A stretch of 64,000 nucleotides of DNA from Flavobacterium algicola (GTDB taxonomy: Bacteria > Bacteroidota > Bacteroidia > Flavobacteriales > Flavobacteriaceae), in assembly GCF_022399565.1 (NCBI RefSeq), contig NZ_JAJTUT010000002.1, positions 930,001-994,000 on the forward strand, given 5' to 3'. Each line of letters opens with the position of its first letter. Position 1 is the stretch's first letter. The notes below the pieces were generated by a model that was not told where the DNA came from, did no database searches, and saw nothing but the letters and a program-made list of their open reading frames with translations. Both the position numbers and the translations under genes were made by a program. This document shows positions 1-64,000 of this stretch, piece by piece.

Positions 1-1094
1 TATCGCTTTGCATTACGTAATAAAAATATACCTAAGAATCCAAAAACAAAATTTGGAAACCATACGGCAATAAATGGTGAAAAAGTAGTTTTCTCTGCTA
101 TTACTCCAAAGACTTTATCAAAAAACACAAATCCAAATGCAATTGCAATTCCTATAGTTAAATTCATTCCCATTCCTCCTCTTCTCTTCATTGCAGAAAC
201 AGAAACAGCTATTATTGTCAATATAAATGCCGATGTGGGCACACTGTATTTTTTATACAATACAACCATATAGGTATTGATATTTGACGAACCTTTTGCC
301 TTTTCCTTGTCAATAAAAGTGTTCAACTTATCCAAAGTTAACGTTTCGGCTATATAAACAACCGGTGTTAAATCCTCTAAATCGAAACTCAACTTTGCTT
401 TTTTATCTGGAGCTTTTTCTATGATATCCCCAAACTCTCCTATTGTTCTCTTTTTGTAGTCATACATAGTATAAGTACTATCGGCAGCATTCCACTGAAT
501 TCTGCTAGCAGTAATCTTCGAAACCATTTTTTCTTTATCGAATTTTTCAATAGAAAAATTGAAAGCTGTTTTTGAGTAAGAATTAAAGCTGTTGACATAC
601 AAAAACTCATTGTCATTAATCTGCCTATACACATCAGTGTTTTCACCACGCATAAGTTGCTTCCCGTTGGTCTTAAGATAAGTGTACCTAAAATTATTAA
701 AACCTTCACTAGAAACAGGAACGACAAAGAATCCCATTATAAGAACAAATACCGATACGATGGTCGCCCCTATGATATAAGGTCTTAAAAATCGGGTAAA
801 TGATATTCCAGAACTCAAAATTGCGATAATTTCTGTATTGTTAGCTAATTTAGATGTAAACCATATGATAGATAAAAACAAAAATATCGGAAAAAGTGCA
901 TTGGCAAAATAAACTGTGAAATGGTAATAATACACCGCAATTTTAAGAAAGGGCACCTTGTTTTCAATCATGAAATTAATCTTCTCTGACACATCAACGA
1001 TGATTCCGATAGGAACGAACATCGCCAACATAGACACAAAAGTGGCTAAATATCTCTTTAAAATGTACTTGTCTAGTATTGTTAAAATTGCCAT
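1..1094 (-). CDS. LptF/LptG family permease (3' end cut by window edge)
   Basis: Inner-membrane permease subunit of the LPS export complex (LptBFG), which extracts LPS from the inner membrane. The frame is open from the ATG at 1094 to the left edge, about 364 codons, which is nearly the whole family length, so only the last residues or the stop lie outside. Hydrophobic segments near residues 12-35, 55-80 and 100-120 and three more at the C-terminus flank a soluble periplasmic region, the YjgP/YjgQ layout. It follows tgt by 15 bp in the same direction and is probably cotranscribed. I cannot tell LptF from LptG by eye. Confidence 0.88.
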   Translation of the reverse strand, partial: MAILTILDKYILKRYLATFVSMLAMFVPIGIIVDVSEKINFMIENKVPFLKIAVYYYHFTVYFANALFPIFLFLSIIWFTSKLANNTEIIAILSSGISFTRFLRPYIIGATIVSVFVLIMGFFVVPVSSEGFNNFRYTYLKTNGKQLMRGENTDVYRQINDNEFLYVNSFNSYSKTAFNFSIEKFDKEKMVSKITASRIQWNAADSTYTMYDYKKRTIGEFGDIIEKAPDKKAKLSFDLEDLTPVVYIAETLTLDKLNTFIDKEKAKGSSNINTYMVVLYKKYSVPTSAFILTIIAVSVSAMKRRGGMGMNLTIGIAIAFGFVFFDKVFGVIAEKTTFSPFIAVWFPNFVFGFLGIFLLRNAKR

Positions 1095-1109
1095 TATCAG
1101 TTTAAAATT

Positions 1110-2240
1110 TTAAAGCCTTTGGCTCATATTCTTCACCATCATATCTTTCCAAGTTCTAAAATCACCTGCAATAATATGTTTTCTAGCCTCGCGCACCAAC
1201 CACATATAAAAACCAAGGTTATGTATTGTAGCAATTTGTTTTCCTAAGTATTCATTGGCAGCAAAAAGGTGACGCAAATAGGCTTTTGTATATTCTGTAT
1301 CAACATAGGTAATTGCCATTTCGTCAATTGGCGAAAAGTCATCTTCCCACTTTTTGTTTTTGATATTTATAGTACCATTTGCAGTAAACAACATTCCATT
1401 TCTCGCATTACGCGTCGGCATTACGCAGTCAAACATGTCGATACCTAATGCAATATTTTCCAAAATATTGATTGGAGTACCTACTCCCATCAAATAACGT
1501 GGTTTATCTTCCGGTAATATAGCAGTAACCACTTCAGTCATTGCATACATTTCCTCCGCAGGTTCCCCTACAGACAATCCACCAATAGCATTCCCTACTT
1601 GATTTGCATTGGCAATATATTCTGCTGATTTTTCTCTTAAATCTTTATAAACACTTCCTTGAATAATTGGAAAAAAATGTTGTTGATAGCCATATTTCAT
1701 TGGGAGTTTATCCAAATGAGTAATACAACGATCCAACCAACGGTGTGTCATGTTCATCGAGCGACGAGCATAATGATAATCACAAGGATAAGGTGTACAT
1801 TCATCAAATGCCATAATAATATCAGCACCAATAGTGCGCTGAATTTCCATTACATTTTCTGGTGTAAACACATGGTAAGAACCATCAATGTGAGATTTAA
1901 ATTTCACACCTTCTTCTTTTATCTTACGATTTGAAGATAATGAGTATACTTGATAACCTCCAGAATCGGTCAAAATTGGACGATCCCAGTTCATAAATTT
2001 ATGCAATCCACCTGCTTTTTCAAGAATCTCTGTCTTAGGTCGCAAATACAAATGATAGGTGTTTCCTAAAATTATATCAGGATTAATATCTTCTCTTAAT
2101 TCCCTCTGATGCACTCCTTTAACAGATGCTACCGTACCAACAGGCATAAAAATTGGAGTTTCTATAACACCATGATCAGTGGTAATGCTTCCTGCTCTCG
2201 CTTTCGATTGCGGATCTTTCTTTAATAAATCAAACTTCAT
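1110..2240 (-). CDS. tgt: tRNA-guanosine(34) transglycosylase
   Basis: Exchanges guanine 34 of GUN-anticodon tRNAs for a queuine precursor in the cytoplasm. The 376-residue protein has the family hallmarks: DSGGYQ for substrate binding, GGLSVGE, and the catalytic segment FDCVMPTRNARNG. The C-terminal zinc site, normally CxCxxC before TxAYLRHL, is degenerate: the three cysteine positions read A, T and D, though the histidine of TIHNL is kept. I recall other flavobacterial Tgt proteins having the same loss, so this looks like a lineage trait rather than damage. A TAnnTTTG promoter sits 32 bp upstream. Confidence 0.96.
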   Translation of the reverse strand: MKFDLLKKDPQSKARAGSITTDHGVIETPIFMPVGTVASVKGVHQRELREDINPDIILGNTYHLYLRPKTEILEKAGGLHKFMNWDRPILTDSGGYQVYSLSSNRKIKEEGVKFKSHIDGSYHVFTPENVMEIQRTIGADIIMAFDECTPYPCDYHYARRSMNMTHRWLDRCITHLDKLPMKYGYQQHFFPIIQGSVYKDLREKSAEYIANANQVGNAIGGLSVGEPAEEMYAMTEVVTAILPEDKPRYLMGVGTPINILENIALGIDMFDCVMPTRNARNGMLFTANGTINIKNKKWEDDFSPIDEMAITYVDTEYTKAYLRHLFAANEYLGKQIATIHNLGFYMWLVREARKHIIAGDFRTWKDMMVKNMSQRL

Positions 2241-2271
2241 ACTACGTGTTTTGTACCGATTGTTCGGCGGG

Positions 2272-2279
2272 CAAAGATA
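2272..2279 (-). promoter_or_regulatory. -7 element (TATCTTTG) of tgt
   Basis: TATCTTTG on the minus strand matches the Bacteroidetes -7 consensus TAnnTTTG and sits 32 bp before the tgt ATG. A clear -33 TTG is not seen. Confidence 0.6.
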
Positions 2280-2561
2280 GTTTAATTTAGAAAAAGTAAC
2301 CTTACTTTAAATCCTAAAGTCTATCATAAAAATTACAATTTAGACAAAATCAACAACTATCTATTGCCTTACCTCTATTTTAGTTCTAAATTCTATCTAA
2401 TATTTGCTTTATAAATTAACTACTGATTTTACAAAGACACTTCAAATTTGCTATGGTAGAATAAAAATTAATAAAAAAACTTATTGAGATAATAGGAAGT
2501 GATTAGCAAAAATAGCATCCAAAATTCTATTATGTTCATTTTTATAATCCTTGCGAATGTT
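2280..2561. other. AT-rich divergent intergenic region
   Basis: About 280 bp between the divergent promoters of tgt and the agmatine deiminase gene. I see no gene, repeat or terminator in it. Confidence 0.5.
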
Positions 2562-2569
2562 TATCTTTG
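2562..2569 (+). promoter_or_regulatory. -7 element (TATCTTTG) of agmatine deiminase
   Basis: TATCTTTG lies 24 bp before the ATG at 2594. A TTG in-frame start at 2567 would sit inside this promoter box, so the box decides the start as 2594. Confidence 0.65.
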
Positions 2570-2593
2570 CACACAAATATAAGTATCCTTTTT

Positions 2594-3640
2594 ATGACAA
2601 CTACAAATAGACGTTTCCCTGCAGAATGGGAAAAACAAGACGGTGTTTTACTTTGCTTTCCACACAACGGAAACGATTGGCCAGGTAAGTACGAGGCGGT
2701 ACAATGGGCATTTGTAGAATTTATCAAAAAAGTAGCTTGCTACGAAAAAGTTTTTCTTGTTGTAGCCGATGAAAAATTAAAACTTAAAGTCGCAGATATG
2801 CTTGAGCGTGCTCGAGTGAATGTTGAGCAAGTGAATTATATCATTCACAAAACAAACCGCAGCTGGATGCGCGACTCTGGACCTATTGTTGTTTATGATG
2901 ATGGAAAAAGAGAAGGATTAAACTTCAACTTTAATGGTTGGGCAAAATATAAAAATTATCAGCTAGACAAAGAAGTACCTAAAAAAGTAACCGACTTTTT
3001 AGATATTCCTTTAACTCAGGTAATGTATAAAGGTAAACCCGTTATTGTAGAAGGTGGTGCGATTGATGTAAATGGACGCGGAACTTTAATTACATCTGAA
3101 GAGTGCTTAATGCATCCTACTATTCAGGTACGAAACGAAGGATTCACAAAAGAAGATTACGAAGCTGTTTTTAAAGAATATCTCGGTGTGACCAACGTAA
3201 TATGGCTCGGCAACGGAGTTGAAGGAGATGATACTCATGGTCATATTGACGATTTAGCACGTTTTATTAATGATGATACAATTGTCACTATTGTTGAAAT
3301 GGATACCAAAGATTCTAATTATGAACCTTTGCAAGATAACTTAAAACGTTTGCAAAATGCTAAATTAGAAAACGGTGCGTCGCCTGTAATTGTAACACTG
3401 CCAATGCCAAAACGAGTTGATTTTGAAGATTTACGCTTACCCGCTAGTTATGCCAACTTTTTGATTTTGAATAAGTGTGTCTTGGTACCCACTTTTAACG
3501 ATGTTAACGATAGAAAAGCACTTAATATATTAGCGGAATGTTTTCCGGATCGAGAAATCATCGGAATTAGCACTATCGATTTTATATGGGGATTTGGAAC
3601 TTTACATTGTTTAAGTCAGCAGATTCCGGCTTCTAAATAG
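2594..3640 (+). CDS. aguA: Agmatine deiminase / peptidyl-arginine deiminase family
   Basis: Hydrolyses agmatine to N-carbamoylputrescine and ammonia, on the route from arginine to putrescine. The protein has 348 residues from the ATG at 2594, chosen because the upstream TTG (2567) overlaps the -7 box. Guanidine-modifying motifs are complete: WMRDSGP, EGGAIDVNG, GDDTHGHIDD and the catalytic cysteine in GFGTLHC near the C-terminus. The usual partner, N-carbamoylputrescine amidohydrolase (aguB), is not in the window. A strong hairpin terminator follows. A short bacterial peptidylarginine deiminase is the alternative name for the same superfamily. Confidence 0.93.
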   Translation: MTTTNRRFPAEWEKQDGVLLCFPHNGNDWPGKYEAVQWAFVEFIKKVACYEKVFLVVADEKLKLKVADMLERARVNVEQVNYIIHKTNRSWMRDSGPIVVYDDGKREGLNFNFNGWAKYKNYQLDKEVPKKVTDFLDIPLTQVMYKGKPVIVEGGAIDVNGRGTLITSEECLMHPTIQVRNEGFTKEDYEAVFKEYLGVTNVIWLGNGVEGDDTHGHIDDLARFINDDTIVTIVEMDTKDSNYEPLQDNLKRLQNAKLENGASPVIVTLPMPKRVDFEDLRLPASYANFLILNKCVLVPTFNDVNDRKALNILAECFPDREIIGISTIDFIWGFGTLHCLSQQIPASK

Positions 3641-3647
3641 ATATATA

Positions 3648-3680
3648 AAAAAAATACCAGCTTTCGCTGGTATTTTTTTT
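3648..3680. terminator. Bidirectional rho-independent terminator
   Basis: Perfect 11-bp stem AAAATACCAGC / GCTGGTATTTT with a TTTC loop, an A-run before it and a T-run after it. It lies between the convergent agmatine deiminase and M1 peptidase genes and can serve both. Confidence 0.9.
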
Positions 3681-3698
3681 GTTGTTATTTTTAAAAAC

Positions 3699-5951
3699 TT
3701 ATTTCTCTCTTGTAAACGGTATTTTACTTCCATCACTCATAATCATGTCAAATCCAGATTGCTTGTCATTGTATTTAAATTTTAGACCAGCAGCCTTCGA
3801 TTCAAATTCATTTTCTCCAATCAATACTACTGAGAATTGTGGATATCCTGAAATCTCTACATTAAGCGCATTCGACTTCTCGCTAATTTCAATTTTAGTT
3901 CCTATTTTACTATTCCCAAAAACCCCTAAGTATCCATCCAGAATAACATCTTTTTCTAATTTTCCAGTTACTGCTGTCCATAAATTATTATCAGTATCAT
4001 AATCTGGAAAAACATGTTCAGGATCTAACGTAATACTTTCAATTTCTTCATTGATATCAGGGCTAAAAGACCATGTATTGTTTTTCTGCCATACTTCAAA
4101 TGGTAATTTTACGCGCTTGGTAATTCCAGATTTGGTTTTAATATCCATAATTACAGGTAAAACCATTTTATCTTTATTTTCGATTGTAATAACGACACCT
4201 TGAGCAGGATCATTTTTTACATATTTAACAGCGTTGACTGATTGATCAAAACGCCAGTTATTTTTAAACCAACCTCTCCAAAACCAACCTAAGTCTTCAC
4301 CTGCAACATTCTCCATAGTTCTAAAAAAGTCATCTGGTGTTGGGTGTTTAAAAGCCCAGCGATCAACGTATGTTTTAAAAGCATAATCAAATCGTTCTGC
4401 CCCTAAAATCTGTTCTCTTAATACTATCAAGGCAGTACTTGGTTTGGCATATAGTAATTTACCAATATTACTTTCTTTCATATTATCGGGTGAACTCATT
4501 ACGGGCTCTAAACCTGAACCTGTGTAGTACTCAGCTCTTTTCTGCAAGTCCTCTGCAGGTTCCTTGTATTCTCCGTTATTGAAATCGGTTTCACTTAGTG
4601 AGTTTATAAAAGTATTCAAACCCTCATCCATCCATCCAAACAAACGTTCGTTTGAGCCCACTATCATAGGGAACCAAGCATGACCAAATTCATGATCTGT
4701 AACCCCCCATAAACGTTTTCCTTTTGATTCATATTTACAAAAAACAATACCAGGATACTCCATTCCACCTTCATTACCAGCAACGTTTATTGCTGCAGGG
4801 TAAGGATATTCAAACCATCTTTTTGAATAATTTTCGATAGCTGCTTTTGTATATTCTGTCGATCTTCCCCAAGCCAGGTCACCTTCGCTTTCTACTGGGT
4901 AAGTAGACATTGCTAATGATTTCTTTCCACTTGGTAAATTGATCTTAGCACCATCTACAATAAAAGCAGTAGAAGAGGCCCAAGATACATCGCGGGAATT
5001 TTTGATAGCAAAATGCCATGTTTTTGTAGTCGTACTAGCTGTTTTTACATTTTTTTCTACTTCTTCAGCAGTACGTATCATTACTGTTTTATCACTCGCT
5101 TTTGCTTGTGCCAAGCGACTAAGTTCAGCTGCAGAGTAAACTTGGCTTGCATTTAATAATTCTCCCGAACAAACTACAAAGTGATTTGCAGGAGCTGTAA
5201 TGTTTATATCAAAATTACCGTATTCTAAATAAAACTCTGACGCTCCCAAATAAGGATTCGTATTCCAACCGCGCACATCATCATACACACACATACGTGG
5301 GTACCACTGTGCAATGGTAAAGATTTTACCATTCTTGGTCGTAACAACTCCAGTTCTGTCAGATCCTTCGTCTGGACAAATATATGAGAAATCAATTTTT
5401 AACTTCACAGTACCACCCTTTGAACTAAGTTCAGAAGGAAGAAAAACCTGCATGCGTGTGTCTGTAATTAAATATTTTACTTCAGTTTCAGAAAGCTTTC
5501 CTTTTACAGTACTAACTGCTTTTACAGATTTAATTTTATGCCCACCGTCAAATACTTGACCGCGCGAACCATTGCGGCTTCCTGTTAGCGGTACCAAAGC
5601 TTCTCCCCTAGAATCTGCTTTAAATAAATTTTGATCCAAATGCAACCATAGGAACCCCAATTTATCAGGACTATTATTGGTATAATCAATAACCGCACTT
5701 CCGGTAATTTCATTGCTTTGATCGTTTAAAACAGCAGATAATTTGTAGTCTGCACGGTTTTGCCAATAGGCAACACCTGGTTGCCCACTTGCTGAACGAT
5801 AAATAGAACCACGATTGGTATAAAAATCAGAAGAAAATGCTTCGTTATAATTGTAACTGGATGTTGTACTTGAAGCTTCCTGCCCCCAAGATGCTGAACT
5901 CGCTATAAATAATGCGGCATAAAATAAGCCTGTACATTTTATTCTACTCAT
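3699..5951 (-). CDS. Secreted M1 family zinc metallopeptidase
   Basis: Aminopeptidase-type M1 protein of 750 residues with an N-terminal signal peptide ending near SWGQ, so it acts in the periplasm or at the outer membrane. The zinc site is intact: HEFGH at about residues 420-424 and the third ligand Glu 18 residues later in WMDEG. The exopeptidase motif is GGMEY rather than GAMEN, as in many Bacteroidetes members. The N-terminal beta-domain and an unassigned C-terminal beta-rich region (last ~120 residues) flank the catalytic core. It is transcribed alone and converges on aguA. Substrate cannot be predicted. Confidence 0.92.
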
Positions 5952-6001
5952 ATAATTAAATTTAAATTACAAATTAATGAAAAAAAATTGAACAGATAAC
6001 T

Positions 6002-6009
6002 TATATTTG
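6002..6009 (+). promoter_or_regulatory. -7 element (TATATTTG) of the mutarotase-like gene
   Basis: TATATTTG about 60 bp before the TTG start at 6072 fits TAnnTTTG. A GTG at 6021 would be almost at the predicted transcript start, which favours 6072. Confidence 0.5.
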
Positions 6010-6071
6010 AATCTAAAATAGTGGATTTAGTCCTATTCATTAAATTTTTCGCAACAATTAATACCATTATA

Positions 6072-6926
6072 TTGAAAACAACACTAGATAATGCATATTT
6101 AACCGTACAAATCAATAGTATGGGTGCCGAATTAATCTCTATAAAAGATAAAAAAAATACCGAATACATGTGGGAAGGAAACCCTAAGTTTTGGGGCAAA
6201 CACTCTCCCGTTCTGTTTCCTATTGTAGGTGCGTTAAAAAATGACACCTATCAATATAACGGAAAAAATTACCAATTATCAAGACATGGTTTTGCTAGAG
6301 AAATGGAATTTAATCTGATCGAAAATTCAGCTACAAAAGCTATTTTCGCTATCGCTTCTAATGCCGACACTTTACTAAAATATCCTTTTGAATTTGAATT
6401 ACAAATTATTTATACACTGGTAAAAAACAATATTCAAATTGAATATCAGGTAGTCAACAAAAATGCTTACGACATGCCATTTTCAATCGGTGCACATCCT
6501 GCATTCGCTTTACCAAAAGAATTTGAAGAATATTCATTACAGTTCAGCGAAAAGGAACAGCTGCACTATAACATATTAGAAAATAATTTAATTGCCGATA
6601 CCACCAAAGAATTACCATTAGATTATAGTAACTCAATTGCACTTGAGTATTCCCTATTTGAAAATGATGCATTGATCTTTAAAAATTTACAATCAAAAAC
6701 AGTAAGCATTCTTGAAGGAAAAAGGGAAATAGTACGTGTACATTATGAAGATTTTCCAAGTTTAGGAATCTGGACAATGCCAAATGCACCATTTCTATGT
6801 ATTGAACCTTGGTTGGGCTACGCAGATACTGTAAACTGTACTGGAAATATATTTGAAAAAGAAGGTATTTTAGTTGTACAACCTAACGAGCAATTTCATT
6901 CCAAATATACGATCGAAATTATTTAA
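6072..6926 (+). CDS. Aldose 1-epimerase family protein (galactose mutarotase-like)
   Basis: Member of the GalM/YeaD fold, acting on the anomeric carbon of a hexose or hexose phosphate. The 284-residue protein has GAELISI, the WEGNPKFWGKHSPVLFPIVG block, GAHPAF with the catalytic histidine, and ENDALIF. I start it at the TTG (6072), where conservation with flavobacterial homologues begins; GTG 6021 would add 17 poorly conserved residues. Its 3' end overlaps the convergent VF530 gene by 4 bp. The exact sugar is unknown. Confidence 0.87.
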   Translation: MKTTLDNAYLTVQINSMGAELISIKDKKNTEYMWEGNPKFWGKHSPVLFPIVGALKNDTYQYNGKNYQLSRHGFAREMEFNLIENSATKAIFAIASNADTLLKYPFEFELQIIYTLVKNNIQIEYQVVNKNAYDMPFSIGAHPAFALPKEFEEYSLQFSEKEQLHYNILENNLIADTTKELPLDYSNSIALEYSLFENDALIFKNLQSKTVSILEGKREIVRVHYEDFPSLGIWTMPNAPFLCIEPWLGYADTVNCTGNIFEKEGILVVQPNEQFHSKYTIEII

Positions 6927-7147
6927 AATTTTGGTAATGTTTTAATGTACAGTTCTTCTACCTTTTGACGTGCCCAGTCGGTTTTACGCAAAAAAGTAAG
7001 AGATGATTTCACACTAGGATTACTTTTAAAGCATTTTATATTAATTAACTCGCTCAAGGTGTCAAATCCGTAAAATGCCTCAAGTTGTTCTACGATTACT
7101 TTTAAAGTGATTCCGTGCAGTGGATCTTTTGATGCTTGCTTTTCCAT
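6923..7147 (-). CDS. VF530 family (DUF2132) DNA-binding protein
   Basis: Small 74-residue protein that matches the VF530 family end to end: DPLHGITLKVIVEQL, then NIKCFKSNPSVKSSLTFLRKT and WAR..VE.LY. The family has a SAM-like helical fold and has been described as DNA-binding; its cellular role is not established. Stand-alone, overlapping the 3' end of the mutarotase gene by 4 bp and divergent from smpB. Confidence 0.88.
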   Translation of the reverse strand: MEKQASKDPLHGITLKVIVEQLEAFYGFDTLSELINIKCFKSNPSVKSSLTFLRKTDWARQKVEELYIKTLPKF

Positions 7148-7202
7148 TTTACAAATTTAATTCAATTTCGTTAAAAAGTTATGGACTTTTACTAAATGTC
7201 CC

Positions 7203-7210
7203 TACATTTG
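7203..7210 (+). promoter_or_regulatory. -7 element (TACATTTG) of smpB
   Basis: TACATTTG ends only 7 bp before the smpB ATG at 7218, so the transcript would have almost no leader. This is short but fits the TAnnTTTG consensus exactly. Confidence 0.55.
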
Positions 7211-7217
7211 CAAACCT

Positions 7218-7673
7218 ATGCTAAAAACAGTTAACATCCTTAATAAACGTGCTCGATTTGATTATGAAATAATCGAGAAATATTCTGCTGGAATTGTTTT
7301 GGCAGGAACAGAAATAAAATCCATCCGTTTGGGTAAAGCCAATATAACCGAAAGTTTTTGCGAATTTAGCGGTACAGAGCTTTTTGCTATAAATACCTAT
7401 ATTGAAGAATATACTTTTGGAAACCAGTTTAATCACAAAGCTCGTAGCGAAAGAAAACTTCTTTTGAAGAAAAGAGAATTAAAAACTTTAGCACGTGCCG
7501 TTCAATCAAAAGGGCTTACTGTTGTCCCTTTAAAATTGTACACAAATGATAAGGGATTGGCCAAGTTGGAAATCGGACTTTGTCGCGGAAAAAAAACTTA
7601 TGATAAAAGAGAGTCATTAAAAGAGCAAGACACTAAAAGAGATTTAGATAGAATAAAAAAGATACATAAATAA
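7218..7673 (+). CDS. smpB: SsrA-binding protein
   Basis: Binds tmRNA and delivers it to stalled ribosomes for trans-translation. The 151 residues cover the whole family: N-terminal LNKRARFDYEI, AGTEIKSIRLGKANI, the HNxxR-like element read here as FNHKARSERKLLL, and the basic tail DKRESLKEQDTKRDLDR. ssrA itself is not in the window. A hairpin terminator follows about 60 bp later. Confidence 0.97.
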   Translation: MLKTVNILNKRARFDYEIIEKYSAGIVLAGTEIKSIRLGKANITESFCEFSGTELFAINTYIEEYTFGNQFNHKARSERKLLLKKRELKTLARAVQSKGLTVVPLKLYTNDKGLAKLEIGLCRGKKTYDKRESLKEQDTKRDLDRIKKIHK

Positions 7674-7730
7674 GTTATTACCACTAAATTGCTGGTATTA
7701 ATTGATATGTAATATCGAAATAGTATAATA

Positions 7731-7769
7731 AAACATTGTTTAAGTATTTTAAACAATGTTTTTTTTTTG
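7731..7769 (+). terminator. Rho-independent terminator after smpB
   Basis: Perfect 13-bp stem AAACATTGTTTAA / TTAAACAATGTTT, a 5-nt loop and a run of about 9 T. Confidence 0.88.
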
Positions 7770-7815
7770 TCGAAATAGCATGACTTAAAATGTCATGACA
7801 ACTTTTATAATAAAA

Positions 7816-8862
7816 ATGAAAAATCTACTTAAGATTGCTAGAGAGCAGCGTGGTATAAAAACTAGAGAGCTGGCGCAATTGGCAAGCATTGACCAAGCTT
7901 TGATTAGCAAATTTGAAAGTGGCGCTCGAAAGCCTACCAAAGAACAAATTTTAAAACTCTCTACTTTATTAGAAATTAACTATGATACCTTAATGGTGGC
8001 CTGGTTAAAAGAAAAAATTTTATATGAAATTGGAGATGAACCTTTAGCTTTAAAAGCCATAAAAGAAGCTGAAGATGAAATTAAATATTTAAGAAATGCA
8101 AGCACTACCACTATTTCGAGAGCACTGCAACAGTTACTAAATGAGATTGATATTTTAAAACAAAAACGAGACAATCTTCTGCCATCGGATGTTGCAATGG
8201 TAAGGAAAGCTATCGAAATTAATTACACTTTTGAAAGCAATCGCTTGGATGGCAATACACTGACCCAAAGTGAAACAGAAATGGTTATTACAAAAGGTAT
8301 GACTATCTCGGGTAAAAGTATGCGAGAACATCTTGAGGCTATCAATCATCAAGAAGCAATTGCACACTTGAAAAATTTAGAAGACAAAACTTCTTTGAAT
8401 GAAAAAGAAGTATTAACGATTCATAATTTGATTTTGCGGGGTATCAATCCGTCCGTGGCTGGTTCTTATAGGAAAGAAATTCTAGTTAACGAAGCAAATA
8501 GCTATTCAACTTCAGCTCCTCAAGAAATCGCCAAAGATATGGAGGAATGTTTGATTTGGTATGAAATGAATAAAAGCAAACTGCACCCCGTACTTTTGGC
8601 GGCTAAGATACATGAGCGTTTGTCGCATATACACCCATTTGCTGACGGAAATGGAAAAACTATTCGCTTGATAATGAATTCGATTTTAGTACAGCATGGA
8701 TATACTATTGCTACTATTAAAGGAGATGATGCGACTAAAGCGAATTATTACAAAGCCATAGAAAAAGCATTAGCAACCAAAGACGATGAAGACTTTCAGC
8801 TCTTTATTGCAGAGGTTGAAAAAAATTCCTTGGAACATTATATTGCAAATGTCACAAAATAA
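7816..8862 (+). CDS. Fic family protein with N-terminal XRE helix-turn-helix
   Basis: About 348 residues. Residues 1-65 form a Cro/C1-type HTH (AREQRG..TRELAQLASIDQALISKFESG), the middle is a helical linker, and the C-terminal half is a Fic domain with the core HPFADGNGKTIR. Fic enzymes transfer AMP or another nucleotide to hydroxyl groups of target proteins. The motif here has Lys where many have Arg, which is tolerated. Upstream of the core lies SNRLDGN, resembling the inhibitory (S/T)xxxE(G/N) helix of class II Fic proteins but with Asp for Glu. ATG 7795 would add 7 residues; I prefer 7816, where the HTH begins behind an A-rich leader. Stand-alone between two terminators. Target unknown. 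Confidence 0.9.
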   Translation: MKNLLKIAREQRGIKTRELAQLASIDQALISKFESGARKPTKEQILKLSTLLEINYDTLMVAWLKEKILYEIGDEPLALKAIKEAEDEIKYLRNASTTTISRALQQLLNEIDILKQKRDNLLPSDVAMVRKAIEINYTFESNRLDGNTLTQSETEMVITKGMTISGKSMREHLEAINHQEAIAHLKNLEDKTSLNEKEVLTIHNLILRGINPSVAGSYRKEILVNEANSYSTSAPQEIAKDMEECLIWYEMNKSKLHPVLLAAKIHERLSHIHPFADGNGKTIRLIMNSILVQHGYTIATIKGDDATKANYYKAIEKALATKDDEDFQLFIAEVEKNSLEHYIANVTK

Positions 8863-8900
8863 GAAAACCATTCGCTACACGAATGGTTTTCTTGTTTTAT
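8861..8900 (+). terminator. Terminator after the Fic gene
   Basis: Perfect 14-bp stem AAGAAAACCATTCG / CGAATGGTTTTCTT with a 5-nt loop, overlapping the stop codon. The T-run is short (GTTTTAT). Confidence 0.8.
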
Positions 8901-8987
8901 ACAATCATTTCTAGATTATAAAATTATCTACTATTATCAGAAGATTACTTGTCTAATTCTTTGATTTGCGTGTTTGAGAATTACTCT

Positions 8988-9629
8988 TTAATTTTTATCT
9001 TCTAACAAAGGTACAAATTTGCATTCTCCCAATTCGTGTCGCTCAAACTGAGTCTCATTGATTCGGATGAGTAATGTCATTATTTGCACTGTATCTCCTA
9101 GCGGAATGACCAACCTTCCTCCTATTTTTAATTGTGCCATTAATGGCTGTGGTATAAAAGGTGCTCCTGCAGTTACAATAATACTATCAAAGGGCGCAAA
9201 TCCTGGTAAACCCTTGTATCCGTCACCAAAGGTTAGATGCTTGGGACGAATACCTAATTTAGGTAATAAAGTAGAAGTTTGTCTGAATAATTCATTTTGT
9301 CGTTCTACACTAAAAACCTTAGCTCCCATCAAACACAGTACAGCAGTTTGATAACCTGAACCTGTACCAATTTCTAAAATTTTATGATCTTTTTTAATTT
9401 CTAATAATTGTGACTGAAAAGCAACCGTATAAGGTTGCGAAATTGTTTGCCCCGCAGCAATAGGAAATGCTTTGTCTTGATAAGCGTAATCTTCAAAACT
9501 AGAATTTAAAAATAAATGTCTTGGAATCTTTTTGATTGCTTCCAGAACATTTTTATCTGTAATTCCTTTTTCTTGTAAAACGTTTACTAATTGATTTCTA
9601 AGTCCTTGATGTTTGGCAGTGTCTTTCAA
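8988..9629 (-). CDS. pcm: Protein-L-isoaspartate O-methyltransferase
   Basis: SAM-dependent repair enzyme that methylates L-isoaspartyl residues of damaged proteins. The SAM-binding motif LEIGTGSGYQTAVL, the PIAAGQTISQPY substrate block and the C-terminal IVTAGAPFIP are all present. An upstream TTG (9653) lies in the promoter box, so I use the TTG at 9629 (product begins with KDTAKHQGLR), giving 213 residues, the usual size. Transcribed alone, convergent with the Fic gene. Confidence 0.93.
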   Translation of the reverse strand: MKDTAKHQGLRNQLVNVLQEKGITDKNVLEAIKKIPRHLFLNSSFEDYAYQDKAFPIAAGQTISQPYTVAFQSQLLEIKKDHKILEIGTGSGYQTAVLCLMGAKVFSVERQNELFRQTSTLLPKLGIRPKHLTFGDGYKGLPGFAPFDSIIVTAGAPFIPQPLMAQLKIGGRLVIPLGDTVQIMTLLIRINETQFERHELGECKFVPLLEDKN

Positions 9630-9650
9630 TGTGAGGTATTTATATTTTGG

Positions 9651-9658
9651 CAAAAATA
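9651..9658 (-). promoter_or_regulatory. -7 element (TATTTTTG) of pcm
   Basis: TATTTTTG on the minus strand, 21 bp before the TTG start at 9629. It includes the TTG at 9653, ruling that codon out as a start. Confidence 0.6.
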
Positions 9659-9799
9659 GAAAACAATTTCTAATTTATGGACTCCAATTGAAAGTCGTTT
9701 TGAACAATTGGCAGATATTTTTCAGGTGAGATATAAGCGATTGGGATTCATTGAGATATATAAACTTTAAGTCAGTCAATAAAAACTGCTATTGTAAGT

Positions 9800-9855
9800 A
9801 GCCCGCGTGAGTGATAGAAGCTAGCTACCGAAGTAGCGCGGATAGCACGACAGCA
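9800..9855 (+). repeat. Dispersed hairpin element, copy A
   Basis: Begins AGCCCGCGTGAGTGATAGAAG and ends GCGGATAGCACGACAGCA, with an inner hairpin GCTAC-CGAA-GTAGC. The ends match the other four copies in the window (near 15.8, 18.7, 23.9 and 50.6 kb). It is richer in GC than its surroundings. It is followed at once by a terminator-like hairpin, so it may be transcribed. Confidence 0.65.
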
Positions 9856-9860
9856 ACTAT

Positions 9861-9901
9861 AAAAAAGAGCTCATAAGCGCCTAGAAAGTTGGCTCTTTTT
9901 T
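9861..9901 (+). terminator. Terminator-like hairpin after element A
   Basis: Stem AAAAAAGAGC / GCTCTTTTTT with a 21-nt loop and a T-run. No plus-strand gene lies upstream, so it may end a short RNA containing element A, or simply be part of the element. Confidence 0.55.
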
Positions 9902-9973
9902 ATGGTTGGTGGCACGCCCAATATAATTAAGAAATGAAAACAATTACAGTCAATATTTGTCATGATTTGCCCT

Positions 9974-10002
9974 TTGATGTTAGTTTATAATTCTTATTTT
10001 TG
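9974..10002 (+). promoter_or_regulatory. Promoter of the Gfo/Idh/MocA gene
   Basis: TTG at 9974-9976, an 18-bp spacer and TATTTTTG at 9995-10002: a full Bacteroidetes promoter 17 bp before the ATG at 10019. It overlaps an in-frame ATG at 9962, which is therefore not the start. Confidence 0.75.
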
Positions 10003-10018
10003 TAGAAATTACATCATT

Positions 10019-10984
10019 ATGCTGAAAATTGGAGTATTGGGTGCTGGTCACTTAGGAAAAATACATTTGCGATTATTACAACAATCTGAGAAATATGAAT
10101 TGGTGGGTTTTTATGACCCTAATCAAGAAAATGCGGAGAAGATTTCAAAGGAATTTGGATACAAGCATTTTGAGACCATTGCCAAATTAATTCACGCAGT
10201 GGATGTGATTGATATTGTTACCCCTACACTATCGCATTACAAGTGCGCACGTGCAGCAATTAAATCAGGTAAGCATGTTTTTATCGAAAAACCAATTTCA
10301 AATACGGTTGCTGAAGCTGAAGAAATTATTGCACTTGCAAAAGAATACAACGTTAAAGGGCAAGTTGGTCATGTTGAGCGCTTTAACCCTGCCTTTATCG
10401 CAACGAAAAATATGATCGAAAACCCGATGTTTATAGAAACACATCGTTTGGCGGAATTTAATCCTCGTGGAACTGATGTTCCCGTAGTTTTGGATTTGAT
10501 GATTCATGATATTGATGCTATTTTGAGTGTTGTAAATTCACCTGTTAAGAATATCTCTGCTAGTGGAATATCTGTCATAAGTGAAACTCCAGATATTGCC
10601 AACGCACGTTTAGAATTTGAAAATGGATGTGTTGCTAACTTAACGGCAAGTCGTATTTCATTGAAGAACATGCGTAAAAGTCGCTTTTTTCAAAAAGATG
10701 CATACATCTCTGTAGATTTCTTGGAGAAAAAATGTGAAGTGGTAAAAATGAAAGACGCACCAGAAAATCCTGGTGATTTTGATATGATTTTACAAAATGC
10801 CGAAGGTGTTAAAAAACAAATCTATTTTTCTAATCCTGATGTGAATCAAAACAACGCAATTTTGGATGAATTGGAGAGTTTTGCAGATGCAGTTGTAAAT
10901 GATACAGAGCCAGTAGTTACACTTGAACAAGCTACAGAAGCGTTGCGAATAGCGTATCAAATCATTGATTGCTTTAAAAAATAA
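10019..10984 (+). CDS. Gfo/Idh/MocA family NAD(P)-dependent oxidoreductase
   Basis: 321 residues with an N-terminal Rossmann fold (GVLGAGHLGKIHLR), the conserved EKP dinucleotide-site lysine in FIEKPISNTVAEA, and the H-containing segment VLDLMIHDID, a usual catalytic position. Family members oxidise or reduce sugars, inositols and related compounds; the substrate is not predictable here. It is followed by a 198-residue membrane protein after 2 bp and then by a 3-hydroxyacyl-CoA dehydrogenase, so the three form an operon. Confidence 0.9.
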   Translation: MLKIGVLGAGHLGKIHLRLLQQSEKYELVGFYDPNQENAEKISKEFGYKHFETIAKLIHAVDVIDIVTPTLSHYKCARAAIKSGKHVFIEKPISNTVAEAEEIIALAKEYNVKGQVGHVERFNPAFIATKNMIENPMFIETHRLAEFNPRGTDVPVVLDLMIHDIDAILSVVNSPVKNISASGISVISETPDIANARLEFENGCVANLTASRISLKNMRKSRFFQKDAYISVDFLEKKCEVVKMKDAPENPGDFDMILQNAEGVKKQIYFSNPDVNQNNAILDELESFADAVVNDTEPVVTLEQATEALRIAYQIIDCFKK

Positions 10985-10986
10985 AG

Positions 10987-11583
10987 ATGTCTAATCGACT
11001 GGATATTAAATTCAAAGGTCAATCACAGAATTTTGAATTGGTAGAAGACGGGATTCTTGCTATTCTAAATACGACGCAACATAAATTAGAGTATAAAATT
11101 CCATTTGAGGAAATCAAAGATGAAACCTATACTATTCGAGTAAAAGGAGATAAAAATGTAGCACTGCTTTATATCTCCTTTTTTTTCAATATTATATTTG
11201 CACTTTGCATCTTTTTTGAATACTACTCCTATAATTTAATTTATTTTTATTTGATTGTACTCTCATTATCATTACCTCTATTTTTAGTATTTAATGAAGT
11301 CAATAAAGGTTACGAAGAAAAGCATATTGCCTCGAGTAAAATTTTATATTTTATAAAAACCAAGCAAAATGCAGATCAAATTGAGTTGTTTATTAAGTCA
11401 ATTTTCAAGCATCGTAATCAGTTTTTTAAAAATAAATATTTAAAAATCGACCCAATTATTCCTACATATGTTCAAGAAGAAAGAATTTTATGGTTGTATA
11501 CCAGTAAATACATTACTGAATCTGAATATGAAGTATTTAAGGATGATCTGGATCGATATACCAATTTTAACCCCAGAATATAA
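10987..11583 (+). CDS. Conserved two-helix membrane protein, function unknown
   Basis: 198 residues. A soluble N-terminal part of about 55 residues is followed by two adjacent hydrophobic helices (about residues 58-78 and 84-104) and a charged cytoplasmic tail containing a short helix-rich domain. No signal peptide and no motif I recognise. It sits 2 bp after the Gfo/Idh/MocA gene and 3 bp before the hydroxyacyl-CoA dehydrogenase gene, so it is translated from the same message. Confidence 0.8.
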   Translation: MSNRLDIKFKGQSQNFELVEDGILAILNTTQHKLEYKIPFEEIKDETYTIRVKGDKNVALLYISFFFNIIFALCIFFEYYSYNLIYFYLIVLSLSLPLFLVFNEVNKGYEEKHIASSKILYFIKTKQNADQIELFIKSIFKHRNQFFKNKYLKIDPIIPTYVQEERILWLYTSKYITESEYEVFKDDLDRYTNFNPRI

Positions 11584-11586
11584 GTT

Positions 11587-12477
11587 ATGAAAACAGTAGC
11601 AGTAATTGGCGCAGGAACGATGGGCAATGGTATTGCACATACATTTGCGCAAAATGGTTTTGTAGTCAAATTAATTGATGTATCAGAGAAAGCATTGGAC
11701 CAAGCTATGGACACTATTGCCAATAATCTGAATCGAATGATTACCAAAGGAACTATCAGCGCTGATGATTTTGCTAAAACAATTACCAATATTATTACCT
11801 ATACCGATATGAAGGACGGTGTTACAGGAGTTGATTTTGTCATTGAAGCAGCAACTGAAAACCTAGATTTAAAGCTGAAAATTTTTAAACAATTAAATGA
11901 TCTATGTCCTCATAACACCATTTTTGCAACAAATACTTCTTCTATCTCAATAACGCAAATTGCAGCCGTAGTTGCGCATCCCGATCGTGTAATCGGAATG
12001 CATTTTATGAACCCTGTACCGCTAATGCCTTTGATCGAAATTATTAAAGGGTACGATACTAGTAATGAAGTGGTTGATATCACATTGGCGTTGGCCAAAA
12101 AACTACAAAAATCACCTGTAACAGTTCAAGATTATCCAGGATTTGTAGCCAACCGAATTTTGATGCCGATGATCAATGAGGCTATAGAAACGCTTTACAA
12201 TCAAGTCGCAGGCGTTTTAGAAATTGATGCAGTGATGAAACTTGGTATGAGCCATCCTATGGGCCCGCTACAATTGGCAGATTTTATTGGTCTCGATGTA
12301 TGTCTTTCGATTTTAAATGTCATGCATGATGGATTTAAAAATCCAAAATATGCTCCTTGCCCCCTACTTGTCAATATGGTCAATGCAAAGAAATTGGGTG
12401 TGAAATCTGGAGAAGGTTTCTATGATTACAAGAGCAGTAAAAAAGCAGAAATAGTTTCGAAACAATTTTCTAAATAG
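11587..12477 (+). CDS. 3-hydroxybutyryl-CoA (3-hydroxyacyl-CoA) dehydrogenase
   Basis: 296 residues. NAD-binding motif GAGTMGNGIAHTFA at the N-terminus, EAATENLDLKLKIF, the catalytic region FATNTSSISIT and GMHFMNPVPLMPLIEII, and the C-terminal helical domain with GFVANRILMPMINEAI and HPMGPLQLADFIGLD. It oxidises (S)-3-hydroxyacyl-CoA with NAD(P) in short-chain fatty acid or butyrate-type metabolism. It is the last gene of a three-gene operon. paaH/hbd-type naming cannot be decided from sequence. Confidence 0.93.
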   Translation: MKTVAVIGAGTMGNGIAHTFAQNGFVVKLIDVSEKALDQAMDTIANNLNRMITKGTISADDFAKTITNIITYTDMKDGVTGVDFVIEAATENLDLKLKIFKQLNDLCPHNTIFATNTSSISITQIAAVVAHPDRVIGMHFMNPVPLMPLIEIIKGYDTSNEVVDITLALAKKLQKSPVTVQDYPGFVANRILMPMINEAIETLYNQVAGVLEIDAVMKLGMSHPMGPLQLADFIGLDVCLSILNVMHDGFKNPKYAPCPLLVNMVNAKKLGVKSGEGFYDYKSSKKAEIVSKQFSK

Positions 12478-12710
12478 TATAGAATCTTATTATTTACTGT
12501 TACAGACACTAAATACTATAAAATTTTGCTGCGGGAAAAGCACCGATAGAAATTGTTTTTATCTTAATTCGTAATAATTCGTTTATCTCCTTTTCTATTC
12601 CTATTTTTACGAAGGAAGCACAGAAACTGAACATTCTATAATTGAAGTAAAAAGCTTTCAATTGTAAAACTTCTTTCCATTTAACGGCATAGAAAATATA
12701 ATTTAGACCT

Positions 12711-13370
12711 ATGAACATAGCAGACAATTTACAAAACATAACAACTACATTACCTAAAACTGTTACTTTGGTTGCAGTATCTAAAACTAAACCTGTAAGC
12801 GACTTAACAGTAGCATACAATGCAGGTCAACGTATTTTTGGAGAGAATAAAATCCAAGAAATGGCGGATAAGTGGGAAGAAATGCCAAAGGATATTCAGT
12901 GGCACATGATTGGTCACGTGCAAACAAATAAAGTCAAATACATGGCGCCATTTGTTAGCTTGATTCATGGAGTTGATAGCTTTAAACTTTTAAAAGAAAT
13001 CGACAAACAAGCTGAAAAAAATAACAGAGTAATCGATTGTCTTTTGCAATTTCATATTGCTGAGGAAGAAACAAAATTTGGTCTTGATGAAAAAGAAGGT
13101 ATTGAATTACTAACTTCAAACGATTTTGCTGCACTTAAGAATGTACAAATATTAGGTGTTATGGGAATGGCCACATTTACTGATAATCAAAATCAGGTAA
13201 AAAAGGAATTCACACATTTAAAATCAATATTTGAGAACTTAAAAGCTTTAAATCCTGCACATAGCAACTTCAAAACAATTTCTATGGGAATGTCGGGCGA
13301 TTACCCGTTAGCTATCGAATGCGGTAGCAATATGGTTCGAATCGGAAGTAGTATCTTTGGCGGCAGGTAA
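12711..13370 (+). CDS. YggS family pyridoxal phosphate enzyme
   Basis: 219-residue single-domain PLP-binding protein (PLPBP/YggS) that helps balance vitamin B6 and amino acid pools; no catalytic activity is established. The PLP lysine is in LVAVSKTKPVSDL, and IFGENKIQEM, WHMIGHVQTNKVK, GMATFTDN and SMGMSGDY are typical. Slightly shorter than the E. coli protein because of a compact N-terminus. Stand-alone; no obvious -7 box. Confidence 0.95.
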   Translation: MNIADNLQNITTTLPKTVTLVAVSKTKPVSDLTVAYNAGQRIFGENKIQEMADKWEEMPKDIQWHMIGHVQTNKVKYMAPFVSLIHGVDSFKLLKEIDKQAEKNNRVIDCLLQFHIAEEETKFGLDEKEGIELLTSNDFAALKNVQILGVMGMATFTDNQNQVKKEFTHLKSIFENLKALNPAHSNFKTISMGMSGDYPLAIECGSNMVRIGSSIFGGR

Positions 13371-13556
13371 CTAGTACAATTTCAAAAATACAATGATAGG
13401 GGGCAATATAAAATTTCCATAAAAAAGTAACAATGGTGGTGAAAACGCTTCGCTACATTGCAAATGGCTTTATTGAAATTTGATATTGATTATTTGATGT
13501 TAAAATTGAACCCATTGAAATTGCATAATTAATTTATTTATAACAGAACACCTATT

Positions 13557-14918
13557 TTGTACGCAATACTTGACATAGAAACAACTGGAGGACAGTTCAA
13601 TGAAGAAGGAATTACAGAAATCGCAATTTATAAATTTGACGGTCACGAGGTCGTGGATCAATTTATAAGTCTTGTTAATCCTGAAATTCCGATTCAGCCT
13701 TTTGTGGTTCAGCTTACCGGAATCAATAACGCCATGCTAAAATCGGCTCCTAAGTTTCACGAGGTAGCCAAACGCATCGTAGAAATAACCGAAGGCTGCG
13801 TTGTAGTGGCTCATAATGCTAGTTTTGACTACCGCATCCTTCGTACAGAATTTCGTCGCCTAGGATATGATTTTCAATCTAAAACTATTTGCACGGTAGA
13901 ATTGGCCAAAAACCTTATTCCAGACCAACCTTCGTACAGTCTTGGCAAACTAGTGCGAGCATTAGGCATCCCCGTAACCGACAGGCATCGTGCGAGTGGT
14001 GATGCACTGGCGACAGTCAAACTTTTTAAGATGTTACTTGAAAAGGATGTGGAGAAAAAAATTGTCAAAGATTTTATTAAAATGGAGATCGAAAAAGGAA
14101 TTGCACCCAAACTTCAAGACATAATAAATAAGCTACCTGCTAAAACTGGAATTTTCTACATACATAACAAAGAAGGAAACATTATCAACATAGGTAAAAG
14201 CCGAAACATAAAAAAACGCGTTAATCAAGTATTCACTGGTATTACCAATACAGCAAAGAAAATACAAAAAGAGGTTTTTGAAGTCACTTTTGAGGAAACT
14301 GGAAACGAATTAATAGCAACACTAAAAGAGACAGAGGCAGTAAAAACCAATCGTCCGGTTTACAATCGTATTCCGCGTCGCAATACGTTGCCCTGGTCTA
14401 TTTACTCGGAAAAAGACAATAACGGATACCTAAATTTAAAACTTAGAAAAACAGACGGACGTAAAAAAGAAGTTAGTTCTTATAATAACGAAACCGATGG
14501 TAAGAATGCTCTTTTTCGCATCACAGATGATTATCAATTGTGCCAAAAATTCACTGGTTTATATGCAACTAAAGCAGCTTGCTTCAAGCATAAGATTAAG
14601 GAATGTGATGGTGCTTGCATAGGGGAAGTTACAGCAGTTGAATACAACGAACGAGTAAAGAAGTTCATCGAAAAAAATAATTTTGACAACACTAATATGG
14701 TGATTATCGACCGTGGAAGATCAGTAAGCGAACGCTCTGCTATATTAATCGAAAACGGACAATTAAAAGGATATGCTTTTTATGACTTAAATTACCAAAT
14801 CACCAATATTGATATTTTAAAAAACATCTTAATTCCGATGCCAAACAATCGGGACACAAAACACACATTACAATCCTATCTCAAGAAAAGTAAAACTCAC
14901 AAAATAAAAAAATTCTAG
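13557..14918 (+). CDS. DEDDh exonuclease fused to a UvrC/Cho-like GIY-YIG domain
   Basis: 453 residues. Residues 1-165 are a DnaQ-like 3'-5' exonuclease with all DEDDh motifs (DIETTGG, HNASFDYRIL, HRASGDAL). From about 195 a GIY-YIG endonuclease domain follows (GIFYIHNKEG...INIGKS), with the arginine in KSRNIKKRV; the second motif is NIG instead of YIG. The C-terminal part has a UvrC/Cho-like cysteine cluster (C..FTGLYATKAACFK..IKECDGACIG). Such fusions are known in actinobacteria and Bacteroidetes and suggest DNA repair. The start is TTG; the coding sequence begins at once with the exonuclease motif. The next gene is 3 bp away. Confidence 0.9.
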   Translation: MYAILDIETTGGQFNEEGITEIAIYKFDGHEVVDQFISLVNPEIPIQPFVVQLTGINNAMLKSAPKFHEVAKRIVEITEGCVVVAHNASFDYRILRTEFRRLGYDFQSKTICTVELAKNLIPDQPSYSLGKLVRALGIPVTDRHRASGDALATVKLFKMLLEKDVEKKIVKDFIKMEIEKGIAPKLQDIINKLPAKTGIFYIHNKEGNIINIGKSRNIKKRVNQVFTGITNTAKKIQKEVFEVTFEETGNELIATLKETEAVKTNRPVYNRIPRRNTLPWSIYSEKDNNGYLNLKLRKTDGRKKEVSSYNNETDGKNALFRITDDYQLCQKFTGLYATKAACFKHKIKECDGACIGEVTAVEYNERVKKFIEKNNFDNTNMVIIDRGRSVSERSAILIENGQLKGYAFYDLNYQITNIDILKNILIPMPNNRDTKHTLQSYLKKSKTHKIKKF

Positions 14919-14921
14919 AGG

Positions 14922-15755
14922 ATGCCAGATATTAAATCAAAATTTGCTCTACTCAAACAGCGTACTTATATCATCATTTATGGTACTAGCACCAAGGCGG
15001 GACGCTTATTTGATCTGGTTTTACTCGGCTTGATTCTGTTAAGCGTGCTTCTGGTAATGATGGAAACCGTGGCAGAATTTAATTTTAAATACCATTCTCA
15101 GCTTATAACTCTAGAATGGATTATTACGGTCTTCTTTACAATCGAATACCTAATGCGAATTATCAGTATTAGTAAACCCTGGAAATATATCTTTAGTTTC
15201 TACGGAATCATAGATTTTTTATCCATATTCCCCATGTATTTAAGTTTGGTACTTGTAGGATCAAATGTTTTTACCGTTGTTCGTGCATTGCGTCTTTTGC
15301 GATTATTCAAAATTCTAAATCACCCACAATTTAATAGTCAATCGGTGCAATTAAAGCGTGCTATCAACGCTAGTCGCGGTAAAATTATAGTATTTATCTA
15401 CTTCGTTCTGATCATAACCATCATCATTGGATCAATCATGTACGTAGTTGAAGGCAGCGAGAGCGGCTTTACAAGTATTCCTGCTGGTATTTACTGGACA
15501 ATTGTAACCCTAACTACAGTTGGTTATGGAGACATCTCTCCTATCACACCTTTCGGTCAGTTTATCGCTTCTTTTGTTATGATTTTAGGGTACGGAATCA
15601 TTGCAGTACCTACCGGAATCGTAACTGCTGAAATTGCTAAATCACATCAAAAAACTAGCGCACATCCCGAAACACCTTGTCCGGGTTGCGGAACAGATGA
15701 TTACCCACAAAACGCTAACTTTTGTCACAAATGTGGGCATACTCTAGACATTTAA
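14922..15755 (+). CDS. Voltage-gated potassium channel-like protein with C-terminal zinc ribbon
   Basis: 277 residues, six-transmembrane ion channel. S4 carries the positive series VVRALRLLRLFKIL, and the pore has the potassium filter TTVGYGD after TIVTL. After S6 (GYGIIAVPTGIVTAEI) the short cytoplasmic tail ends in a zinc ribbon, CPGC...FCHKCG. Likely a homotetrameric Kv-type channel of the inner membrane. It is 3 bp after the exonuclease fusion and probably cotranscribed. Ligand or redox sensing by the ribbon is a guess. Confidence 0.92.
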   Translation: MPDIKSKFALLKQRTYIIIYGTSTKAGRLFDLVLLGLILLSVLLVMMETVAEFNFKYHSQLITLEWIITVFFTIEYLMRIISISKPWKYIFSFYGIIDFLSIFPMYLSLVLVGSNVFTVVRALRLLRLFKILNHPQFNSQSVQLKRAINASRGKIIVFIYFVLIITIIIGSIMYVVEGSESGFTSIPAGIYWTIVTLTTVGYGDISPITPFGQFIASFVMILGYGIIAVPTGIVTAEIAKSHQKTSAHPETPCPGCGTDDYPQNANFCHKCGHTLDI

Positions 15756-15765
15756 GATATATTTA

Positions 15766-15905
15766 GAGCTATTTCCAGCTATACACTACAACTCCTCCTG
15801 CTACAACTTGTATTTCTAAGCCATAAAAGGAGCTTATAAAGGCGCTCTTTTATGTCAAGAAATACTAACTTGCAGCCGTCCGGGGTTTTCGTTTCTATCT
15901 GGGCT
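15766..15905 (-). repeat. Dispersed hairpin element, copy B
   Basis: On the minus strand it begins AGCCCAGATAGAAACG and ends TGTATAGCTGGAAATAGCTC. Inside is a long imperfect hairpin (15810-15865, arms GTATTTCT..CATAAAAG and CTTTTATG..AGAAATAC). It fills the gap between the channel gene and miaA, and reading miaA from 15852 would translate part of it. Confidence 0.75.
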
Positions 15906-15917
15906 AAAACAAAAAGC

Positions 15918-16841
15918 ATGAAGTACCTAATCACTATTATCGGCCCAACAGCAATCGGCAAAACTGCCTTGAGCATACATTTTGCACAACATTTTAAGTG
16001 CGACATAGTATCTTGCGATAGCCGTCAGTTTTTTAAAGAGATGACAATAGGTACCGCAGTACCAAATGAAAAAGAACTAACCGCAGCAAATCATCATTTT
16101 ATTCAAAATAAATCTATTTTGGAAAATTATACCGTAGGTGATTACGAAAAGGAAGCGATTGCAAAAATAGAGGAACTGTTTCAAACAAATGATTATGTTG
16201 TGCTCGTTGGTGGCTCAGGCTTGTATGTAAATGCAATTTTAAAAGGCTTTGACTCCTTTCCTGAAATTGATGGCGCAGTACGAACTGCTATTAATGACAA
16301 GTATGAAAAGCTTGGAATTGGCTATTTGCAAGAACAGTTAAAAATTTTAGATCCTAATTATTTTGAAATCCTCAGCAAAGAGAACCCACAAACATTGATG
16401 AACCCACAGCGCATGATGCGCTTTATCGAGGTTTGTATAGGTTCCCAAAAGCCATACTCCTCTTTTTTAAATCAAAAAAAGAACCAACGTTCTTTTACTC
16501 CTCTACTCATTGGACTTGAAGCAGAACGATCTGTAATGTACAACCGTATCAACCAGCGCGTTGATATTATGATGAACGAAGGTCTCTTAAATGAAGCCAA
16601 AACATTATTTCCAAAAAAGGACTTAAATGCTTTGCAGACTGTCGGTTACAGAGAGTTATTTCAATACTTTGTTAAAGAGATTACTTTGGATTTTGCTGTA
16701 GAAGAAATTAAGAAAAATACACGTCGATTTGCAAAAAGGCAACTCACTTGGTTTAAGCGAGATGAAAATACGAAATGGTTCGATTTTGAAACGCCAGTAC
16801 CAGTAATCATCAGTTATATAACTAGTCAAATGAAAGAATAG
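15918..16841 (+). CDS. miaA: tRNA dimethylallyltransferase
   Basis: Transfers a dimethylallyl group to N6 of A37 in tRNAs reading UNN codons. 307 residues with the P-loop GPTAIGKTAL, SCDSRQFF, GGSGLYVNA and QTVGYRE. I start at ATG 15918 (MKYLITIIGPTA), the family N-terminus; the 22 residues readable upstream come from repeat element B and are not conserved coding sequence. Confidence 0.96.
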   Translation: MKYLITIIGPTAIGKTALSIHFAQHFKCDIVSCDSRQFFKEMTIGTAVPNEKELTAANHHFIQNKSILENYTVGDYEKEAIAKIEELFQTNDYVVLVGGSGLYVNAILKGFDSFPEIDGAVRTAINDKYEKLGIGYLQEQLKILDPNYFEILSKENPQTLMNPQRMMRFIEVCIGSQKPYSSFLNQKKNQRSFTPLLIGLEAERSVMYNRINQRVDIMMNEGLLNEAKTLFPKKDLNALQTVGYRELFQYFVKEITLDFAVEEIKKNTRRFAKRQLTWFKRDENTKWFDFETPVPVIISYITSQMKE

Positions 16842-17129
16842 AAATTAAGTATTATGAAGCAATTGCAATCATGATAGTAATTGCGATAATTTACATGTCT
16901 CAATTTTATTAAAAATTTATTCAAAGTACTCAATTCAGTATTTGCATAAGTTGGTGCAGCTGGTAGCTATTATAAATCTTCAAAAATTCATCCATACAAT
17001 CCCTCTCGATATATATTTTTTTTTAAATTTAAACCATTATATACTACAATATGGTTCGAATAATTTAACAGAATAAAGATTTTCTATTAAATCTGTGAAA
17101 GAAAATCAGTCAAAATGATTTGTTTTCAC
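16842..17129. other. AT-rich intergenic region
   Basis: About 290 bp between miaA and the thioesterase promoter. I see no gene, RNA or repeat. Confidence 0.5.
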
Positions 17130-17137
17130 TATTTTTG
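17130..17137 (+). promoter_or_regulatory. -7 element (TATTTTTG) of the thioesterase gene
   Basis: TATTTTTG about 79 bp before ATG 17216, implying a leader of roughly 70 nt. No -33 TTG at the proper distance. Confidence 0.55.
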
Positions 17138-17215
17138 CAGACAGCAATAATATGAACCTAATGCGATATAAGTACAGATTTACTTTATCAATCAAAAACC
17201 GAATAGCACTCAGAA

Positions 17216-17953
17216 ATGCCACTAGAACCTAACTTTTCTTCTATATTAGAAAAAGAATACGAAATCAATTTTACACAATGCCTACCTTCTGGGCATTTGA
17301 AATATACCGAATTATGCAATCTCTTACAACTAACAGCTTCTACTCATGCTGATTTAGGCGGAATAAGCTTTACAGACATGCAAGAGTTCAATCAAGCATG
17401 GGTTTTAAGCCGCATGCGCATCGAAATTAAAGCATTGCCAAGGTGGAAGGATAAAGTAGTTGTAAAGACTTGGATTAACACCTTAGAAAACTCTCGTTCG
17501 ATTCGAGCGTTAGAAATTTACCTTAACGGAGAGAAAATTATCGGAGGTGAAACTTTTTGGGCCGTTTTCAATACGGTAAAACGTCGTCCTGAAGCACTAG
17601 CTTTGGATCACGAACACTTTGAGCTGTTTCCAGAGATGAAAGCTACCGAAGAAAGTTTTTCTAAAATCGTAATTGACCCCGAAAAAGAAGAAGTTTTTGA
17701 AAAGAAGGTAATTTTATCTGATTTGGATATTGTAAATCATGTGAATCACGTGAAGTACCTAGAATGGTGTATGGACGTCGTAGATGAGAAAATTATTTTG
17801 AATCAGAAAATTAAGAGTTTTGAAATGAATTTCATGAAAGAACTTTCTCTGCGTGATCTTGTAATGATACACGAAAATATCTCTGACGAATCAATTGTTT
17901 TTAGTATAACAAAAGAAAATAAAAACTGTTTTGCATTACAACTCAACCTGTAA
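17216..17953 (+). CDS. Acyl-ACP thioesterase (FatA/FatB type)
   Basis: 245 residues with two hot-dog domains. It hydrolyses acyl-ACP to release free fatty acids. N-terminal domain features: YEINFTQCLPSGHLKYTELCNLLQLTASTHAD and WVLSRMRIEI; the second domain has the catalytic segment DLDIVNHVNHVKYLEWCMD with the Asn and His of the plant-type active site. MepB follows 17 bp downstream in the same direction. Confidence 0.9.
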   Translation: MPLEPNFSSILEKEYEINFTQCLPSGHLKYTELCNLLQLTASTHADLGGISFTDMQEFNQAWVLSRMRIEIKALPRWKDKVVVKTWINTLENSRSIRALEIYLNGEKIIGGETFWAVFNTVKRRPEALALDHEHFELFPEMKATEESFSKIVIDPEKEEVFEKKVILSDLDIVNHVNHVKYLEWCMDVVDEKIILNQKIKSFEMNFMKELSLRDLVMIHENISDESIVFSITKENKNCFALQLNL

Positions 17954-17970
17954 TTCTAAATAATTATCTT

Positions 17971-18474
17971 ATGCATCAGGAGCTCCAAATCATTAAAGAT
18001 TTACTATTCAAATCTATTGGATTGGAGCTTTCGCATGTCGTAGCAGAATCAGAGAGTAAAGCATACTCTGCACATTCTTTTGAACTTGGTAATTTTACAG
18101 TAAAATTTAGAACCGCAAAAATTACTCCAACCAAAACAGGGCAGTTTGTTACATTGTGGAAACGTAATGTAAGCGGAATAACTGCAGCATACGAACTTTC
18201 AGATAAATTCGACTACTGTTTAATAGCTACTAGAGAAGGGAGCAATTTCGGTGTTTTTATATTCCCTAAAACTGTCTTGCATCATAACAAAATTTTATCT
18301 GATGATTTTAGAGATGGTAAACGAGGTTTTAGAATATATCCACCTTGGAGTACAATTACCAATAATCAAGCACAGAAAACTCAGCTGTGGCAATCCCATT
18401 TTTTTATTAGTTTACCTCATGATAATCGTATCGATACAGATAAATTAAATAAGTTATTACAAATTGATTTATAA
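17971..18474 (+). CDS. MepB family protein
   Basis: 167 residues matching the MepB family (first named from the Staphylococcus aureus mepRAB locus): VKFRTAKITPTKTGQFVTLWKR, FGVFIFPKTVL and FRIYPPWS..NNQAQKTQLWQ. Its biochemical role is unknown. No MepA or MepR homologue is adjacent here, so drug-efflux association should not be assumed. Probably cotranscribed with the thioesterase gene. Confidence 0.9.
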   Translation: MHQELQIIKDLLFKSIGLELSHVVAESESKAYSAHSFELGNFTVKFRTAKITPTKTGQFVTLWKRNVSGITAAYELSDKFDYCLIATREGSNFGVFIFPKTVLHHNKILSDDFRDGKRGFRIYPPWSTITNNQAQKTQLWQSHFFISLPHDNRIDTDKLNKLLQIDL

Positions 18475-18658
18475 TACCTTATAGCTGTCTATTTAAATTA
18501 ATTGTTTCAAAATCAGCAGATGTTGCTATTAGTAATTTTGAAGATAATATTAATGCAAATCAATTCAATCTAATAAAGACAATTGTGGTTGTTTGCACGA
18601 ACCTATAAAAAAATCCCTCTTCACTATATAAATTATCATTCTTAAATTCCTAACTCCT

Positions 18659-18801
18659 AACCCTGATTGAAGTGGAAAGCGTTTTGAAATAAAAGCGCCC
18701 ATTTCTTAGTGTAGGAAAGCGACCAACGGAAGCTCTTGCTACACTAATAGAAATGGACGCTTTTATGAGAAATCTTGCAGCGGAAAGCAGGAAATAGTTT
18801 C
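18659..18801 (+). repeat. Dispersed hairpin element, copy C
   Basis: Begins ACCCTGATTGAAGTGGAAAG and ends GCAGCGGAAAGCAGGAAATAG. The centre (18690-18765) is a nearly perfect stem of about 25 bp (TAAAAGCG..ATTTCTTAGTGTAG against CTACACTAATAGAAAT..CGCTTTTA). It lies in the 383-bp gap between mepB and rprY; the remainder of that gap is featureless. Confidence 0.8.
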
Positions 18802-18803
18802 CA

Positions 18804-18832
18804 TAAAAAAAGCCTCGATTTCTCGAAGCTTC
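18804..18832 (-). terminator. Terminator of rprY
   Basis: On the minus strand, stem AAGCTTCGA-GAAA-TCGAGGCTT with one G-T pair and then seven T. Confidence 0.82.
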
Positions 18833-18857
18833 TTTGTGCAGATAAATGCACTGCGTA

Positions 18858-19562
18858 TTATTTTTTAACTACTAATCTAAATCCTTCACCGTGAATGTTT
18901 AGGATTTCAACATTTTCGTCTAATTTTAAATATTTACGTAATTTTGCGATGTAAACATCCATACTACGAGAAGTAAAGTAATTATCATCTCTCCAAATTT
19001 TTGTCAAGGCCAATTCTCTCGGCATTAAGTCATTTTCGTGAAGAATCAACATTTTTAACAACTCGTTCTCTTTTGGAGATAATTTGATTTGCTCTTGCCC
19101 TTCTATATTCAAGAAACGAAGTTTTGAATTCAAGTGGAATTTACCAACATTAAACTCAAACTGTACTTGTTCTGGTTTTACATCTGAAGATTTTCTTTGA
19201 ATGATTGCTTTGATTTTCATCAACAACACTTCAGAATCAAATGGCTTATTTAAGTAATCATCTGCTCCTGCTTTGTACCCTTTCAATACATCTTCTTTCA
19301 TTGACTTAGCTGTCAAGAAAATAATAGGCACTTCGCTATTTTTTTCTCTAATTTCCTTTGCCAATGTATAACCATCTTTGTAAGGCATCATAACATCAAG
19401 AATACACAAATCATACGCGTCTTTCTTAAATTTTTCAAAACCTTCCATACCATTTTTAGCTAAGGTAACATCAAAGTCATTTAGCATTAAATAATCTTTT
19501 AGAACGGCTCCAAAATTCAAATCGTCCTCCACCAAGAGTATTCTTTTATTTACACTTTCCAT
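18858..19562 (-). CDS. rprY: OmpR-family response regulator RprY
   Basis: 234 residues: receiver domain (phospho-acceptor Asp56 in CILDVMMP, Lys in NKPF) and a C-terminal winged helix of OmpR type (SPKENELLKMLILHEND, YIAKLRKYL). It follows its sensor kinase after 3 bp. The pair matches the RprXY system of Bacteroidetes, described as an essential or near-essential regulator in some species. A terminator closes the operon. Confidence 0.92.
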   Translation of the reverse strand: MESVNKRILLVEDDLNFGAVLKDYLMLNDFDVTLAKNGMEGFEKFKKDAYDLCILDVMMPYKDGYTLAKEIREKNSEVPIIFLTAKSMKEDVLKGYKAGADDYLNKPFDSEVLLMKIKAIIQRKSSDVKPEQVQFEFNVGKFHLNSKLRFLNIEGQEQIKLSPKENELLKMLILHENDLMPRELALTKIWRDDNYFTSRSMDVYIAKLRKYLKLDENVEILNIHGEGFRLVVKK

Positions 19563-19565
19563 ATC

Positions 19566-21146
19566 TTAATTTATTAGGGGTATTTTTATTATAAAGGTAC
19601 TTCCTTTTCCCTTTTCACTTTCTACATAAACTTGACCATTATGGTCTTCAACTATTCTTTTCACATACGCTAATCCTAGACCGTGGCCTTTTACATTGTG
19701 GATATCACCCGTATGTTCTCTATAAAACTTTTCAAAGACTCTTTTTTGAGCCACTTTACTCATTCCTAAACCTTTATCTTGAATTTTTATCAAAATCATG
19801 TCTTTGATATTTTCTGTGTAAATATCAATAACAGGAGCTTCAGGAGAGTATTTAATTGCATTTTCTAAAATGTTTACAATAACATTTGTAAAATGCCCTT
19901 CGTTTACCAATACGCAGTTGCGATTTGCATCTAGGTGACTAGTAATCGACCCTTCTCTATCTTCAAGAATCAAGCTTACATGCTCAATTGCATCTTCAAT
20001 TACTTCATCTATGTTAGTAGATTCTTTTTCTATATCTAATTCTTTCTTCTCTAGTTTTGAGATTCGCAACACATTCTCTACTTGAGCATGCATACGCTTG
20101 TTCTCATCACGTATCATTTGCAAGTACTTGAATACCTTTTCTTTATCGTCAATGATCTTCGGGTTTCGTATGGCATCTAACGCTAGATTAATTGTAGCGA
20201 TAGGTGTTTTGAACTCGTGCGTCATATTATTAATAAAATCGGTTTTGATTTCCGAAATTTGACGTTGTCTTATTAATTGATTCAAAGCACTGCTGTAAGC
20301 AATTACGATGATTAACGTAAATATGATCGAAAGAATTGTGATACTTACCAACTCTGATAATAAGAACTTCTTTTTGTAAGGAAATGTTATAAATAACTTA
20401 TACTTTTCGTTTCCTTCATTATCTGTAAAAATCGGAATAGAATATCCCTCCTCTTTATGTGAAAATCCTTTTGACAATATTTTTGTTTGAACACCATTAT
20501 TGAATATCGAATATTCAAATTTGGTATTAACTCCATATTGCTCTAATTCCTTTTTGATTAATTTTTCTAGCTTATCTCCAGAAATTCTTTCATTTATTGG
20601 CATTACCGAGGCAATGTCTTTAAAAAATATTTCAAATTGGGCATTGTCTAAAATATCTAGATTACCACTCTTCTGTATTTTTACATCTGGTGTTAAGCTT
20701 TGTTGTAAACCCGACTTATCAATTCCGTTTTGATTGTAAACCTCAGTTGTTCTGCGACTGCTAAAGTTTTTAAACTTATCGGTATTAAATTTTTTATCAA
20801 ATATTGAAGCTGAAATATTATAATCTTCAGATACTAAGCTATTTGTATAAATAATGGTTTCATTCGTTTTTGGATTCCTCTGAATGTATGAAAACTCTAA
20901 TAAGTCATCTTTTTCAGGAATTTTACCTGTACTATCTTTGTATTGATTGTATTTTGCATAAAAACTATATGCTTCTTGTTTTTGCAATTTATCGGCTACA
21001 TTACCCAAAACTTGCTTTACGTGGAATTTAAATTGCTCATCGTTGTTCTTAAATGAGGTATTAAACCAATACACTTGTACAAGTATTATCCCAATTAAGG
21101 ACATACTCATCATTAAAACCAATAATCTAAAAAACATTTTATTCAT
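19566..21146 (-). CDS. rprX: Sensor histidine kinase RprX
   Basis: 526 residues: a transmembrane helix at about 7-28, a periplasmic sensor region, a second helix near 268-290, then HisKA with the phospho-acceptor His310 in INNMTHEFKTPIA and a HATPase domain (NILENAIKYSP, DKGLGM, GHGLGLAYV). Signals through the adjacent rprY. The sensed signal is unknown. A TAATTTTG box ends about 6 bp before the ATG. Confidence 0.92.
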   Translation of the reverse strand: MNKMFFRLLVLMMSMSLIGIILVQVYWFNTSFKNNDEQFKFHVKQVLGNVADKLQKQEAYSFYAKYNQYKDSTGKIPEKDDLLEFSYIQRNPKTNETIIYTNSLVSEDYNISASIFDKKFNTDKFKNFSSRRTTEVYNQNGIDKSGLQQSLTPDVKIQKSGNLDILDNAQFEIFFKDIASVMPINERISGDKLEKLIKKELEQYGVNTKFEYSIFNNGVQTKILSKGFSHKEEGYSIPIFTDNEGNEKYKLFITFPYKKKFLLSELVSITILSIIFTLIIVIAYSSALNQLIRQRQISEIKTDFINNMTHEFKTPIATINLALDAIRNPKIIDDKEKVFKYLQMIRDENKRMHAQVENVLRISKLEKKELDIEKESTNIDEVIEDAIEHVSLILEDREGSITSHLDANRNCVLVNEGHFTNVIVNILENAIKYSPEAPVIDIYTENIKDMILIKIQDKGLGMSKVAQKRVFEKFYREHTGDIHNVKGHGLGLAYVKRIVEDHNGQVYVESEKGKGSTFIIKIPLIN

Positions 21147-21151
21147 CGCAT

Positions 21152-21159
21152 CAAAATTA
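21152..21159 (-). promoter_or_regulatory. Possible -7 element (TAATTTTG) of rprX
   Basis: Matches TAnnTTTG in the 59-bp gap after coaE, but is very close to the ATG, so the transcript would be nearly leaderless. Confidence 0.35.
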
Positions 21160-21205
21160 AGATTTTAACAGTATAGTTAAATATGCATTAACCAAAGATT
21201 AACAT

Positions 21206-21802
21206 TTAAGACTCTTTTTGTTTAATCTCTAAAATTTTAAGAATTTCGTCAACTTTACGTTTTGCAGTCTCGAGATTAGAGTTTTCGATCACATAATCAC
21301 TTTTAGAAACGCGTTGTTCATCTGTCCATTGCGCGACGATGCGTTGTTGTATTTGCTCTCTTGTAGTAGCGTCACGAGCAATGACACGCTGTATACGCTC
21401 CTCTAGAGGTGCTGTAACAGCAATAATATAGTCAAAATTTTTATAACTATCATTTTCAAAAAGAACGGCCGACTCATAAATAATAAATTGACAATGGCTT
21501 TTTGTTTGTAACCATTCTTTAAAATGATTTTTTACTGCGGGATGAACAATGCCATTAAGGCGCTTTAATTGGTCAGCATCGTTAAACACAATTTCTGCCA
21601 ATTTTTGTCTATTCAGTACATTATTCTCAAAAAGATCTTTTCCAAAACTATTTTTGATTGCCTCAATTATCGCTTCTGATTGCATAATTATTCGTGCCTC
21701 ATCATCTGCGATGTAAATCGGAATCCCCTTGGATTGAAAATAGTGTGCAATTGTTGTCTTGCCGCTACCTATACCACCTGTCAATCCAATTGTTTTTGTC
21801 AT
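21206..21802 (-). CDS. coaE: Dephospho-CoA kinase
   Basis: Last step of coenzyme A synthesis: phosphorylates the 3'-OH of dephospho-CoA. 198 residues with the P-loop GLTGGIGSGKTTIA, DDEAR, HPAV and the lid RVIARDATTREQI. Its ATG overlaps the stop of the glycosyltransferase gene by 4 bp (ATGA), showing translational coupling. Confidence 0.96.
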   Translation of the reverse strand: MTKTIGLTGGIGSGKTTIAHYFQSKGIPIYIADDEARIIMQSEAIIEAIKNSFGKDLFENNVLNRQKLAEIVFNDADQLKRLNGIVHPAVKNHFKEWLQTKSHCQFIIYESAVLFENDSYKNFDYIIAVTAPLEERIQRVIARDATTREQIQQRIVAQWTDEQRVSKSDYVIENSNLETAKRKVDEILKILEIKQKES

Positions 21803-22803
21803 ATGTGTTTTTTAAAGAATAATTCTGGGAAAGCCACTTCTGGTTTTTGTTTTAATAGTATGACTTTGTAATAGGATTTTATAAAACCCAAACCATAGCC
21901 AAAAAATTGTTTCCAAGCCGCTATTACAGATAAGTAACCAATTAAAACACTTTTATTTTTGATAGTTGACACCAGGAATATTAAAACGAAATATACTAAA
22001 TATAGTAATAAAAAATAATCATTGTTAAAAAGTAATAGAATTACAGCAGTAAAAAAACCTATCACAAATAAGGAAGGAAATAAAAAAGTCAATTTGGTAT
22101 ATTTAGGATACCAACTATTTAATATCGGTCTCGCTTTTCCAAATTTACTCACTTGCACTGTAAATTTATCCCAATCTATTCGGCGTTTGTGGTACACATA
22201 AGCCTCAGTAAACAATCGTGTTTCAAAACCCATTTTCCATAATCGAATGGATAAATCGGGATCTTCACCGGGATGAATGTTTCCGAAACCTTTTGATGCT
22301 TCAAATGCTTTGCGCGACAACCCCATATTGAAACTACGAGGTTGGAACTTTCCGATTTTTTCAGAACCACCACGTATTCCGCCTGTAGTTAAAAAGGAAG
22401 TCATAGTAAAATTAATAGCTTTCTGAACACTCGAAAAACTATCAAGCGCAGCATCTGGACCACCAAAACAATCTACAAAATCTTTGTTTAATGCTTTTTC
22501 GACCTCATTCAGATACTGAGCTGGAATAATGCAATCAGAATCAAAGATGATAAAATAATCACCTTTCGCTTTTCTCATTCCGTAATTTCTTGAATCACCA
22601 GGTCCTGAATTCTCTTTAAAAAAGTACGAAATATTCAACTGACCCACATACTTATTGGCAACTTCAAGACACGGAAGCGCTGAACCATCTTCAACCAATA
22701 CCACTTCAAAGTCATGTTGATAAGTTGATTTGGCCAAACTTTCCAAAAGTTCATCGACTTCATCAGGACGATTATAGACCGGTATAATTAATGAAAATAG
22801 CAT
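21799..22803 (-). CDS. Family 2 glycosyltransferase
   Basis: 334 residues. GT-A fold with IPVYNRPDEVDELLESL at the N-terminus, VEDGS, the metal-binding DSD in YFIIFDSDCIIP, and GEDPDLSIRLWKMG. Two hydrophobic helices near residues 240-290 anchor it in the inner membrane. Likely makes a cell-surface glycan; donor and acceptor are unknown. Overlaps coaE by 4 bp. Confidence 0.9.
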   Translation of the reverse strand: MLFSLIIPVYNRPDEVDELLESLAKSTYQHDFEVVLVEDGSALPCLEVANKYVGQLNISYFFKENSGPGDSRNYGMRKAKGDYFIIFDSDCIIPAQYLNEVEKALNKDFVDCFGGPDAALDSFSSVQKAINFTMTSFLTTGGIRGGSEKIGKFQPRSFNMGLSRKAFEASKGFGNIHPGEDPDLSIRLWKMGFETRLFTEAYVYHKRRIDWDKFTVQVSKFGKARPILNSWYPKYTKLTFLFPSLFVIGFFTAVILLLFNNDYFLLLYLVYFVLIFLVSTIKNKSVLIGYLSVIAAWKQFFGYGLGFIKSYYKVILLKQKPEVAFPELFFKKHI

Positions 22804-22843
22804 AACAGTGCAATTGGGATTAAACAGAATTTATAGCAAGGCG

Positions 22844-22851
22844 CAAATATA
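22844..22851 (-). promoter_or_regulatory. -7 element (TATATTTG) of the glycosyltransferase-coaE unit
   Basis: TATATTTG on the minus strand, 40 bp before the glycosyltransferase ATG, in the gap after fabI. Confidence 0.55.
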
Positions 22852-22912
22852 GACCTTGCCAATGATAATCGACTCTATTTTTGTGTTTTTTAGTAATTTG
22901 CAAGCTAGTGTA

Positions 22913-23719
22913 TTATTCAAACATCTCCATCACCTCTTGACTCACACCCATATTCGAGAATCCACCGTCGTGCAATAGATTCTGAAGGGTTACCTTCTTG
23001 GTCAAATCAGAGAAAAGTGTCAAGGCATAATTGGCACAGTCGTCTGCTGTCGCGTTCCCTAGTGGAGACATCTTTTCGGCAAAGGCGATAAATCCATCAA
23101 AACCTTTTACACCCGTACCTGCACGAGTAGCTGTAGGTGATTGTGAAATGGTGTTGACTCTTACCTTTTTATCACGTCCAAAAAAGTAACCAAAACTGCG
23201 GGCTATCGATTCCAAAAATGCTTTATTATCGGCCATATCGTTGTAATCAGGAAACACACGTTGCGCGGCCATATACGACAAAGCTACAATACTCCCCCAC
23301 TCGTTCATAGCATCTTTCTTGTACAAAACCTGCATTACTTTATGAAAAGAAACTGCCGAAACATTCCAACCTTTCTCTGTAAACTCATAGTTTTGGTTGG
23401 TATAATGATTGCCTTTGCGCACATTGACCGACATTCCGATAGAGTGTAAAACGAAATCGATCTTACCGCCCAGTATCTCTACCGCTTGATCCACAAGATT
23501 TTCCAGATCAGTAACCGAAGTAGCATCTGCAGCAATCACTTGCGAATTCGTTTGTTCTGCCAAAGCATTAATATTTCCCAATCGTATCGAGGCCGGAGCA
23601 TTGGTGAGAACAAAAACGCCCCCCTCTTCATGTACGCGTTCTGCCGTTTTCCAGGCAATCGAACTTTCGTCCAAAGCGCCAAAAATAATTCCTCTTTTAC
23701 CTTTCAATAAATTGTACAT
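22913..23719 (-). CDS. fabI: Enoyl-[acyl-carrier-protein] reductase (NADH)
   Basis: Last reduction of each fatty acid elongation cycle; target of triclosan in many bacteria. 268 residues from ATG 23719 (MYNLLKGKRGIIFGALD). SDR active site in the FabI form Y-x9-Y-x6-K (SYMAAQRVFPDYNDMADNK). A TTG at 23755 in the same frame is part of the promoter box and is not the start. Confidence 0.95.
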   Translation of the reverse strand: MYNLLKGKRGIIFGALDESSIAWKTAERVHEEGGVFVLTNAPASIRLGNINALAEQTNSQVIAADATSVTDLENLVDQAVEILGGKIDFVLHSIGMSVNVRKGNHYTNQNYEFTEKGWNVSAVSFHKVMQVLYKKDAMNEWGSIVALSYMAAQRVFPDYNDMADNKAFLESIARSFGYFFGRDKKVRVNTISQSPTATRAGTGVKGFDGFIAFAEKMSPLGNATADDCANYALTLFSDLTKKVTLQNLLHDGGFSNMGVSQEVMEMFE

Positions 23720-23742
23720 GTTAGTCTTTTTTTGTGAGAGCC

Positions 23743-23750
23743 CAAAAATA
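23743..23750 (-). promoter_or_regulatory. -7 element (TATTTTTG) of fabI
   Basis: TATTTTTG on the minus strand, 23 bp before ATG 23719. Confidence 0.6.
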
Positions 23751-23823
23751 CACAATCGTCAGAGTTGATGAAATTATTCTTCGCTTTTTTTTAAGGAGCA
23801 AAAAATTCGTTTTTCAGCACACC

Positions 23824-23896
23824 ATTGGTCCCGCTATACACTGTATCTGTTGTTTTTGCAATAGCAACACAACAGGATGCCGTTTCTATCGGGGCT
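23824..23896 (-). repeat. Dispersed hairpin element, copy D
   Basis: On the minus strand begins AGCCCCGATAGAAACGGCATCC and ends GTATAGCGGGACCAAT, with an inner hairpin TGTTGT..TTGC-loop-GCAA..ACAACA. It lies upstream of fabI. Confidence 0.75.
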
Positions 23897-24326
23897 CATA
23901 ATAAATTAGGTGTTTCAATCAAATAACCAAATAGCTGCAAGTTGCTCCTCAAAATTAGTCCTGAACACTATAAGGACTCTCCGCTATTACACATTCTAGA
24001 GATTAATATATTTACTCAAATTTGAATTATATAAAATTCTACAGAATAATATTAGATTAAAAGAATAAGCTTTATTGAATAAAACTGTTCAAGTTTTTTT
24101 TATGAATATCTACACCAGTGAATATCTTTTAATTATAAAAGGCATCTTGTTATTGTATAAACTTAGTTTTAATACACTAAAAATTATACTTTTACATAGA
24201 TGTTTTGAGCTATATGGAGTTTAATGGATTTACCGTTTCGCATCAAATTTTTGTTATGTGCAAATTTGAGTTATTAAATACTTCCAGCCGTTTCATAGCA
24301 TCAAAATGTTACATCCAAATTTAAAA
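23897..24326. other. AT-rich intergenic region
   Basis: About 430 bp with many stops in all frames. I see no gene or structured element. Confidence 0.5.
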
Positions 24327-25048
24327 ATGACAATTAAAGAAATTTTAAACACCACCGACCACAGGCCGTGGAAAATGCCAACGGGAAGTTGAAAATTATA
24401 TCAAGAATGGAATAATGCCATATTTCTGCATTGGCAAGTTGAATTATCCGAGTTGGAAAAATTTGTCCCAAAAGAATTAGAAATCGATCTTATTGATGGC
24501 AAAGCCTGGATTTCGGTCGGAGCTTGTACAATGGAAAAAATAAGGCCAAAAAACTTACCTGCTTTTCCTCCAATTTCAGATTTTGATGAAATTAATATTC
24601 GAACATATGTAAAATCAAAGTATAAAACTGGTGTGTACGTTTTAAGCATTGAGGGAGGAGAAAGTTTGTCTTGCAAAATTGCAAAAGGAATATCTAATCT
24701 TCCCTATCGATTTTCAAAATCAAACGAACTGCAAATCAATTCGAATCCACTAACTCAGAATTTAATGATAATTTAGATATTCATTTTGAGATTGGAAATG
24801 AAATTTCGAAGAAAACGTTATTGGAAAAGTGGCTTACTGAAAGATACGTACTTTTCCAAGATAAATAAATGGCTATTAACGAAGTTGAAATTCACCATTT
24901 AGAATGGCCCATTAGTCAAATTGAAGTAAAAAAATTAGAATTCAATTATCCAAGATTTAGTAAACTAATTAAAGAAGAACCCAACATAATTCAGTACTCA
25001 AAAGGTGTTAAAATAATTGCTTGGGGAAAACATAACCAAAGAAAATAA
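24327..25048 (+). pseudogene. Decayed DUF2071 (YqjF-like) gene
   Basis: Conceptual translation matches the DUF2071 family over its whole length, from MTIKEILNTTDHRPW to YSKGVKIIAWG. Three lesions: TGA at 24390-24392 where the family has Trp (GSW), a frameshift between about 24720 and 24752 (reading moves to the +2 frame at NSEFNDNLDIHFEIG), and TAA at 24866-24868 inside FQDK-xMAINEVEIHHLEWP. The central fragment 24453-24776 is still open but cannot give the whole domain. The gene ends 14 bp before the acyltransferase. Confidence 0.85.
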
Positions 25049-25061
25049 TAATTTAAGTATT

Positions 25062-25667
25062 ATGTTAAAGCTTGAAAATTACATCGAAAATATAAAAACA
25101 AAGTTCCCACATACTGAAGACTTACAGCCTTGGGAAATAATTGACAATTTAGAAGATATTTTATCACAGAGAATTCAAGTCTTGGATAGTAACTACAAAA
25201 TTGAAAATAATATTGCCATACACAATACGGCAACTATTGAACAAGGTGTGATTTTGAAAGGAACAATTATCATTTCTGAGAATTGCTTTGTTGGTGCAAA
25301 CGCTTATTTGAGAGGACCTATATTTTTAAGTAACTCTGTAAAAATCGGACCAAGTTCAGAAATAAAGCAGTCTATAATATTTGATTATACTGCAGTTGCC
25401 CATTTCAACTATATAGGAAATAGTATTATTGGACATAATACAAATTTTGAAGCGGGTTCAATCTGTGCCAATCACTTCAATGAAAGACAAGACAAAAGAA
25501 TTTTTGTAAAACATAATGATAAAATTATTGACACTAAACTCGAAAAGTTCGGCTCATTGATTGGTGATTTTTCAAAAATTGGAGCAAATGCAGTTTTATC
25601 TCCAGGAACAATTTTAGATAAGTATGCTGTTGTAAAGCGTCTTGAATTAATTGAGCAAGTAAAATAA
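25062..25667 (+). CDS. Left-handed beta-helix acyltransferase-like protein
   Basis: 201 residues from ATG 25062. After an N-terminal helix (LENYIENIKTKFP) there are hexapeptide-type repeats (NTATIEQGVILKGTIIISENCFVGANAYLRGPIFLSN read as stacked coils) ending in GANAVLSPGTIL. Similar folds occur in GlmU C-terminal domains and LpxA/DapH relatives, which transfer acyl groups to sugars or amino acids. No clear substrate clue, and it is shorter than full GlmU. Low GC, in an accessory stretch beside a pseudogene. Confidence 0.8.
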   Translation: MLKLENYIENIKTKFPHTEDLQPWEIIDNLEDILSQRIQVLDSNYKIENNIAIHNTATIEQGVILKGTIIISENCFVGANAYLRGPIFLSNSVKIGPSSEIKQSIIFDYTAVAHFNYIGNSIIGHNTNFEAGSICANHFNERQDKRIFVKHNDKIIDTKLEKFGSLIGDFSKIGANAVLSPGTILDKYAVVKRLELIEQVK

Positions 25668-25842
25668 TCTCTAGAAATATACTTTGGGGAAAAATAATTG
25701 TAAATAACTGATTTAGAAAATGGACTTAGCACTTAACTACATACAGTGCGTAAATTAAAATTAGAAATTATTATCTTTTATCTTTAAAGTCGCATTAAAA
25801 CAGAATTACGACAAATTCAAAATTTTAATAACATAACAAATA

Positions 25843-26349
25843 ATGGATGAAATTATAGAACTTTCAAATAAAGAAATTGTAATTGAGAGAAACGAATACT
25901 TAAAAATAAAAGGTAGTGTTGATACAAATTTATATTATATCGTAAGTGGAAGTTTAAGAGTTTATTTTTTAGATGATCATGTCGAGCAAACAATTCGATT
26001 TGGTTACAAAGAAAATTTAATTGTTTCATTAGATTCATTTCTAACGAGACAACCTTCTGATTTATTAATTCAAGCAATTAAAAAAACAGTAGTAAAAGTT
26101 GTGAACAGAATACAAATCGACAAATTTCTGGAACTTGAAAGTAACAGAGAAGAGTGGACCAAAATTTTAGAAAATTTAGCTCTTCAACAAATGGAACGTG
26201 AAATTGACGTTTTAACTAGTTCCCCAAAAGAAAGATATAAAAGAGTTTTAAAGCGAAGTCCATTACTATTTCAAGAAATACCAAACAGATATATTGCAAA
26301 TTATTTAAGAATGAGTGCCGAAACTTTATCTAGATTAAAAAAATCTTGA
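25843..26349 (+). CDS. Crp/Fnr family transcriptional regulator
   Basis: 168 residues: cNMP-binding-like beta-roll (YYIVSGSLRVYFLDD..EQTIRFGY) and a C-terminal HTH (EIPNRYIANYLRMSAETLSRLKK). Slightly shorter than the usual 190 residues, with a short N-terminus. It lacks the residues that bind cAMP, as in most Bacteroidetes members. The DinB gene follows after about 50 bp, an arrangement that suggests it controls that gene. Confidence 0.87.
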   Translation: MDEIIELSNKEIVIERNEYLKIKGSVDTNLYYIVSGSLRVYFLDDHVEQTIRFGYKENLIVSLDSFLTRQPSDLLIQAIKKTVVKVVNRIQIDKFLELESNREEWTKILENLALQQMEREIDVLTSSPKERYKRVLKRSPLLFQEIPNRYIANYLRMSAETLSRLKKS

Positions 26350-26400
26350 CCTTCATCAAGAATTTTGCAATATGTTTTGAGAACTTTGTATAAAAAAAAT

Positions 26401-26952
26401 ATGCAATCCAAACAATTTATCGAAATACATTTAGAATATACTCTTCAAGTTTTAAAGAAGGCAGAAAAATTAAAATATTCTGATTTAAACACACTGACTT
26501 GGAGAAAATGTGAGACATCTTGGAATATTTTAGAATGTCTAGAACATTTGAATTTATATGGTAATTTCTATTTGCAGCAAATGGAAACTAAAATAAATGA
26601 TTCTAAAACTAGACCTGAACTAGAATTTACAAGCGGAATTTTAGGTAGTTATTTTGCAAAAAGTATGTTACCTCAAAAAAAAATCAATAAAATAAAGACG
26701 TTTAAAAGTAAAGACCCTATAAATGTAAACCTTAATACATCTGTTATAGATACATTTATAAATCAGCAAATTAAGCTTTTACAGTTGTTAGAATGTTCAA
26801 GACACGTTAGTTTAAAAAAAATAAAAATTGAAACCTCAATTTCTAGTTTAATTAAAATAAATTTAGGTGACACATTTCAATTTTTTATAAATCATATCAT
26901 TAGACATTTTATACAAATCGAGAGAATACAAAGCATGATTATAATTCATTGA
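26401..26952 (+). CDS. DinB family protein
   Basis: 183 residues from ATG 26401 (MQSKQFIEIHLEY); an upstream in-frame start at 26365 adds poorly conserved residues. Four-helix-bundle DinB features: SWNILECLEHLNLYG with the first metal histidine and NHIIRHFIQIERI with the H-x3-H pair near the C-terminus. The superfamily includes metal-dependent thiol transferases; this member is of unknown function. Confidence 0.83.
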   Translation: MQSKQFIEIHLEYTLQVLKKAEKLKYSDLNTLTWRKCETSWNILECLEHLNLYGNFYLQQMETKINDSKTRPELEFTSGILGSYFAKSMLPQKKINKIKTFKSKDPINVNLNTSVIDTFINQQIKLLQLLECSRHVSLKKIKIETSISSLIKINLGDTFQFFINHIIRHFIQIERIQSMIIIH

Positions 26953-27137
26953 AAAACGGCAGTTTTATTATTATTTTTATTGTAAATGCATACTAATCTG
27001 ATCTGTGTATCAAAAAATTACATGAAGATTTGTGTATTATAACTTGATCTTTGTCTGCAGACTATTTAATGTGAAAAATTTTTTATCTATTGCTAAAAGC
27101 CTGTCTATTATATAATATTTATACAACGTAAATTAAT
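26953..27137. other. AT-rich intergenic region
   Basis: No gene or promoter consensus seen. It precedes the candidate small RNA. Confidence 0.45.
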
Positions 27138-27280
27138 ACATCTGCTAAATGTGAAAGCTTCACCTCGTTCGTTTCTGAACGATGAAACCTTATTGATCAG
27201 AGCTGTTACTAATTTCACAACTCAATCTTTTATCATTGAAAACTTAAAAAAAAATTAGAGGCAATTCTGCCTCTTTTTTT
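27138..27280 (+). ncRNA. Candidate structured small RNA ending in a terminator
   Basis: A terminator (27257-27280) with no gene upstream for 300 bp. Before it are several foldable pieces: TGTGAAA (27148-27154) pairs with TTTCACA (27214-27220); inside are GTGAA-AGC-TTCAC and TCGTTC-GTTTCT-GAACGA. No good promoter box is seen, so transcription is unproven. It could also be a relic of a decayed gene. Confidence 0.3.
27257..27280 (+). terminator. Orphan rho-independent terminator
   Basis: AGAGGCA-ATTC-TGCCTCT followed by T7, a typical strong terminator. The nearest plus-strand gene upstream ends 300 bp away. Confidence 0.85.
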
Positions 27281-27634
27281 CGCTATTTAGGCTGTAGTTT
27301 TCGATTCTAGTATGACTATTTATAACATTGAAAGTGCTTTAATTTTCCCGTTGATAAAAAAACCTCATTAAATTTTACCATTCAAAACAATTCAATTGAT
27401 TCCATTTCCTGTTTTATTGCAAAGATATTTTTGTAAAAAAACCATATTGATGACAGACCCAAGAAAAATTACTTGCTAATTACCTTGTTATGGCTGATGT
27501 CTAGTGGTAATATTGTATTTTCGTAAAACCGAGAAGATACATTTTTACTTTAATCCTATTCTTAAATGACGGACTAATGGATTTCTATTTCTCAGTACAT
27601 CATTATTAAAATAAATCATCATTAAAAAAATAAT

Positions 27635-29080
27635 ATGAAATTAATTCTTACTTCTATTGTCTCACTGACAATTGGATTTGGTTGTATTGCTCAAAGCAAA
27701 AATAATAAAGCAACTGATGCGTTAAAAAAAGAAACTGCGGCCTCTATGCAATCTAATTATGGCGAGTATAAAAAGATCGCCCTAACTATTTGGGATTATG
27801 CTGAATTAGGATTTAAGGAAGAAAAAAGTGCTGCATTGTTGCAGAATACTTTAAAAGATAATGGTTTTACCGTTGAAGCAGGTGTAGCTGGAATACCGAC
27901 TGCATTTGTAGCAACTTATGGGAGCGGCTCACCCGTAATTGGAATTTTGGCAGAGTACGACGCTTTACCCGGTTTATCACAAGATAATTCTCCTACCAAA
28001 ACAGCAAGTGCCAATCATACAAGTGGACATGCTTGTGGACATAATTTGTTTGGTACAGGATCGGTTGCGGCAGGTATTGCTGTCAAAAAATTATTGAAAA
28101 CAGGAAAATTAAAAGGAACAATTAAAATATTTGGTTGCCCTGCCGAAGAAGGTGGAAGCGGAAAAGTATATATGGTACGTGAAGGTTTGTTTGATAACGT
28201 AGATGTAGCATTACACTGGCATCCAAGCGATGATAACTTGGTTACCAATTCAAGTTCACTGGCAAACATATCGGCTAAATTTAGATTTCATGGTATTGCC
28301 TCTCATGCTGCTGGTTCGCCAGAAAAAGGACGCTCTGCTCTAGATGCAGTCGAAGCAATGGATCATATGGTCAATATGATGAGAGAACACGTACCGCAAG
28401 AAACTCGTATACATTACGTAATCACAAGCGGTGGTAAAGCACCTAATGTTGTACCCGATTTTGCCGAAGTGTATTACTATGTGAGAAATCCAGCCAAAAC
28501 AGAAGTAGTCTCCACATTTGAGCGAATTAAAAAAGCTGCAGAAGGTGCTGCCTTGGGTACAGAAACCAAAATGGATTTTGAAATCATTGGTGGTGCCCAT
28601 GACTTACTAATAAACAAAACTTTGGTGGCCAACATGCAAATAAATTTAGAAAAAGTAGGCGGTGTTACTTACACAGACGACGAAGTTGCTTATGCAAAGA
28701 AAATGCAAGCAACCTTTACAGATAAGTATGCTCCAATTAATTCTGTCGCGACTGTAAAACCTATTAGCATAGCAAAAACACTTGGGTCTACAGATGTTGG
28801 TGATGTAAGTTATGCTATTCCAACAGTAGGACTTAGAGCTGCCACTTGGGTTGCTGGTACAAGCGCTCATAGTTGGCAAGCTGTTGCTTCTGGTGGTACT
28901 GAAATTGGAATTAAAGGAATGATGGTAGCCTCCAAAACATTGGCATTTACTGCAATTGATTTATTTACTAATCCTGACTTAATTAAAAAAGCAAAGGAAG
29001 AATTTATTGAAGCTAAAGGCGATTATCAATACAAAGCATTACTTGGTGACCGGGAACCAGCTTTAAATTACAGAGATTAA
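27635..29080 (+). CDS. Secreted M20 family amidohydrolase (AbgB-like)
   Basis: 481 residues with a signal peptide ending near FGCIAQ, so periplasmic. The M20D amidohydrolase metal site is recognisable: LAEYDALPG, GHACGHNLFGTG, CPAEEGG, and HWHPSD; the dimerisation domain starts at about FRFHGIASHAAGSPEKGRSAL. Closest in type to p-aminobenzoyl-glutamate hydrolase subunit B. Expected reaction is hydrolysis of an amide of an amino acid; the substrate is unknown. Stand-alone. Confidence 0.9.
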   Translation: MKLILTSIVSLTIGFGCIAQSKNNKATDALKKETAASMQSNYGEYKKIALTIWDYAELGFKEEKSAALLQNTLKDNGFTVEAGVAGIPTAFVATYGSGSPVIGILAEYDALPGLSQDNSPTKTASANHTSGHACGHNLFGTGSVAAGIAVKKLLKTGKLKGTIKIFGCPAEEGGSGKVYMVREGLFDNVDVALHWHPSDDNLVTNSSSLANISAKFRFHGIASHAAGSPEKGRSALDAVEAMDHMVNMMREHVPQETRIHYVITSGGKAPNVVPDFAEVYYYVRNPAKTEVVSTFERIKKAAEGAALGTETKMDFEIIGGAHDLLINKTLVANMQINLEKVGGVTYTDDEVAYAKKMQATFTDKYAPINSVATVKPISIAKTLGSTDVGDVSYAIPTVGLRAATWVAGTSAHSWQAVASGGTEIGIKGMMVASKTLAFTAIDLFTNPDLIKKAKEEFIEAKGDYQYKALLGDREPALNYRD

Positions 29081-29189
29081 ATAGATAATTTCTTCTCAGT
29101 ATTTAATTATTTTGCTCGGATACAGTAGATTGCTATTCGACAAAAAACAATTGCTATTCTTGGTATTCGAAATTTTAAACAAGTCTTAA

Positions 29190-29221
29190 AAAAACAAAAG
29201 CCGCGTATTACTACGCGGCTT
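29190..29221 (-). terminator. Terminator of the SPFH lipoprotein operon
   Basis: Perfect 10-bp GC-rich stem AAGCCGCGTA / TACGCGGCTT with TTTTGTTTTTTT after it on the minus strand. Confidence 0.9.
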
Positions 29222-29227
29222 ATTTGT

Positions 29228-30004
29228 TTATGGATTTAAAATCAAAGGTGTTCTACCATCGGTTATGATCACTTTGTTTTGTGTGTTTCGTAGTGCTTCG
29301 ATGTATTGCTGTTGTAAAACTTCTTTTGTCAAACCACTAGATTTCATTCGGTTGGTCTCTGCATCAATTTTAGCTTTTTCCAAATACATTTTAGATGTTT
29401 CGAGTTCATTTTTTACTTGATTGGCCTGCTGCACAGCATTATTTCGCTGCTCAATTGCGTTTGCCATAGATTTTGGCGGCGTTAATCCAGACGTAAGTGT
29501 GTTTAGTGAAAAACCTTTATCCTTAAATTTTTTGGCCAGCACTACTTCTACTGATTTTTCAAAACTACCTAAATTATTCATTAAAGAATCGGTCGTGTAA
29601 TTACGTGCTTCTTCACGATATGAGTCTGTGACTAACTTATTTAAGGTGTTGTTTTCTACATTGTCTAGAAATTCCTCTCCTGTACCTAGGTGCTTGTAAT
29701 TAAGCACGATTGATGGCGCCTGCCCCCTTGTTGCTTGGTAAGTATAAGATGGGTCAATAGTGAATAATCCGGCATCGCGAGCCGAAACACTAATCGCATC
29801 ACAGTCTGCTTTTTGTTCAAACATTGGTACTTGATACAATTCAGAACCTGGACCTAATGGGCCTTGTGCTCCCGTAACTGTTTTAAAGCTTTCTAATCCA
29901 TTTCTTCCGTAATCTGTCATTAATACCCCCTCGTAGTTGGGCTCGGGGCGGTTACAAGAGGTAAGACTCACAATTGCGAGTCCGATAAGTAGAAATTTTT
30001 TCAT
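29228..30004 (-). CDS. SPFH/prohibitin-like lipoprotein
   Basis: 258 residues. Lipobox LTSCNRPEPNYEG puts the mature Cys at about residue 17, so it is lipid-anchored. The middle resembles the SPFH fold (NYEGVLM, FTIDPSYTYQ, LVTDSYREEARNYTTDSL), followed by a coiled-coil (AIEQRNNAVQQANQVKNELETSKMYLEKA read with an E/A-rich helix). Prohibitin-like proteins form membrane scaffolds. It follows the 60-residue membrane protein by 2 bp. Confidence 0.85.
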   Translation of the reverse strand: MKKFLLIGLAIVSLTSCNRPEPNYEGVLMTDYGRNGLESFKTVTGAQGPLGPGSELYQVPMFEQKADCDAISVSARDAGLFTIDPSYTYQATRGQAPSIVLNYKHLGTGEEFLDNVENNTLNKLVTDSYREEARNYTTDSLMNNLGSFEKSVEVVLAKKFKDKGFSLNTLTSGLTPPKSMANAIEQRNNAVQQANQVKNELETSKMYLEKAKIDAETNRMKSSGLTKEVLQQQYIEALRNTQNKVIITDGRTPLILNP

Positions 30005-30006
30005 AA

Positions 30007-30189
30007 TTAATTTTGCTTTTTGCGGTTAAAAAATTTATTGTATGGGAAAAGTGTTAGTGCTATAACACTCCCTATTAATGTAATGATGGTAAGGCTTGGA
30101 GTCTCACTTCTAAATGCAATTTGGTTTAATTTTAAGAGTGCAATCAGAAAAACTATAAAAATTAATACTTTCAAAATTGTGTTTTTCAT
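30007..30189 (-). CDS. Small membrane protein, unknown function
   Basis: 60 residues: two hydrophobic helices (about 5-22 and 33-50) and a basic C-terminus (FFNRKKQN). Placed directly before the SPFH lipoprotein gene with 2 bp between, so probably its operon partner. Confidence 0.65.
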   Translation of the reverse strand: MKNTILKVLIFIVFLIALLKLNQIAFRSETPSLTIITLIGSVIALTLFPYNKFFNRKKQN

Positions 30190-30492
30190 TCTAATTTATT
30201 TTCAATAATTGTGATCATTTTAGCAAGAGCTTAAATACATTTGTAAGATATATTAAATTTACGAGTTCAATTACTATTTTTTTAAAATCTAAAATATTTA
30301 TTTATTCCTTGCAAGCTGAAATTTATCTCCACAAAAGTGTCAACTATCACTTTAGAAGAAATAGAAATGCTCTAATACATTAAAAAAAACATTCTTTTGT
30401 CAATTATTTGTATCTTGTAAGAGACTCAGGTTTCATTACATAGATTGTAAGAAATTGCCTTCTTAAAGAAATAAAGCCCTTAAAAAATTATC
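30190..30492. other. AT-rich divergent intergenic region
   Basis: About 300 bp between divergent genes. It contains no TAnnTTTG match I could place with confidence and no repeat. Confidence 0.45.
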
Positions 30493-31536
30493 ATGATGAA
30501 TAGAAAAATAATCACAATAGGTTTTTGCATTCTTGCCACTAGCCTACTTACCTTCTCTTGTAAAAACACGACTACAGCTGCTCCACAAGATAAGCTTGTA
30601 ATTCCCGTTGACAAGGCTAAGTTTTTGAATGGAGGATTAGCAGAACCTATTACTATCGAAACCAGGACACTATCAGATGGATCAAGTGCCGATTGCTATA
30701 AAATTGTAGTTAAAAGTACGCCAACTGATCACGCCATGGGACCTTGGTGCCCTACCAATATTTCTGATGATGCTTCTGCTGGTGGTATTTGGTTAGAAAA
30801 CGGTAAAGTTTATGATGTAGATGGAGCTTTTGTAAAAAACTTAGCGCAGTTTTATAAAGATTCTACTTGGGCTATGTATAACAAAGCCACTGGAGCCATT
30901 ACTAAGACCAAAACGGAAGCGGATTGCCGCGAGGCTGCCAATCCTAATGTAGGGGAAGAATATAAAAATTATTGTGTAGAATGTTTGCCTTCTTACGTAG
31001 CCAATCTATCCCATACTTATTATATTCCTGTACGTCCAAAAGCAGCTGCTAAGCCTTATGAATTTTCAAAAGGTCCCGGAGGACCAGGCGGACCTGACGG
31101 GCCAGAAGGTCATCCAAAGCCTGATGGCGAAAGGGGCCCTAAACCATCTCATGATAGTACACCGTCTACCCGTGGGTTGGCTTTTAACGGAATTGTTTTT
31201 GATGCTCCTGCACCAACTGATCGTATTCTAGGCGCCTACACTTTGGCTCCTTTTGATGATGCTGGTGGACATATTAATTTGAATGCTGGTTATCATTATC
31301 ATGCAGCAACTGGTCTTTCGACAAGAATCGCACAAACAGATCAGCATGCAGCCATGATAGGGTACGCCATGGATGGATACGGATTGTATGAAAATACAGA
31401 TAGCAAGGGAACAGATTACAAAGATCTAGATGCCTTAAGAGGTCACTACGATTCAGTGAGAGGATATCACTACCACGTAGACAAAGCAGGAAATAATAAT
31501 TTTATAAATGGATTACGCGGTGAATTTGCTGAGTAG
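30493..31536 (+). CDS. YHYH domain lipoprotein
   Basis: 347 residues. Signal peptide with lipobox LLTFSCKN, so surface- or periplasm-anchored. N-terminal YHYH-protein region (DHAMGPWCPTNISDDASAGGIWLENG), a Gly-Pro-rich collagen-like linker at about 195-222 (GPGGPGGPDGPEGHPKPDGE), then the second half with GYHYHAA, IGYAMDGYGLYE and GYHYHVD. The family is found in secreted proteins of marine and soil bacteria; function is unknown, though the paired histidines suggest metal binding. ATG at 30493 or 30496. Confidence 0.88.
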   Translation: MMNRKIITIGFCILATSLLTFSCKNTTTAAPQDKLVIPVDKAKFLNGGLAEPITIETRTLSDGSSADCYKIVVKSTPTDHAMGPWCPTNISDDASAGGIWLENGKVYDVDGAFVKNLAQFYKDSTWAMYNKATGAITKTKTEADCREAANPNVGEEYKNYCVECLPSYVANLSHTYYIPVRPKAAAKPYEFSKGPGGPGGPDGPEGHPKPDGERGPKPSHDSTPSTRGLAFNGIVFDAPAPTDRILGAYTLAPFDDAGGHINLNAGYHYHAATGLSTRIAQTDQHAAMIGYAMDGYGLYENTDSKGTDYKDLDALRGHYDSVRGYHYHVDKAGNNNFINGLRGEFAE

Positions 31537-31613
31537 GTTCAAGTATGATTACTCCTAATCACTTTTCTTTAGCTTAATTGCTATAATATCTTCGATTATT
31601 AATCGTATAAAGA

Positions 31614-31658
31614 AAATCCCGACTATTGCTATTTTATGCAGGAGTCGGGATTTTTTTA
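31614..31658. terminator. Bidirectional terminator between YHYH and ALDH genes
   Basis: Perfect 11-bp stem AAATCCCGACT / AGTCGGGATTT with an 18-nt loop, T-run on both strands. Confidence 0.85.
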
Positions 31659-33029
31659 TTATTCTAAAAACCACTTGATAATTTTCTTTTTCATATCAGA
31701 ATATGGAGCATATTTAATTGAGGGTTCCAACAAAAATGATTTATCTAAAATACTTTTGAAGTGGGTAAATGAATCAAAACCAGCTTTACCATGGTAGTTC
31801 CCGATTCCGCTTCCGCCCACACCACCAAAAGGCAGCTTACTATTTGACAAATGCATTAAACTATCGTTTACAGCACCGCCGCCAAATGATATTTCACTCA
31901 ACAATTTATCAGCGCTTTTTGAGCTCTTCGTGTATATGTAACACGATAAAGGTTTTGGCCTACTCTTGACTTTTTTAATGGCTTCATCTAGATTGGTAAA
32001 TGACAATACAGGAAGCAAGGGACCAAAAATTTCATCTTCCATGACTTCGTCTTCAAATGTGATATTATGCATAATAGTCGGACTTATAAATCGCTCTACT
32101 TCATTTGTAGTTCCGCCATGATATATTTTATTACTGTCTAGTAGTTTGATCAAGCGGTCAAAATTTTTGGAATTGATAATCTGCAAATAGTTTTCTGCTT
32201 TAACGTCTTTTTCTTTGTAATTTGCTTTTATTTCCTCTTTTAATGCTTGTAGAAAACGACTTTCAATTGCTTTGTCGACCAAAATGTAATCTGGTGCAAT
32301 ACAAGTCTGTCCAGCATTTAAAAATTTTGCCCAAACAATTCGCTTTGCTGTCATTTTAATATCTGTATCTGCAAGTACAAAAGTGGGACTCTTTCCTCCT
32401 AGTTCTAATGTAACAGGTGTCAAATGCTTTGCAGCTGCTTGGTAAACGATTTTACCAACGGTAGTACTACCTGTGAAAAATATTTTATCAAATTTCTGAT
32501 TAAGTAATTCTGTAGTTTCTTCAATCCCACCTTCGACCACGCAAAAATATTCAGAGGCAAAATTCTCATTGATCAATTTGGCCATAACTGCCGATGTTCT
32601 AGCAGGAAGTTCACTTGGTTTCAAGATGACTGTATTCCCAGCGGCTAGTGAAGTTATTGCTGGTACCAAGGATAGTTGATAAGGATAATTCCAAGCTCCA
32701 ATAATTAGTGTTGAACCCAAAGGTTCTGGAATGATATAGCTCTTGGCAGGAAAATTTACAAATCCTGTGGAAACTTTTTTTCGTTTACTCCATTTTTCGA
32801 TATTATCAATTGAATTGTTTATTTCGTGATACAATAACGATAGTTCTGTCAAATAGGTTTCAAATTCTGACTTTCCGAAATCATCGTAAATCGCTTTGTA
32901 AAGTAACGCTTCATTGTCTTTTAAAACCTTCTTAATTTTGGTCAATTGAGCGATCCTAAAGTCAATGCTCTTGGTTGCATTTGAATTGAAAAAAGCTTTT
33001 TGACTCGCCAGTATTTCTTGAATTTCCAT
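31659..33029 (-). CDS. Aldehyde dehydrogenase (ALDH3-like)
   Basis: 456 residues, NAD(P)-dependent oxidation of an aldehyde to an acid. FTGSTTVGKIV, the glutamate in TLELGGKSP, the catalytic cysteine in NAGQTCIAPDY and the C-terminal PFGGVGGSGIGNYHGK are all present. The short N-terminus and hydrophobic C-terminal tail resemble ALDH3 enzymes acting on fatty or aromatic aldehydes. Stand-alone; physiological substrate unknown. Confidence 0.93.
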   Translation of the reverse strand: MEIQEILASQKAFFNSNATKSIDFRIAQLTKIKKVLKDNEALLYKAIYDDFGKSEFETYLTELSLLYHEINNSIDNIEKWSKRKKVSTGFVNFPAKSYIIPEPLGSTLIIGAWNYPYQLSLVPAITSLAAGNTVILKPSELPARTSAVMAKLINENFASEYFCVVEGGIEETTELLNQKFDKIFFTGSTTVGKIVYQAAAKHLTPVTLELGGKSPTFVLADTDIKMTAKRIVWAKFLNAGQTCIAPDYILVDKAIESRFLQALKEEIKANYKEKDVKAENYLQIINSKNFDRLIKLLDSNKIYHGGTTNEVERFISPTIMHNITFEDEVMEDEIFGPLLPVLSFTNLDEAIKKVKSRPKPLSCYIYTKSSKSADKLLSEISFGGGAVNDSLMHLSNSKLPFGGVGGSGIGNYHGKAGFDSFTHFKSILDKSFLLEPSIKYAPYSDMKKKIIKWFLE

Positions 33030-33349
33030 CTGTAATTGTTTTTGATTAGTGTTTGAGAATCTTGAAGCAACAAAAAGAACTAAAATATGTAGTGACTTTT
33101 AGCTAAATCTTGTACTATCGCTTCCGTTTCAATAATCCTTTCAAACAAATCTACGACCCTACATTCAATAAGTAGATTGGTTTCCATTCTATTTTGAATG
33201 CAATCGCATTAAACTGCACCTTTACGTCCAAAAACTGACTAAACACTGAATTTTATTTGATGAGTAAGAAAAGCTAAGAGACACCACTAGCCTATTAGTC
33301 TCCTAACTAAATATAGCTGAAAAATAAAATAGTACACTTTTTTAAAAAG
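33030..33349. other. AT-rich divergent intergenic region
   Basis: About 320 bp up to the MarR operator. No gene or repeat seen. Confidence 0.45.
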
Positions 33350-33373
33350 TAATTGATATATCAATTATATTTG
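33350..33373 (+). promoter_or_regulatory. MarR-type operator overlapping a -7 promoter box
   Basis: A perfect 18-bp palindrome TAATTGATATATCAATTA (33350-33367) overlaps TATATTTG (33366-33373), a TAnnTTTG box 16 bp before the marR ATG. MarR proteins typically bind AT-rich palindromes with TTG..CAA half-sites, so this is a likely autoregulatory operator. Confidence 0.75.
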
Positions 33374-33389
33374 TGTCAAATATTAAATT

Positions 33390-33827
33390 ATGAAAACAAA
33401 TAATCCAACAGGAACTGTACTCTATACAATTGAGCAAACAATTAAAGAGTACCGAAAACTATCACAAAAAAATATTGCTGCTGTTGTTACAGACATCACT
33501 GTAGACCAGTGCTTGCTATTAATTATTCTTAGTAAAAATGCTTTTTTATCGCAGAAAGAAATAGCAAAATTAATATTTAAAGACAATGCTTCGATTACTC
33601 GAATTATCGAGTTAATGGTAAAAAAAAATTATCTAACCAGACAGATAAACGAATTAGACAGAAGAAAATACACGCTGGAAATAACCGAAAAAGGAACCAA
33701 AACCATTGAACTACTATCCCCCGTGATAACCCAAAACAGACAAACTGCTCTTGCAGGCTTATCGCTGAACGAAATTGAAACTCTTGATGAAATTTTGAAT
33801 AAGATAATTATAAATTGTAAGAACTAA
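33390..33827 (+). CDS. MarR family transcriptional regulator
   Basis: 145 residues with the winged helix of the family: FLSQKEIAKLIFKDNASITRIIELMVKKNYL and wing DRRKYTLEITEKG. Dimeric repressor expected to bind the palindrome just upstream of itself. The S41 peptidase starts 1 bp after its stop, so both are controlled together. Inducer unknown. Confidence 0.92.
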   Translation: MKTNNPTGTVLYTIEQTIKEYRKLSQKNIAAVVTDITVDQCLLLIILSKNAFLSQKEIAKLIFKDNASITRIIELMVKKNYLTRQINELDRRKYTLEITEKGTKTIELLSPVITQNRQTALAGLSLNEIETLDEILNKIIINCKN

Positions 33828-33828
33828 G

Positions 33829-34923
33829 ATGAAAAAATTAAATCGACAAAAGCTAATCTGTATACCCTACGATTACAGTAAAAACAAAATACATCACACA
33901 TTAATTATACTATTCTGTTTTATTACGACTTTCTCCTTTGGTCAAAATACAGACAGCATTCAAAAAAACAGACTGCATATTATGAATCAAATAGCAGCAA
34001 AAGTAAAAAATCATTATATATTTAAAGATATTGCGATTCAAACGGATTCTTTACTAAGACAAAAAAATATTCAAGATAAATTTGCCCTTTTAGACAATAA
34101 AGATTTTGCGAAACAACTCACTACTTACTTGAAATCAGTCACCAAAGACAAACATTTTTTTATTAAATACATTGGCAATACTCAAGTAAATTCTAAAGTT
34201 CCAAATGACAAAGAGCAGCAAAAGATCTATAACTATTTGAATAGTCTCGAAAATTATGGCTTTGAAAGTGTAAAACGTCTTGAAGGAAATATTGGTTATA
34301 TCAATTACAAAGGCTTTGCTGAGCCAAAATCAAGCGAAATTGCAATGGCTGCTGCGATGAATTTTGTAGCCAATACCAATTCATTAATAATTGACTTAAG
34401 AGAAAACAAAGGTGGTGATGGAAATACGTTGCTTCAGTTTTGTAGTTATTTTTTTAAAGTAAAAACAAAGCTTTATGATACTTACTTTCGAAATACAGAT
34501 CATAGTACTGAAGATTGGACGAAAAATAAGGTGTTAGGATTGAAATACCTAAACAAACCAATCTACATATTAACGAGTGGAACTACCTTTTCAGCGGGAG
34601 AAGGCTTATCTTACTTTCTACAATCTTATAATTTGGCAAAGGTAATCGGGGAGCAAACTGGGGGTGCTGCCAATCCCGTTGATCATTTTATTATTGATAA
34701 TCAATTTTTAGTCTTAATTCCGAGTGGAAAAATTACTGCAACCTTAACGAAAAACAGCTGGGAACAATTGGGTGTAACTCCAGATATAATTGTAAGTAAA
34801 GAAAAAGCATTCACGAATACTTACTGTATGGCGCTGAATGAACTATTAAAAAACAGCTCTAAAACCGAATTAAAAGAAGAGGAAATTCGAGAACTAATCA
34901 AAAGTTTAGAGAAAGATTTATAG
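33829..34923 (+). CDS. Secreted S41 family peptidase (IRBP-like)
   Basis: 364 residues with a long N-terminus and a hydrophobic signal segment at about 23-39 ending SFGQ, so periplasmic. C-terminal S41 core: GNIGYINYKGF, LIIDLRENKGGDG, and the nucleophile serine in LTSGTTFSAGEGL, with the lysine/glutamate region IGEQTGGAANPVD. No PDZ domain, as in the tail-specific protease-like/IRBP subgroup. Cotranscribed with marR, an unusual pairing that points to stress or toxic-compound control. Confidence 0.9.
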   Translation: MKKLNRQKLICIPYDYSKNKIHHTLIILFCFITTFSFGQNTDSIQKNRLHIMNQIAAKVKNHYIFKDIAIQTDSLLRQKNIQDKFALLDNKDFAKQLTTYLKSVTKDKHFFIKYIGNTQVNSKVPNDKEQQKIYNYLNSLENYGFESVKRLEGNIGYINYKGFAEPKSSEIAMAAAMNFVANTNSLIIDLRENKGGDGNTLLQFCSYFFKVKTKLYDTYFRNTDHSTEDWTKNKVLGLKYLNKPIYILTSGTTFSAGEGLSYFLQSYNLAKVIGEQTGGAANPVDHFIIDNQFLVLIPSGKITATLTKNSWEQLGVTPDIIVSKEKAFTNTYCMALNELLKNSSKTELKEEEIRELIKSLEKDL

Positions 34924-34999
34924 CTTTCCCTATGGTTACCAAAGTATTTATTGCATACCCAAAATAGAAGTATCGAATCAAAAAGAACTGTAATAATTG

Positions 35000-35060
35000 T
35001 TTTTAAGAATGAAAGCAAATTTCCCTAAAATCATATGGGACACCATTTCATTCTTAAAAA
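35000..35060. terminator. Bidirectional terminator with perfect 15-bp stem
   Basis: TTTTTAAGAATGAAA (35000-35014) and TTTCATTCTTAAAAA (35046-35060), 31-nt loop containing a TCCC/GGGA mini-stem. It lies between the convergent S41 and NRAMP-like genes. Confidence 0.78.
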
Positions 35061-35102
35061 CTAACTACACGCACAAAGCGGACTAATTTATAGGACTGTT
35101 AA

Positions 35103-36377
35103 TCAAAAGTATTCTAATAAAGCCAATATACCTGTGTAGGATATGATTAGTGAAAATAACAGTGCAGAAAATAAACCGATATTTACAAACAAACTTGTTT
35201 TGTATCCCTTCATTACTTTTTTATTATTGACCATTAATATAATTCCGAAAACAACGATTGGCAATACAAACACATTAAAAACTTGCGATAAAATTTGCAT
35301 CTCAATTGGGTTCGCTCCAAAAATCGGAACAATCAAAGCAACCAGACAAGCAATAAATGTTACTACTCTAAATTGGCGTGAATCGGTATCTAAGATTCCA
35401 GATTGATAATCAGCCAACAATAAAGGTGCAATCAATAAACAAGGAAAAATAGAAGACAAACCTGCGCTCAATGTGCCAAAAAAGAAAATAGAAACTGCCA
35501 AATTACCTGCTACAGGTTCTAACGTATTGGCCATATCTAGCACTTTTGTAACAGGGTGCCCTTGGTGGTATAGTGCCCCACAAGCAACTGCCATTACAGC
35601 ACCACTTATCAAGAATATAAAAATACTTGCTGTGATAGAATCTTTCTTTTGTTGGTCGAGATTTGCAATTGTCCAACCTTTACCTCTTACAAAAAGAGGA
35701 CGTGATAAAAATGTAGCTGCCGCCATAGTGGTTCCCACAAATGCGGCAACCATCATTTTACCTCCCGGAACAGTTGGTATTGACGGAATTAATCCCATAA
35801 CAACATCAGCTGGTAAAGGGTATACAAAAAACAGAGAGAGTATAAACGACAATCCCATAAAAGTTACAAAAATCACCAGTATCTTCTCAAAAAAAGCATA
35901 CTTCCCTACTAGCATCAGCGCGTAGAAAATACCAATAATTAAAATTGCAACACCAAGTACTGTTTCGTATTTGTATCCTATGAGACCCTTAAAATTCATC
36001 GCCAGAATTTCATAGATGATATTGGCCGAAATTCCTAGGATTCCCATTAATGAATTCCACTGTCCAAATGATATACCGATGATGATAATTAATGCCAAAT
36101 ACTTGCCTCCTTTAATGTGTTTTTTAAAACCATAAAGTGCAGTTTCTCCAGAGATTAGCGCATAGTTCCCGTAGGCAAACATTAATACTCCAGAAAACAA
36201 GCAGCTCAATAATAAAACCCATAATAATTGCATTCCATAAGTACTTCCTGCAACAATCATCGAGGTAACACTTCCTGTACCTATTGTGTAGCCAATGGCA
36301 AATATTCCGGGACCAAAACTGAGAATGAGCGCAATTAATTTTTTTGTAATAGACTTATTTGTCTTAATAGTTTCCAT
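35103..36377 (-). CDS. NRAMP-like transporter lacking the metal-binding motif
   Basis: 424 residues, 11-12 transmembrane helices with the NRAMP/APC fold (GPGIFAIGYTIG, KYALLSGETALYG, FQSSIFPCLLIAPLL-like pattern). In TM1 the metal motif DPGN is read as GTGS, and the TM6 methionine motif (MPHN) is not present, so divalent metal transport is doubtful. It is the last gene of the sugar-catabolic operon (gap of 35 bp after gntK-gnd), which suggests transport of an organic compound instead. Similar proteins occur in other Bacteroidetes sugar loci. Confidence 0.8.
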   Translation of the reverse strand: METIKTNKSITKKLIALILSFGPGIFAIGYTIGTGSVTSMIVAGSTYGMQLLWVLLLSCLFSGVLMFAYGNYALISGETALYGFKKHIKGGKYLALIIIIGISFGQWNSLMGILGISANIIYEILAMNFKGLIGYKYETVLGVAILIIGIFYALMLVGKYAFFEKILVIFVTFMGLSFILSLFFVYPLPADVVMGLIPSIPTVPGGKMMVAAFVGTTMAAATFLSRPLFVRGKGWTIANLDQQKKDSITASIFIFLISGAVMAVACGALYHQGHPVTKVLDMANTLEPVAGNLAVSIFFFGTLSAGLSSIFPCLLIAPLLLADYQSGILDTDSRQFRVVTFIACLVALIVPIFGANPIEMQILSQVFNVFVLPIVVFGIILMVNNKKVMKGYKTSLFVNIGLFSALLFSLIISYTGILALLEYF

Positions 36378-36412
36378 GGTTTGTTGGTTTGTTTTTGATT
36401 AGTTAGTGGTGG

Positions 36413-38296
36413 TTATTTCCAGTTGGTATGATGAAATTTACCCGAGGCATCATCTATGCGTTGGTACGTATGTGCGCCAAAAAAGTCACGCTGCGCCTGT
36501 ATAATGTTTGCAGAAGAATTGGCAGTTGCATAACTGTTTAAGAATTGCAAGGCTTCACTTAAACTCGTAATTGGTAATTCAGCCAAAACACATTCAGATA
36601 CTACTTTATTTGCACTAGGCTTCAAAGTTTTTACTAGCTCAACTATTTTAGAATGGGTCAATATGTTATCTGATTCTTTAAGAACTTCTACCAAATCAAC
36701 CATAAGATCCGATTTGATAATGCAACCATTTGTCCAAATTCTGGCAAGCTCGCTCAAGTTCAAATTCCAATTATGTGCTTTTCCTGCCTCAGAAATTAAT
36801 TTGAAACCTTGATAATGATTTATAATCCTAGCAAACTGATAAGCGTCTAGAATTGCCTTGATATCTAAATCTGGCTGTATATTGGATCCAAAATTAGAGT
36901 GTGCTTCAATTCGTTCTTCTTTATAAAATGAAGTGTACCTAGCAAACAATGCAGAAGCAATCAATGTACTCGGAATTCCCAATTCGGCAGTTGTAATTGT
37001 AGTCCAATTTCCTGTTCCTTTATTTCCTGCTTTGTCCATGATTTTGTTGACAAGCCAATCGTTGCCTTCTTTTTTTCGAAAGATAGCTTCTGTGATTTCT
37101 AGTAAGTAGCTATTAGCAGTCAATTTATAACTTTCTAGAATAGCAGCAATCTCATCTGGATTATTACCCATTGCAGTAAGGACACTGTATATTTCTCCCA
37201 AAAGTTGCATTTCGACATACTCTATACCGTTGTGCACCATTTTTACAAAATGACCACTTCCCTCTTCACCTATGTAAGTACAACACGGTAAATCGTTTTT
37301 GTCTTTGGCAGCAATAGCTTCTAGATAAGGTTGCACTTTTTTGTAGGCGGCTAGTTCACCTCCAGGCATAATCGATGGCCCTTTTAATGCTCCCTCTTCT
37401 CCACCTGAAACACCTGCTCCTACGAAGTAAATATATTTTAATTTTAAATAATCTGCTCTTTCTTTGGTATCTCTATAGTTCGAATTCCCACCATCGATCA
37501 AAATATCACCTTCTGATAAATAAGGTAATAAATCTCCAATCACGGCATCGGTAATTTTCCCTGCATTGACCATTAACATTATTTTTCTAGGTCGCTCCAT
37601 AGAATTTACAAAAGACTGCAAATCATCAAAAGCCAACGAATCAGAAAGTTCTTCAAACTCATTTTTAAAGTTCACTGCTACATTCTCTTCAATTCCTGCC
37701 ACATGTCTATTGAAAACGGAAATACTGAATCCTTTTTGCGCTAGATTTCTAGCCAAACTTTTTCCCATTACTCCCAATCCAAATAATCCAAATTCTGTTT
37801 TTTCGGTCAGCTGTTTTTTCAATTTTTCTACAATTTCAGTGGGACTTAATGTGATATCAATCGCAATGCAATCTTTGGGTTCTTCTAAGATCTCAAACTG
37901 CGATGCTAGTAATTTTGAAGACATATAATGGTCATCGCGAGCTTCAATACGCTGCTTGATTTGCTCATAGGAACCTTTTAAATAAACCCAATGAATCGGT
38001 TCATCAATACCAGCATTTAATATTACTCTGTATTTTTGTTTTAAAGCAGAACAAACAATAATACAACTGTTCGTTTTTAATTGCTCTTTTGCTAAATTAT
38101 TAAGTGTTTCTAACCAAGCTTGCCTATCGTCATCATTCAGAGGAATTGCAGCAGTCATCTTGTCCACATTTGCTTTCGAATGATAATAGTCACCGTCAAA
38201 ATAGGGAATTCCTAATTTTTGAGATAGCAATTCTCCAATGGTGCTTTTACCAACACCAGAGACACCCATAACATATATTATTTTATTTGATTTCAT
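36413..38296 (-). CDS. Gluconokinase fused to 6-phosphogluconate dehydrogenase
   Basis: 627 residues. Residues about 1-165: gluconate kinase of the shikimate-kinase fold, P-loop GVSGVGKST, DGDYYHSKANVDKM, CSALKQKYR, DDHYM. Residues about 168-627: full 6-phosphogluconate dehydrogenase with Rossmann motif GLGVMGKSLARNLA, IDGGNSNYRDT, GAGVSGGEEGALKGPSIMPGG, the catalytic lysine and asparagine in HFVKMVHNGIEY and the C-terminal GAHTYQR. One chain would phosphorylate gluconate and decarboxylate it to ribulose-5-phosphate. ATG 38296 is the better of two close starts. Overlaps the lyase gene by about 14 bp. Confidence 0.93.
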   Translation of the reverse strand: MKSNKIIYVMGVSGVGKSTIGELLSQKLGIPYFDGDYYHSKANVDKMTAAIPLNDDDRQAWLETLNNLAKEQLKTNSCIIVCSALKQKYRVILNAGIDEPIHWVYLKGSYEQIKQRIEARDDHYMSSKLLASQFEILEEPKDCIAIDITLSPTEIVEKLKKQLTEKTEFGLFGLGVMGKSLARNLAQKGFSISVFNRHVAGIEENVAVNFKNEFEELSDSLAFDDLQSFVNSMERPRKIMLMVNAGKITDAVIGDLLPYLSEGDILIDGGNSNYRDTKERADYLKLKYIYFVGAGVSGGEEGALKGPSIMPGGELAAYKKVQPYLEAIAAKDKNDLPCCTYIGEEGSGHFVKMVHNGIEYVEMQLLGEIYSVLTAMGNNPDEIAAILESYKLTANSYLLEITEAIFRKKEGNDWLVNKIMDKAGNKGTGNWTTITTAELGIPSTLIASALFARYTSFYKEERIEAHSNFGSNIQPDLDIKAILDAYQFARIINHYQGFKLISEAGKAHNWNLNLSELARIWTNGCIIKSDLMVDLVEVLKESDNILTHSKIVELVKTLKPSANKVVSECVLAELPITSLSEALQFLNSYATANSSANIIQAQRDFFGAHTYQRIDDASGKFHHTNWK

Positions 38297-40535
38297 AAAC
38301 AATTGTTTCTCCTGGTTTAAGTAGTGTAGTTTTTTTGGTTTTCTTATTGGTATAGCTTAACTGTACGTCAGTTTTACTTAACGACTGTATCGTAATTTTA
38401 TTCTTTTCATTTTTCACATAAACATCTGAAGGTGTAGAAAACTGAATTTGAATTGCATTTGAAACTACTTTCTTCACAGAGAAAAATGCAGTTACATTCT
38501 CTTTAGTCAAAGATACAGACTCCTCTCCTTCCATCGTCCAATTTGACTTATTAACAGCCCAACCTCTTACATCTGGATTCGTTTTGTCTTCATCAATTCG
38601 ATCATCAAACTTTTTAAAAGGAGCAATTGCAGTGATAAAACTAAAATTTTCCTTTTTCTCTTTCGAAATTACTGACCATTCTTTACCATCCTTCCCATCT
38701 GTAATCACATTATCTGTAGCGATCAATTGGTAAATATCACTTCCAGAGCCATCATTAAAAGTAGAACGCAATAAATTGGGTGCTTTTTCTAAACTATAAT
38801 GTCCCTGCCAAACTTGCTTGTATGTATGAGGAGCATCAGACTTAAAGTTGTCTTTTATAATCCATAGATCCCCTTTCAAATAAATTACTTGTCTTGAATA
38901 GTGTACTCCTATATTCTCAAAACCATCATGACTACCAGCAAAGAAATCGACATCATCACCAGCTTTCCAACCAATCGTCTTCGGATTTGGTAAAACTTTA
39001 AACTTTCCGAAACCACTACCTCCCTGGTTACCACCATATTCTTTTCCTTGCATTTCGTTATCAACCAAAGCAACATTTTTGACCATTGAGTTTTTAAAGA
39101 ACTCATAATCTTTAAGTGAATATCGCACTTGATAATTAGGCAAAATAACTTGACCATTTGCCATAGCTTGAATACCCAACATATCTCCATGTTGATGATC
39201 AGGTTTCTCAGGATCTAATCCGTTGGAAATTGCCATCATCATATTTTCTTTTTTCCAACCGTCACGCATAAAGTAGTAACCCGTTTCTGGAAAAGCGACT
39301 GAAGTGAACTGCGGTTCTTTGGATTTAATGTTATCCAACATTTTTAATTGGTTGTCGTTGAGATACCAAAACATATCCGATGCCACAAAATTATTAGCAA
39401 AATACCCCATCGCAGGATCTGAGAATAACAAGTAACCCAACGTCAAAGCTCCAGAAATATTGTTTTTTTCTGCCCAAGGCTGATCAGTATCATCAGAGAA
39501 AACAGGTGCTGATTTATCTGGGAATCCAATTTTTGTAAGTGTTACAAACAATGACTTTAGTTTGTTCTCCCAAAATTCATCTACTTTGATATTACTGTTT
39601 TTTGCTAATTGGTAAACAAAATAGTATGTATCAATATCACTAATGTGGTAATGAACGCTGCGTTCAAACTGAAAACCATCTTTATTGATTTCTTGTGTAA
39701 GATGCTGTTTCAGCATTCCCATCGAATGATCATACCATTGATCTGAATCTTTAAAATCTTTAAATAAAATAGATAACATTGCAAGTGCCGACATTCCTCG
39801 TGTTTGGTGATTACCCGATACAAATTCGCCGTTGGTTTCATAAAGACTTGAAGCATGCTGCAATAAAGTTGCAATGGTAATCAGCTGGTCTTCGTCTGAA
39901 TAGGCTTTTTCCCCCAAGAACATGTTATGAATTTCCAACCAGTTTAAAATGCGATATCCTGATCGAAACGCTTCATAAATTCCGTTACCATCCTCGATCG
40001 TCTCATATTTATTGGCATTTAATGCTGTATTCAACGACTTCAATTGATTTTTGAAGTAATTTAAATATTGCGCGTCTTTGTTTTGATAATTGTAATAGAA
40101 TGCAATATCTACCATCTTGTGCTGACGAGCTAAATGACGCATTGCATACGCATTCACAGGATCACCATTTTGATATTGGTATGGTAATTTCCACTGTGCG
40201 ACTGCAGGAAATTTAGTCAAATGATCTAGCGCTCTCTCAACATGGCCGCTTTTTGCTTCTGGGTAAGTAGCAGCATACTGCTTGAAACGAGCATCATTAT
40301 TTTTCCAATCATAAAAGTAGCGTTCCGAAAATTTATTTCTAAAATATTCGGCCAACTTGGCTGGCGTAACACCGTTAGATCCGCCAAGTTCTTTTTGTAC
40401 TTCTGGTTTTAAATAAGAAAAAAGTTCTTTTGTATCCATACTACTTTCTGCAGGTATCTTTTGAGAAAAAACATCTTGCGGAATGTGGGATAGAAATAAG
40501 ATAAATAGTGGTAATAAAGAGGCTATTCTTTTCAT
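38283..40535 (-). CDS. Secreted heparinase II/III-like polysaccharide lyase
   Basis: 750 residues. Signal peptide MKRIASLLPLFILFLSHI ending FSQ, so periplasmic or exported. N-terminal alpha/alpha barrel (about 60-400: NGIYEAFRSGYRILNWLEI, NHQTRGMSALAML, FQFERSVHYHISDIDTYYFVYQL with candidate catalytic Tyr/His) and a C-terminal beta-sandwich with DHQHGDMLGIQ. This is the heparinase II/III fold shared by PL12, PL15, PL17, PL21 and others; I cannot assign a family. It probably cleaves a uronate-containing glycan. Overlaps gntK-gnd, 36 bp after the isomerase gene. Confidence 0.88.
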   Translation of the reverse strand: MKRIASLLPLFILFLSHIPQDVFSQKIPAESSMDTKELFSYLKPEVQKELGGSNGVTPAKLAEYFRNKFSERYFYDWKNNDARFKQYAATYPEAKSGHVERALDHLTKFPAVAQWKLPYQYQNGDPVNAYAMRHLARQHKMVDIAFYYNYQNKDAQYLNYFKNQLKSLNTALNANKYETIEDGNGIYEAFRSGYRILNWLEIHNMFLGEKAYSDEDQLITIATLLQHASSLYETNGEFVSGNHQTRGMSALAMLSILFKDFKDSDQWYDHSMGMLKQHLTQEINKDGFQFERSVHYHISDIDTYYFVYQLAKNSNIKVDEFWENKLKSLFVTLTKIGFPDKSAPVFSDDTDQPWAEKNNISGALTLGYLLFSDPAMGYFANNFVASDMFWYLNDNQLKMLDNIKSKEPQFTSVAFPETGYYFMRDGWKKENMMMAISNGLDPEKPDHQHGDMLGIQAMANGQVILPNYQVRYSLKDYEFFKNSMVKNVALVDNEMQGKEYGGNQGGSGFGKFKVLPNPKTIGWKAGDDVDFFAGSHDGFENIGVHYSRQVIYLKGDLWIIKDNFKSDAPHTYKQVWQGHYSLEKAPNLLRSTFNDGSGSDIYQLIATDNVITDGKDGKEWSVISKEKKENFSFITAIAPFKKFDDRIDEDKTNPDVRGWAVNKSNWTMEGEESVSLTKENVTAFFSVKKVVSNAIQIQFSTPSDVYVKNEKNKITIQSLSKTDVQLSYTNKKTKKTTLLKPGETIVYEIK

Positions 40536-40571
40536 TTTTTAGCAATAATTATTTGGTTAGTTATAGTTGTA

Positions 40572-41516
40572 TTATGCTTCTTTCCATAGTTTCTGAATGC
40601 TTTTTAAATCTTTTTTAATAGCATCAAAAACTACTTTTTTATCAACAGTAATTGTTCGTATACCTTGTTCTGCTCCACCTAGATCATATTCTATGTGCAA
40701 GGACACCGGTGGTTTTAAATTGTTCTTTTTTAGTAATTTAAAGTAGGTTGTAAAGTCAACCATACCTTCGCCAATAGGTACATTAATGGCTTCCCATTTT
40801 CCGTTTACTTTTCCCCATTTAAAATCTTTAAGAACAATGATTTTAATATCTTCCTTTAAAAGTCGAAAAGCATTTTCCCATGAATTTCCTCCTTCGACCA
40901 CAGCATGTCGAATGTCAAATTGTGAGCCAAAGTAATTGGGGTTTACCGTTTCCATTATTTTCTTTACTTCCCAAAAAGAGGAACCTACCACTACTCCATC
41001 AACGTTTTGATACGATCCTACAAGACCCAAATTTTTATTGATGTCGCCCAGCTTTCTTATTTCTTCTTGGTAGAAAATAAGCGAATCTTGCATCGATAAA
41101 TTATCCTTGTATTTGAACCAGTTCGTTCTGTAGAAATTAACTTTAGCTGCCGCTGCGGCTTCTAGCACTTCAATATCAATCGGGTTATTGACACTTTCGA
41201 CCGTAGTTGTAATCATTTTACAATGAACACTACTCTTTCTAATCGCATCAATAGCTAATGGTAAATCCAATTTTGCACGTTCAGGAAGTACGTGACCATT
41301 GGGACGCACCGTTAAGTCGACACCCGCGAAACCCATTTCGGCTGCTATTTCTCCAGTTGCCTTGTAATCTAAAAATTGGAGATGCTTAGAAAATATGCTT
41401 ACATCAAGTACGTCATGGTCATCAAAATCAAATATGCTTGGAAAAGAAAATGTTGACAACGGTAGCATTCCAGCGGCACAAGCTGATTTTGAAATAAATT
41501 CTCTTCGTGTAGACAT
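40572..41516 (-). CDS. Sugar phosphate isomerase/epimerase family (AP endonuclease 2 TIM barrel), exported
   Basis: 314 residues. N-terminal twin-arginine signal (TRREFISKSACAAGMLPLSTF), then a TIM barrel with metal-ligand-type residues (GFAGVDLTVRPNGHV, LVGSYQN, SQFDIRHAVVEGG, LKDFKWG, HIEYDLGG). Proteins of this family isomerise or oxidise sugars; a Tat-exported form acts in the periplasm. First gene of the operon and therefore the likely target of the tandem operator upstream. Confidence 0.87.
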   Translation of the reverse strand: MSTRREFISKSACAAGMLPLSTFSFPSIFDFDDHDVLDVSIFSKHLQFLDYKATGEIAAEMGFAGVDLTVRPNGHVLPERAKLDLPLAIDAIRKSSVHCKMITTTVESVNNPIDIEVLEAAAAAKVNFYRTNWFKYKDNLSMQDSLIFYQEEIRKLGDINKNLGLVGSYQNVDGVVVGSSFWEVKKIMETVNPNYFGSQFDIRHAVVEGGNSWENAFRLLKEDIKIIVLKDFKWGKVNGKWEAINVPIGEGMVDFTTYFKLLKKNNLKPPVSLHIEYDLGGAEQGIRTITVDKKVVFDAIKKDLKSIQKLWKEA

Positions 41517-41570
41517 GGTATTACTGGTTAAAAATGCACTTATCTGCTCTGCTAAAAAAGCCTAAACAAA

Positions 41571-41600
41571 TTGGAGCACCAAATTGGTTTTCCAAATATA
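41571..41600 (-). promoter_or_regulatory. Tandem TTGG-N4-CCAA operators and -7 box of the sugar operon
   Basis: On the minus strand TATATTTG (plus 41593-41600) is followed by two inverted repeats, TTGG-AAAA-CCAA (41584-41595) and TTGG-TGCT-CCAA (41571-41582), 13 bp apart and starting inside the -7 box. They lie about 55-80 bp before the isomerase ATG. Position at the transcript start implies repression. The binding protein is not in the window. Confidence 0.6.
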
Positions 41601-41880
41601 AGTTATTTTTCGAAATAAAACTTTAAAATCAGTTTCTGCCTAATATTTGCGAAATTTTATAATTATAGACGAAAGTGAACACTACAACTATCTTTTTAGC
41701 CTATATTAAGTAAAATGGGTAGAGTCAAGAGTTCTGGAGAATTTAACTGATTCTAATAAAGGTGGAACTGAAGCTAACTTACAAGAAAATCTAAGCTATA
41801 GTCCCATTGAATTTTGGTGAATTGCTAATCTAGAGAAAGAGTATAAAAGAGTTAAAAAATCAAATAAGCCATTCAAATAT
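41601..41880. other. AT-rich intergenic region
   Basis: Upstream of the sugar operon promoter; no gene or repeat recognised. Confidence 0.45.
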
Positions 41881-42231
41881 CTATTTGTTTTTATCTGGGT
41901 TGTGCTGAAAACAGTATCCATTTGCTATACTAGTTTGATGCTTACATCTGGAGCCGGCCTTTGTAGTTCCTCTACATTGAACAGTGGTAGATTGTCCGCT
42001 TACTCTTTTTTTTGATACTAAGTTAGAAACTGAAGCTGTTGGTGGCTTACAAATTTTACAAGCTGTCAATCCTATTTGGACAGCACTACTTATATTCATT
42101 ACTTTGGAAACATTTTTTACCATTCTACAGCTAGCCAAATGGTATTTCGCACCTGAAGGCGTTTTATAAACGCTTTGGCTTTTCACTCCAAATGAAACTA
42201 GTAAAAGAAAAACTATTTTTATAAACTTCAT
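41881..42231 (-). CDS. Secreted two-domain protein with DUF5763-like C-terminus
   Basis: 116 residues. Signal peptide ending near VKSQ. Mature part: a small cysteine domain of the kind seen as YHLASCRMVKNV..GLTACKICKP, then VQCRGTTKAGSRCKHQTSIANGYCFQHNP, a His/Cys motif family (DUF5763) that may bind zinc. Function unknown; the second domain is found in many Bacteroidetes proteins. Confidence 0.78.
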   Translation of the reverse strand: MKFIKIVFLLLVSFGVKSQSVYKTPSGAKYHLASCRMVKNVSKVMNISSAVQIGLTACKICKPPTASVSNLVSKKRVSGQSTTVQCRGTTKAGSRCKHQTSIANGYCFQHNPDKNK

Positions 42232-42527
42232 GATTAATTTTCTTTTCTAGCTAGTGATAAACAATAATAAATTACATGATTTAGTGATCTTTATCATCAT
42301 TTTCAATTGTTGTTAAAGCTATTTGAGGTTACTTATAACCAATTTATGGAGGTAGTGAACGACTGCTCTTAAAATCTATGATAATGCAGTCGATACAAAT
42401 ATAGCGATTCTATCTAGGTTGCTTATTTATTTCAAACAAATGAAAGATGCAAGAAGTGAATTTATGTTATAAGTGAGAAATTACTATGAAACTCTACTCT
42501 TATTAGATGATTTTTATGCATCAGGTT

Positions 42528-43091
42528 TTAAAACCGGTAACCGATTCGTAAATGTAGATTTACAGCTGTCTCACTTTCATTTTCTAAATAACCTGCTTGT
42601 TTTGCAAAAACATACCTATAACCTACTCCAATTCCTGTTTCATAGTTAAAGTGATTTCCAATGTTTCTTCTAATTCCCCAAGTTGGTATAATGGATACAT
42701 CATTGATGATATTAATATTGTCGTAATTAGAAATTACAAACCAGTCTGGATGATATGTTAATTTGAGTGAAACAAAATTCCCATTGTTTCCGTCAGTTCT
42801 TCTTGATTTTCGCTCTCTTTTATTCAGGTTATAATACCATTTTGGTTCAACAGTAAGAACTGGAGTCATCAAAAAACCTGTACCGTCGTAATAATCTCCA
42901 CTCCAAATTCCGCTATCGAGCCCTATTTCGGTGCGTAGTGCAATCTGATTAGACAATTTAGCTTCATTGTGTGCCCAAATACCAAGTAGTCCTATTTGAA
43001 TACCAGAGACACTTTTTTCAACGCTTGTATTTTGAGACTTTGCAGTTAATGATAAACTGATCATTACTAAAGTCAAAATTGTTTTGTTCAT
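42528..43091 (-). CDS. Small outer-membrane beta-barrel-like protein
   Basis: 187 residues. Signal peptide ending near AKSQ, alternating beta-strand pattern with aromatic girdles, and a C-terminal Phe (LRIGYRF), a hallmark of outer-membrane barrels. No family recognised. It follows the lipoprotein gene by 10 bp, so both are probably coexpressed. Confidence 0.7.
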   Translation of the reverse strand: MNKTILTLVMISLSLTAKSQNTSVEKSVSGIQIGLLGIWAHNEAKLSNQIALRTEIGLDSGIWSGDYYDGTGFLMTPVLTVEPKWYYNLNKRERKSRRTDGNNGNFVSLKLTYHPDWFVISNYDNINIINDVSIIPTWGIRRNIGNHFNYETGIGVGYRYVFAKQAGYLENESETAVNLHLRIGYRF

Positions 43092-43101
43092 AGGTTATTT
43101 A

Positions 43102-43899
43102 TTATTTAAATTCTGTCTTATAATATGTATACTTTTTTAGCCATTCCCCATTTTCGTTGACTTCCTCATATCCTTTTACATAAAAAATGTTATCCGTTTT
43201 CCATGCAATTTTATCGATTGCAAAGTCTTGTGAACTATAACTTGCATACTCACTTAAATATTTCTCTCGAGAACTACTATCGTTAATTTTCAAAATTCCA
43301 ATGTCACAGTTTTTATGTTCGTAAACGGAATTGTAGAAATAAACAAAATATCTGTTGTTAATAGATGGTATTTGTAATTTTACTGCTCCATCTCCAAATG
43401 ATATAATATGGTACTCATAATCATTCACGCTATCCAGTAAAAATAATTGTTCAAAACCTAAATTATCAGATGTTGAATTTTCTTGAATAGCAAAAAGTTT
43501 TAAGTTCGAATAATACCCTAGATACTTAAATCCGCTCCAGCTTTCTTCACCACCATAATCACGGTAATTTTTAAACTTATGTTTTCTTAAAGCTGTTTGG
43601 ATATAAAAAAAATCATTGTTTTGAACTGGCTTTGTAGTTTCGATGTATTTTTTCGGTTCTATCGATAAAAATTCACTTTCAGTAACAGTTTCAAAACTTA
43701 ACTTCGGTAGTTTTTCAAAGTTGTCATAGTAACCGATTTCAACTTTTTTAACACTGTCAACTTTCAAATCATGTTTTGCAGATATTATTTTTTTCTGGTA
43801 GGCTATATCCGTTTTTCTTGCCGTGATATTTTTTTTCGGTTTCTTGTCATTGCAAGATGCTGATAAAACTATCAATGTTAAAAACAATATTCTTCTCAT
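43102..43899 (-). CDS. Lipoprotein of unknown function
   Basis: 265 residues. Lipobox LSASCND with the mature Cys about residue 16 (start ATG 43899, MRRILFLTLIVL; an ATG-like start at 43929 would extend the signal peptide). The mature part is beta-rich with YEYHIISFGDGAVKLQIPS and many aromatic residues; no known family. Upstream partner of the barrel-like gene. Confidence 0.7.
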   Translation of the reverse strand: MRRILFLTLIVLSASCNDKKPKKNITARKTDIAYQKKIISAKHDLKVDSVKKVEIGYYDNFEKLPKLSFETVTESEFLSIEPKKYIETTKPVQNNDFFYIQTALRKHKFKNYRDYGGEESWSGFKYLGYYSNLKLFAIQENSTSDNLGFEQLFLLDSVNDYEYHIISFGDGAVKLQIPSINNRYFVYFYNSVYEHKNCDIGILKINDSSSREKYLSEYASYSSQDFAIDKIAWKTDNIFYVKGYEEVNENGEWLKKYTYYKTEFK

Positions 43900-43929
43900 T
43901 ATTCTCAATATTTTTTTAATATTAACCAA

Positions 43930-44233
43930 GGCTTTGTACAGTAAATATTGCTAGAAATTCGCAATTACTAAATTTTCAATCAATCGAAAATTTGACAAAA
44001 AAGATAGCCTTGAATCAATTACATATGCTGCAATTTTAACAAGCTGCTGCATTGTTAGACAATGGCCAAATATAACAAAAAGGAAAATTTAAAAATGTTC
44101 TTTCTGTAAATTTAGTCATGCAAAGACGAAATTAATGCATTTCAAAATTGCTCACCAATGTTTACCAAAATAGAAATTTTACCCAAAATTTAATTAGTAC
44201 AAATGCAGATTTCATATCTAAATCAAACTATTC
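43930..44233. other. AT-rich divergent intergenic region
   Basis: About 300 bp with no gene or repeat; the next element is the LacI-like palindrome. Confidence 0.45.
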
Positions 44234-44273
44234 TGCAAACGTTTGCATATCTATTATTAATTTTTTATTTTTG
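44234..44273 (+). promoter_or_regulatory. LacI-type palindrome overlapping the arylsulfotransferase promoter
   Basis: TGCAAACGTTTGCA (44234-44247) is a perfect 14-bp palindrome with the CG centre typical of LacI/PurR/CcpA operators. It contains the -33 TTG (44243-44245); after 20 bp comes TATTTTTG (44266-44273). The site is placed where a repressor would block RNA polymerase. No LacI-family gene is in the window. Confidence 0.75.
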
Positions 44274-44323
44274 ATTTCCTCTTTTATATTACGCGCTGAA
44301 AATCAATTATTTAAAATAATACC

Positions 44324-45925
44324 ATGATAAGAAAAATTACCCTCCTCTTTCTTCTAACTTTTTCGGTCGTTAGGTCACAAACTCCGACAGTTGGGTTGCT
44401 TTTTTTAGATAACGATGTCTCTGAAGGTTATACGCTATTTTCACCAGAAGTAAATAATGCAGTGTATTTAATCAACAATTGTGGTCAAAAGATAAATGAG
44501 TGGACATTTACAGACTTACCGGGAGCAACATGCTATCTTTTAGAAAATGGAACTCTGCTACGAGCAGGCAAAGATAAATTAGAAATTAGAGATTGGAATA
44601 ATACAGTGCTTTGGAATTATGAGATGAACGCAAATGGATTAAATCAACACCATGATATTGAACCACTTCCTAATGGAAATATTTTATGCATTATTAGAGA
44701 TAGTTATACTAGCACAAACATTATTGCTAAAGGGAAAAATCCCCTTAATGTAGATCAAGAAATTGATTTGGATAAAATAATTGAGTTAAAACCAGTGGGG
44801 ATTAACAGTGCTGAGATTGTTTGGGAATGGAAATTTATAGACCACCTAATTCAAGATTACGACAATGCAAAACCAAATTTTGGTACTATTCAAAATCATC
44901 CTGAACGTATCGATTTAAACTATGTTGATTCTGATATTGAAAGTTTCGAGAGAAGTTACACTCACGTGAATGGTATTGATTATAATGCAAAGCTGGATCA
45001 AATTATTATCTCTGCAAGAAATCTAAATGAAATTTATATTATAGATCACAGTACTACAACCGCCGAAGCTGCAAGTGATACTGGAGGTAATTCTAATCTT
45101 GGCGGAGCTATTTTGTGGAGATGGGGCAATCCAAGAGTTTACAAACAAGGAGGAGCTGAAAATCAAAAATTATTTAAACAGCATGATGTTAAATGGGTAG
45201 AACCTGGATATTTGGATGAAGGTAAAATATCTGTTTTCAACAATGGAGCATACGAAATCAGGGCTTACAGTACAGTGCACTTGATAGAACCTGAAATTTC
45301 TAACAATGCATACACCAAAGAAAACAATACTTTTATACCATCAAATTTCAACTGGTCTTGGGGTGGCACAATTTTAGAAAAAACCATGTACGAAGAAATA
45401 AAATCTGGAACGCATAGTCTTCCAAATGGTAACTTTATTATCTGCGAAAGTTCATTGGGACAGGTTTCTGAAATTACAAAAACGGGTAAACACGTTTGGA
45501 CTTATAAAAATCCATCCGGAACTAGCCTTTTTAATCAATTCGAAAGTGTTTCCCCTTTTTTTAACTCCATCTTTAGAGCCGAAAAATATCCCATTAATTA
45601 TAAAGGTTTTTCAGGAAAAGACTTGACTCCTAAAGGTACTATTGAAAATGAAAATTCCATTTCAAACACTTGTGCAACGCTAAGCATAGTTCAAAACGAA
45701 ATAAATACTATTAAGATAATAAATCCCGTTATTGAAAATATCTTAAGATTCAATCAAAATATCAAGCTGGATGTGATAAAAATTATTGATGTTAATGGTA
45801 AAGAAGTATTCAAAACCAAAAACTTTATTAACGATCATATACGACTTAATGTAAAATCAGGACTATATATTATCGAATTCGAAAAAGAAAAAATCATCAA
45901 ACGAATAAAAATTTTAGTGAAATAA
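44324..45925 (+). CDS. Secreted aryl-sulfate sulfotransferase with T9SS C-terminal sorting domain
   Basis: 533 residues. Signal peptide ending near SVVRSQ; Arylsulfotransferase (ASST)-type six-bladed propeller (QHHDIEPLPNGNILCI, WGWGNPR-like and LPNGNFIICESS repeats), with catalytic-type histidines in NQHHD and SRSYTHVNGID. The last ~75 residues end in a Por-type sorting domain (IKIIDVNGKEVFKT..INDHIRLNVKSGLYIIEF), directing export by the type IX system. It would transfer sulfate from a phenyl sulfate to a phenolic acceptor outside the cell. Upstream is a LacI-type operator. Confidence 0.85.
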   Translation: MIRKITLLFLLTFSVVRSQTPTVGLLFLDNDVSEGYTLFSPEVNNAVYLINNCGQKINEWTFTDLPGATCYLLENGTLLRAGKDKLEIRDWNNTVLWNYEMNANGLNQHHDIEPLPNGNILCIIRDSYTSTNIIAKGKNPLNVDQEIDLDKIIELKPVGINSAEIVWEWKFIDHLIQDYDNAKPNFGTIQNHPERIDLNYVDSDIESFERSYTHVNGIDYNAKLDQIIISARNLNEIYIIDHSTTTAEAASDTGGNSNLGGAILWRWGNPRVYKQGGAENQKLFKQHDVKWVEPGYLDEGKISVFNNGAYEIRAYSTVHLIEPEISNNAYTKENNTFIPSNFNWSWGGTILEKTMYEEIKSGTHSLPNGNFIICESSLGQVSEITKTGKHVWTYKNPSGTSLFNQFESVSPFFNSIFRAEKYPINYKGFSGKDLTPKGTIENENSISNTCATLSIVQNEINTIKIINPVIENILRFNQNIKLDVIKIIDVNGKEVFKTKNFINDHIRLNVKSGLYIIEFEKEKIIKRIKILVK

Positions 45926-45976
45926 TTCATAGTGCAGTTCCCTACTTTACTAAAAATATTTTAATAGCGATGCTTC

Positions 45977-46249
45977 TCACTTTTTTAGTTCGTCTTTCAT
46001 CTTATGAGCATTTGTTATTAGTTCTTTTCCAACAGTAAAATTTTTTGCAACTGAAAGATCAATTCCTTTTTTGTTATTGTCAAGCCAACGGATGAGTTTT
46101 TCTTTATGGAAATAGTAGCGGTCTTCTTTTACAATGGTTTTATTAGGGTCAAAGGTTATGCTATCATTAAATTCTTTAGTTTTTTTCGCATCCCAGTAAA
46201 TAGGTCTGTTGTATTCATAGTCAGTATAAATGACTATCGATGGCTGTGA
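45977..46249 (-). pseudogene. C-terminal remnant of a larger gene
   Basis: An open stretch of about 90 codons with good coding character (IYTDYEYNRPIYWDAKKTKEF..FHKEKLIRWLDNNKKGIDLSVAKNFTVGKEL), ending in TGA (45977-45979), but it has no start: the frame is closed by a TAA just upstream at the end of the beta-lactamase gene. It looks like the tail of a bigger protein whose 5' part was lost. I do not recognise the family. Confidence 0.55.
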
Positions 46250-46251
46250 TT

Positions 46252-47073
46252 TTAATTAATAATTTTCAGTTTTATAAAGGCTTCTTTAGTTGCACTTAGA
46301 CGTATTGCTGGAAATTCGTCCATAGTTGTATTTTGTTTTTCGATATTAGTGGCGAAAAAATAAACAGAATTATTGGTTTCTAAATATCCAACTAACCAAC
46401 CATTATTTATTTCACCTCTCATACCCCAACCCGATTTTCCACTTAAAACATAATTTTCAGTTTTTTCAATCTGCATTATGTCTTTCATTATATTTTCTGT
46501 TCTTTTTGAAATCGGTAGTTTTGAATAATATAATCTTTCTAAAAAGTCAATTTGTTGCATCTGCGAAAATTTTGATTTTCCTTGTAACCAAAAATCATCA
46601 ATTGTTAAAGTATCTACTACCATTCCGTTATAATTCAACTTTTTCAAATAAGATTTCATTCTCTTTACACCAATCTTTCTAGCAATTTCTTGGTAACAAG
46701 GAACACAAGAAACTTGAAAAGCTTCTTTGAAAGTTAAATCTTCTTCCCATTTTTTAAATCTACGTTTTTCTCCATCCCATTTAAAAACTGTGGAATCACT
46801 TTTAATTATTCCAGTTTCTAATGCAATAATAGAATTTGGAATTTTAAAAGTAGATGCAGGAATAATTCCTGTTTTTGTCCATGCAAAATCATTCGAATAA
46901 TACTTTTTATTTCCTACATCGTAAATTAAAATTGCTCCTGTAACCTTCAGACTATCTAAAACATTTCCAAATTCAGATTTTTTAATTTCACTTGGTTTTA
47001 GATTTTTTATTTGACAGTTTGCACTAAAATTAACTAATAGTAGAAGATTTAAAAGTAAAGCTATTTTTCGCAT
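46252..47073 (-). CDS. Class D (OXA-type) beta-lactamase
   Basis: 273 residues with a signal peptide (MRKIALLLNLLLLVNFSANC), so periplasmic. Motifs: Ser74-x-x-Lys77 (PASTFK), SCV at 122-124, the third motif read as YNG at 148-150 where OXA enzymes usually have YGN, WLQG at 162-165 and KSG at 213-215 (KTG in many). All active-site residues but the swapped YGN order are kept, so hydrolysis of penicillins is likely but unproved. No mobile element is adjacent; similar genes are often intrinsic to Flavobacteriaceae. Directly upstream of the gene remnant. Confidence 0.85.
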   Translation of the reverse strand: MRKIALLLNLLLLVNFSANCQIKNLKPSEIKKSEFGNVLDSLKVTGAILIYDVGNKKYYSNDFAWTKTGIIPASTFKIPNSIIALETGIIKSDSTVFKWDGEKRRFKKWEEDLTFKEAFQVSCVPCYQEIARKIGVKRMKSYLKKLNYNGMVVDTLTIDDFWLQGKSKFSQMQQIDFLERLYYSKLPISKRTENIMKDIMQIEKTENYVLSGKSGWGMRGEINNGWLVGYLETNNSVYFFATNIEKQNTTMDEFPAIRLSATKEAFIKLKIIN

Positions 47074-47252
47074 CTTTAATTTTATTTATTTTGAGGATTC
47101 TTTCTAAGTTGTAACAGCATATTTTGCCATTTCGAAATAGCTGGAAAATTGTGATCGTTCAACTTAGAACTTGACGAAAACTTAATATCAAGCAGCAATT
47201 CCAGTAAATGTCGGAATTGTTACAAATATGGGTTAGAATTTTGAGTTTCTAT

Positions 47253-48017
47253 TTAATTCCAAACCCCATTCATTTCTGTTAGTATAATCGGCTTCCCATC
47301 GGTAATAACGATTGTGTGTTCATGTTGAGCCATAAAACCACCTTTATTACCAACCATTGTCCAGCCGTCATTTAGTTCAACAGCTTGTGATGATGTTGTT
47401 GAAATGAAAGTTTCTATGGCAACAACAGCGTTTTTTTTAAATCGTCGTTGGTCATATCGGTTTCTGTAATTTAATAATTCATCTGGCTCTTCGTGTAAAC
47501 TCCTTCCAATACCGTGTCCACCAAGATTTTTAATGACTTTATAACCTCTTTTCTTCGCTTCGTTTTCCATCAGAAAACCGATGTCTGCAATTTTTACTCC
47601 ACCTTTAATATTGTCAATTGTTTTCTTTAAGATCTCTTTAGAGGCATCAACTAGCTTTTGGTGCTGATGAATATCTTGTCCGAGGACAAATGAATTTCCA
47701 TTATCAGACCAAAAACCATCAAGTTCTGCTGAAACATCTATATTTATCAAATCTCCTTCACAAAGTATTCTCTTGTTCGATGGAATTCCGTGACAAAATT
47801 CGTTATTTACACTTATACAAGTAAATCCAGGGAATTTATAAGTCACAAAAGGTGCTGAATTGGCTCCCAAATCCTTTAAAATACTTCCTCCAAAATCATC
47901 AATTTCTTTAGTAGTCATACCAACTTGCGCAAATTTTTTCATTTCTTTTAGAGTGTAAGCAACAGCATCACTTACTTTTCTCATTCCAATTAATTCTAAT
48001 TCACTTGTTATAGACAT
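47253..48017 (-). CDS. map: Type I methionine aminopeptidase (accessory copy)
   Basis: 254 residues. Removes initiator methionine. Metal ligands are in place: Asp in INIDVSAELDGFWSDNG, the HGIG histidine, Glu in VAIETF and HEHT. No N-terminal zinc-finger extension. It is not in a ribosomal-protein operon, where the housekeeping map usually lies, so it is probably a second copy. Next to the beta-lactamase in an accessory stretch. Confidence 0.92.
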   Translation of the reverse strand: MSITSELELIGMRKVSDAVAYTLKEMKKFAQVGMTTKEIDDFGGSILKDLGANSAPFVTYKFPGFTCISVNNEFCHGIPSNKRILCEGDLINIDVSAELDGFWSDNGNSFVLGQDIHQHQKLVDASKEILKKTIDNIKGGVKIADIGFLMENEAKKRGYKVIKNLGGHGIGRSLHEEPDELLNYRNRYDQRRFKKNAVVAIETFISTTSSQAVELNDGWTMVGNKGGFMAQHEHTIVITDGKPIILTEMNGVWN

Positions 48018-48467
48018 AATATTTTACTTTTTAAATTTTAAATTAAATTCTAACTCAAATTTCCTTATATTAAAATAGGATTGGGATAAAGTTCCGAGCT
48101 TTTTTTTAAATATGTACAAATTCTTCTATTATAAAATCGTTTTTTACATACATGCTCCTTATTTTTTTTATAAGACTGCTAATGTCTGTACGTCTTACAA
48201 CCTACACCCTACATTAATTTAACTAACTTGAGAGTAAAAATAGTAGATTTAGGCTACAATCACATGACTTATAGCATAAAAATTTAGATTAGGTTTCTGC
48301 TTTTATACATTAGCGGAACGCTAGTATAGGTTTGGGGTAGACTTATTTTTAGGACGAGACAAATTATTAATATTTATTTTTATAATTTGTAAGCACGAGC
48401 GGGACGCTCGCGCGAACTGGGGACGATGCATTACATAGGAACGGTTAATACCTGCAGTTTTTTTTAT
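48018..48467. other. AT-rich intergenic region with two GC-rich palindromes
   Basis: About 450 bp. It holds TAGCG-GAA-CGCTA (48310-48322) and GAGCG-GGA-CGCTC (48396-48408), both of the form nAGCGGRACGCTn, with otherwise AT-rich sequence. I see no gene. Confidence 0.5.
48310..48411. repeat. Two related AGCGGRACGCT palindromes
   Basis: TAGCGGAACGCTA and GAGCGGGACGCTC, 5-bp arms with 3-nt loops, 74 bp apart, at the left border of the AT-rich split gene. Related GC-rich palindromes are common between genes in Flavobacterium. Confidence 0.5.
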
Positions 48468-49457
48468 TTAGTTTTCTCTCTTACTTAATAATATATCGTC
48501 TTCAATTTTCAGAAGAATTAATATAAAAATTTTCAAAATTACATTATAATCATTTTCTTGAACATCTTTTGATTCAGAGTTTGAACCGTGAATATATTTA
48601 TTTCGTAAATCTAAACCATTAGAAAATTCTTTCTTATTTAAATTATAATTTAAATAGCGTATTTCTTCTCGAGTAAACAAAGAATTTTCAAATTCCACTT
48701 CATTCTGCTTTTCTAACTCAATTAAAATTTTTTGTATTTCTAAAGGGAAATGCCAAAAACTTATAACCTCTTCATAGTAAAATGAACTAAAAATAAGAGA
48801 CATAATTCTGTCAACTCTAATAAAGTTATTGATGTCAAAAAAAATGATTTTCTTCTCTAATAAATAATCAATTTCACGTTTTTGAAACCCTTCAAATATG
48901 TCATAGGTGACATTTTCATTTGAAAGCAGTTCATACAGAAAATTATATTTTTTTTTAAATGGGTCAATATAAGTTAAAAATGAGTGTGTCGAATATAAAC
49001 CATATTTTATGCGATTAATATTCTCGCCTTTAGGATATACATATTTAATCGCTACTTTGCTTTTTAGTTTGCTAAAATATATAGGAGAAGAGTTAAATCG
49101 TAACAATTCAAAATCTATTTCACCGTCTTCAATAAATGTATGGTATTGTTTTAATAGAAATTCTAATTCAGGTGCTAGAATACGCACTTTTTCATAAAAT
49201 TCTGTTTCTTTTGAAGGTATTGATATTTTTAATTGTTCAATACCATAGACTTTTTGTAGAATTTCTAAAACGACAAAAGAAATGGTATCTTCAATGTCAA
49301 TATTTTTATTTTTTAAGTAATACTTATATAAAGCAAATTGTCCATTAGAGAGAAGTTCTTTTTGAGTAAATTTTATATATTTTAAAAATTCTCCTTTTGA
49401 ACGCATAAAAATTCTATCCATCGTATCCAATTCGCAATTGCGATGCACTAAATTCAT
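48468..49457 (-). CDS. 3' part of a probable split gene; HEPN-like C-terminus
   Basis: 329 residues from ATG 49457. Not a family I recognise. Helix-rich and very AT-rich, with a C-terminal DLRNKYIHG that fits the RNxxxH catalytic motif of HEPN ribonucleases, followed by a long hydrophobic helix. The coding frame continues upstream of the ATG through 49480-49510 without a stop and joins the end of the upstream frame after a one-base shift, so it is probably the 3' half of a single gene of about 639 residues. Confidence 0.6.
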   Translation of the reverse strand: MNLVHRNCELDTMDRIFMRSKGEFLKYIKFTQKELLSNGQFALYKYYLKNKNIDIEDTISFVVLEILQKVYGIEQLKISIPSKETEFYEKVRILAPELEFLLKQYHTFIEDGEIDFELLRFNSSPIYFSKLKSKVAIKYVYPKGENINRIKYGLYSTHSFLTYIDPFKKKYNFLYELLSNENVTYDIFEGFQKREIDYLLEKKIIFFDINNFIRVDRIMSLIFSSFYYEEVISFWHFPLEIQKILIELEKQNEVEFENSLFTREEIRYLNYNLNKKEFSNGLDLRNKYIHGSNSESKDVQENDYNVILKIFILILLKIEDDILLSKREN

Positions 49458-49479
49458 ACAGCCTTGAAAATTGACATAT

Positions 49480-50388
49480 TCAAAATAACAGAGTGAAATT
49501 TTTAAATATAGAAAAAAAATCTGTTGTGTTATTGAGATGATTTTCGCTATAAGTATAGGTTAATCTATTTTGTACTTCATTGTATTCTAATCTTTTAAGT
49601 TCTATTTGTTCTCCAGAAATTCCTATTTCAACACCATAAGATATACCATTGTTCTTCTCGAAAAATGATTTTGTAATTTCACGCTCTTTTTTAGAAGCTC
49701 TAAATTTAGTTTTATAATCCAGTTTTAAATTTTGAGAATTTACAATGAGATTAATGTAATTTAAGTTCGGTTCCGAAAGTGAAATATATCGATTAATCAA
49801 TAATTCAATTTTAGCAGATGAAAAAATTTTAGGTATGTAAATTTTTTTCTTCTTACTTAATGAAATTTCCTCGTAGTGAGATAAAATTATTTCAGCAGTT
49901 TCGGGATTTTTCTCAAAATGCTCTAAAATTACTTTTGAATAGTAATTTACTAATTCTTGATTACATAAAACGTCTTGGAATATATATTTTTTGGATGTCA
50001 ATAAAGTAGACATCAGACTAGAATCAATTTTTTTAAATAGACTTAATTTGTTGAATAATTCCCAAAAATTATGAGTATACTGAAAATTTATTTCTTTAAA
50101 AATTTTAATGAAATTTGAGTTGTCGATTGTTAAAAAAAAGTTCTTTATTAATTCCCAAAACTCATCTGCTATATTTTTATATTTTTGGAATTTTTCATCG
50201 GACCACGTAGGTAATCGAAGATTGTTTTTAAAGTATAACTGAATATTATACAGTTCTAATAAATCATTGATCACAAAGGAATTGTTCTTATCAAATAATT
50301 GAATTATTTTTTCTGCATTTTTTAAATTTATTCCACTGCCTAAATCATCATTTGAATAATAAACAACCCTTCTTAAATCATCTGACAT
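49480..50388 (-). CDS. 5' part of a probable split gene
   Basis: 302 residues from ATG 50388. Helix-rich, Phe/Asn/Lys-rich, no signal peptide, no motif I recognise. Its last nine codons after an 8-nt homopolymer (plus strand A8 at 49512-49519) look unlike the rest, and with seven A the frame runs into the next open stretch. I therefore read both as one disrupted gene. Confidence 0.6.
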   Translation of the reverse strand: MSDDLRRVVYYSNDDLGSGINLKNAEKIIQLFDKNNSFVINDLLELYNIQLYFKNNLRLPTWSDEKFQKYKNIADEFWELIKNFFLTIDNSNFIKIFKEINFQYTHNFWELFNKLSLFKKIDSSLMSTLLTSKKYIFQDVLCNQELVNYYSKVILEHFEKNPETAEIILSHYEEISLSKKKKIYIPKIFSSAKIELLINRYISLSEPNLNYINLIVNSQNLKLDYKTKFRASKKEREITKSFFEKNNGISYGVEIGISGEQIELKRLEYNEVQNRLTYTYSENHLNNTTDFFSIFKNFTLLF

Positions 50389-50575
50389 TTCCTGTTATTT
50401 TGATTATGAATTTAAATTATATTTCTGATTCCGAGGAAAATTACTGCCAACTAGCGTATAGATCAGACAAAATAGGTCATATCACACCAATATCGGGTAG
50501 ATACGTATGATAGATATTATTATTTATTTTTCGAATATAAGAAAATTATCAATGCAAATAAAGAATATTCTCACT

Positions 50576-50649
50576 AGCCCCGATAGCAGTAAAAATCCTC
50601 TTGTATGGCGATAGCCAATACTAGAGATTGTAACGAATAGCGGGACCAA
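50576..50649 (+). repeat. Dispersed hairpin element, copy E
   Basis: Begins AGCCCCGATAGCAGTAAAAATCC and ends AACGAATAGCGGGACCAAA, with inner hairpin GTAT-GGC-GATA-GCC-AATAC. It stands at the right border of the split gene. Confidence 0.75.
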
Positions 50650-50699
50650 ACACTATTAAGTAACGAAATCATTCTGCTCTTGAAAAAAAATAGAGGCAC

Positions 50700-50736
50700 A
50701 AAAAAAAAGCGAAGTAAATAAATACTCCGCTTTTTA
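50700..50736 (-). terminator. Terminator of the leu-ilv operon
   Basis: On the minus strand AAAAAGCGGAGTA-loop-TACTTCGCTTTTT with one G-T pair and then nine T. Confidence 0.85.
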
Positions 50737-50744
50737 GTTTTATT

Positions 50745-50855
50745 ATCGTTGTAGGACTTCGACTCCCGATGCTTCGGGACAGTCTGACAACGATATGAAT
50801 CGTGAATTTAATTTTAGTCTATGGCTTCGACAAGCTCTGCCTGACAACTAAAATT
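50745..50855. repeat. Two hairpins sharing CTTCGAC...CTGACA core, after ilvC
   Basis: Hairpin 1 (50745-50794): arms ATCGTTGT and ACAACGAT. Hairpin 2 (50810-50855): arms AATTTTAGT and ACTAAAATT. Both have a CTTCGAC...(G/T)CTGACA core between different arms, like the TTCGACAAGCTC-type repeats seen in many Bacteroidetes genomes. Hairpin 2 overlaps the ilvC stop. Confidence 0.55.
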
Positions 50856-52326
50856 ATACGATTTTTTTCATTGCAGTCATTGACTCTCTCAACCATGCTC
50901 CAACTTCTTCAACCGGGTGGTTTCTGATGATAGCGTTTACTTCGATCAATTCTTTGTTGTCAACTCCGTTAGAAGTGTTTCCGAATGCACGACCTACCAT
51001 GTTTGATGGTGCGTTTTTCACGTACTCAGCGATTAATGGTTTAGCAGCGTGATCAAACAAATAACATCCGTATTCAGCAGTGTCAGAAATTACACGATTC
51101 ATTTCGAACAATTTCTTTCTTGCGATTGTGTTTGCAATAAGTGGTGTTTCGTGTAATGACTCGTAGTAAGCCGACTCTTCGATGATTCCAGATTCAGTCA
51201 TCGCTTCAAAAGCTAATTCTACACCTGCTTTTACCATTGCTACCATTAAGGTACCGTTATCGTAGTATTCTTGCTCAGAGATTTCAACATCACCAGCTGG
51301 AGTTTTTTCGAAGTTAGTATCTCCTGTTGCAGCTCTCCAAGCCAATAAGTTTTTATCATCATTGTTCCAATCTGCCATCATTGTACTAGAGAATTCTCCA
51401 GAAATGATATCATCCATGTGTTTTTGAAACAACGGACGCATGATGTCTTTTAATTCTTCAGATGCCTTGAATGCAGCAATTTTAGCTGGATTAGACAATC
51501 TGTCCATCATGTTGGTGATTCCACCGTATTTCAATCCTTCTGTAATAGTTTCCCATCCGTATTGGATCAATTTTGAAGCATATCCAGCATCAACGCCTTC
51601 TGCTACCATTTTGTCAAAACATAAGATAGAACCAGTTTGCAATAATCCGCAAAGGATTGTTTGCTCACCCATTAAATCTGATTTTACTTCGGCTACGAAA
51701 GAAGAACGCAATACTCCTGCTCTATCTCCTCCTGTTGCAACAGCGTATGCTTTTGCTTGTGCCAAACCGTTTCCGTTTGGATCGTTCTCAGGGTGAACTG
51801 CGATTAATGTAGGTACTCCAAATCCTCTTTTGTACTCTTCACGTACCTCAGAACCTGGACATTTTGGTGCACACATAATAACTGTTAAGTCTTTACGAAT
51901 TTGCATTCCTTCTTCAACAATGTTGAAACCGTGAGAATACGCTAACGTAGCTCCTTGTTTCATCAAAGGCATGATTGCAGTAACAACAGCTGTGTGTTGT
52001 TTGTCTGGAGTCAAGTTACAAACTAAATCAGCAGTAGGAATTAGATCTTCATAAGTTCCAACTGTGAAACCATTATCAGCTGCATTCATGTAAGAAGCTC
52101 TTTTTTGAGCGATAGCCTCTGCACGTAATGCGTAAGAGATATCTAATCCTGAATCTCTCATGTTCAAACCTTGGTTTAAACCTTGAGCTCCACAACCTAC
52201 AATAACTACTTTTTTCCCTTTTAAAGCAGTGATTCCATCTACAAATTCAGATTTATCCATGAATTCGCAAACGCCTAATTGTTCTAACTGTAATCTAAGT
52301 GGTAATGAATTGAAGTAATTTGCCAT
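50854..52326 (-). CDS. ilvC: Ketol-acid reductoisomerase, class II
   Basis: 490 residues, the long (class II) form. Converts acetolactate to 2,3-dihydroxyisovalerate with NADPH and Mg. Rossmann motif [32 protein letters not shown]-type knotted metal domain, and a duplicated C-terminal half. Last gene of the leu-ilv operon, 3 bp after ilvN. Confidence 0.97.
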
Positions 52327-52329
52327 TTT

Positions 52330-52863
52330 TTAATATTTGTTTATATTTAATTCTTGTAATAATGTTGATATTTCCATTGGTTCTTTTGAAACTGAAATTC
52401 GTCCTGAACGAACAAATTGCATGATTCCAAAAGGTTTTAATTTTGCGTGTAATTCGGTAATCTCTGAACGTCTACCTGATTTTGAAATCACGAAGAATTT
52501 GCGAGAAACGGTTACAATCTCTGAATTGCTCTCTTTGATGATATTCTGAATTTGTCTTTCGTCAAAAAGCAAACCTGATTCGATTTTGAACAAAGCATTT
52601 TCAAGAAAAATCGTTTCGTCATCTTCATGATAAAATGCCTTAATCACCTCGATTTGTTTTTCGATTTGACCCACAATATTTTTGACCCATTTTTCTGTAG
52701 TATCCACTACAATGATAAATCTAGAAACGTTTTCGATTTCTGACTCAGAAACGTTTAAACTTAATATATTGATGTGTCTCTTTAAAAATATGCCCGATAT
52801 TCTGTTTAACAACCCAACGTTGTTCTCTGAATATACTGAAATGGTGAATGTTTTATTTTCCAT
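52330..52863 (-). CDS. ilvN: Acetolactate synthase small (regulatory) subunit
   Basis: 177 residues, ACT-domain subunit that binds valine and controls IlvB. N-terminal ISVYSENNVGLLNRISGIFLKRHINILSLNVSESE is the ACT fold. Gap to ilvB is 78 bp and contains a hairpin (see repeat entry). Confidence 0.95.
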   Translation of the reverse strand: MENKTFTISVYSENNVGLLNRISGIFLKRHINILSLNVSESEIENVSRFIIVVDTTEKWVKNIVGQIEKQIEVIKAFYHEDDETIFLENALFKIESGLLFDERQIQNIIKESNSEIVTVSRKFFVISKSGRRSEITELHAKLKPFGIMQFVRSGRISVSKEPMEISTLLQELNINKY

Positions 52864-52889
52864 TTTTTAATGTTTGAAGTTTTGTGTTC

Positions 52890-52926
52890 AAGCGTTGCTT
52901 ATTGCAAGTGCAGATATTCAACGCTT
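52890..52926. repeat. Inverted repeat between ilvN and ilvB
   Basis: AAGCGTTG (52890-52897) and CAACGCTT (52919-52926), 21-nt loop, flanked by further AAGTTT / AAACTT partial pairing. No T-run, so not a clear terminator; may affect mRNA processing between ilvB and ilvN. Confidence 0.5.
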
Positions 52927-52941
52927 AAACTTTAAACTATT

Positions 52942-54630
52942 TTATGATAATCTGATATCTGAAACCGAAGCTCCTGTTGGTATCATTGGGAATACGTTAT
53001 TTTCTTTTTCTACCATAACTTCTAGGAAGTAAGCTTCTTTGGATGCCATCATTTCTGCCACAGCTTCGTCTAGTTCTTCTCTTTTAGTTACTTTTCTAGC
53101 TTTGATATAATATCCTTCTGCTATCGCGCAAAAGTTTGGATTTACCATTACTGTTGATGCATATCTATTGTCAAAAAACAATTCTTGCCATTGGCGAACC
53201 ATTCCTAAAAATTCGTTGTTTAATACTACGATCTTAACGGGAACCTTAGTTTGATTGATGGTTCCTAATTCTTGAATGTTCATTTGAAAACCACCATCAC
53301 CAATTACCGCTACTACTTCGCGATCTGGTCTTCCCATTTTCGCTCCAATAGCTGCTGGTAAAGCAAATCCCATTGTTCCCAATCCTCCTGAAGTAACATT
53401 ACTTTTGGTTTGATTGAATTTTGAATAACGACAGGTAAACATTTGGTGTTGTCCCACATCCGAAACCATGATTGCGTCTGCGTGAGAGTGCTTGTTGATC
53501 ATTTCGATAGTTTCCCCCATAGAAATTCCTTTTCCATTGGTTGGTGCTAACTCCTCATTGATTACTGCCTCTAACTCAATATCATAATGCCTTTTGAATT
53601 CATTATGCCATTCTGTATGAGAATTCTTTTCGATCTGAGGTAACAACTCAGTTAAAGCATCTTTTAAATCTGCTAAAACAGCAACTGCCGTCTTTACATT
53701 TTTATCTACTTCTGCAGCGTCAATTTCGAAATGAAGTACTTTGGCTTGTTTAGCATAGGTTTTAAGATCACCTGTAACACGGTCATCAAAACGCATACCC
53801 AATGCAATTAAAACATCGCATTCGTTGGTCAACATATTCGGTCCGTAGTTACCGTGCATTCCTACCATACCAACATTAAAGTCATGATCGGTTGGTAAAG
53901 CTGATAAACCTAAAATAGTCCAAGCAGCTGGAATACCTGCTTTTTCGATTAATTCTTTTAATTCTGCTTCTGCTTCACTTAAAACAATTCCCTGACCAAA
54001 AATGATCAAAGGTTTTTTGGCACTGTTAATTATAGCAGCAGCTTCTTTCACTTTTTCTTTATTCAAGATTGGTTTTGGATGGTAGCTACGAATATCAGTA
54101 CATTTTGTATAACTGAAATCTAACAAATCAAACTGTGCATTTTTGGTAATATCAATCAATACAGGTCCCGGACGTCCAGATCTAGCAATATAAAATGCTT
54201 TTGCCATAATCTCTGGAATCTCATGCGCTTCTGTAATTTGGTAATTCCACTTTGTAACTGGAGTCGAAATGCCAATGATGTCTGTTTCTTGAAACGCATC
54301 TGATCCTAGCAAATGTTTCCCCACTTGACCGGTGATACAAACCAAAGGTGTAGAATCTATTTGTGCATCTGCAATACCTGTCACCAAATTGGTAGCTCCA
54401 GGTCCTGAAGTTGCAATACAAACCCCTACTTTACCAGTAGCTCTTGCAAAACCTTGCGCAGCATGTGCTGCTCCTTGCTCGTGACGAACAAGTACATGGT
54501 GTAATTTATCTTGAAATTTATATAATTCGTCGTAAACTGGCATGATGGCTCCACCTGGATAACCATAAACCAAATCTGATCCTTCTTCTAGTAAGCACCT
54601 AATAACGGCTTCTGCTCCGCTTATTCTCAT
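52942..54630 (-). CDS. ilvB: Acetolactate synthase large subunit
   Basis: 562 residues from ATG 54630. ThDP-dependent condensation of pyruvate to acetolactate. VYGYPGGAIMPVYDEL, HEQGAAHAAQGFARATG and the ThDP motif GDGGFQMNIQELGTI with N at the end. A TTG start at 54675 in the same frame would add 15 residues translated from AGCCAAA-type simple repeats, so I reject it. Confidence 0.97.
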   Translation of the reverse strand: MRISGAEAVIRCLLEEGSDLVYGYPGGAIMPVYDELYKFQDKLHHVLVRHEQGAAHAAQGFARATGKVGVCIATSGPGATNLVTGIADAQIDSTPLVCITGQVGKHLLGSDAFQETDIIGISTPVTKWNYQITEAHEIPEIMAKAFYIARSGRPGPVLIDITKNAQFDLLDFSYTKCTDIRSYHPKPILNKEKVKEAAAIINSAKKPLIIFGQGIVLSEAEAELKELIEKAGIPAAWTILGLSALPTDHDFNVGMVGMHGNYGPNMLTNECDVLIALGMRFDDRVTGDLKTYAKQAKVLHFEIDAAEVDKNVKTAVAVLADLKDALTELLPQIEKNSHTEWHNEFKRHYDIELEAVINEELAPTNGKGISMGETIEMINKHSHADAIMVSDVGQHQMFTCRYSKFNQTKSNVTSGGLGTMGFALPAAIGAKMGRPDREVVAVIGDGGFQMNIQELGTINQTKVPVKIVVLNNEFLGMVRQWQELFFDNRYASTVMVNPNFCAIAEGYYIKARKVTKREELDEAVAEMMASKEAYFLEVMVEKENNVFPMIPTGASVSDIRLS

Positions 54631-54634
54631 ATTA

Positions 54635-54676
54635 TTTTGGGCTTTGGGCTTTTGGCTTTGGCTTTTGGCTGACAAT
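54635..54676. repeat. Imperfect AGCCAAA/AGCCCAAA tandem repeat
   Basis: Minus strand reads AGCCAAAAGCCAAAGCCAAA and similar steps just before ilvB. A related copy AAAAGCCAAATGC lies near 54765, before the ilvB gene and after ilvD. Confidence 0.55.
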
Positions 54677-54796
54677 TTTGGTTGTCAAATTTTAGCGCTA
54701 AGCGTTAAGCTTATTATTTTAATATTTTAATATACTATTTCATTTTAGGTTCTGAGGTATAACTAAAAGCCAAATGCTTATGCTAATAGCCTAGGC

Positions 54797-56473
54797 TTAA
54801 AATTTATCGGTTACGCATCCTTCAGAAGCACTAGAAACCGATCTCATATATTTAAGTAAAACTCCTTGTTTGATTGGTGATTCTGGTTGTACCCATGCCG
54901 CTTTACGCTTTGCAAATTCTTCATCAGAAATTTTCACATCGATAGTGTTTTTTACAGCATCAATAGTAATCACATCACCATTTTCAATCAACGCTATCCC
55001 TCCACCTTCATAAGCTTCTGGTGTAACGTGACCTACTACAAAGCCGTGAGATCCTCCAGAGAAACGTCCGTCAGTAATCAAAGCAACTGTGTTACCCAAA
55101 CCAGCTCCCATTATAGCAGATGTTGGTTTCAACATTTCTGACATTCCTGGTCCACCTTTTGGTCCGCAGTAACGAATAATTACTACGTTTCCTGGCTTCA
55201 CTTCACCTGCTTGAATTCCTTTGATTACTTGTTTTTCACCTTCAAAAACTACAGCTGTACCTTCAAAAAATTCTCCTTCTTTACCGCTAATTTTAGCAAC
55301 GCAACCTTCTGATGCAATATTACCATATAAAATCTGAATATTACCAGTCGATTTTAATGCTTTTTGAATTTCGAAAATAACATCTTGACCATCTTGTAAA
55401 TCAGCAACTGAAGCTAAGTTCTCGGCAATAGTTTTCCCTGTAACAGTCAAACAATCCCCATGTAGCAAACCAACTTTAAGTAAATATTTCATTACTCCAG
55501 GAACTCCACCTACGTTGTGTAAGTCTTCCATCAAGTATTTACCACTAGGTTTTAAATCGGCCAATAATGGTGTTTTGTCACTTATGTCTTGAAAATCTTT
55601 TAATGTTAATTCGATACCTACAGCATGTGCCATTGCAATTAGGTGCATAACAGCATTTGTAGAACCACCTAAAACAGCTACCATAGTAATCGCATTCTCA
55701 AATGCTTTACGTGTCATGATATCTCTAGGCTTAATATCTTTTTCGAGTAAAATTTTGATTGCTTTTCCAGCATCAATACACTCTTGTTTCTTTTCTTGAC
55801 TTAATGCAGGATTAGAAGAACTATAAGGCAAACTCATACCCAATGCCTCAATTGCTGATGACATTGTGTTAGCAGTGTACATACCACCACAAGCACCTGC
55901 ACCTGGGCAAGCATTTTGAATTACACCTTTGAAATCTTCTGGTGTAATTGTATTCTTTATCTTTTTCCCCAAAGCTTCAAAAGCAGAAACGATATTTAAA
56001 TCTTCTCCTTTCCATCTACCTGGGTGAATAGATCCACCATATACCATAATAGAAGGACGGTTTACTCTACCCATCGCCATTAAAGCTCCTGGCATATTTT
56101 TATCACAACCTGGTACAGCAATCATACCATCGTACCATTGTGCTCCCATAACTGTTTCTATAGAATCAGCAATAACGTCACGAGAAACTAATGAAAAACG
56201 CATTCCGTCATTTCCGTTTGAAATACCATCACTAACACCAATCGTATTAAAAATCAATCCGACTAAATCTTCTTTCCAGACACCTGTTTTTATATCTTTT
56301 GCCAAATCGTTTAAGTGCATGTTACATGGATTTCCATCATAACCCATACTTACAATTCCGACTTGCGCTTTCTTTAAATCTTCTTCAGTTAAACCAAGTG
56401 CGTACAACATGGCTTGTGAAGCGGGTTGTGTTTCGTCTTGCGTTATTGTCTTACTGTATTTATTTAATTCCAT
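54797..56473 (-). CDS. ilvD: Dihydroxy-acid dehydratase
   Basis: 558 residues. Fe-S enzyme that dehydrates dihydroxyisovalerate. Cluster cysteines in [29 protein letters not shown] and the GRFSGG block with catalytic serine are present. Gap of 38 bp after leuB. Confidence 0.97.
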
Positions 56474-56511
56474 TATATATATGTTTGTATCTGTATTGTG
56501 TTGTTTGTCTC

Positions 56512-57630
56512 TTATAAAATTGTCGATTGTCCTATACTTACATTATCATTGTTGAAGTATAATAAATCTTGCTTGTTTAAAATGAAATTGGAAATAAAAT
56601 CTCCCACTTCATTCGTTCCGAATTTTGACTCTGGATTCAAGTCAGAGGTGACGACTTTTAATGCAATTGCTTTTTCAACAGCTTCGTGAATCTTTTTAGC
56701 CTCTTTATCCAAACCAAAATGTTCCAACATTAAAGCTGCCGATAATATAGAAGCAAATGGGTTGGCTGTGTTTTTTCCTTTCGCTTGATGGTAAGTTCCA
56801 TGCACAGGTTCAAATAATGAATGTGATTCTCCTAGCGAGCTAGAAGCCAACATTCCTATCGATCCAGTAATGATACTCGCCACTTCTGACAATATATCTC
56901 CAAATAAGTTTTCGATCAAAATAACATCAAACTGTTTTGGTTTTGCTACGATCTGTTTTGCTGCATTATCAACAAAAAGATAATTCAGCTCTACATCTGG
57001 ATATTGTTTGCTTACCTCGGTAACTACTTTTCTCCACAATCTAGAAGTCTCCAAAACGTTTGCCTTGTCAATTAAGGTTACTATTTTATTTCTTTTTTGC
57101 GCTGCTTTAAAAGCCAAATGTGCAATTCTTAGAATTTGACTTTCAGTATAAGTACATAAGTCAGTAGCAACTTTTCCGTCTTCACTAAGAGTTTTTTCGT
57201 CGAAATATATTCCGCCAGAAAGCTCTCTGTAAATCAAAAAATCAGTTCCTTCTATAATTTCTTTTTTAAGAGGAGAACTGCTCAACAGGCCCTCGTAAGG
57301 TTTGATAGACTTACTGTTGGCATACAAACCTAATCCTTCTCTTAACTGAAACAATCCTTGCTCTGGACGAATTTTCGCCTCAGGATCATTATCGTATTTT
57401 AAATCTCCAATTGCACCAAACAAAACAGCATCTGTATTAAGACACAAGTTAAGTGTTTGATCTGGGAGTGGTTTTCCTGTTTTATCTATAGCCGCAGCTC
57501 CAATGAGAGCTTCCTCAAAAATAAACTCATGGTTGAACATTAAAGCTGTAGCGTTTAATGCTTTCATGGCCTGCAAAACTACTTCAGGACCTATTCCGTC
57601 TCCTGCAAGAACTGCTATTTTTAAATTCAT
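56512..57630 (-). CDS. leuB: 3-isopropylmalate dehydrogenase
   Basis: 372 residues. Oxidative decarboxylation of 3-isopropylmalate. GDGIGPEVV, the substrate Arg cluster in [19 protein letters not shown], and [18 protein letters not shown]. Starts 11 bp after leuA. Confidence 0.96.
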
Positions 57631-57641
57631 GGCTTGGTGTA

Positions 57642-58817
57642 TTAATTTCTTACTAAGTCGTCTTGCAAATTAGAAGCTTCTATGATTTGATGAATATCAT
57701 CATCCATAACTTCTTTCTTGATATCAGCGTATTTCAAAAATTCAACATAAACAATGTCTAATTGAACCTTTGTTAATTCGTAACCTACTTTTTTAGCTCT
57801 GTAAGCCAATGCTGCTCTTCCGCTTCTTGCTGTTAAGATAATCGAAGACTCATTTACGCCCACTTCTAGCGGATCCATGATTTCGTATGTTTCTCTGTTC
57901 TTAATCACACCGTCTTGGTGAATTCCAGAACTGTGAGCAAATGCATTTGATCCAACAATTGCTTTATTAGGCTGCACCATCATTCCCATACTGTCTGATA
58001 CCAAACGACTCATTTCGTTCAATTGTTTTGTATCAATATCAGTATAAAGGTTTAAATAAGGATGTTGTTTGAAAATCATCACTACTTCTTCAAGAGCTGT
58101 ATTTCCTGCACGCTCACCAATACCATTGATAGTACATTCTATTTGTCTAGCACCGTTCATTGCTCCAGCAATTGAGTTTGCAGTTGCCATTCCTAAATCA
58201 TTGTGACAATGACATGAAATCGTAACATTTTCAATTCCTTTTACGTTTTCTTTCAAGTACTTTATTTTTTCACCGTATTCATGGGGCAAGCAATATCCTG
58301 TTGTATCAGGAATGTTTAATACCGTAGCACCCGATTTAATGACTTCCTCACAGACTCGTGCCAAGAAAGCGTTATCCGTTCTTCCTGCGTCTTCGGCATA
58401 GAATTCTACATCTTCAACATAGGTCTTAGCGTGAGCTACAGCAAATTTAGCTCTAGCAATTATATCTTCTGGTGTTGTATTTAATTTATGAATGATATGA
58501 GATTGAGATGTCCCAATTCCTGTATGAATACGAGGTCTTTTTGCATACTGCAAAGCTTGACCCGCAATATCTATATCATTTTTTACTGCACGTGTTAATC
58601 CACATACGGTTGCATTTTTTACAATTTTACTAATCTCAGAAACAGATAAAAAATCACCAGGACTAGAAACAGGGAATCCAGCTTCGATGACATCAACCCC
58701 CATCCCATCCAATCGTTCTGCTATAACGAGTTTCTGTTTGGTATCTAATTTACATCCTGGGACTTGTTCTCCGTCTCTTAAAGTGGTATCAAAAATTTGA
58801 ACTTTCTCTCTATTCAT
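57642..58817 (-). CDS. leuA: 2-isopropylmalate synthase, short form
   Basis: 391 residues. Condenses acetyl-CoA with 2-ketoisovalerate. [12 protein letters not shown], the metal HxH in SCHCHNDLG, and [15 protein letters not shown]. It lacks the ~120-residue C-terminal leucine-binding regulatory domain of long LeuA, as in other Bacteroidetes, so feedback must act otherwise. First gene of the six-gene operon. Confidence 0.94.
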
Positions 58818-58852
58818 TTTAATTTATTTAATGTAATTTCACAACTTGATAA

Positions 58853-58881
58853 CAAATATATATTTCATTAGTTTATTACAA
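58853..58881 (-). promoter_or_regulatory. Promoter of the leu-ilv operon
   Basis: Minus strand TTG (58879-58881), an 18-bp spacer and TATATTTG (58853-58860): full consensus, 35 bp before the leuA ATG. No leader peptide or attenuator is visible in the 36-bp leader. Confidence 0.75.
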
Positions 58882-58971
58882 AAATCAAATAATTGAAATA
58901 TACTACTTATAAAGGGATTTAACACCCTTCAAACAACTGAATAACAACAACTTAAGTACATTTATTTTACA

Positions 58972-60516
58972 ATGGCTAACCATCAAAAAGATTTTTTATT
59001 TGTTTTAATAAAATCGCTTTCAAAGTCTGAAAAAAGACAGTTTAAAATATTTGCAAGCAGGTTGGAGACAAGTACGAATACAAAATTCATTGAATTATTC
59101 AACATCTTAGACAAATCAGAGGTTTATGATGAGAAAATAATTCTGAAAAGTGGTGTCATAAAAAAAGTGCAATTATCCAATCTTAAATCTTATTTGTATA
59201 AGCAAATATTGGTAAGCATACGCCTGAATGTACCGAGTCAAAATATTCGCTACCAATTACGCGAACAAATTGATTTTGCTACCATTCTATATAACAAAGG
59301 ATTGTACAAACAGAGCTTAAAAATATTGGATAAAACCAAAATTCAGGCATTAGAAAATGACGAAAAGTACATTGCTTTTGAAATCGTTGAATTTGAAAAG
59401 TTAATAGAGTCGCAATACATCACCCGCAGTATACAAGGACGCGCAGACGAACTAGTTGTACAAGCAAAAGAGCTGAATTACCGCAATACCATATCAAGTA
59501 AATTATCAAATTTATCACTACAACTATATGGTACAATGCTTAAAACAGGTTATGTCAAGAATGATGAAGAGTACAAATATATTGATGACTATTTTGTAAA
59601 ACATATTGCAAAGTTTGATGAGAAGAAGTTTGGCTTCAGAGAGAAATATTGGTTTTACAATGCCAATTTATGGCGCAGTTTTTTGGTGCAAGATTTTGTC
59701 GCTAGTTATAAATTTGCCTATAAATGGGTGACTTTATTCTACGACAATCCAAATATGATTTACCTGAATCCCGTTTTTTTCTTAAAAGGAAATAATTATT
59801 TTTTGGAGTCTGTTTTCATGTTGAAATACCAAACTAAATTTAAGAAATATTTAGATCAACTAGAAAATACAATTCAAGATCATCGCTTTCCTGTAAATGA
59901 TAATATTTCGTCGCTAGCTTTTTTGTATCTGTATAATAATAAGCTAAATTATCATATCTTAGAAGGCTCATTTGAGGAAGGTGAATATTTGATTCCGATT
60001 GTAATCGATAAAATAAAAATACACAGCGATCACTTAGACGAACATCACGAAATGTTGTTCTACTACAAATTTGCTTGTATCTACTTTGGCTCAGATAAAT
60101 TTACAGAATGTATCTATTATTTAGAGAAAATCATCAACAATAAAAACCTTACCATGCGAGAGGATTTGATGTGCTTTGCTAGATTACTGTATTTGATAGT
60201 ACATTATGAGTTAGGGAAAGATTTGCATCTTGAAACTCAAATAAAAAACACTTATAAGTTCTTATTGAAAATGAATGATTTGCACGAAGTTCAAAAAGAG
60301 ATCATTCGCTTTATGCGAAACCTGAACTCCATCTATCCTTCTGACATCAAAAAGGAATTTGTAAAAATGAGAGAAAGATTTATAGAGTTAGAAAAGATTC
60401 CTTACGAAAAAAGAGCGTTCTTATACCTTGACATTATTTCATGGTTAGAAAGTAAAATTGAAAATCGCAAAATTGGCGATATCATCAAAGAGAAAGCAAA
60501 ATTAAACAACCGATAA
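58972..60516 (+). CDS. Conserved helical-repeat protein (TPR-like), unknown function
   Basis: 514 residues, alpha-helical throughout with a periodic pattern of Tyr/Phe-Tyr near helix ends suggesting TPR-like repeats. No catalytic motif and no signal peptide. Widespread in Flavobacteriaceae as a hypothetical protein. Divergent from leuA, so the shared 154-bp region is likely regulatory for both. Confidence 0.8.
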   Translation: MANHQKDFLFVLIKSLSKSEKRQFKIFASRLETSTNTKFIELFNILDKSEVYDEKIILKSGVIKKVQLSNLKSYLYKQILVSIRLNVPSQNIRYQLREQIDFATILYNKGLYKQSLKILDKTKIQALENDEKYIAFEIVEFEKLIESQYITRSIQGRADELVVQAKELNYRNTISSKLSNLSLQLYGTMLKTGYVKNDEEYKYIDDYFVKHIAKFDEKKFGFREKYWFYNANLWRSFLVQDFVASYKFAYKWVTLFYDNPNMIYLNPVFFLKGNNYFLESVFMLKYQTKFKKYLDQLENTIQDHRFPVNDNISSLAFLYLYNNKLNYHILEGSFEEGEYLIPIVIDKIKIHSDHLDEHHEMLFYYKFACIYFGSDKFTECIYYLEKIINNKNLTMREDLMCFARLLYLIVHYELGKDLHLETQIKNTYKFLLKMNDLHEVQKEIIRFMRNLNSIYPSDIKKEFVKMRERFIELEKIPYEKRAFLYLDIISWLESKIENRKIGDIIKEKAKLNNR

Positions 60517-60540
60517 TAATTAAATTAAAAATATATAATT

Positions 60541-61491
60541 ATGCAAAACATTCCCAGCGTTGATTTAGGAGATTTTTTATCGAATGATCCTAAGCGAAAA
60601 GAAAAATTTGTAAACGAAATTGGAGCTGCATTCGAAGATATTGGCTTCGTAGCATTAAAAGGTCATTTTTTGGACCAGAAATTAGTTGAAGAATTATATG
60701 CCGAAATCAGAAATTTTTTCAGCCTGCCCTTAGAAACAAAACAAAAATACGAGGACCTTACAATCGGTGGACAGAGAGGTTATATTTCCTTTGGAAAAGA
60801 GCATGCAAAAGGCCGTAAAGAGGGAGATTTAAAAGAATTTTGGCATTTTGGTCAATATGTTGATGAGAATTCAAAATATGCGTCTGAATATCCAAAAAAT
60901 ATTGAAGTAACTGAACTTCCTCGCTTTAATGTAGCAGGAAAAGAGGCTTACCAAATGCTTGAAAAAACTGGAATTTATGTTTTAAGAGCCTTGGCATTGC
61001 GTTTAGGATTAGACGAATTTTATTTTGACAAATATGCCGAAGAAGGAAACTCTATTTTACGTCCGATTCACTACCCTCCTATCATATCTGAGCCCGACAA
61101 TGCGATACGCGCTGCAGCACATGGAGACATCAATTTAATCACATTATTGATGGGTGCTCAAGGTAAAGGATTGCAAGTTCAAAACCATAATGGAGAATGG
61201 ATTGATGCAATCGCACAACCAGATGAATTGGTGATTAATGTAGGTGATATGTTGTCGAGACATACCAATAATAAATTAAAATCGACTATTCATCAGGTAG
61301 TAAATCCACCAAGAGAATTGTGGGGAACTTCAAGATATTCTATTCCGTTCTTCATGCATCCTGTAAGCGATATGAAGCTAGACTGCTTGGAAAACTGTAT
61401 CGACGACGAGAATCCTAAACAATTTGAAGACATTACGGCAGGAGATTTTCTGTACGAACGTTTGGTTGAATTGGGATTGATTAAAAAATAG
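60541..61491 (+). CDS. Isopenicillin N synthase-like 2-oxoglutarate/Fe(II) oxygenase
   Basis: 316 residues. Double-stranded beta-helix with the iron triad H-x-D (AAHGDINLITLL) and distal His (KSTIHQV), and 2-oxoglutarate-binding RxS (RYSIPFF). N-terminal IPSVDLGDFLS and GFVALKGH are typical. Substrate unknown; relatives hydroxylate or desaturate small molecules. It follows the helical-repeat gene by 25 bp. Confidence 0.92.
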   Translation: MQNIPSVDLGDFLSNDPKRKEKFVNEIGAAFEDIGFVALKGHFLDQKLVEELYAEIRNFFSLPLETKQKYEDLTIGGQRGYISFGKEHAKGRKEGDLKEFWHFGQYVDENSKYASEYPKNIEVTELPRFNVAGKEAYQMLEKTGIYVLRALALRLGLDEFYFDKYAEEGNSILRPIHYPPIISEPDNAIRAAAHGDINLITLLMGAQGKGLQVQNHNGEWIDAIAQPDELVINVGDMLSRHTNNKLKSTIHQVVNPPRELWGTSRYSIPFFMHPVSDMKLDCLENCIDDENPKQFEDITAGDFLYERLVELGLIKK

Positions 61492-61778
61492 TTTTGATAT
61501 TCAAAATTTATGGAACGCAGATTTGAGAAATAGGATATATCTAAAAAGTCATCTAAATTCTCAAATCATTGTTCCAAATTAAATAAACGCCATACAAAGC
61601 AATTTGCAAACAGTAGAGATTAAAAATTTGCCCCATCAATAATTTACGAAATGATTATTTGGTATTTATTGCGATGTTTTTAATGAATTTGGCTAGACTA
61701 CAAAAAGCATAACAAATAATGAGCAGATTTCTTAAATTAGAATAATTTCTTAAATCTGTTTTTCCAAAAAAATGTAAA

Positions 61779-62111
61779 ATGAACCTAGAAGACCAATTAA
61801 AAAATCTCTTTCCTGATCATGTAGTCAGTAATGAACCGGAAGAAATTGACAATACTCCACACGAATTATATGTTCAAAAAGAACCTATGATTTGTAAATA
61901 TGAAAAGAGAAAAGGAAAACCAACCACTATTATCGAAGGATATGAAGGCGACGAAGAAGATTTTAAAATTCTTGCCAAAGAATTAAAAACCAAGCTAAGC
62001 GTTGGCGGAAGTTTTAAGAATGGTTCTTTAATTTTACAAGGTGATTACCGTGATAAAATAATGGAACTACTCAAAGCAAAAGGTTTTAAAGTTAAACGTG
62101 TTGGTGGATAA
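61779..62111 (+). CDS. SUI1/eIF1-like translation factor (YciH family)
   Basis: 110 residues. C-terminal SUI1 domain: KRKGKPTTIIEGYEGDEEDFKILAKELKTKLSVGGSFKNGSLILQGDYRDKI, with an N-terminal acidic stretch. Bacterial homologues (YciH) influence initiation fidelity. The 287-bp gap before it shows no gene or repeat. The nucleoside phosphorylase follows after 17 bp. Confidence 0.93.
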   Translation: MNLEDQLKNLFPDHVVSNEPEEIDNTPHELYVQKEPMICKYEKRKGKPTTIIEGYEGDEEDFKILAKELKTKLSVGGSFKNGSLILQGDYRDKIMELLKAKGFKVKRVGG

Positions 62112-62127
62112 TTCAAAATAAAAAACT

Positions 62128-62988
62128 ATGATAGCAGCATCAGAATTAATATTAAACCCTGACGGTAGTGTTTATCACTTAAATCTAAAACCCGAAAATA
62201 TCGCTCATGACATTATATTTGTGGGTGACCCAGACCGGGTTGAAAAAATCACACAATTATTTGATTCTATAGAGTTTTCGACCCAAAAAAGAGAATTTAA
62301 AATAGAAACAGGTACTTATAACGGAAAAAGAATTACCGTAATTTCTACAGGAATTGGAGCCGATAATATTGATATTGTCATAAACGAATTAGACGCTTTG
62401 GTGAACATTGACTTAAAAACACGAACGATAAAAGACAAATTGACGTCTCTAAATATTGTTCGAATAGGAACATCCGGCTCTTTGCAGGCGGCTATTCCGG
62501 TAGATAGTTTTGTTATGTCAAAGATGGGATTGGGTCTTGACAGCATGCTCCGCTCCTATGAAGCAAACAAGGTTACTAATAGCAGTGTAGAAGATGCTTT
62601 TATAAAACACACAAATTGGGATCAACTTAAGGGCCGACCTTATGCTGTAAGCTGTTCTGAAAAACTGGAAAAACAGTTTGAAAATGCAACTATCTTTAAA
62701 GGAATTACAGCTACGGCAGGAGGTTTTTATGGGCCGCAAGGTCGAATTCTTCGTTTAGCAATTCAAGACGAAGGATTAAATCATAAAATGGATAATTTCA
62801 CTTTCGAGAATAACAAAATTACTAATCTAGAAATGGAAACTGCCGCCATTTATGGTTTGTCAGCCTTATTAGGACATCAAGCACTTTCTCTAAATGCTAT
62901 TATTGCAAATCGTGCCAGTGGTACTTTTAGCGAAGATCCCAATGCAGCAATCGAAAAACTAATCGAATATACATTAGACAGATTTTAA
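62128..62988 (+). CDS. Nucleoside phosphorylase (uridine phosphorylase-like)
   Basis: 286 residues. FVGDPDRVEKI at the N-terminus, GTGIGADNIDIVINEL, RIGTSGSLQ for phosphate binding, NLEMETAAIYGLSALLG for the ribose site. Cleaves a nucleoside with phosphate to a base and ribose-1-phosphate. Base specificity is not predictable. Probably cotranscribed with the SUI1-like gene. Confidence 0.92.
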   Translation: MIAASELILNPDGSVYHLNLKPENIAHDIIFVGDPDRVEKITQLFDSIEFSTQKREFKIETGTYNGKRITVISTGIGADNIDIVINELDALVNIDLKTRTIKDKLTSLNIVRIGTSGSLQAAIPVDSFVMSKMGLGLDSMLRSYEANKVTNSSVEDAFIKHTNWDQLKGRPYAVSCSEKLEKQFENATIFKGITATAGGFYGPQGRILRLAIQDEGLNHKMDNFTFENNKITNLEMETAAIYGLSALLGHQALSLNAIIANRASGTFSEDPNAAIEKLIEYTLDRF

Positions 62989-63095
62989 ACAGTAAACTGC
63001 TTACAAATATCCAAGAAATTTAAATTATTTTCCAAAATGGACCATTTAAATTAGTTTCTTAAATTTCTCAAATTTGTTTTTCATAAATCAAAATC

Positions 63096-63473
63096 ATGAA
63101 ACTTAGAATAGCGCGTCATACAAATGATTTGGAAAAAATCAGTGCTTTTTACACAAGCATTCTAAACTTAGAAGTTTTAGGTGGTTTTAAAAACCACGAT
63201 TATTATGATGGTTTGTTCTTAGGCAATTCAAGCTTTGATTGGCATTTGGAATTTACCAAAACTACAGAAACTACCGAATTTAATTACAATGATGATGACC
63301 TTCTTGTTTTCTATCCTGAAACCCTAACTGAATATCAATCAATCATTGATACTATTACTAATAATAATATCGCTTTTTTAACGGCAAAAAATCCGTACTG
63401 GAATCAGAATGGTAAGGTGATTGAAGATCCTGATGGTTATAAAATTGTAATCTCTAATATAAAAGCTGTATAA
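63096..63473 (+). CDS. VOC (glyoxalase/bleomycin-resistance-like) family protein
   Basis: 125 residues with two beta-alpha-beta-beta-beta units: MKLRIARHTNDLEKISAFYTSILNLEVLGGF and IIDTITNNNIAFLTAKNPYW, NGKVIEDPDGYKIVI near the C-terminus. Metal-dependent small-molecule enzymes and binding proteins share the fold; function unknown. The GNAT gene starts within its stop (TAATG). Confidence 0.9.
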   Translation: MKLRIARHTNDLEKISAFYTSILNLEVLGGFKNHDYYDGLFLGNSSFDWHLEFTKTTETTEFNYNDDDLLVFYPETLTEYQSIIDTITNNNIAFLTAKNPYWNQNGKVIEDPDGYKIVISNIKAV

Positions 63474-64000
63474 TGAGTATCATTATTGAAACCGAAAGAT
63501 TGGTATTAAGAGAATTAAATAATTTAGATGCAGAAGGTATGTTTGTACTTGACAGTAACCCTCGTGTGCATGAATATTTAGGTAAAAATCCAGTATTTTC
63601 AATCGAAAAAAGTAGGGAATATATTGAAAACATTAAAAAACAATACCTTGAAAATGGGATAGGACGTTATGCAGTCGTTTTAAAAGAAAATAATCAATTT
63701 ATCGGCTGGTGCGGAATAAAATTTATCACCTTACCTGAAAATAATCATAATAATTTTTATGAAATAGGATATCGCTTAATAGAAGATTATTGGCAACAAG
63801 GATATGGATACGAATCGGCTAAAGCTTGGTTAGACTACGGTTTCAATACAATGAATATTAGAACGCTATATGCATCGGCAAATATTGAAAATAAAGGTTC
63901 TCGACGTATTCTGGAAAAAATTGGTATGGTTCCTATAAATGAGTTTGTCTGGAACGGAATCCCATGCATGTGGTATGAAATAGAAAATGTAAAATTTAAA
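63473..64000 (+). CDS. GNAT family N-acetyltransferase (3' end cut by window edge)
   Basis: Open from ATG 63473 for 176 codons to the right edge, without a stop. Strand order typical of RimJ/RimL-type GNAT: IIETERLVLREL, IGYRLIEDYWQQGYGYESAKAWLDYGF with the acetyl-CoA Q/RxxGxG/A site, and ASANIENKGSRRILEKIGM. Translationally coupled to the VOC gene by TAATG. Ends near family length, so only a few residues are missing. Confidence 0.9.
   Translation, partial: MSIIIETERLVLRELNNLDAEGMFVLDSNPRVHEYLGKNPVFSIEKSREYIENIKKQYLENGIGRYAVVLKENNQFIGWCGIKFITLPENNHNNFYEIGYRLIEDYWQQGYGYESAKAWLDYGFNTMNIRTLYASANIENKGSRRILEKIGMVPINEFVWNGIPCMWYEIENVKFK

What the first reader, a model, noticed from the sequence alone, without database searches (positions are those of the whole stretch)
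48468..50388. AT-rich gene split by a homopolymer frameshift, with a HEPN-like RNxxxH end
Two minus-strand open frames abut. Frame 1 ends in nine odd codons after an 8-A run (plus strand 49512-49519). If the run had seven A, the frame would read straight through into frame 2, giving one protein of about 639 residues. The downstream part ends in DLRNKYIHG, matching the RNxxxH motif of HEPN ribonucleases. The gene is more AT-rich than its neighbours and lies between a pair of GC-rich palindromes and repeat copy E, as expected of acquired DNA. A homopolymer of this length can slip, so this may be phase-variable, decayed, or a sequencing error. I do not recognise the family; it could be part of an undescribed defence or toxin module.
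Basis: partly seen in the sequence, partly recalled or inferred. Interest (0 to 1): 0.78.

Follow-up and report, generated by a model that had tools for sequence, protein, structure and literature searches.

The report
Broken HEPN phage-defence candidate gene
This is one gene of a little-studied bacterial defence-candidate family, broken by a small frame change; it probably encodes an RNA-cutting enzyme that shuts down phage-infected cells, and its cutting domain seems to carry an extra DNA/RNA-binding-type module in the same place as an immune regulator of animals.

Summary
The two minus-strand frames (49480-50388 and 48468-49457) are halves of one gene. They match consecutive parts of the PADLOC candidate-defence profile PDC-S56 (positions 1-304 and 314-644 of 649), and 45 of 45 related loci fetched read through this point in one frame. 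The break is not at the 8-A run: that run has the same length and is in frame in the intact relative of Flavobacterium degerlachei, and the "odd" codons after it are homologous. The frame is lost about 30 bases further on, at frame 1's stop codon. RN-x-Y-x-H is invariant (35 of 35 aligned; present in all 44 loci that reach it), and the C-terminal model resembles HEPN structures, at modest scores. Most striking: a winged-helix-like insert sits between the presumed HEPN helices 2 and 3, where Roquin carries its ROQ domain. The gene was acquired: 90% DNA identity to F. degerlachei at a different site, against 71-81% for other genes. Both halves show dN/dS near 0.14, so the break is recent or a sequence error. 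Most likely mechanism: a solo abortive-infection protein, helical-repeat sensor half plus HEPN RNase half. Function is inferred.

The parts
49480..50388 (-). N-terminal half of the PDC-S56 gene (302 aa; helical-repeat, presumed sensor half, plus a small part with strands at its end)
   Evidence: PADLOC PDLC05039 positions 1-304, E 1.9e-83; 87% identical to the intact relative L004/L021; model m0f599cc2b19a
48468..49457 (-). C-terminal half of the PDC-S56 gene (329 aa from the first ATG): HEPN-like domain with an inserted winged helix
   Evidence: PDLC05039 positions 314-644, E 4.4e-109; 92% identical to L004/L021; model me3d7b77f6ddf
49480..49490 (-). where the two frames part, at the stop codon of frame 1
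   Evidence: protein and DNA alignment with the intact F. degerlachei gene
49512..49519 (-).
48588..48605 (-). RNKYIH catalytic-type motif (RN-x-Y-x-H) of the HEPN-like domain
   Evidence: translation; R, N, Y and H invariant in 35 of 35; coordinates counted by hand
48459..50443 (-). extent of DNA homology to the F. degerlachei copy (90.4%): the gene plus 55 bases upstream and 9 downstream; no match beyond
   Evidence: blastn

Best explanation
A horizontally acquired, single-gene, candidate phage-defence determinant of the PDC-S56 family, recently broken by a frame change in its middle. The intact protein (about 640 aa) has an N-terminal alpha-helical repeat half (presumed sensor or regulator) and a C-terminal HEPN-like RNase domain with RN-x-Y-x-H as the active site. 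A winged-helix-like module is inserted between HEPN helices 2 and 3 and probably positions RNA or controls the active site. On infection the sensor half would release or dimerise the HEPN domain, which cuts RNA and stops growth (abortive infection, as reported for the HEPN protein Tha). Shown here: family membership, break, motif conservation, transfer; predicted: the fold. Inferred: RNase activity, trigger, role of the insert, abortive infection.
For: Both halves match one PADLOC profile end to end. 45 of 45 relatives read through the boundary in one frame. R, N, Y, H of the motif plus E366 invariant in 35 of 35. C-terminal model pTM 0.85; 8 of its 10 best VIA rows are HEPN-containing entries from four kinds of protein: HEPN toxin 7ae6/7ae8 Z 6.5, Roquin 4z30/4qik/4txa Z 6.3-6.0 and 4qil Z 5.5 (rmsd 15.4), AF_0298 2hsb Z 5.9, Csm6 6tug Z 5.6; part of the insert matches MarR-type winged helices at Z about 5. 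The DUF4209 alignment (a known HEPN family) scores 34.8 against a maximum of 19.8 in 40 shuffled controls. Patchy: 7 of 299 genomes of the genus, 6 of 395 of the phylum, own genome and partial hits included. Defence-type neighbours in relatives; an Enterococcus plasmid copy lies beside a ThsB-like TIR gene and near a PDC-S28 gene. Transfer: 90.4% DNA identity at another site against 71-81% for the best long matches of two other stretches.
Against: No assay. Foldseek alone gives no match with E below 0.001, and VIA Z below 8 may mean only a common helical arrangement (note). The sequence profile finds no solved relative, and the nearest intact relative has no Pfam match at E up to 1; the window's own halves have only a sub-threshold GidB hit. 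Single DUF4209 sequences score 17-30 and overlap the controls. The insert is not net basic (-3), so nucleic-acid binding by it is unproven. The window copy lies between ORFs that look like housekeeping genes (by eye), not in an evident defence island. Near and far neighbours of relatives were both rich in defence profiles, so the association is with islands, not with a partner.
Confidence: 0.72

Rival explanations
1. The gene is intact in the living strain and the frame change is a sequencing or assembly error. Biology as in the best explanation, but nothing is broken.
For: dN/dS against the intact relative is 0.141 and 0.133 in the two halves, and the window deviates at family-conserved columns hardly more than the intact relative does (9 against 9 of 42; 16 against 15 of 65): no sign of decay beyond the break.
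Against: The break is not in the 8-base run, where errors are likeliest; the assembly is otherwise good (6 contigs, 99.96% complete). A recent real mutation leaves the same traces.
Confidence: 0.3
2. The split is real and useful: two subunits, sensor half and HEPN half, made by re-initiation at the ATG 22 bases after frame 1's stop, or one protein made by ribosomes that change frame at that stop.
For: The break falls at residue 302 of 639, about 20 residues before a low-confidence stretch of the model (321-340, pLDDT 60-67), and frame 2 from its ATG (about residue 311) holds the whole modelled HEPN part, 328-639. Both halves bear the mark of purifying selection.
Against: 0 of 45 relatives are split here; the nearest one is intact at 90% DNA identity, so the selection may all predate the break. 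The break itself lies in a confidently modelled stretch (301-310, pLDDT 95), not in the linker.
Confidence: 0.07
3. A HEPN RNase of this gene serves stress control or a toxin-antitoxin role rather than phage defence.
For: HEPN domains occur in such systems (PMC3710099, passages read); no defence gene is evident next to the window copy; PDC-S56 is a candidate only.
Against: No conserved partner gene: of 365 neighbour proteins from 39 loci the widest cluster spans 3 loci, all Flavobacterium with the same neighbours; patchy spread, mobility, island neighbours and plasmid copies suit defence.
Confidence: 0.15
4. Phase-variable gene switched by the 8-A run.
For: An 8-base run lies inside the gene.
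Against: The run is equally long and in frame in the intact relative, and the codons after it are homologous.
Confidence: 0.02

Closest known systems
PADLOC PDC-S56 (phage-defence candidate, single gene)
   Same: Full-length profile match in two consecutive pieces; all 35 aligned relatives match.
   Different: The window copy is broken in frame. The family name occurs in no paper of the held library; what PDC stands for was read in PMC11514479 passages, how the candidates were chosen is recalled, not read.
HEPN superfamily, in particular DUF4209/C6orf70 (PF13910)
   Same: Rx4H motif with N after R, conserved upstream acidic residue, last helix after the motif, C-terminal position; alignment-level similarity above controls (PMC3710099 passages).
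   Different: Below Pfam's cut-off (7 of 35 members, best E 0.061); an insert of about 150 residues between the presumed helices 2 and 3.
Tha (tail-activated HEPN anti-phage protein of S. aureus prophages; PMC11087260, passages read)
   Same: Solo protein, N-terminal part of unknown fold, C-terminal HEPN with RN-xxx-H, abortive infection by RNA cleavage: the closest working analogue.
   Different: 301 aa against about 640; prophage-borne with its own inhibitor; no sequence relation tested.
Roquin HEPN-ROQ (PMC4346627 and PMC4614863, passages read)
   Same: A domain with a winged helix inserted between HEPN helices 2 and 3; VIA Z 5.5-6.3 over ranges that span both flanks.
   Different: Eukaryotic mRNA-decay regulator with RING and zinc finger; no sequence match found; PDC-S56 keeps an RNase-type motif.

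Membership tests
PADLOC PDC-S56 | profile match over the length of the protein | tested here: met
   PDLC05039 1-304 and 314-644 of 649, E 1.9e-83 and 4.4e-109
PADLOC PDC-S56 | one continuous gene | tested here: not met
   The window copy is broken in frame; relatives are continuous through the point (45 of 45)
PADLOC PDC-S56 | protects from phage | not testable with these tools
   needs an assay
HEPN superfamily | Rx4-6H motif, polar residue after R | tested here: met
   R595, N596, H600 in 35 of 35; motif present in the other 9 loci that reach it, L025 ends before it
HEPN superfamily | conserved acidic residue upstream of the motif | tested here: met
   E366 in 35 of 35; that it is the equivalent residue is inferred from its place in the first helix
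HEPN superfamily | four-helix HEPN fold | tested here: inconclusive
   8 of 10 best VIA rows are HEPN-containing entries but Z is at most 6.5; Foldseek alone not significant
HEPN superfamily | metal-independent RNase activity | not testable with these tools
   needs purified protein
DUF4209 / C6orf70 | Pfam PF13910 above its cut-off | tested here: not met
   7 of 35 members, best E 0.061; no match in the window's genome
DUF4209 / C6orf70 | profile-profile relatedness around RN..H | tested here: inconclusive
   score 34.8, E 0.0013; controls: 19.8 maximum of 40 shuffles, 24.0 maximum of 127 neighbour proteins; the 8 single sequences 17-30
Other families with PADLOC profiles (any HEPN system among them) | match to their PADLOC profiles | tested here: not met
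   at E up to 1, besides PDC-S56 only PDC-S33 (2 of 35, best E 0.00093) and Cas4 (1 of 35, E 0.00073)
Tha | sequence or profile match to Tha | not tested
   no Tha sequence was fetched
Roquin-type HEPN-ROQ | winged helix between HEPN helices 2 and 3 | tested here: inconclusive
   model elements: helices 38-53 and 70-94, insert with winged-helix match at 127-213, helices 246-256 and 280-311; residue-level superposition not seen
Roquin-type HEPN-ROQ | sequence homology to Roquin | tested here: not met
   profile search of PDB sequences found only an unrelated row at E 1.5

The most novel reading that the evidence does not exclude
PDC-S56 is a bacterial counterpart of Roquin's HEPN-ROQ module: an active HEPN RNase whose helix 2-3 insert, a winged helix, recognises structured RNA (a stem-loop, perhaps a tRNA arm) and so sets the target, while a helical-repeat half senses the phage. 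In the window the frame break has parted the sensor half from the effector half, about 20 residues before the linker between them, which may leave a freestanding HEPN half.
Probability: 0.18. Interest if true: 0.75.

Novelty: new variant of a known kind. Interest (0 to 1): 0.42.

Why it matters
PDC-S56 has been a bare catalogue entry in what could be searched here. Seeing it as a HEPN effector with an invariant RN-x-Y-x-H and a winged-helix insert in the helix 2-3 slot gives it a mechanism that one point mutation can test. The insert's position, shared with Roquin, raises the question whether HEPN RNases in defence gain substrate choice by domain insertion at that slot. The window copy also shows how such genes live: moved, apparently alone, between Flavobacterium chromosomes, and broken or reduced to relics.

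Tried and rejected
The 8-A run as slip site: rejected. Phase variation there: rejected with it.

Conserved operon partner: none found; of 365 neighbour proteins from 39 of the 45 loci the widest cluster spans 3 loci.

Near against far neighbours as a control for defence association: both sets, taken from 36 of the 45 loci, hold many defence profiles (250 and 80 profiles at E up to 1e-10 for 127 and 92 proteins; only 25 of each list are shown, so members cannot be counted); the comparison does not isolate the gene.

Full-length fold search: the first 250 residues give only loose matches to helical-repeat proteins (PUF, HEAT-like, nuclear transport; Z at most 6.6); not claimed as a fold. Viral structure library: no match with E below 0.001. 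PHROGs: none for L021. NCBIfam: none for L021, single weak hits for others. Phage records: none.

PDLC05038, the second PDC-S56 profile, matches weakly and in part. The G529 hit (E 5e-4 inside a very long open frame) is taken as chance. Integron-type ends for the mobile unit were looked for by eye in the sequences and not established. Promoter and terminator scan: no more than chance.

Literature: PDC-S56 in 0 papers. Only passages were read of PMC3710099, PMC11087260, PMC11514479, PMC4614863 and PMC4346627; all other papers were seen as search listings only.

Full report
What is there. The window lies in a genome of 4.27 Mb in 6 contigs, of the same genus as G113, whose contig agrees in length and sequence with one of Flavobacterium degerlachei DSM 15718. 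On the minus strand, downstream of a gene I name ilvC from its sequence (name recalled), two frames abut: 49480-50388 (302 aa) and 48468-49457 (329 aa). PADLOC's profile PDLC05039, 'PDC-S56', matches the first with positions 1-304 and the second with positions 314-644 of 649 (E 1.9e-83 and 4.4e-109). They are one gene in two frames.

Where it breaks. The nearest relative found is the F. degerlachei gene (L004 = L021, 639 aa, one frame), 87% and 92% identical to the two halves and 90.4% in DNA. The frames part at about 49480-49490, at frame 1's stop, which corresponds to residue 302 of 639. So the observation of a split gene stands, but the cause offered for it does not.

Is it a natural boundary? 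The genome scan returned 43 loci and the viral scan 2; two pairs of them are identical over the last 400 residues. All 45 read through residue 302 in one frame. Four are cut by contig ends (L025, L029, L050, L065), L039 has one in-frame stop near residue 540, and L054 lacks about the first 220 residues. None is split where the window's copy is.

How old is the break? Against F. degerlachei, dN/dS is 0.141 for the first half and 0.133 for the second. At columns conserved in the family the window deviates 9 times of 42 and 16 of 65, the intact relative 9 and 15. There is no decay beyond the break, so it is recent or a sequence error; these tools cannot separate the two.

Where it came from. The DNA homology to F. 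degerlachei ends 55 bases before the start codon and 9 bases after the stop codon, and the neighbours differ: threonine synthase there, ilvC here. Other genes of the two genomes share 79-81% (ilv genes) and 71-79% (best long matches of a second stretch; a further 67% match overlaps one of them and is probably to a paralogue), so 90.4% for this AT-rich gene (24.3% G+C against 33.4% in the window) means recent transfer, apparently of the gene alone. The family is rare and patchy: 7 of 299 genomes of the genus, the window's own and one with a relic included, and 6 of 395 genomes of the phylum, its own included, two of the six being short partial hits. The genome scan was limited by the two peptide patterns used. 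Besides Bacteroidota it found Alteromonas and MAGs labelled Campylobacterota and Saccharimonas. Five plasmid records have matches, four in Enterococcus and one in Pseudoalteromonas; phage records none.

What the protein is. In 35 aligned relatives R595, N596, Y598 and H600 are invariant, as are E366, E575, N584, N590, G591, Y614 and K627. Nine further loci that reach the motif also have it; L025 ends before it. The HEPN superfamily is described by an Rx4-6H motif, a polar residue after the R, an upstream acidic residue and a four-helix fold with frequent inserts between helices 2 and 3 (PMC3710099, passages read). The sequence features are met. AlphaFold2 gave the full-length relative pLDDT 88.0 and pTM 0.74, and its C-terminal half (328-639) pLDDT 88.8 and pTM 0.85. 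Foldseek found nothing significant. The second look with VIA-align puts HEPN-containing entries in 8 of the 10 best rows: HEPN toxin 7ae6/7ae8 (Z 6.5, rmsd 4.5-4.7, 117-118 aligned), Roquin 4z30, 4qik, 4txa (Z 6.3-6.0, rmsd 3.6-3.7, 117-120 aligned) and 4qil (Z 5.5, rmsd 15.4), AF_0298 2hsb (Z 5.9), Csm6 6tug (Z 5.6) (that Roquin and Csm6 hold HEPN domains comes from the papers, not from the entry titles). The other two rows, the best one among them, are a designed filament and an engineered helix bundle, and the tool warns that Z below 8 can be a common arrangement. The fold is therefore likely, not proven.

The insert. Helices 38-53 and 70-94 of the C-terminal model would be HEPN helices 1 and 2, and 246-256 and 280-311 helices 3 and 4, with the motif at 268-273 (the assignment is mine). 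Between helices 2 and 3 lie about 150 residues whose part 127-213 matches MarR/MepR-type winged helices (Z about 5). [quoted passage not shown] The place is the same; a common origin is not claimed, since no sequence match was found. The insert is not net basic (-3), which speaks against a simple nucleic-acid grip.

DUF4209. Pfam's DUF4209, which overlaps the C6orf70 HEPN family (PMC3710099), matches 7 of 35 members with a best E of 0.061, below its cut-off. Alignment against alignment, the C-terminal half scores 34.8 (E 0.0013) around RN..H and the last helix; column-shuffled controls reached 19.8 at most (40 runs) and 127 neighbour proteins 24.0. The eight DUF4209 sequences taken singly scored 17 to 30, overlapping those controls. 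I call it a possible to probable distant relative.

Mechanism. By analogy with Tha, a HEPN protein with RNSIMH whose histidine is needed for protection and which degrades RNA when triggered by a phage tail protein (PMC11087260, passages read), I propose an abortive-infection RNase: the helical-repeat half senses, the HEPN half cuts. Shown: motif, spread, transfer. Predicted: fold. Inferred: everything about activity, trigger and target. The defence link rests on the PADLOC listing, on defence-type profiles hit by neighbours in relatives (type I and II R-M, SIR2, bSEFIR, LmuA, PDC-S23, PDC-S69 among the hits of 127 near neighbours, with a similarly rich list farther out), and on an Enterococcus hirae plasmid copy beside a ThsB-like TIR gene and near a PDC-S28 gene, with three recombinase-family genes interspersed.

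Verdict. A real, recently broken (or mis-sequenced) copy of a catalogued but uncharacterised defence candidate. The break is ordinary. The interest lies in the family: an apparently active HEPN RNase with a winged helix in the slot where Roquin carries ROQ.

Noticed in passing
L015 about 8688-8881 (G112:C1:1214660-1214758 region): Relic of the same family in another genome of the genus: a few dozen codons around LRNKYLHGTNS, in two frames, the rest not found. Suggests that such genes are lost repeatedly.
   Followed up: partly
window 50575-50701: Dispersed element of about 125 bases with diverged copies elsewhere in the window's genome and in G005 and G113 (71-77% identity for the long matches); part of it also lies beside ilvC in G005, so it probably predates the inserted gene.
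   Followed up: partly
window 46252-47073: Penicillin-binding-type transpeptidase domain (E 6.9e-34) in a 273-aa protein with STFK; looks like a class D beta-lactamase (family name recalled).
   Followed up: no
L010 10895-10943 and window 9805-9853: A 49-base stretch, 92% identical, shared between the downstream flank of the F. degerlachei copy and an intergenic stretch of the window: probably another dispersed repeat.
   Followed up: no
L116 5173-7161: Enterococcus hirae plasmid member (662 aa, 22% identity in the profile alignment, motif RNKYEH) with ThsB-like TIR, PDC-S28 helicase and three recombinase-family genes around it.
   Followed up: partly
L053 7893-9938: Candidatus Saccharimonas MAG member with an N-terminal extension (NWLNGKSKPTRKALQENIDTLY) that looks, by eye, like a helix-turn-helix remnant.
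   Followed up: no
window 48459-50443 against L010 8688-10671: A single gene with about 55 bases of leader shared between two different chromosomal sites, with no recombinase gene evident beside either copy (by eye); how it moves is unexplained.
   Followed up: partly
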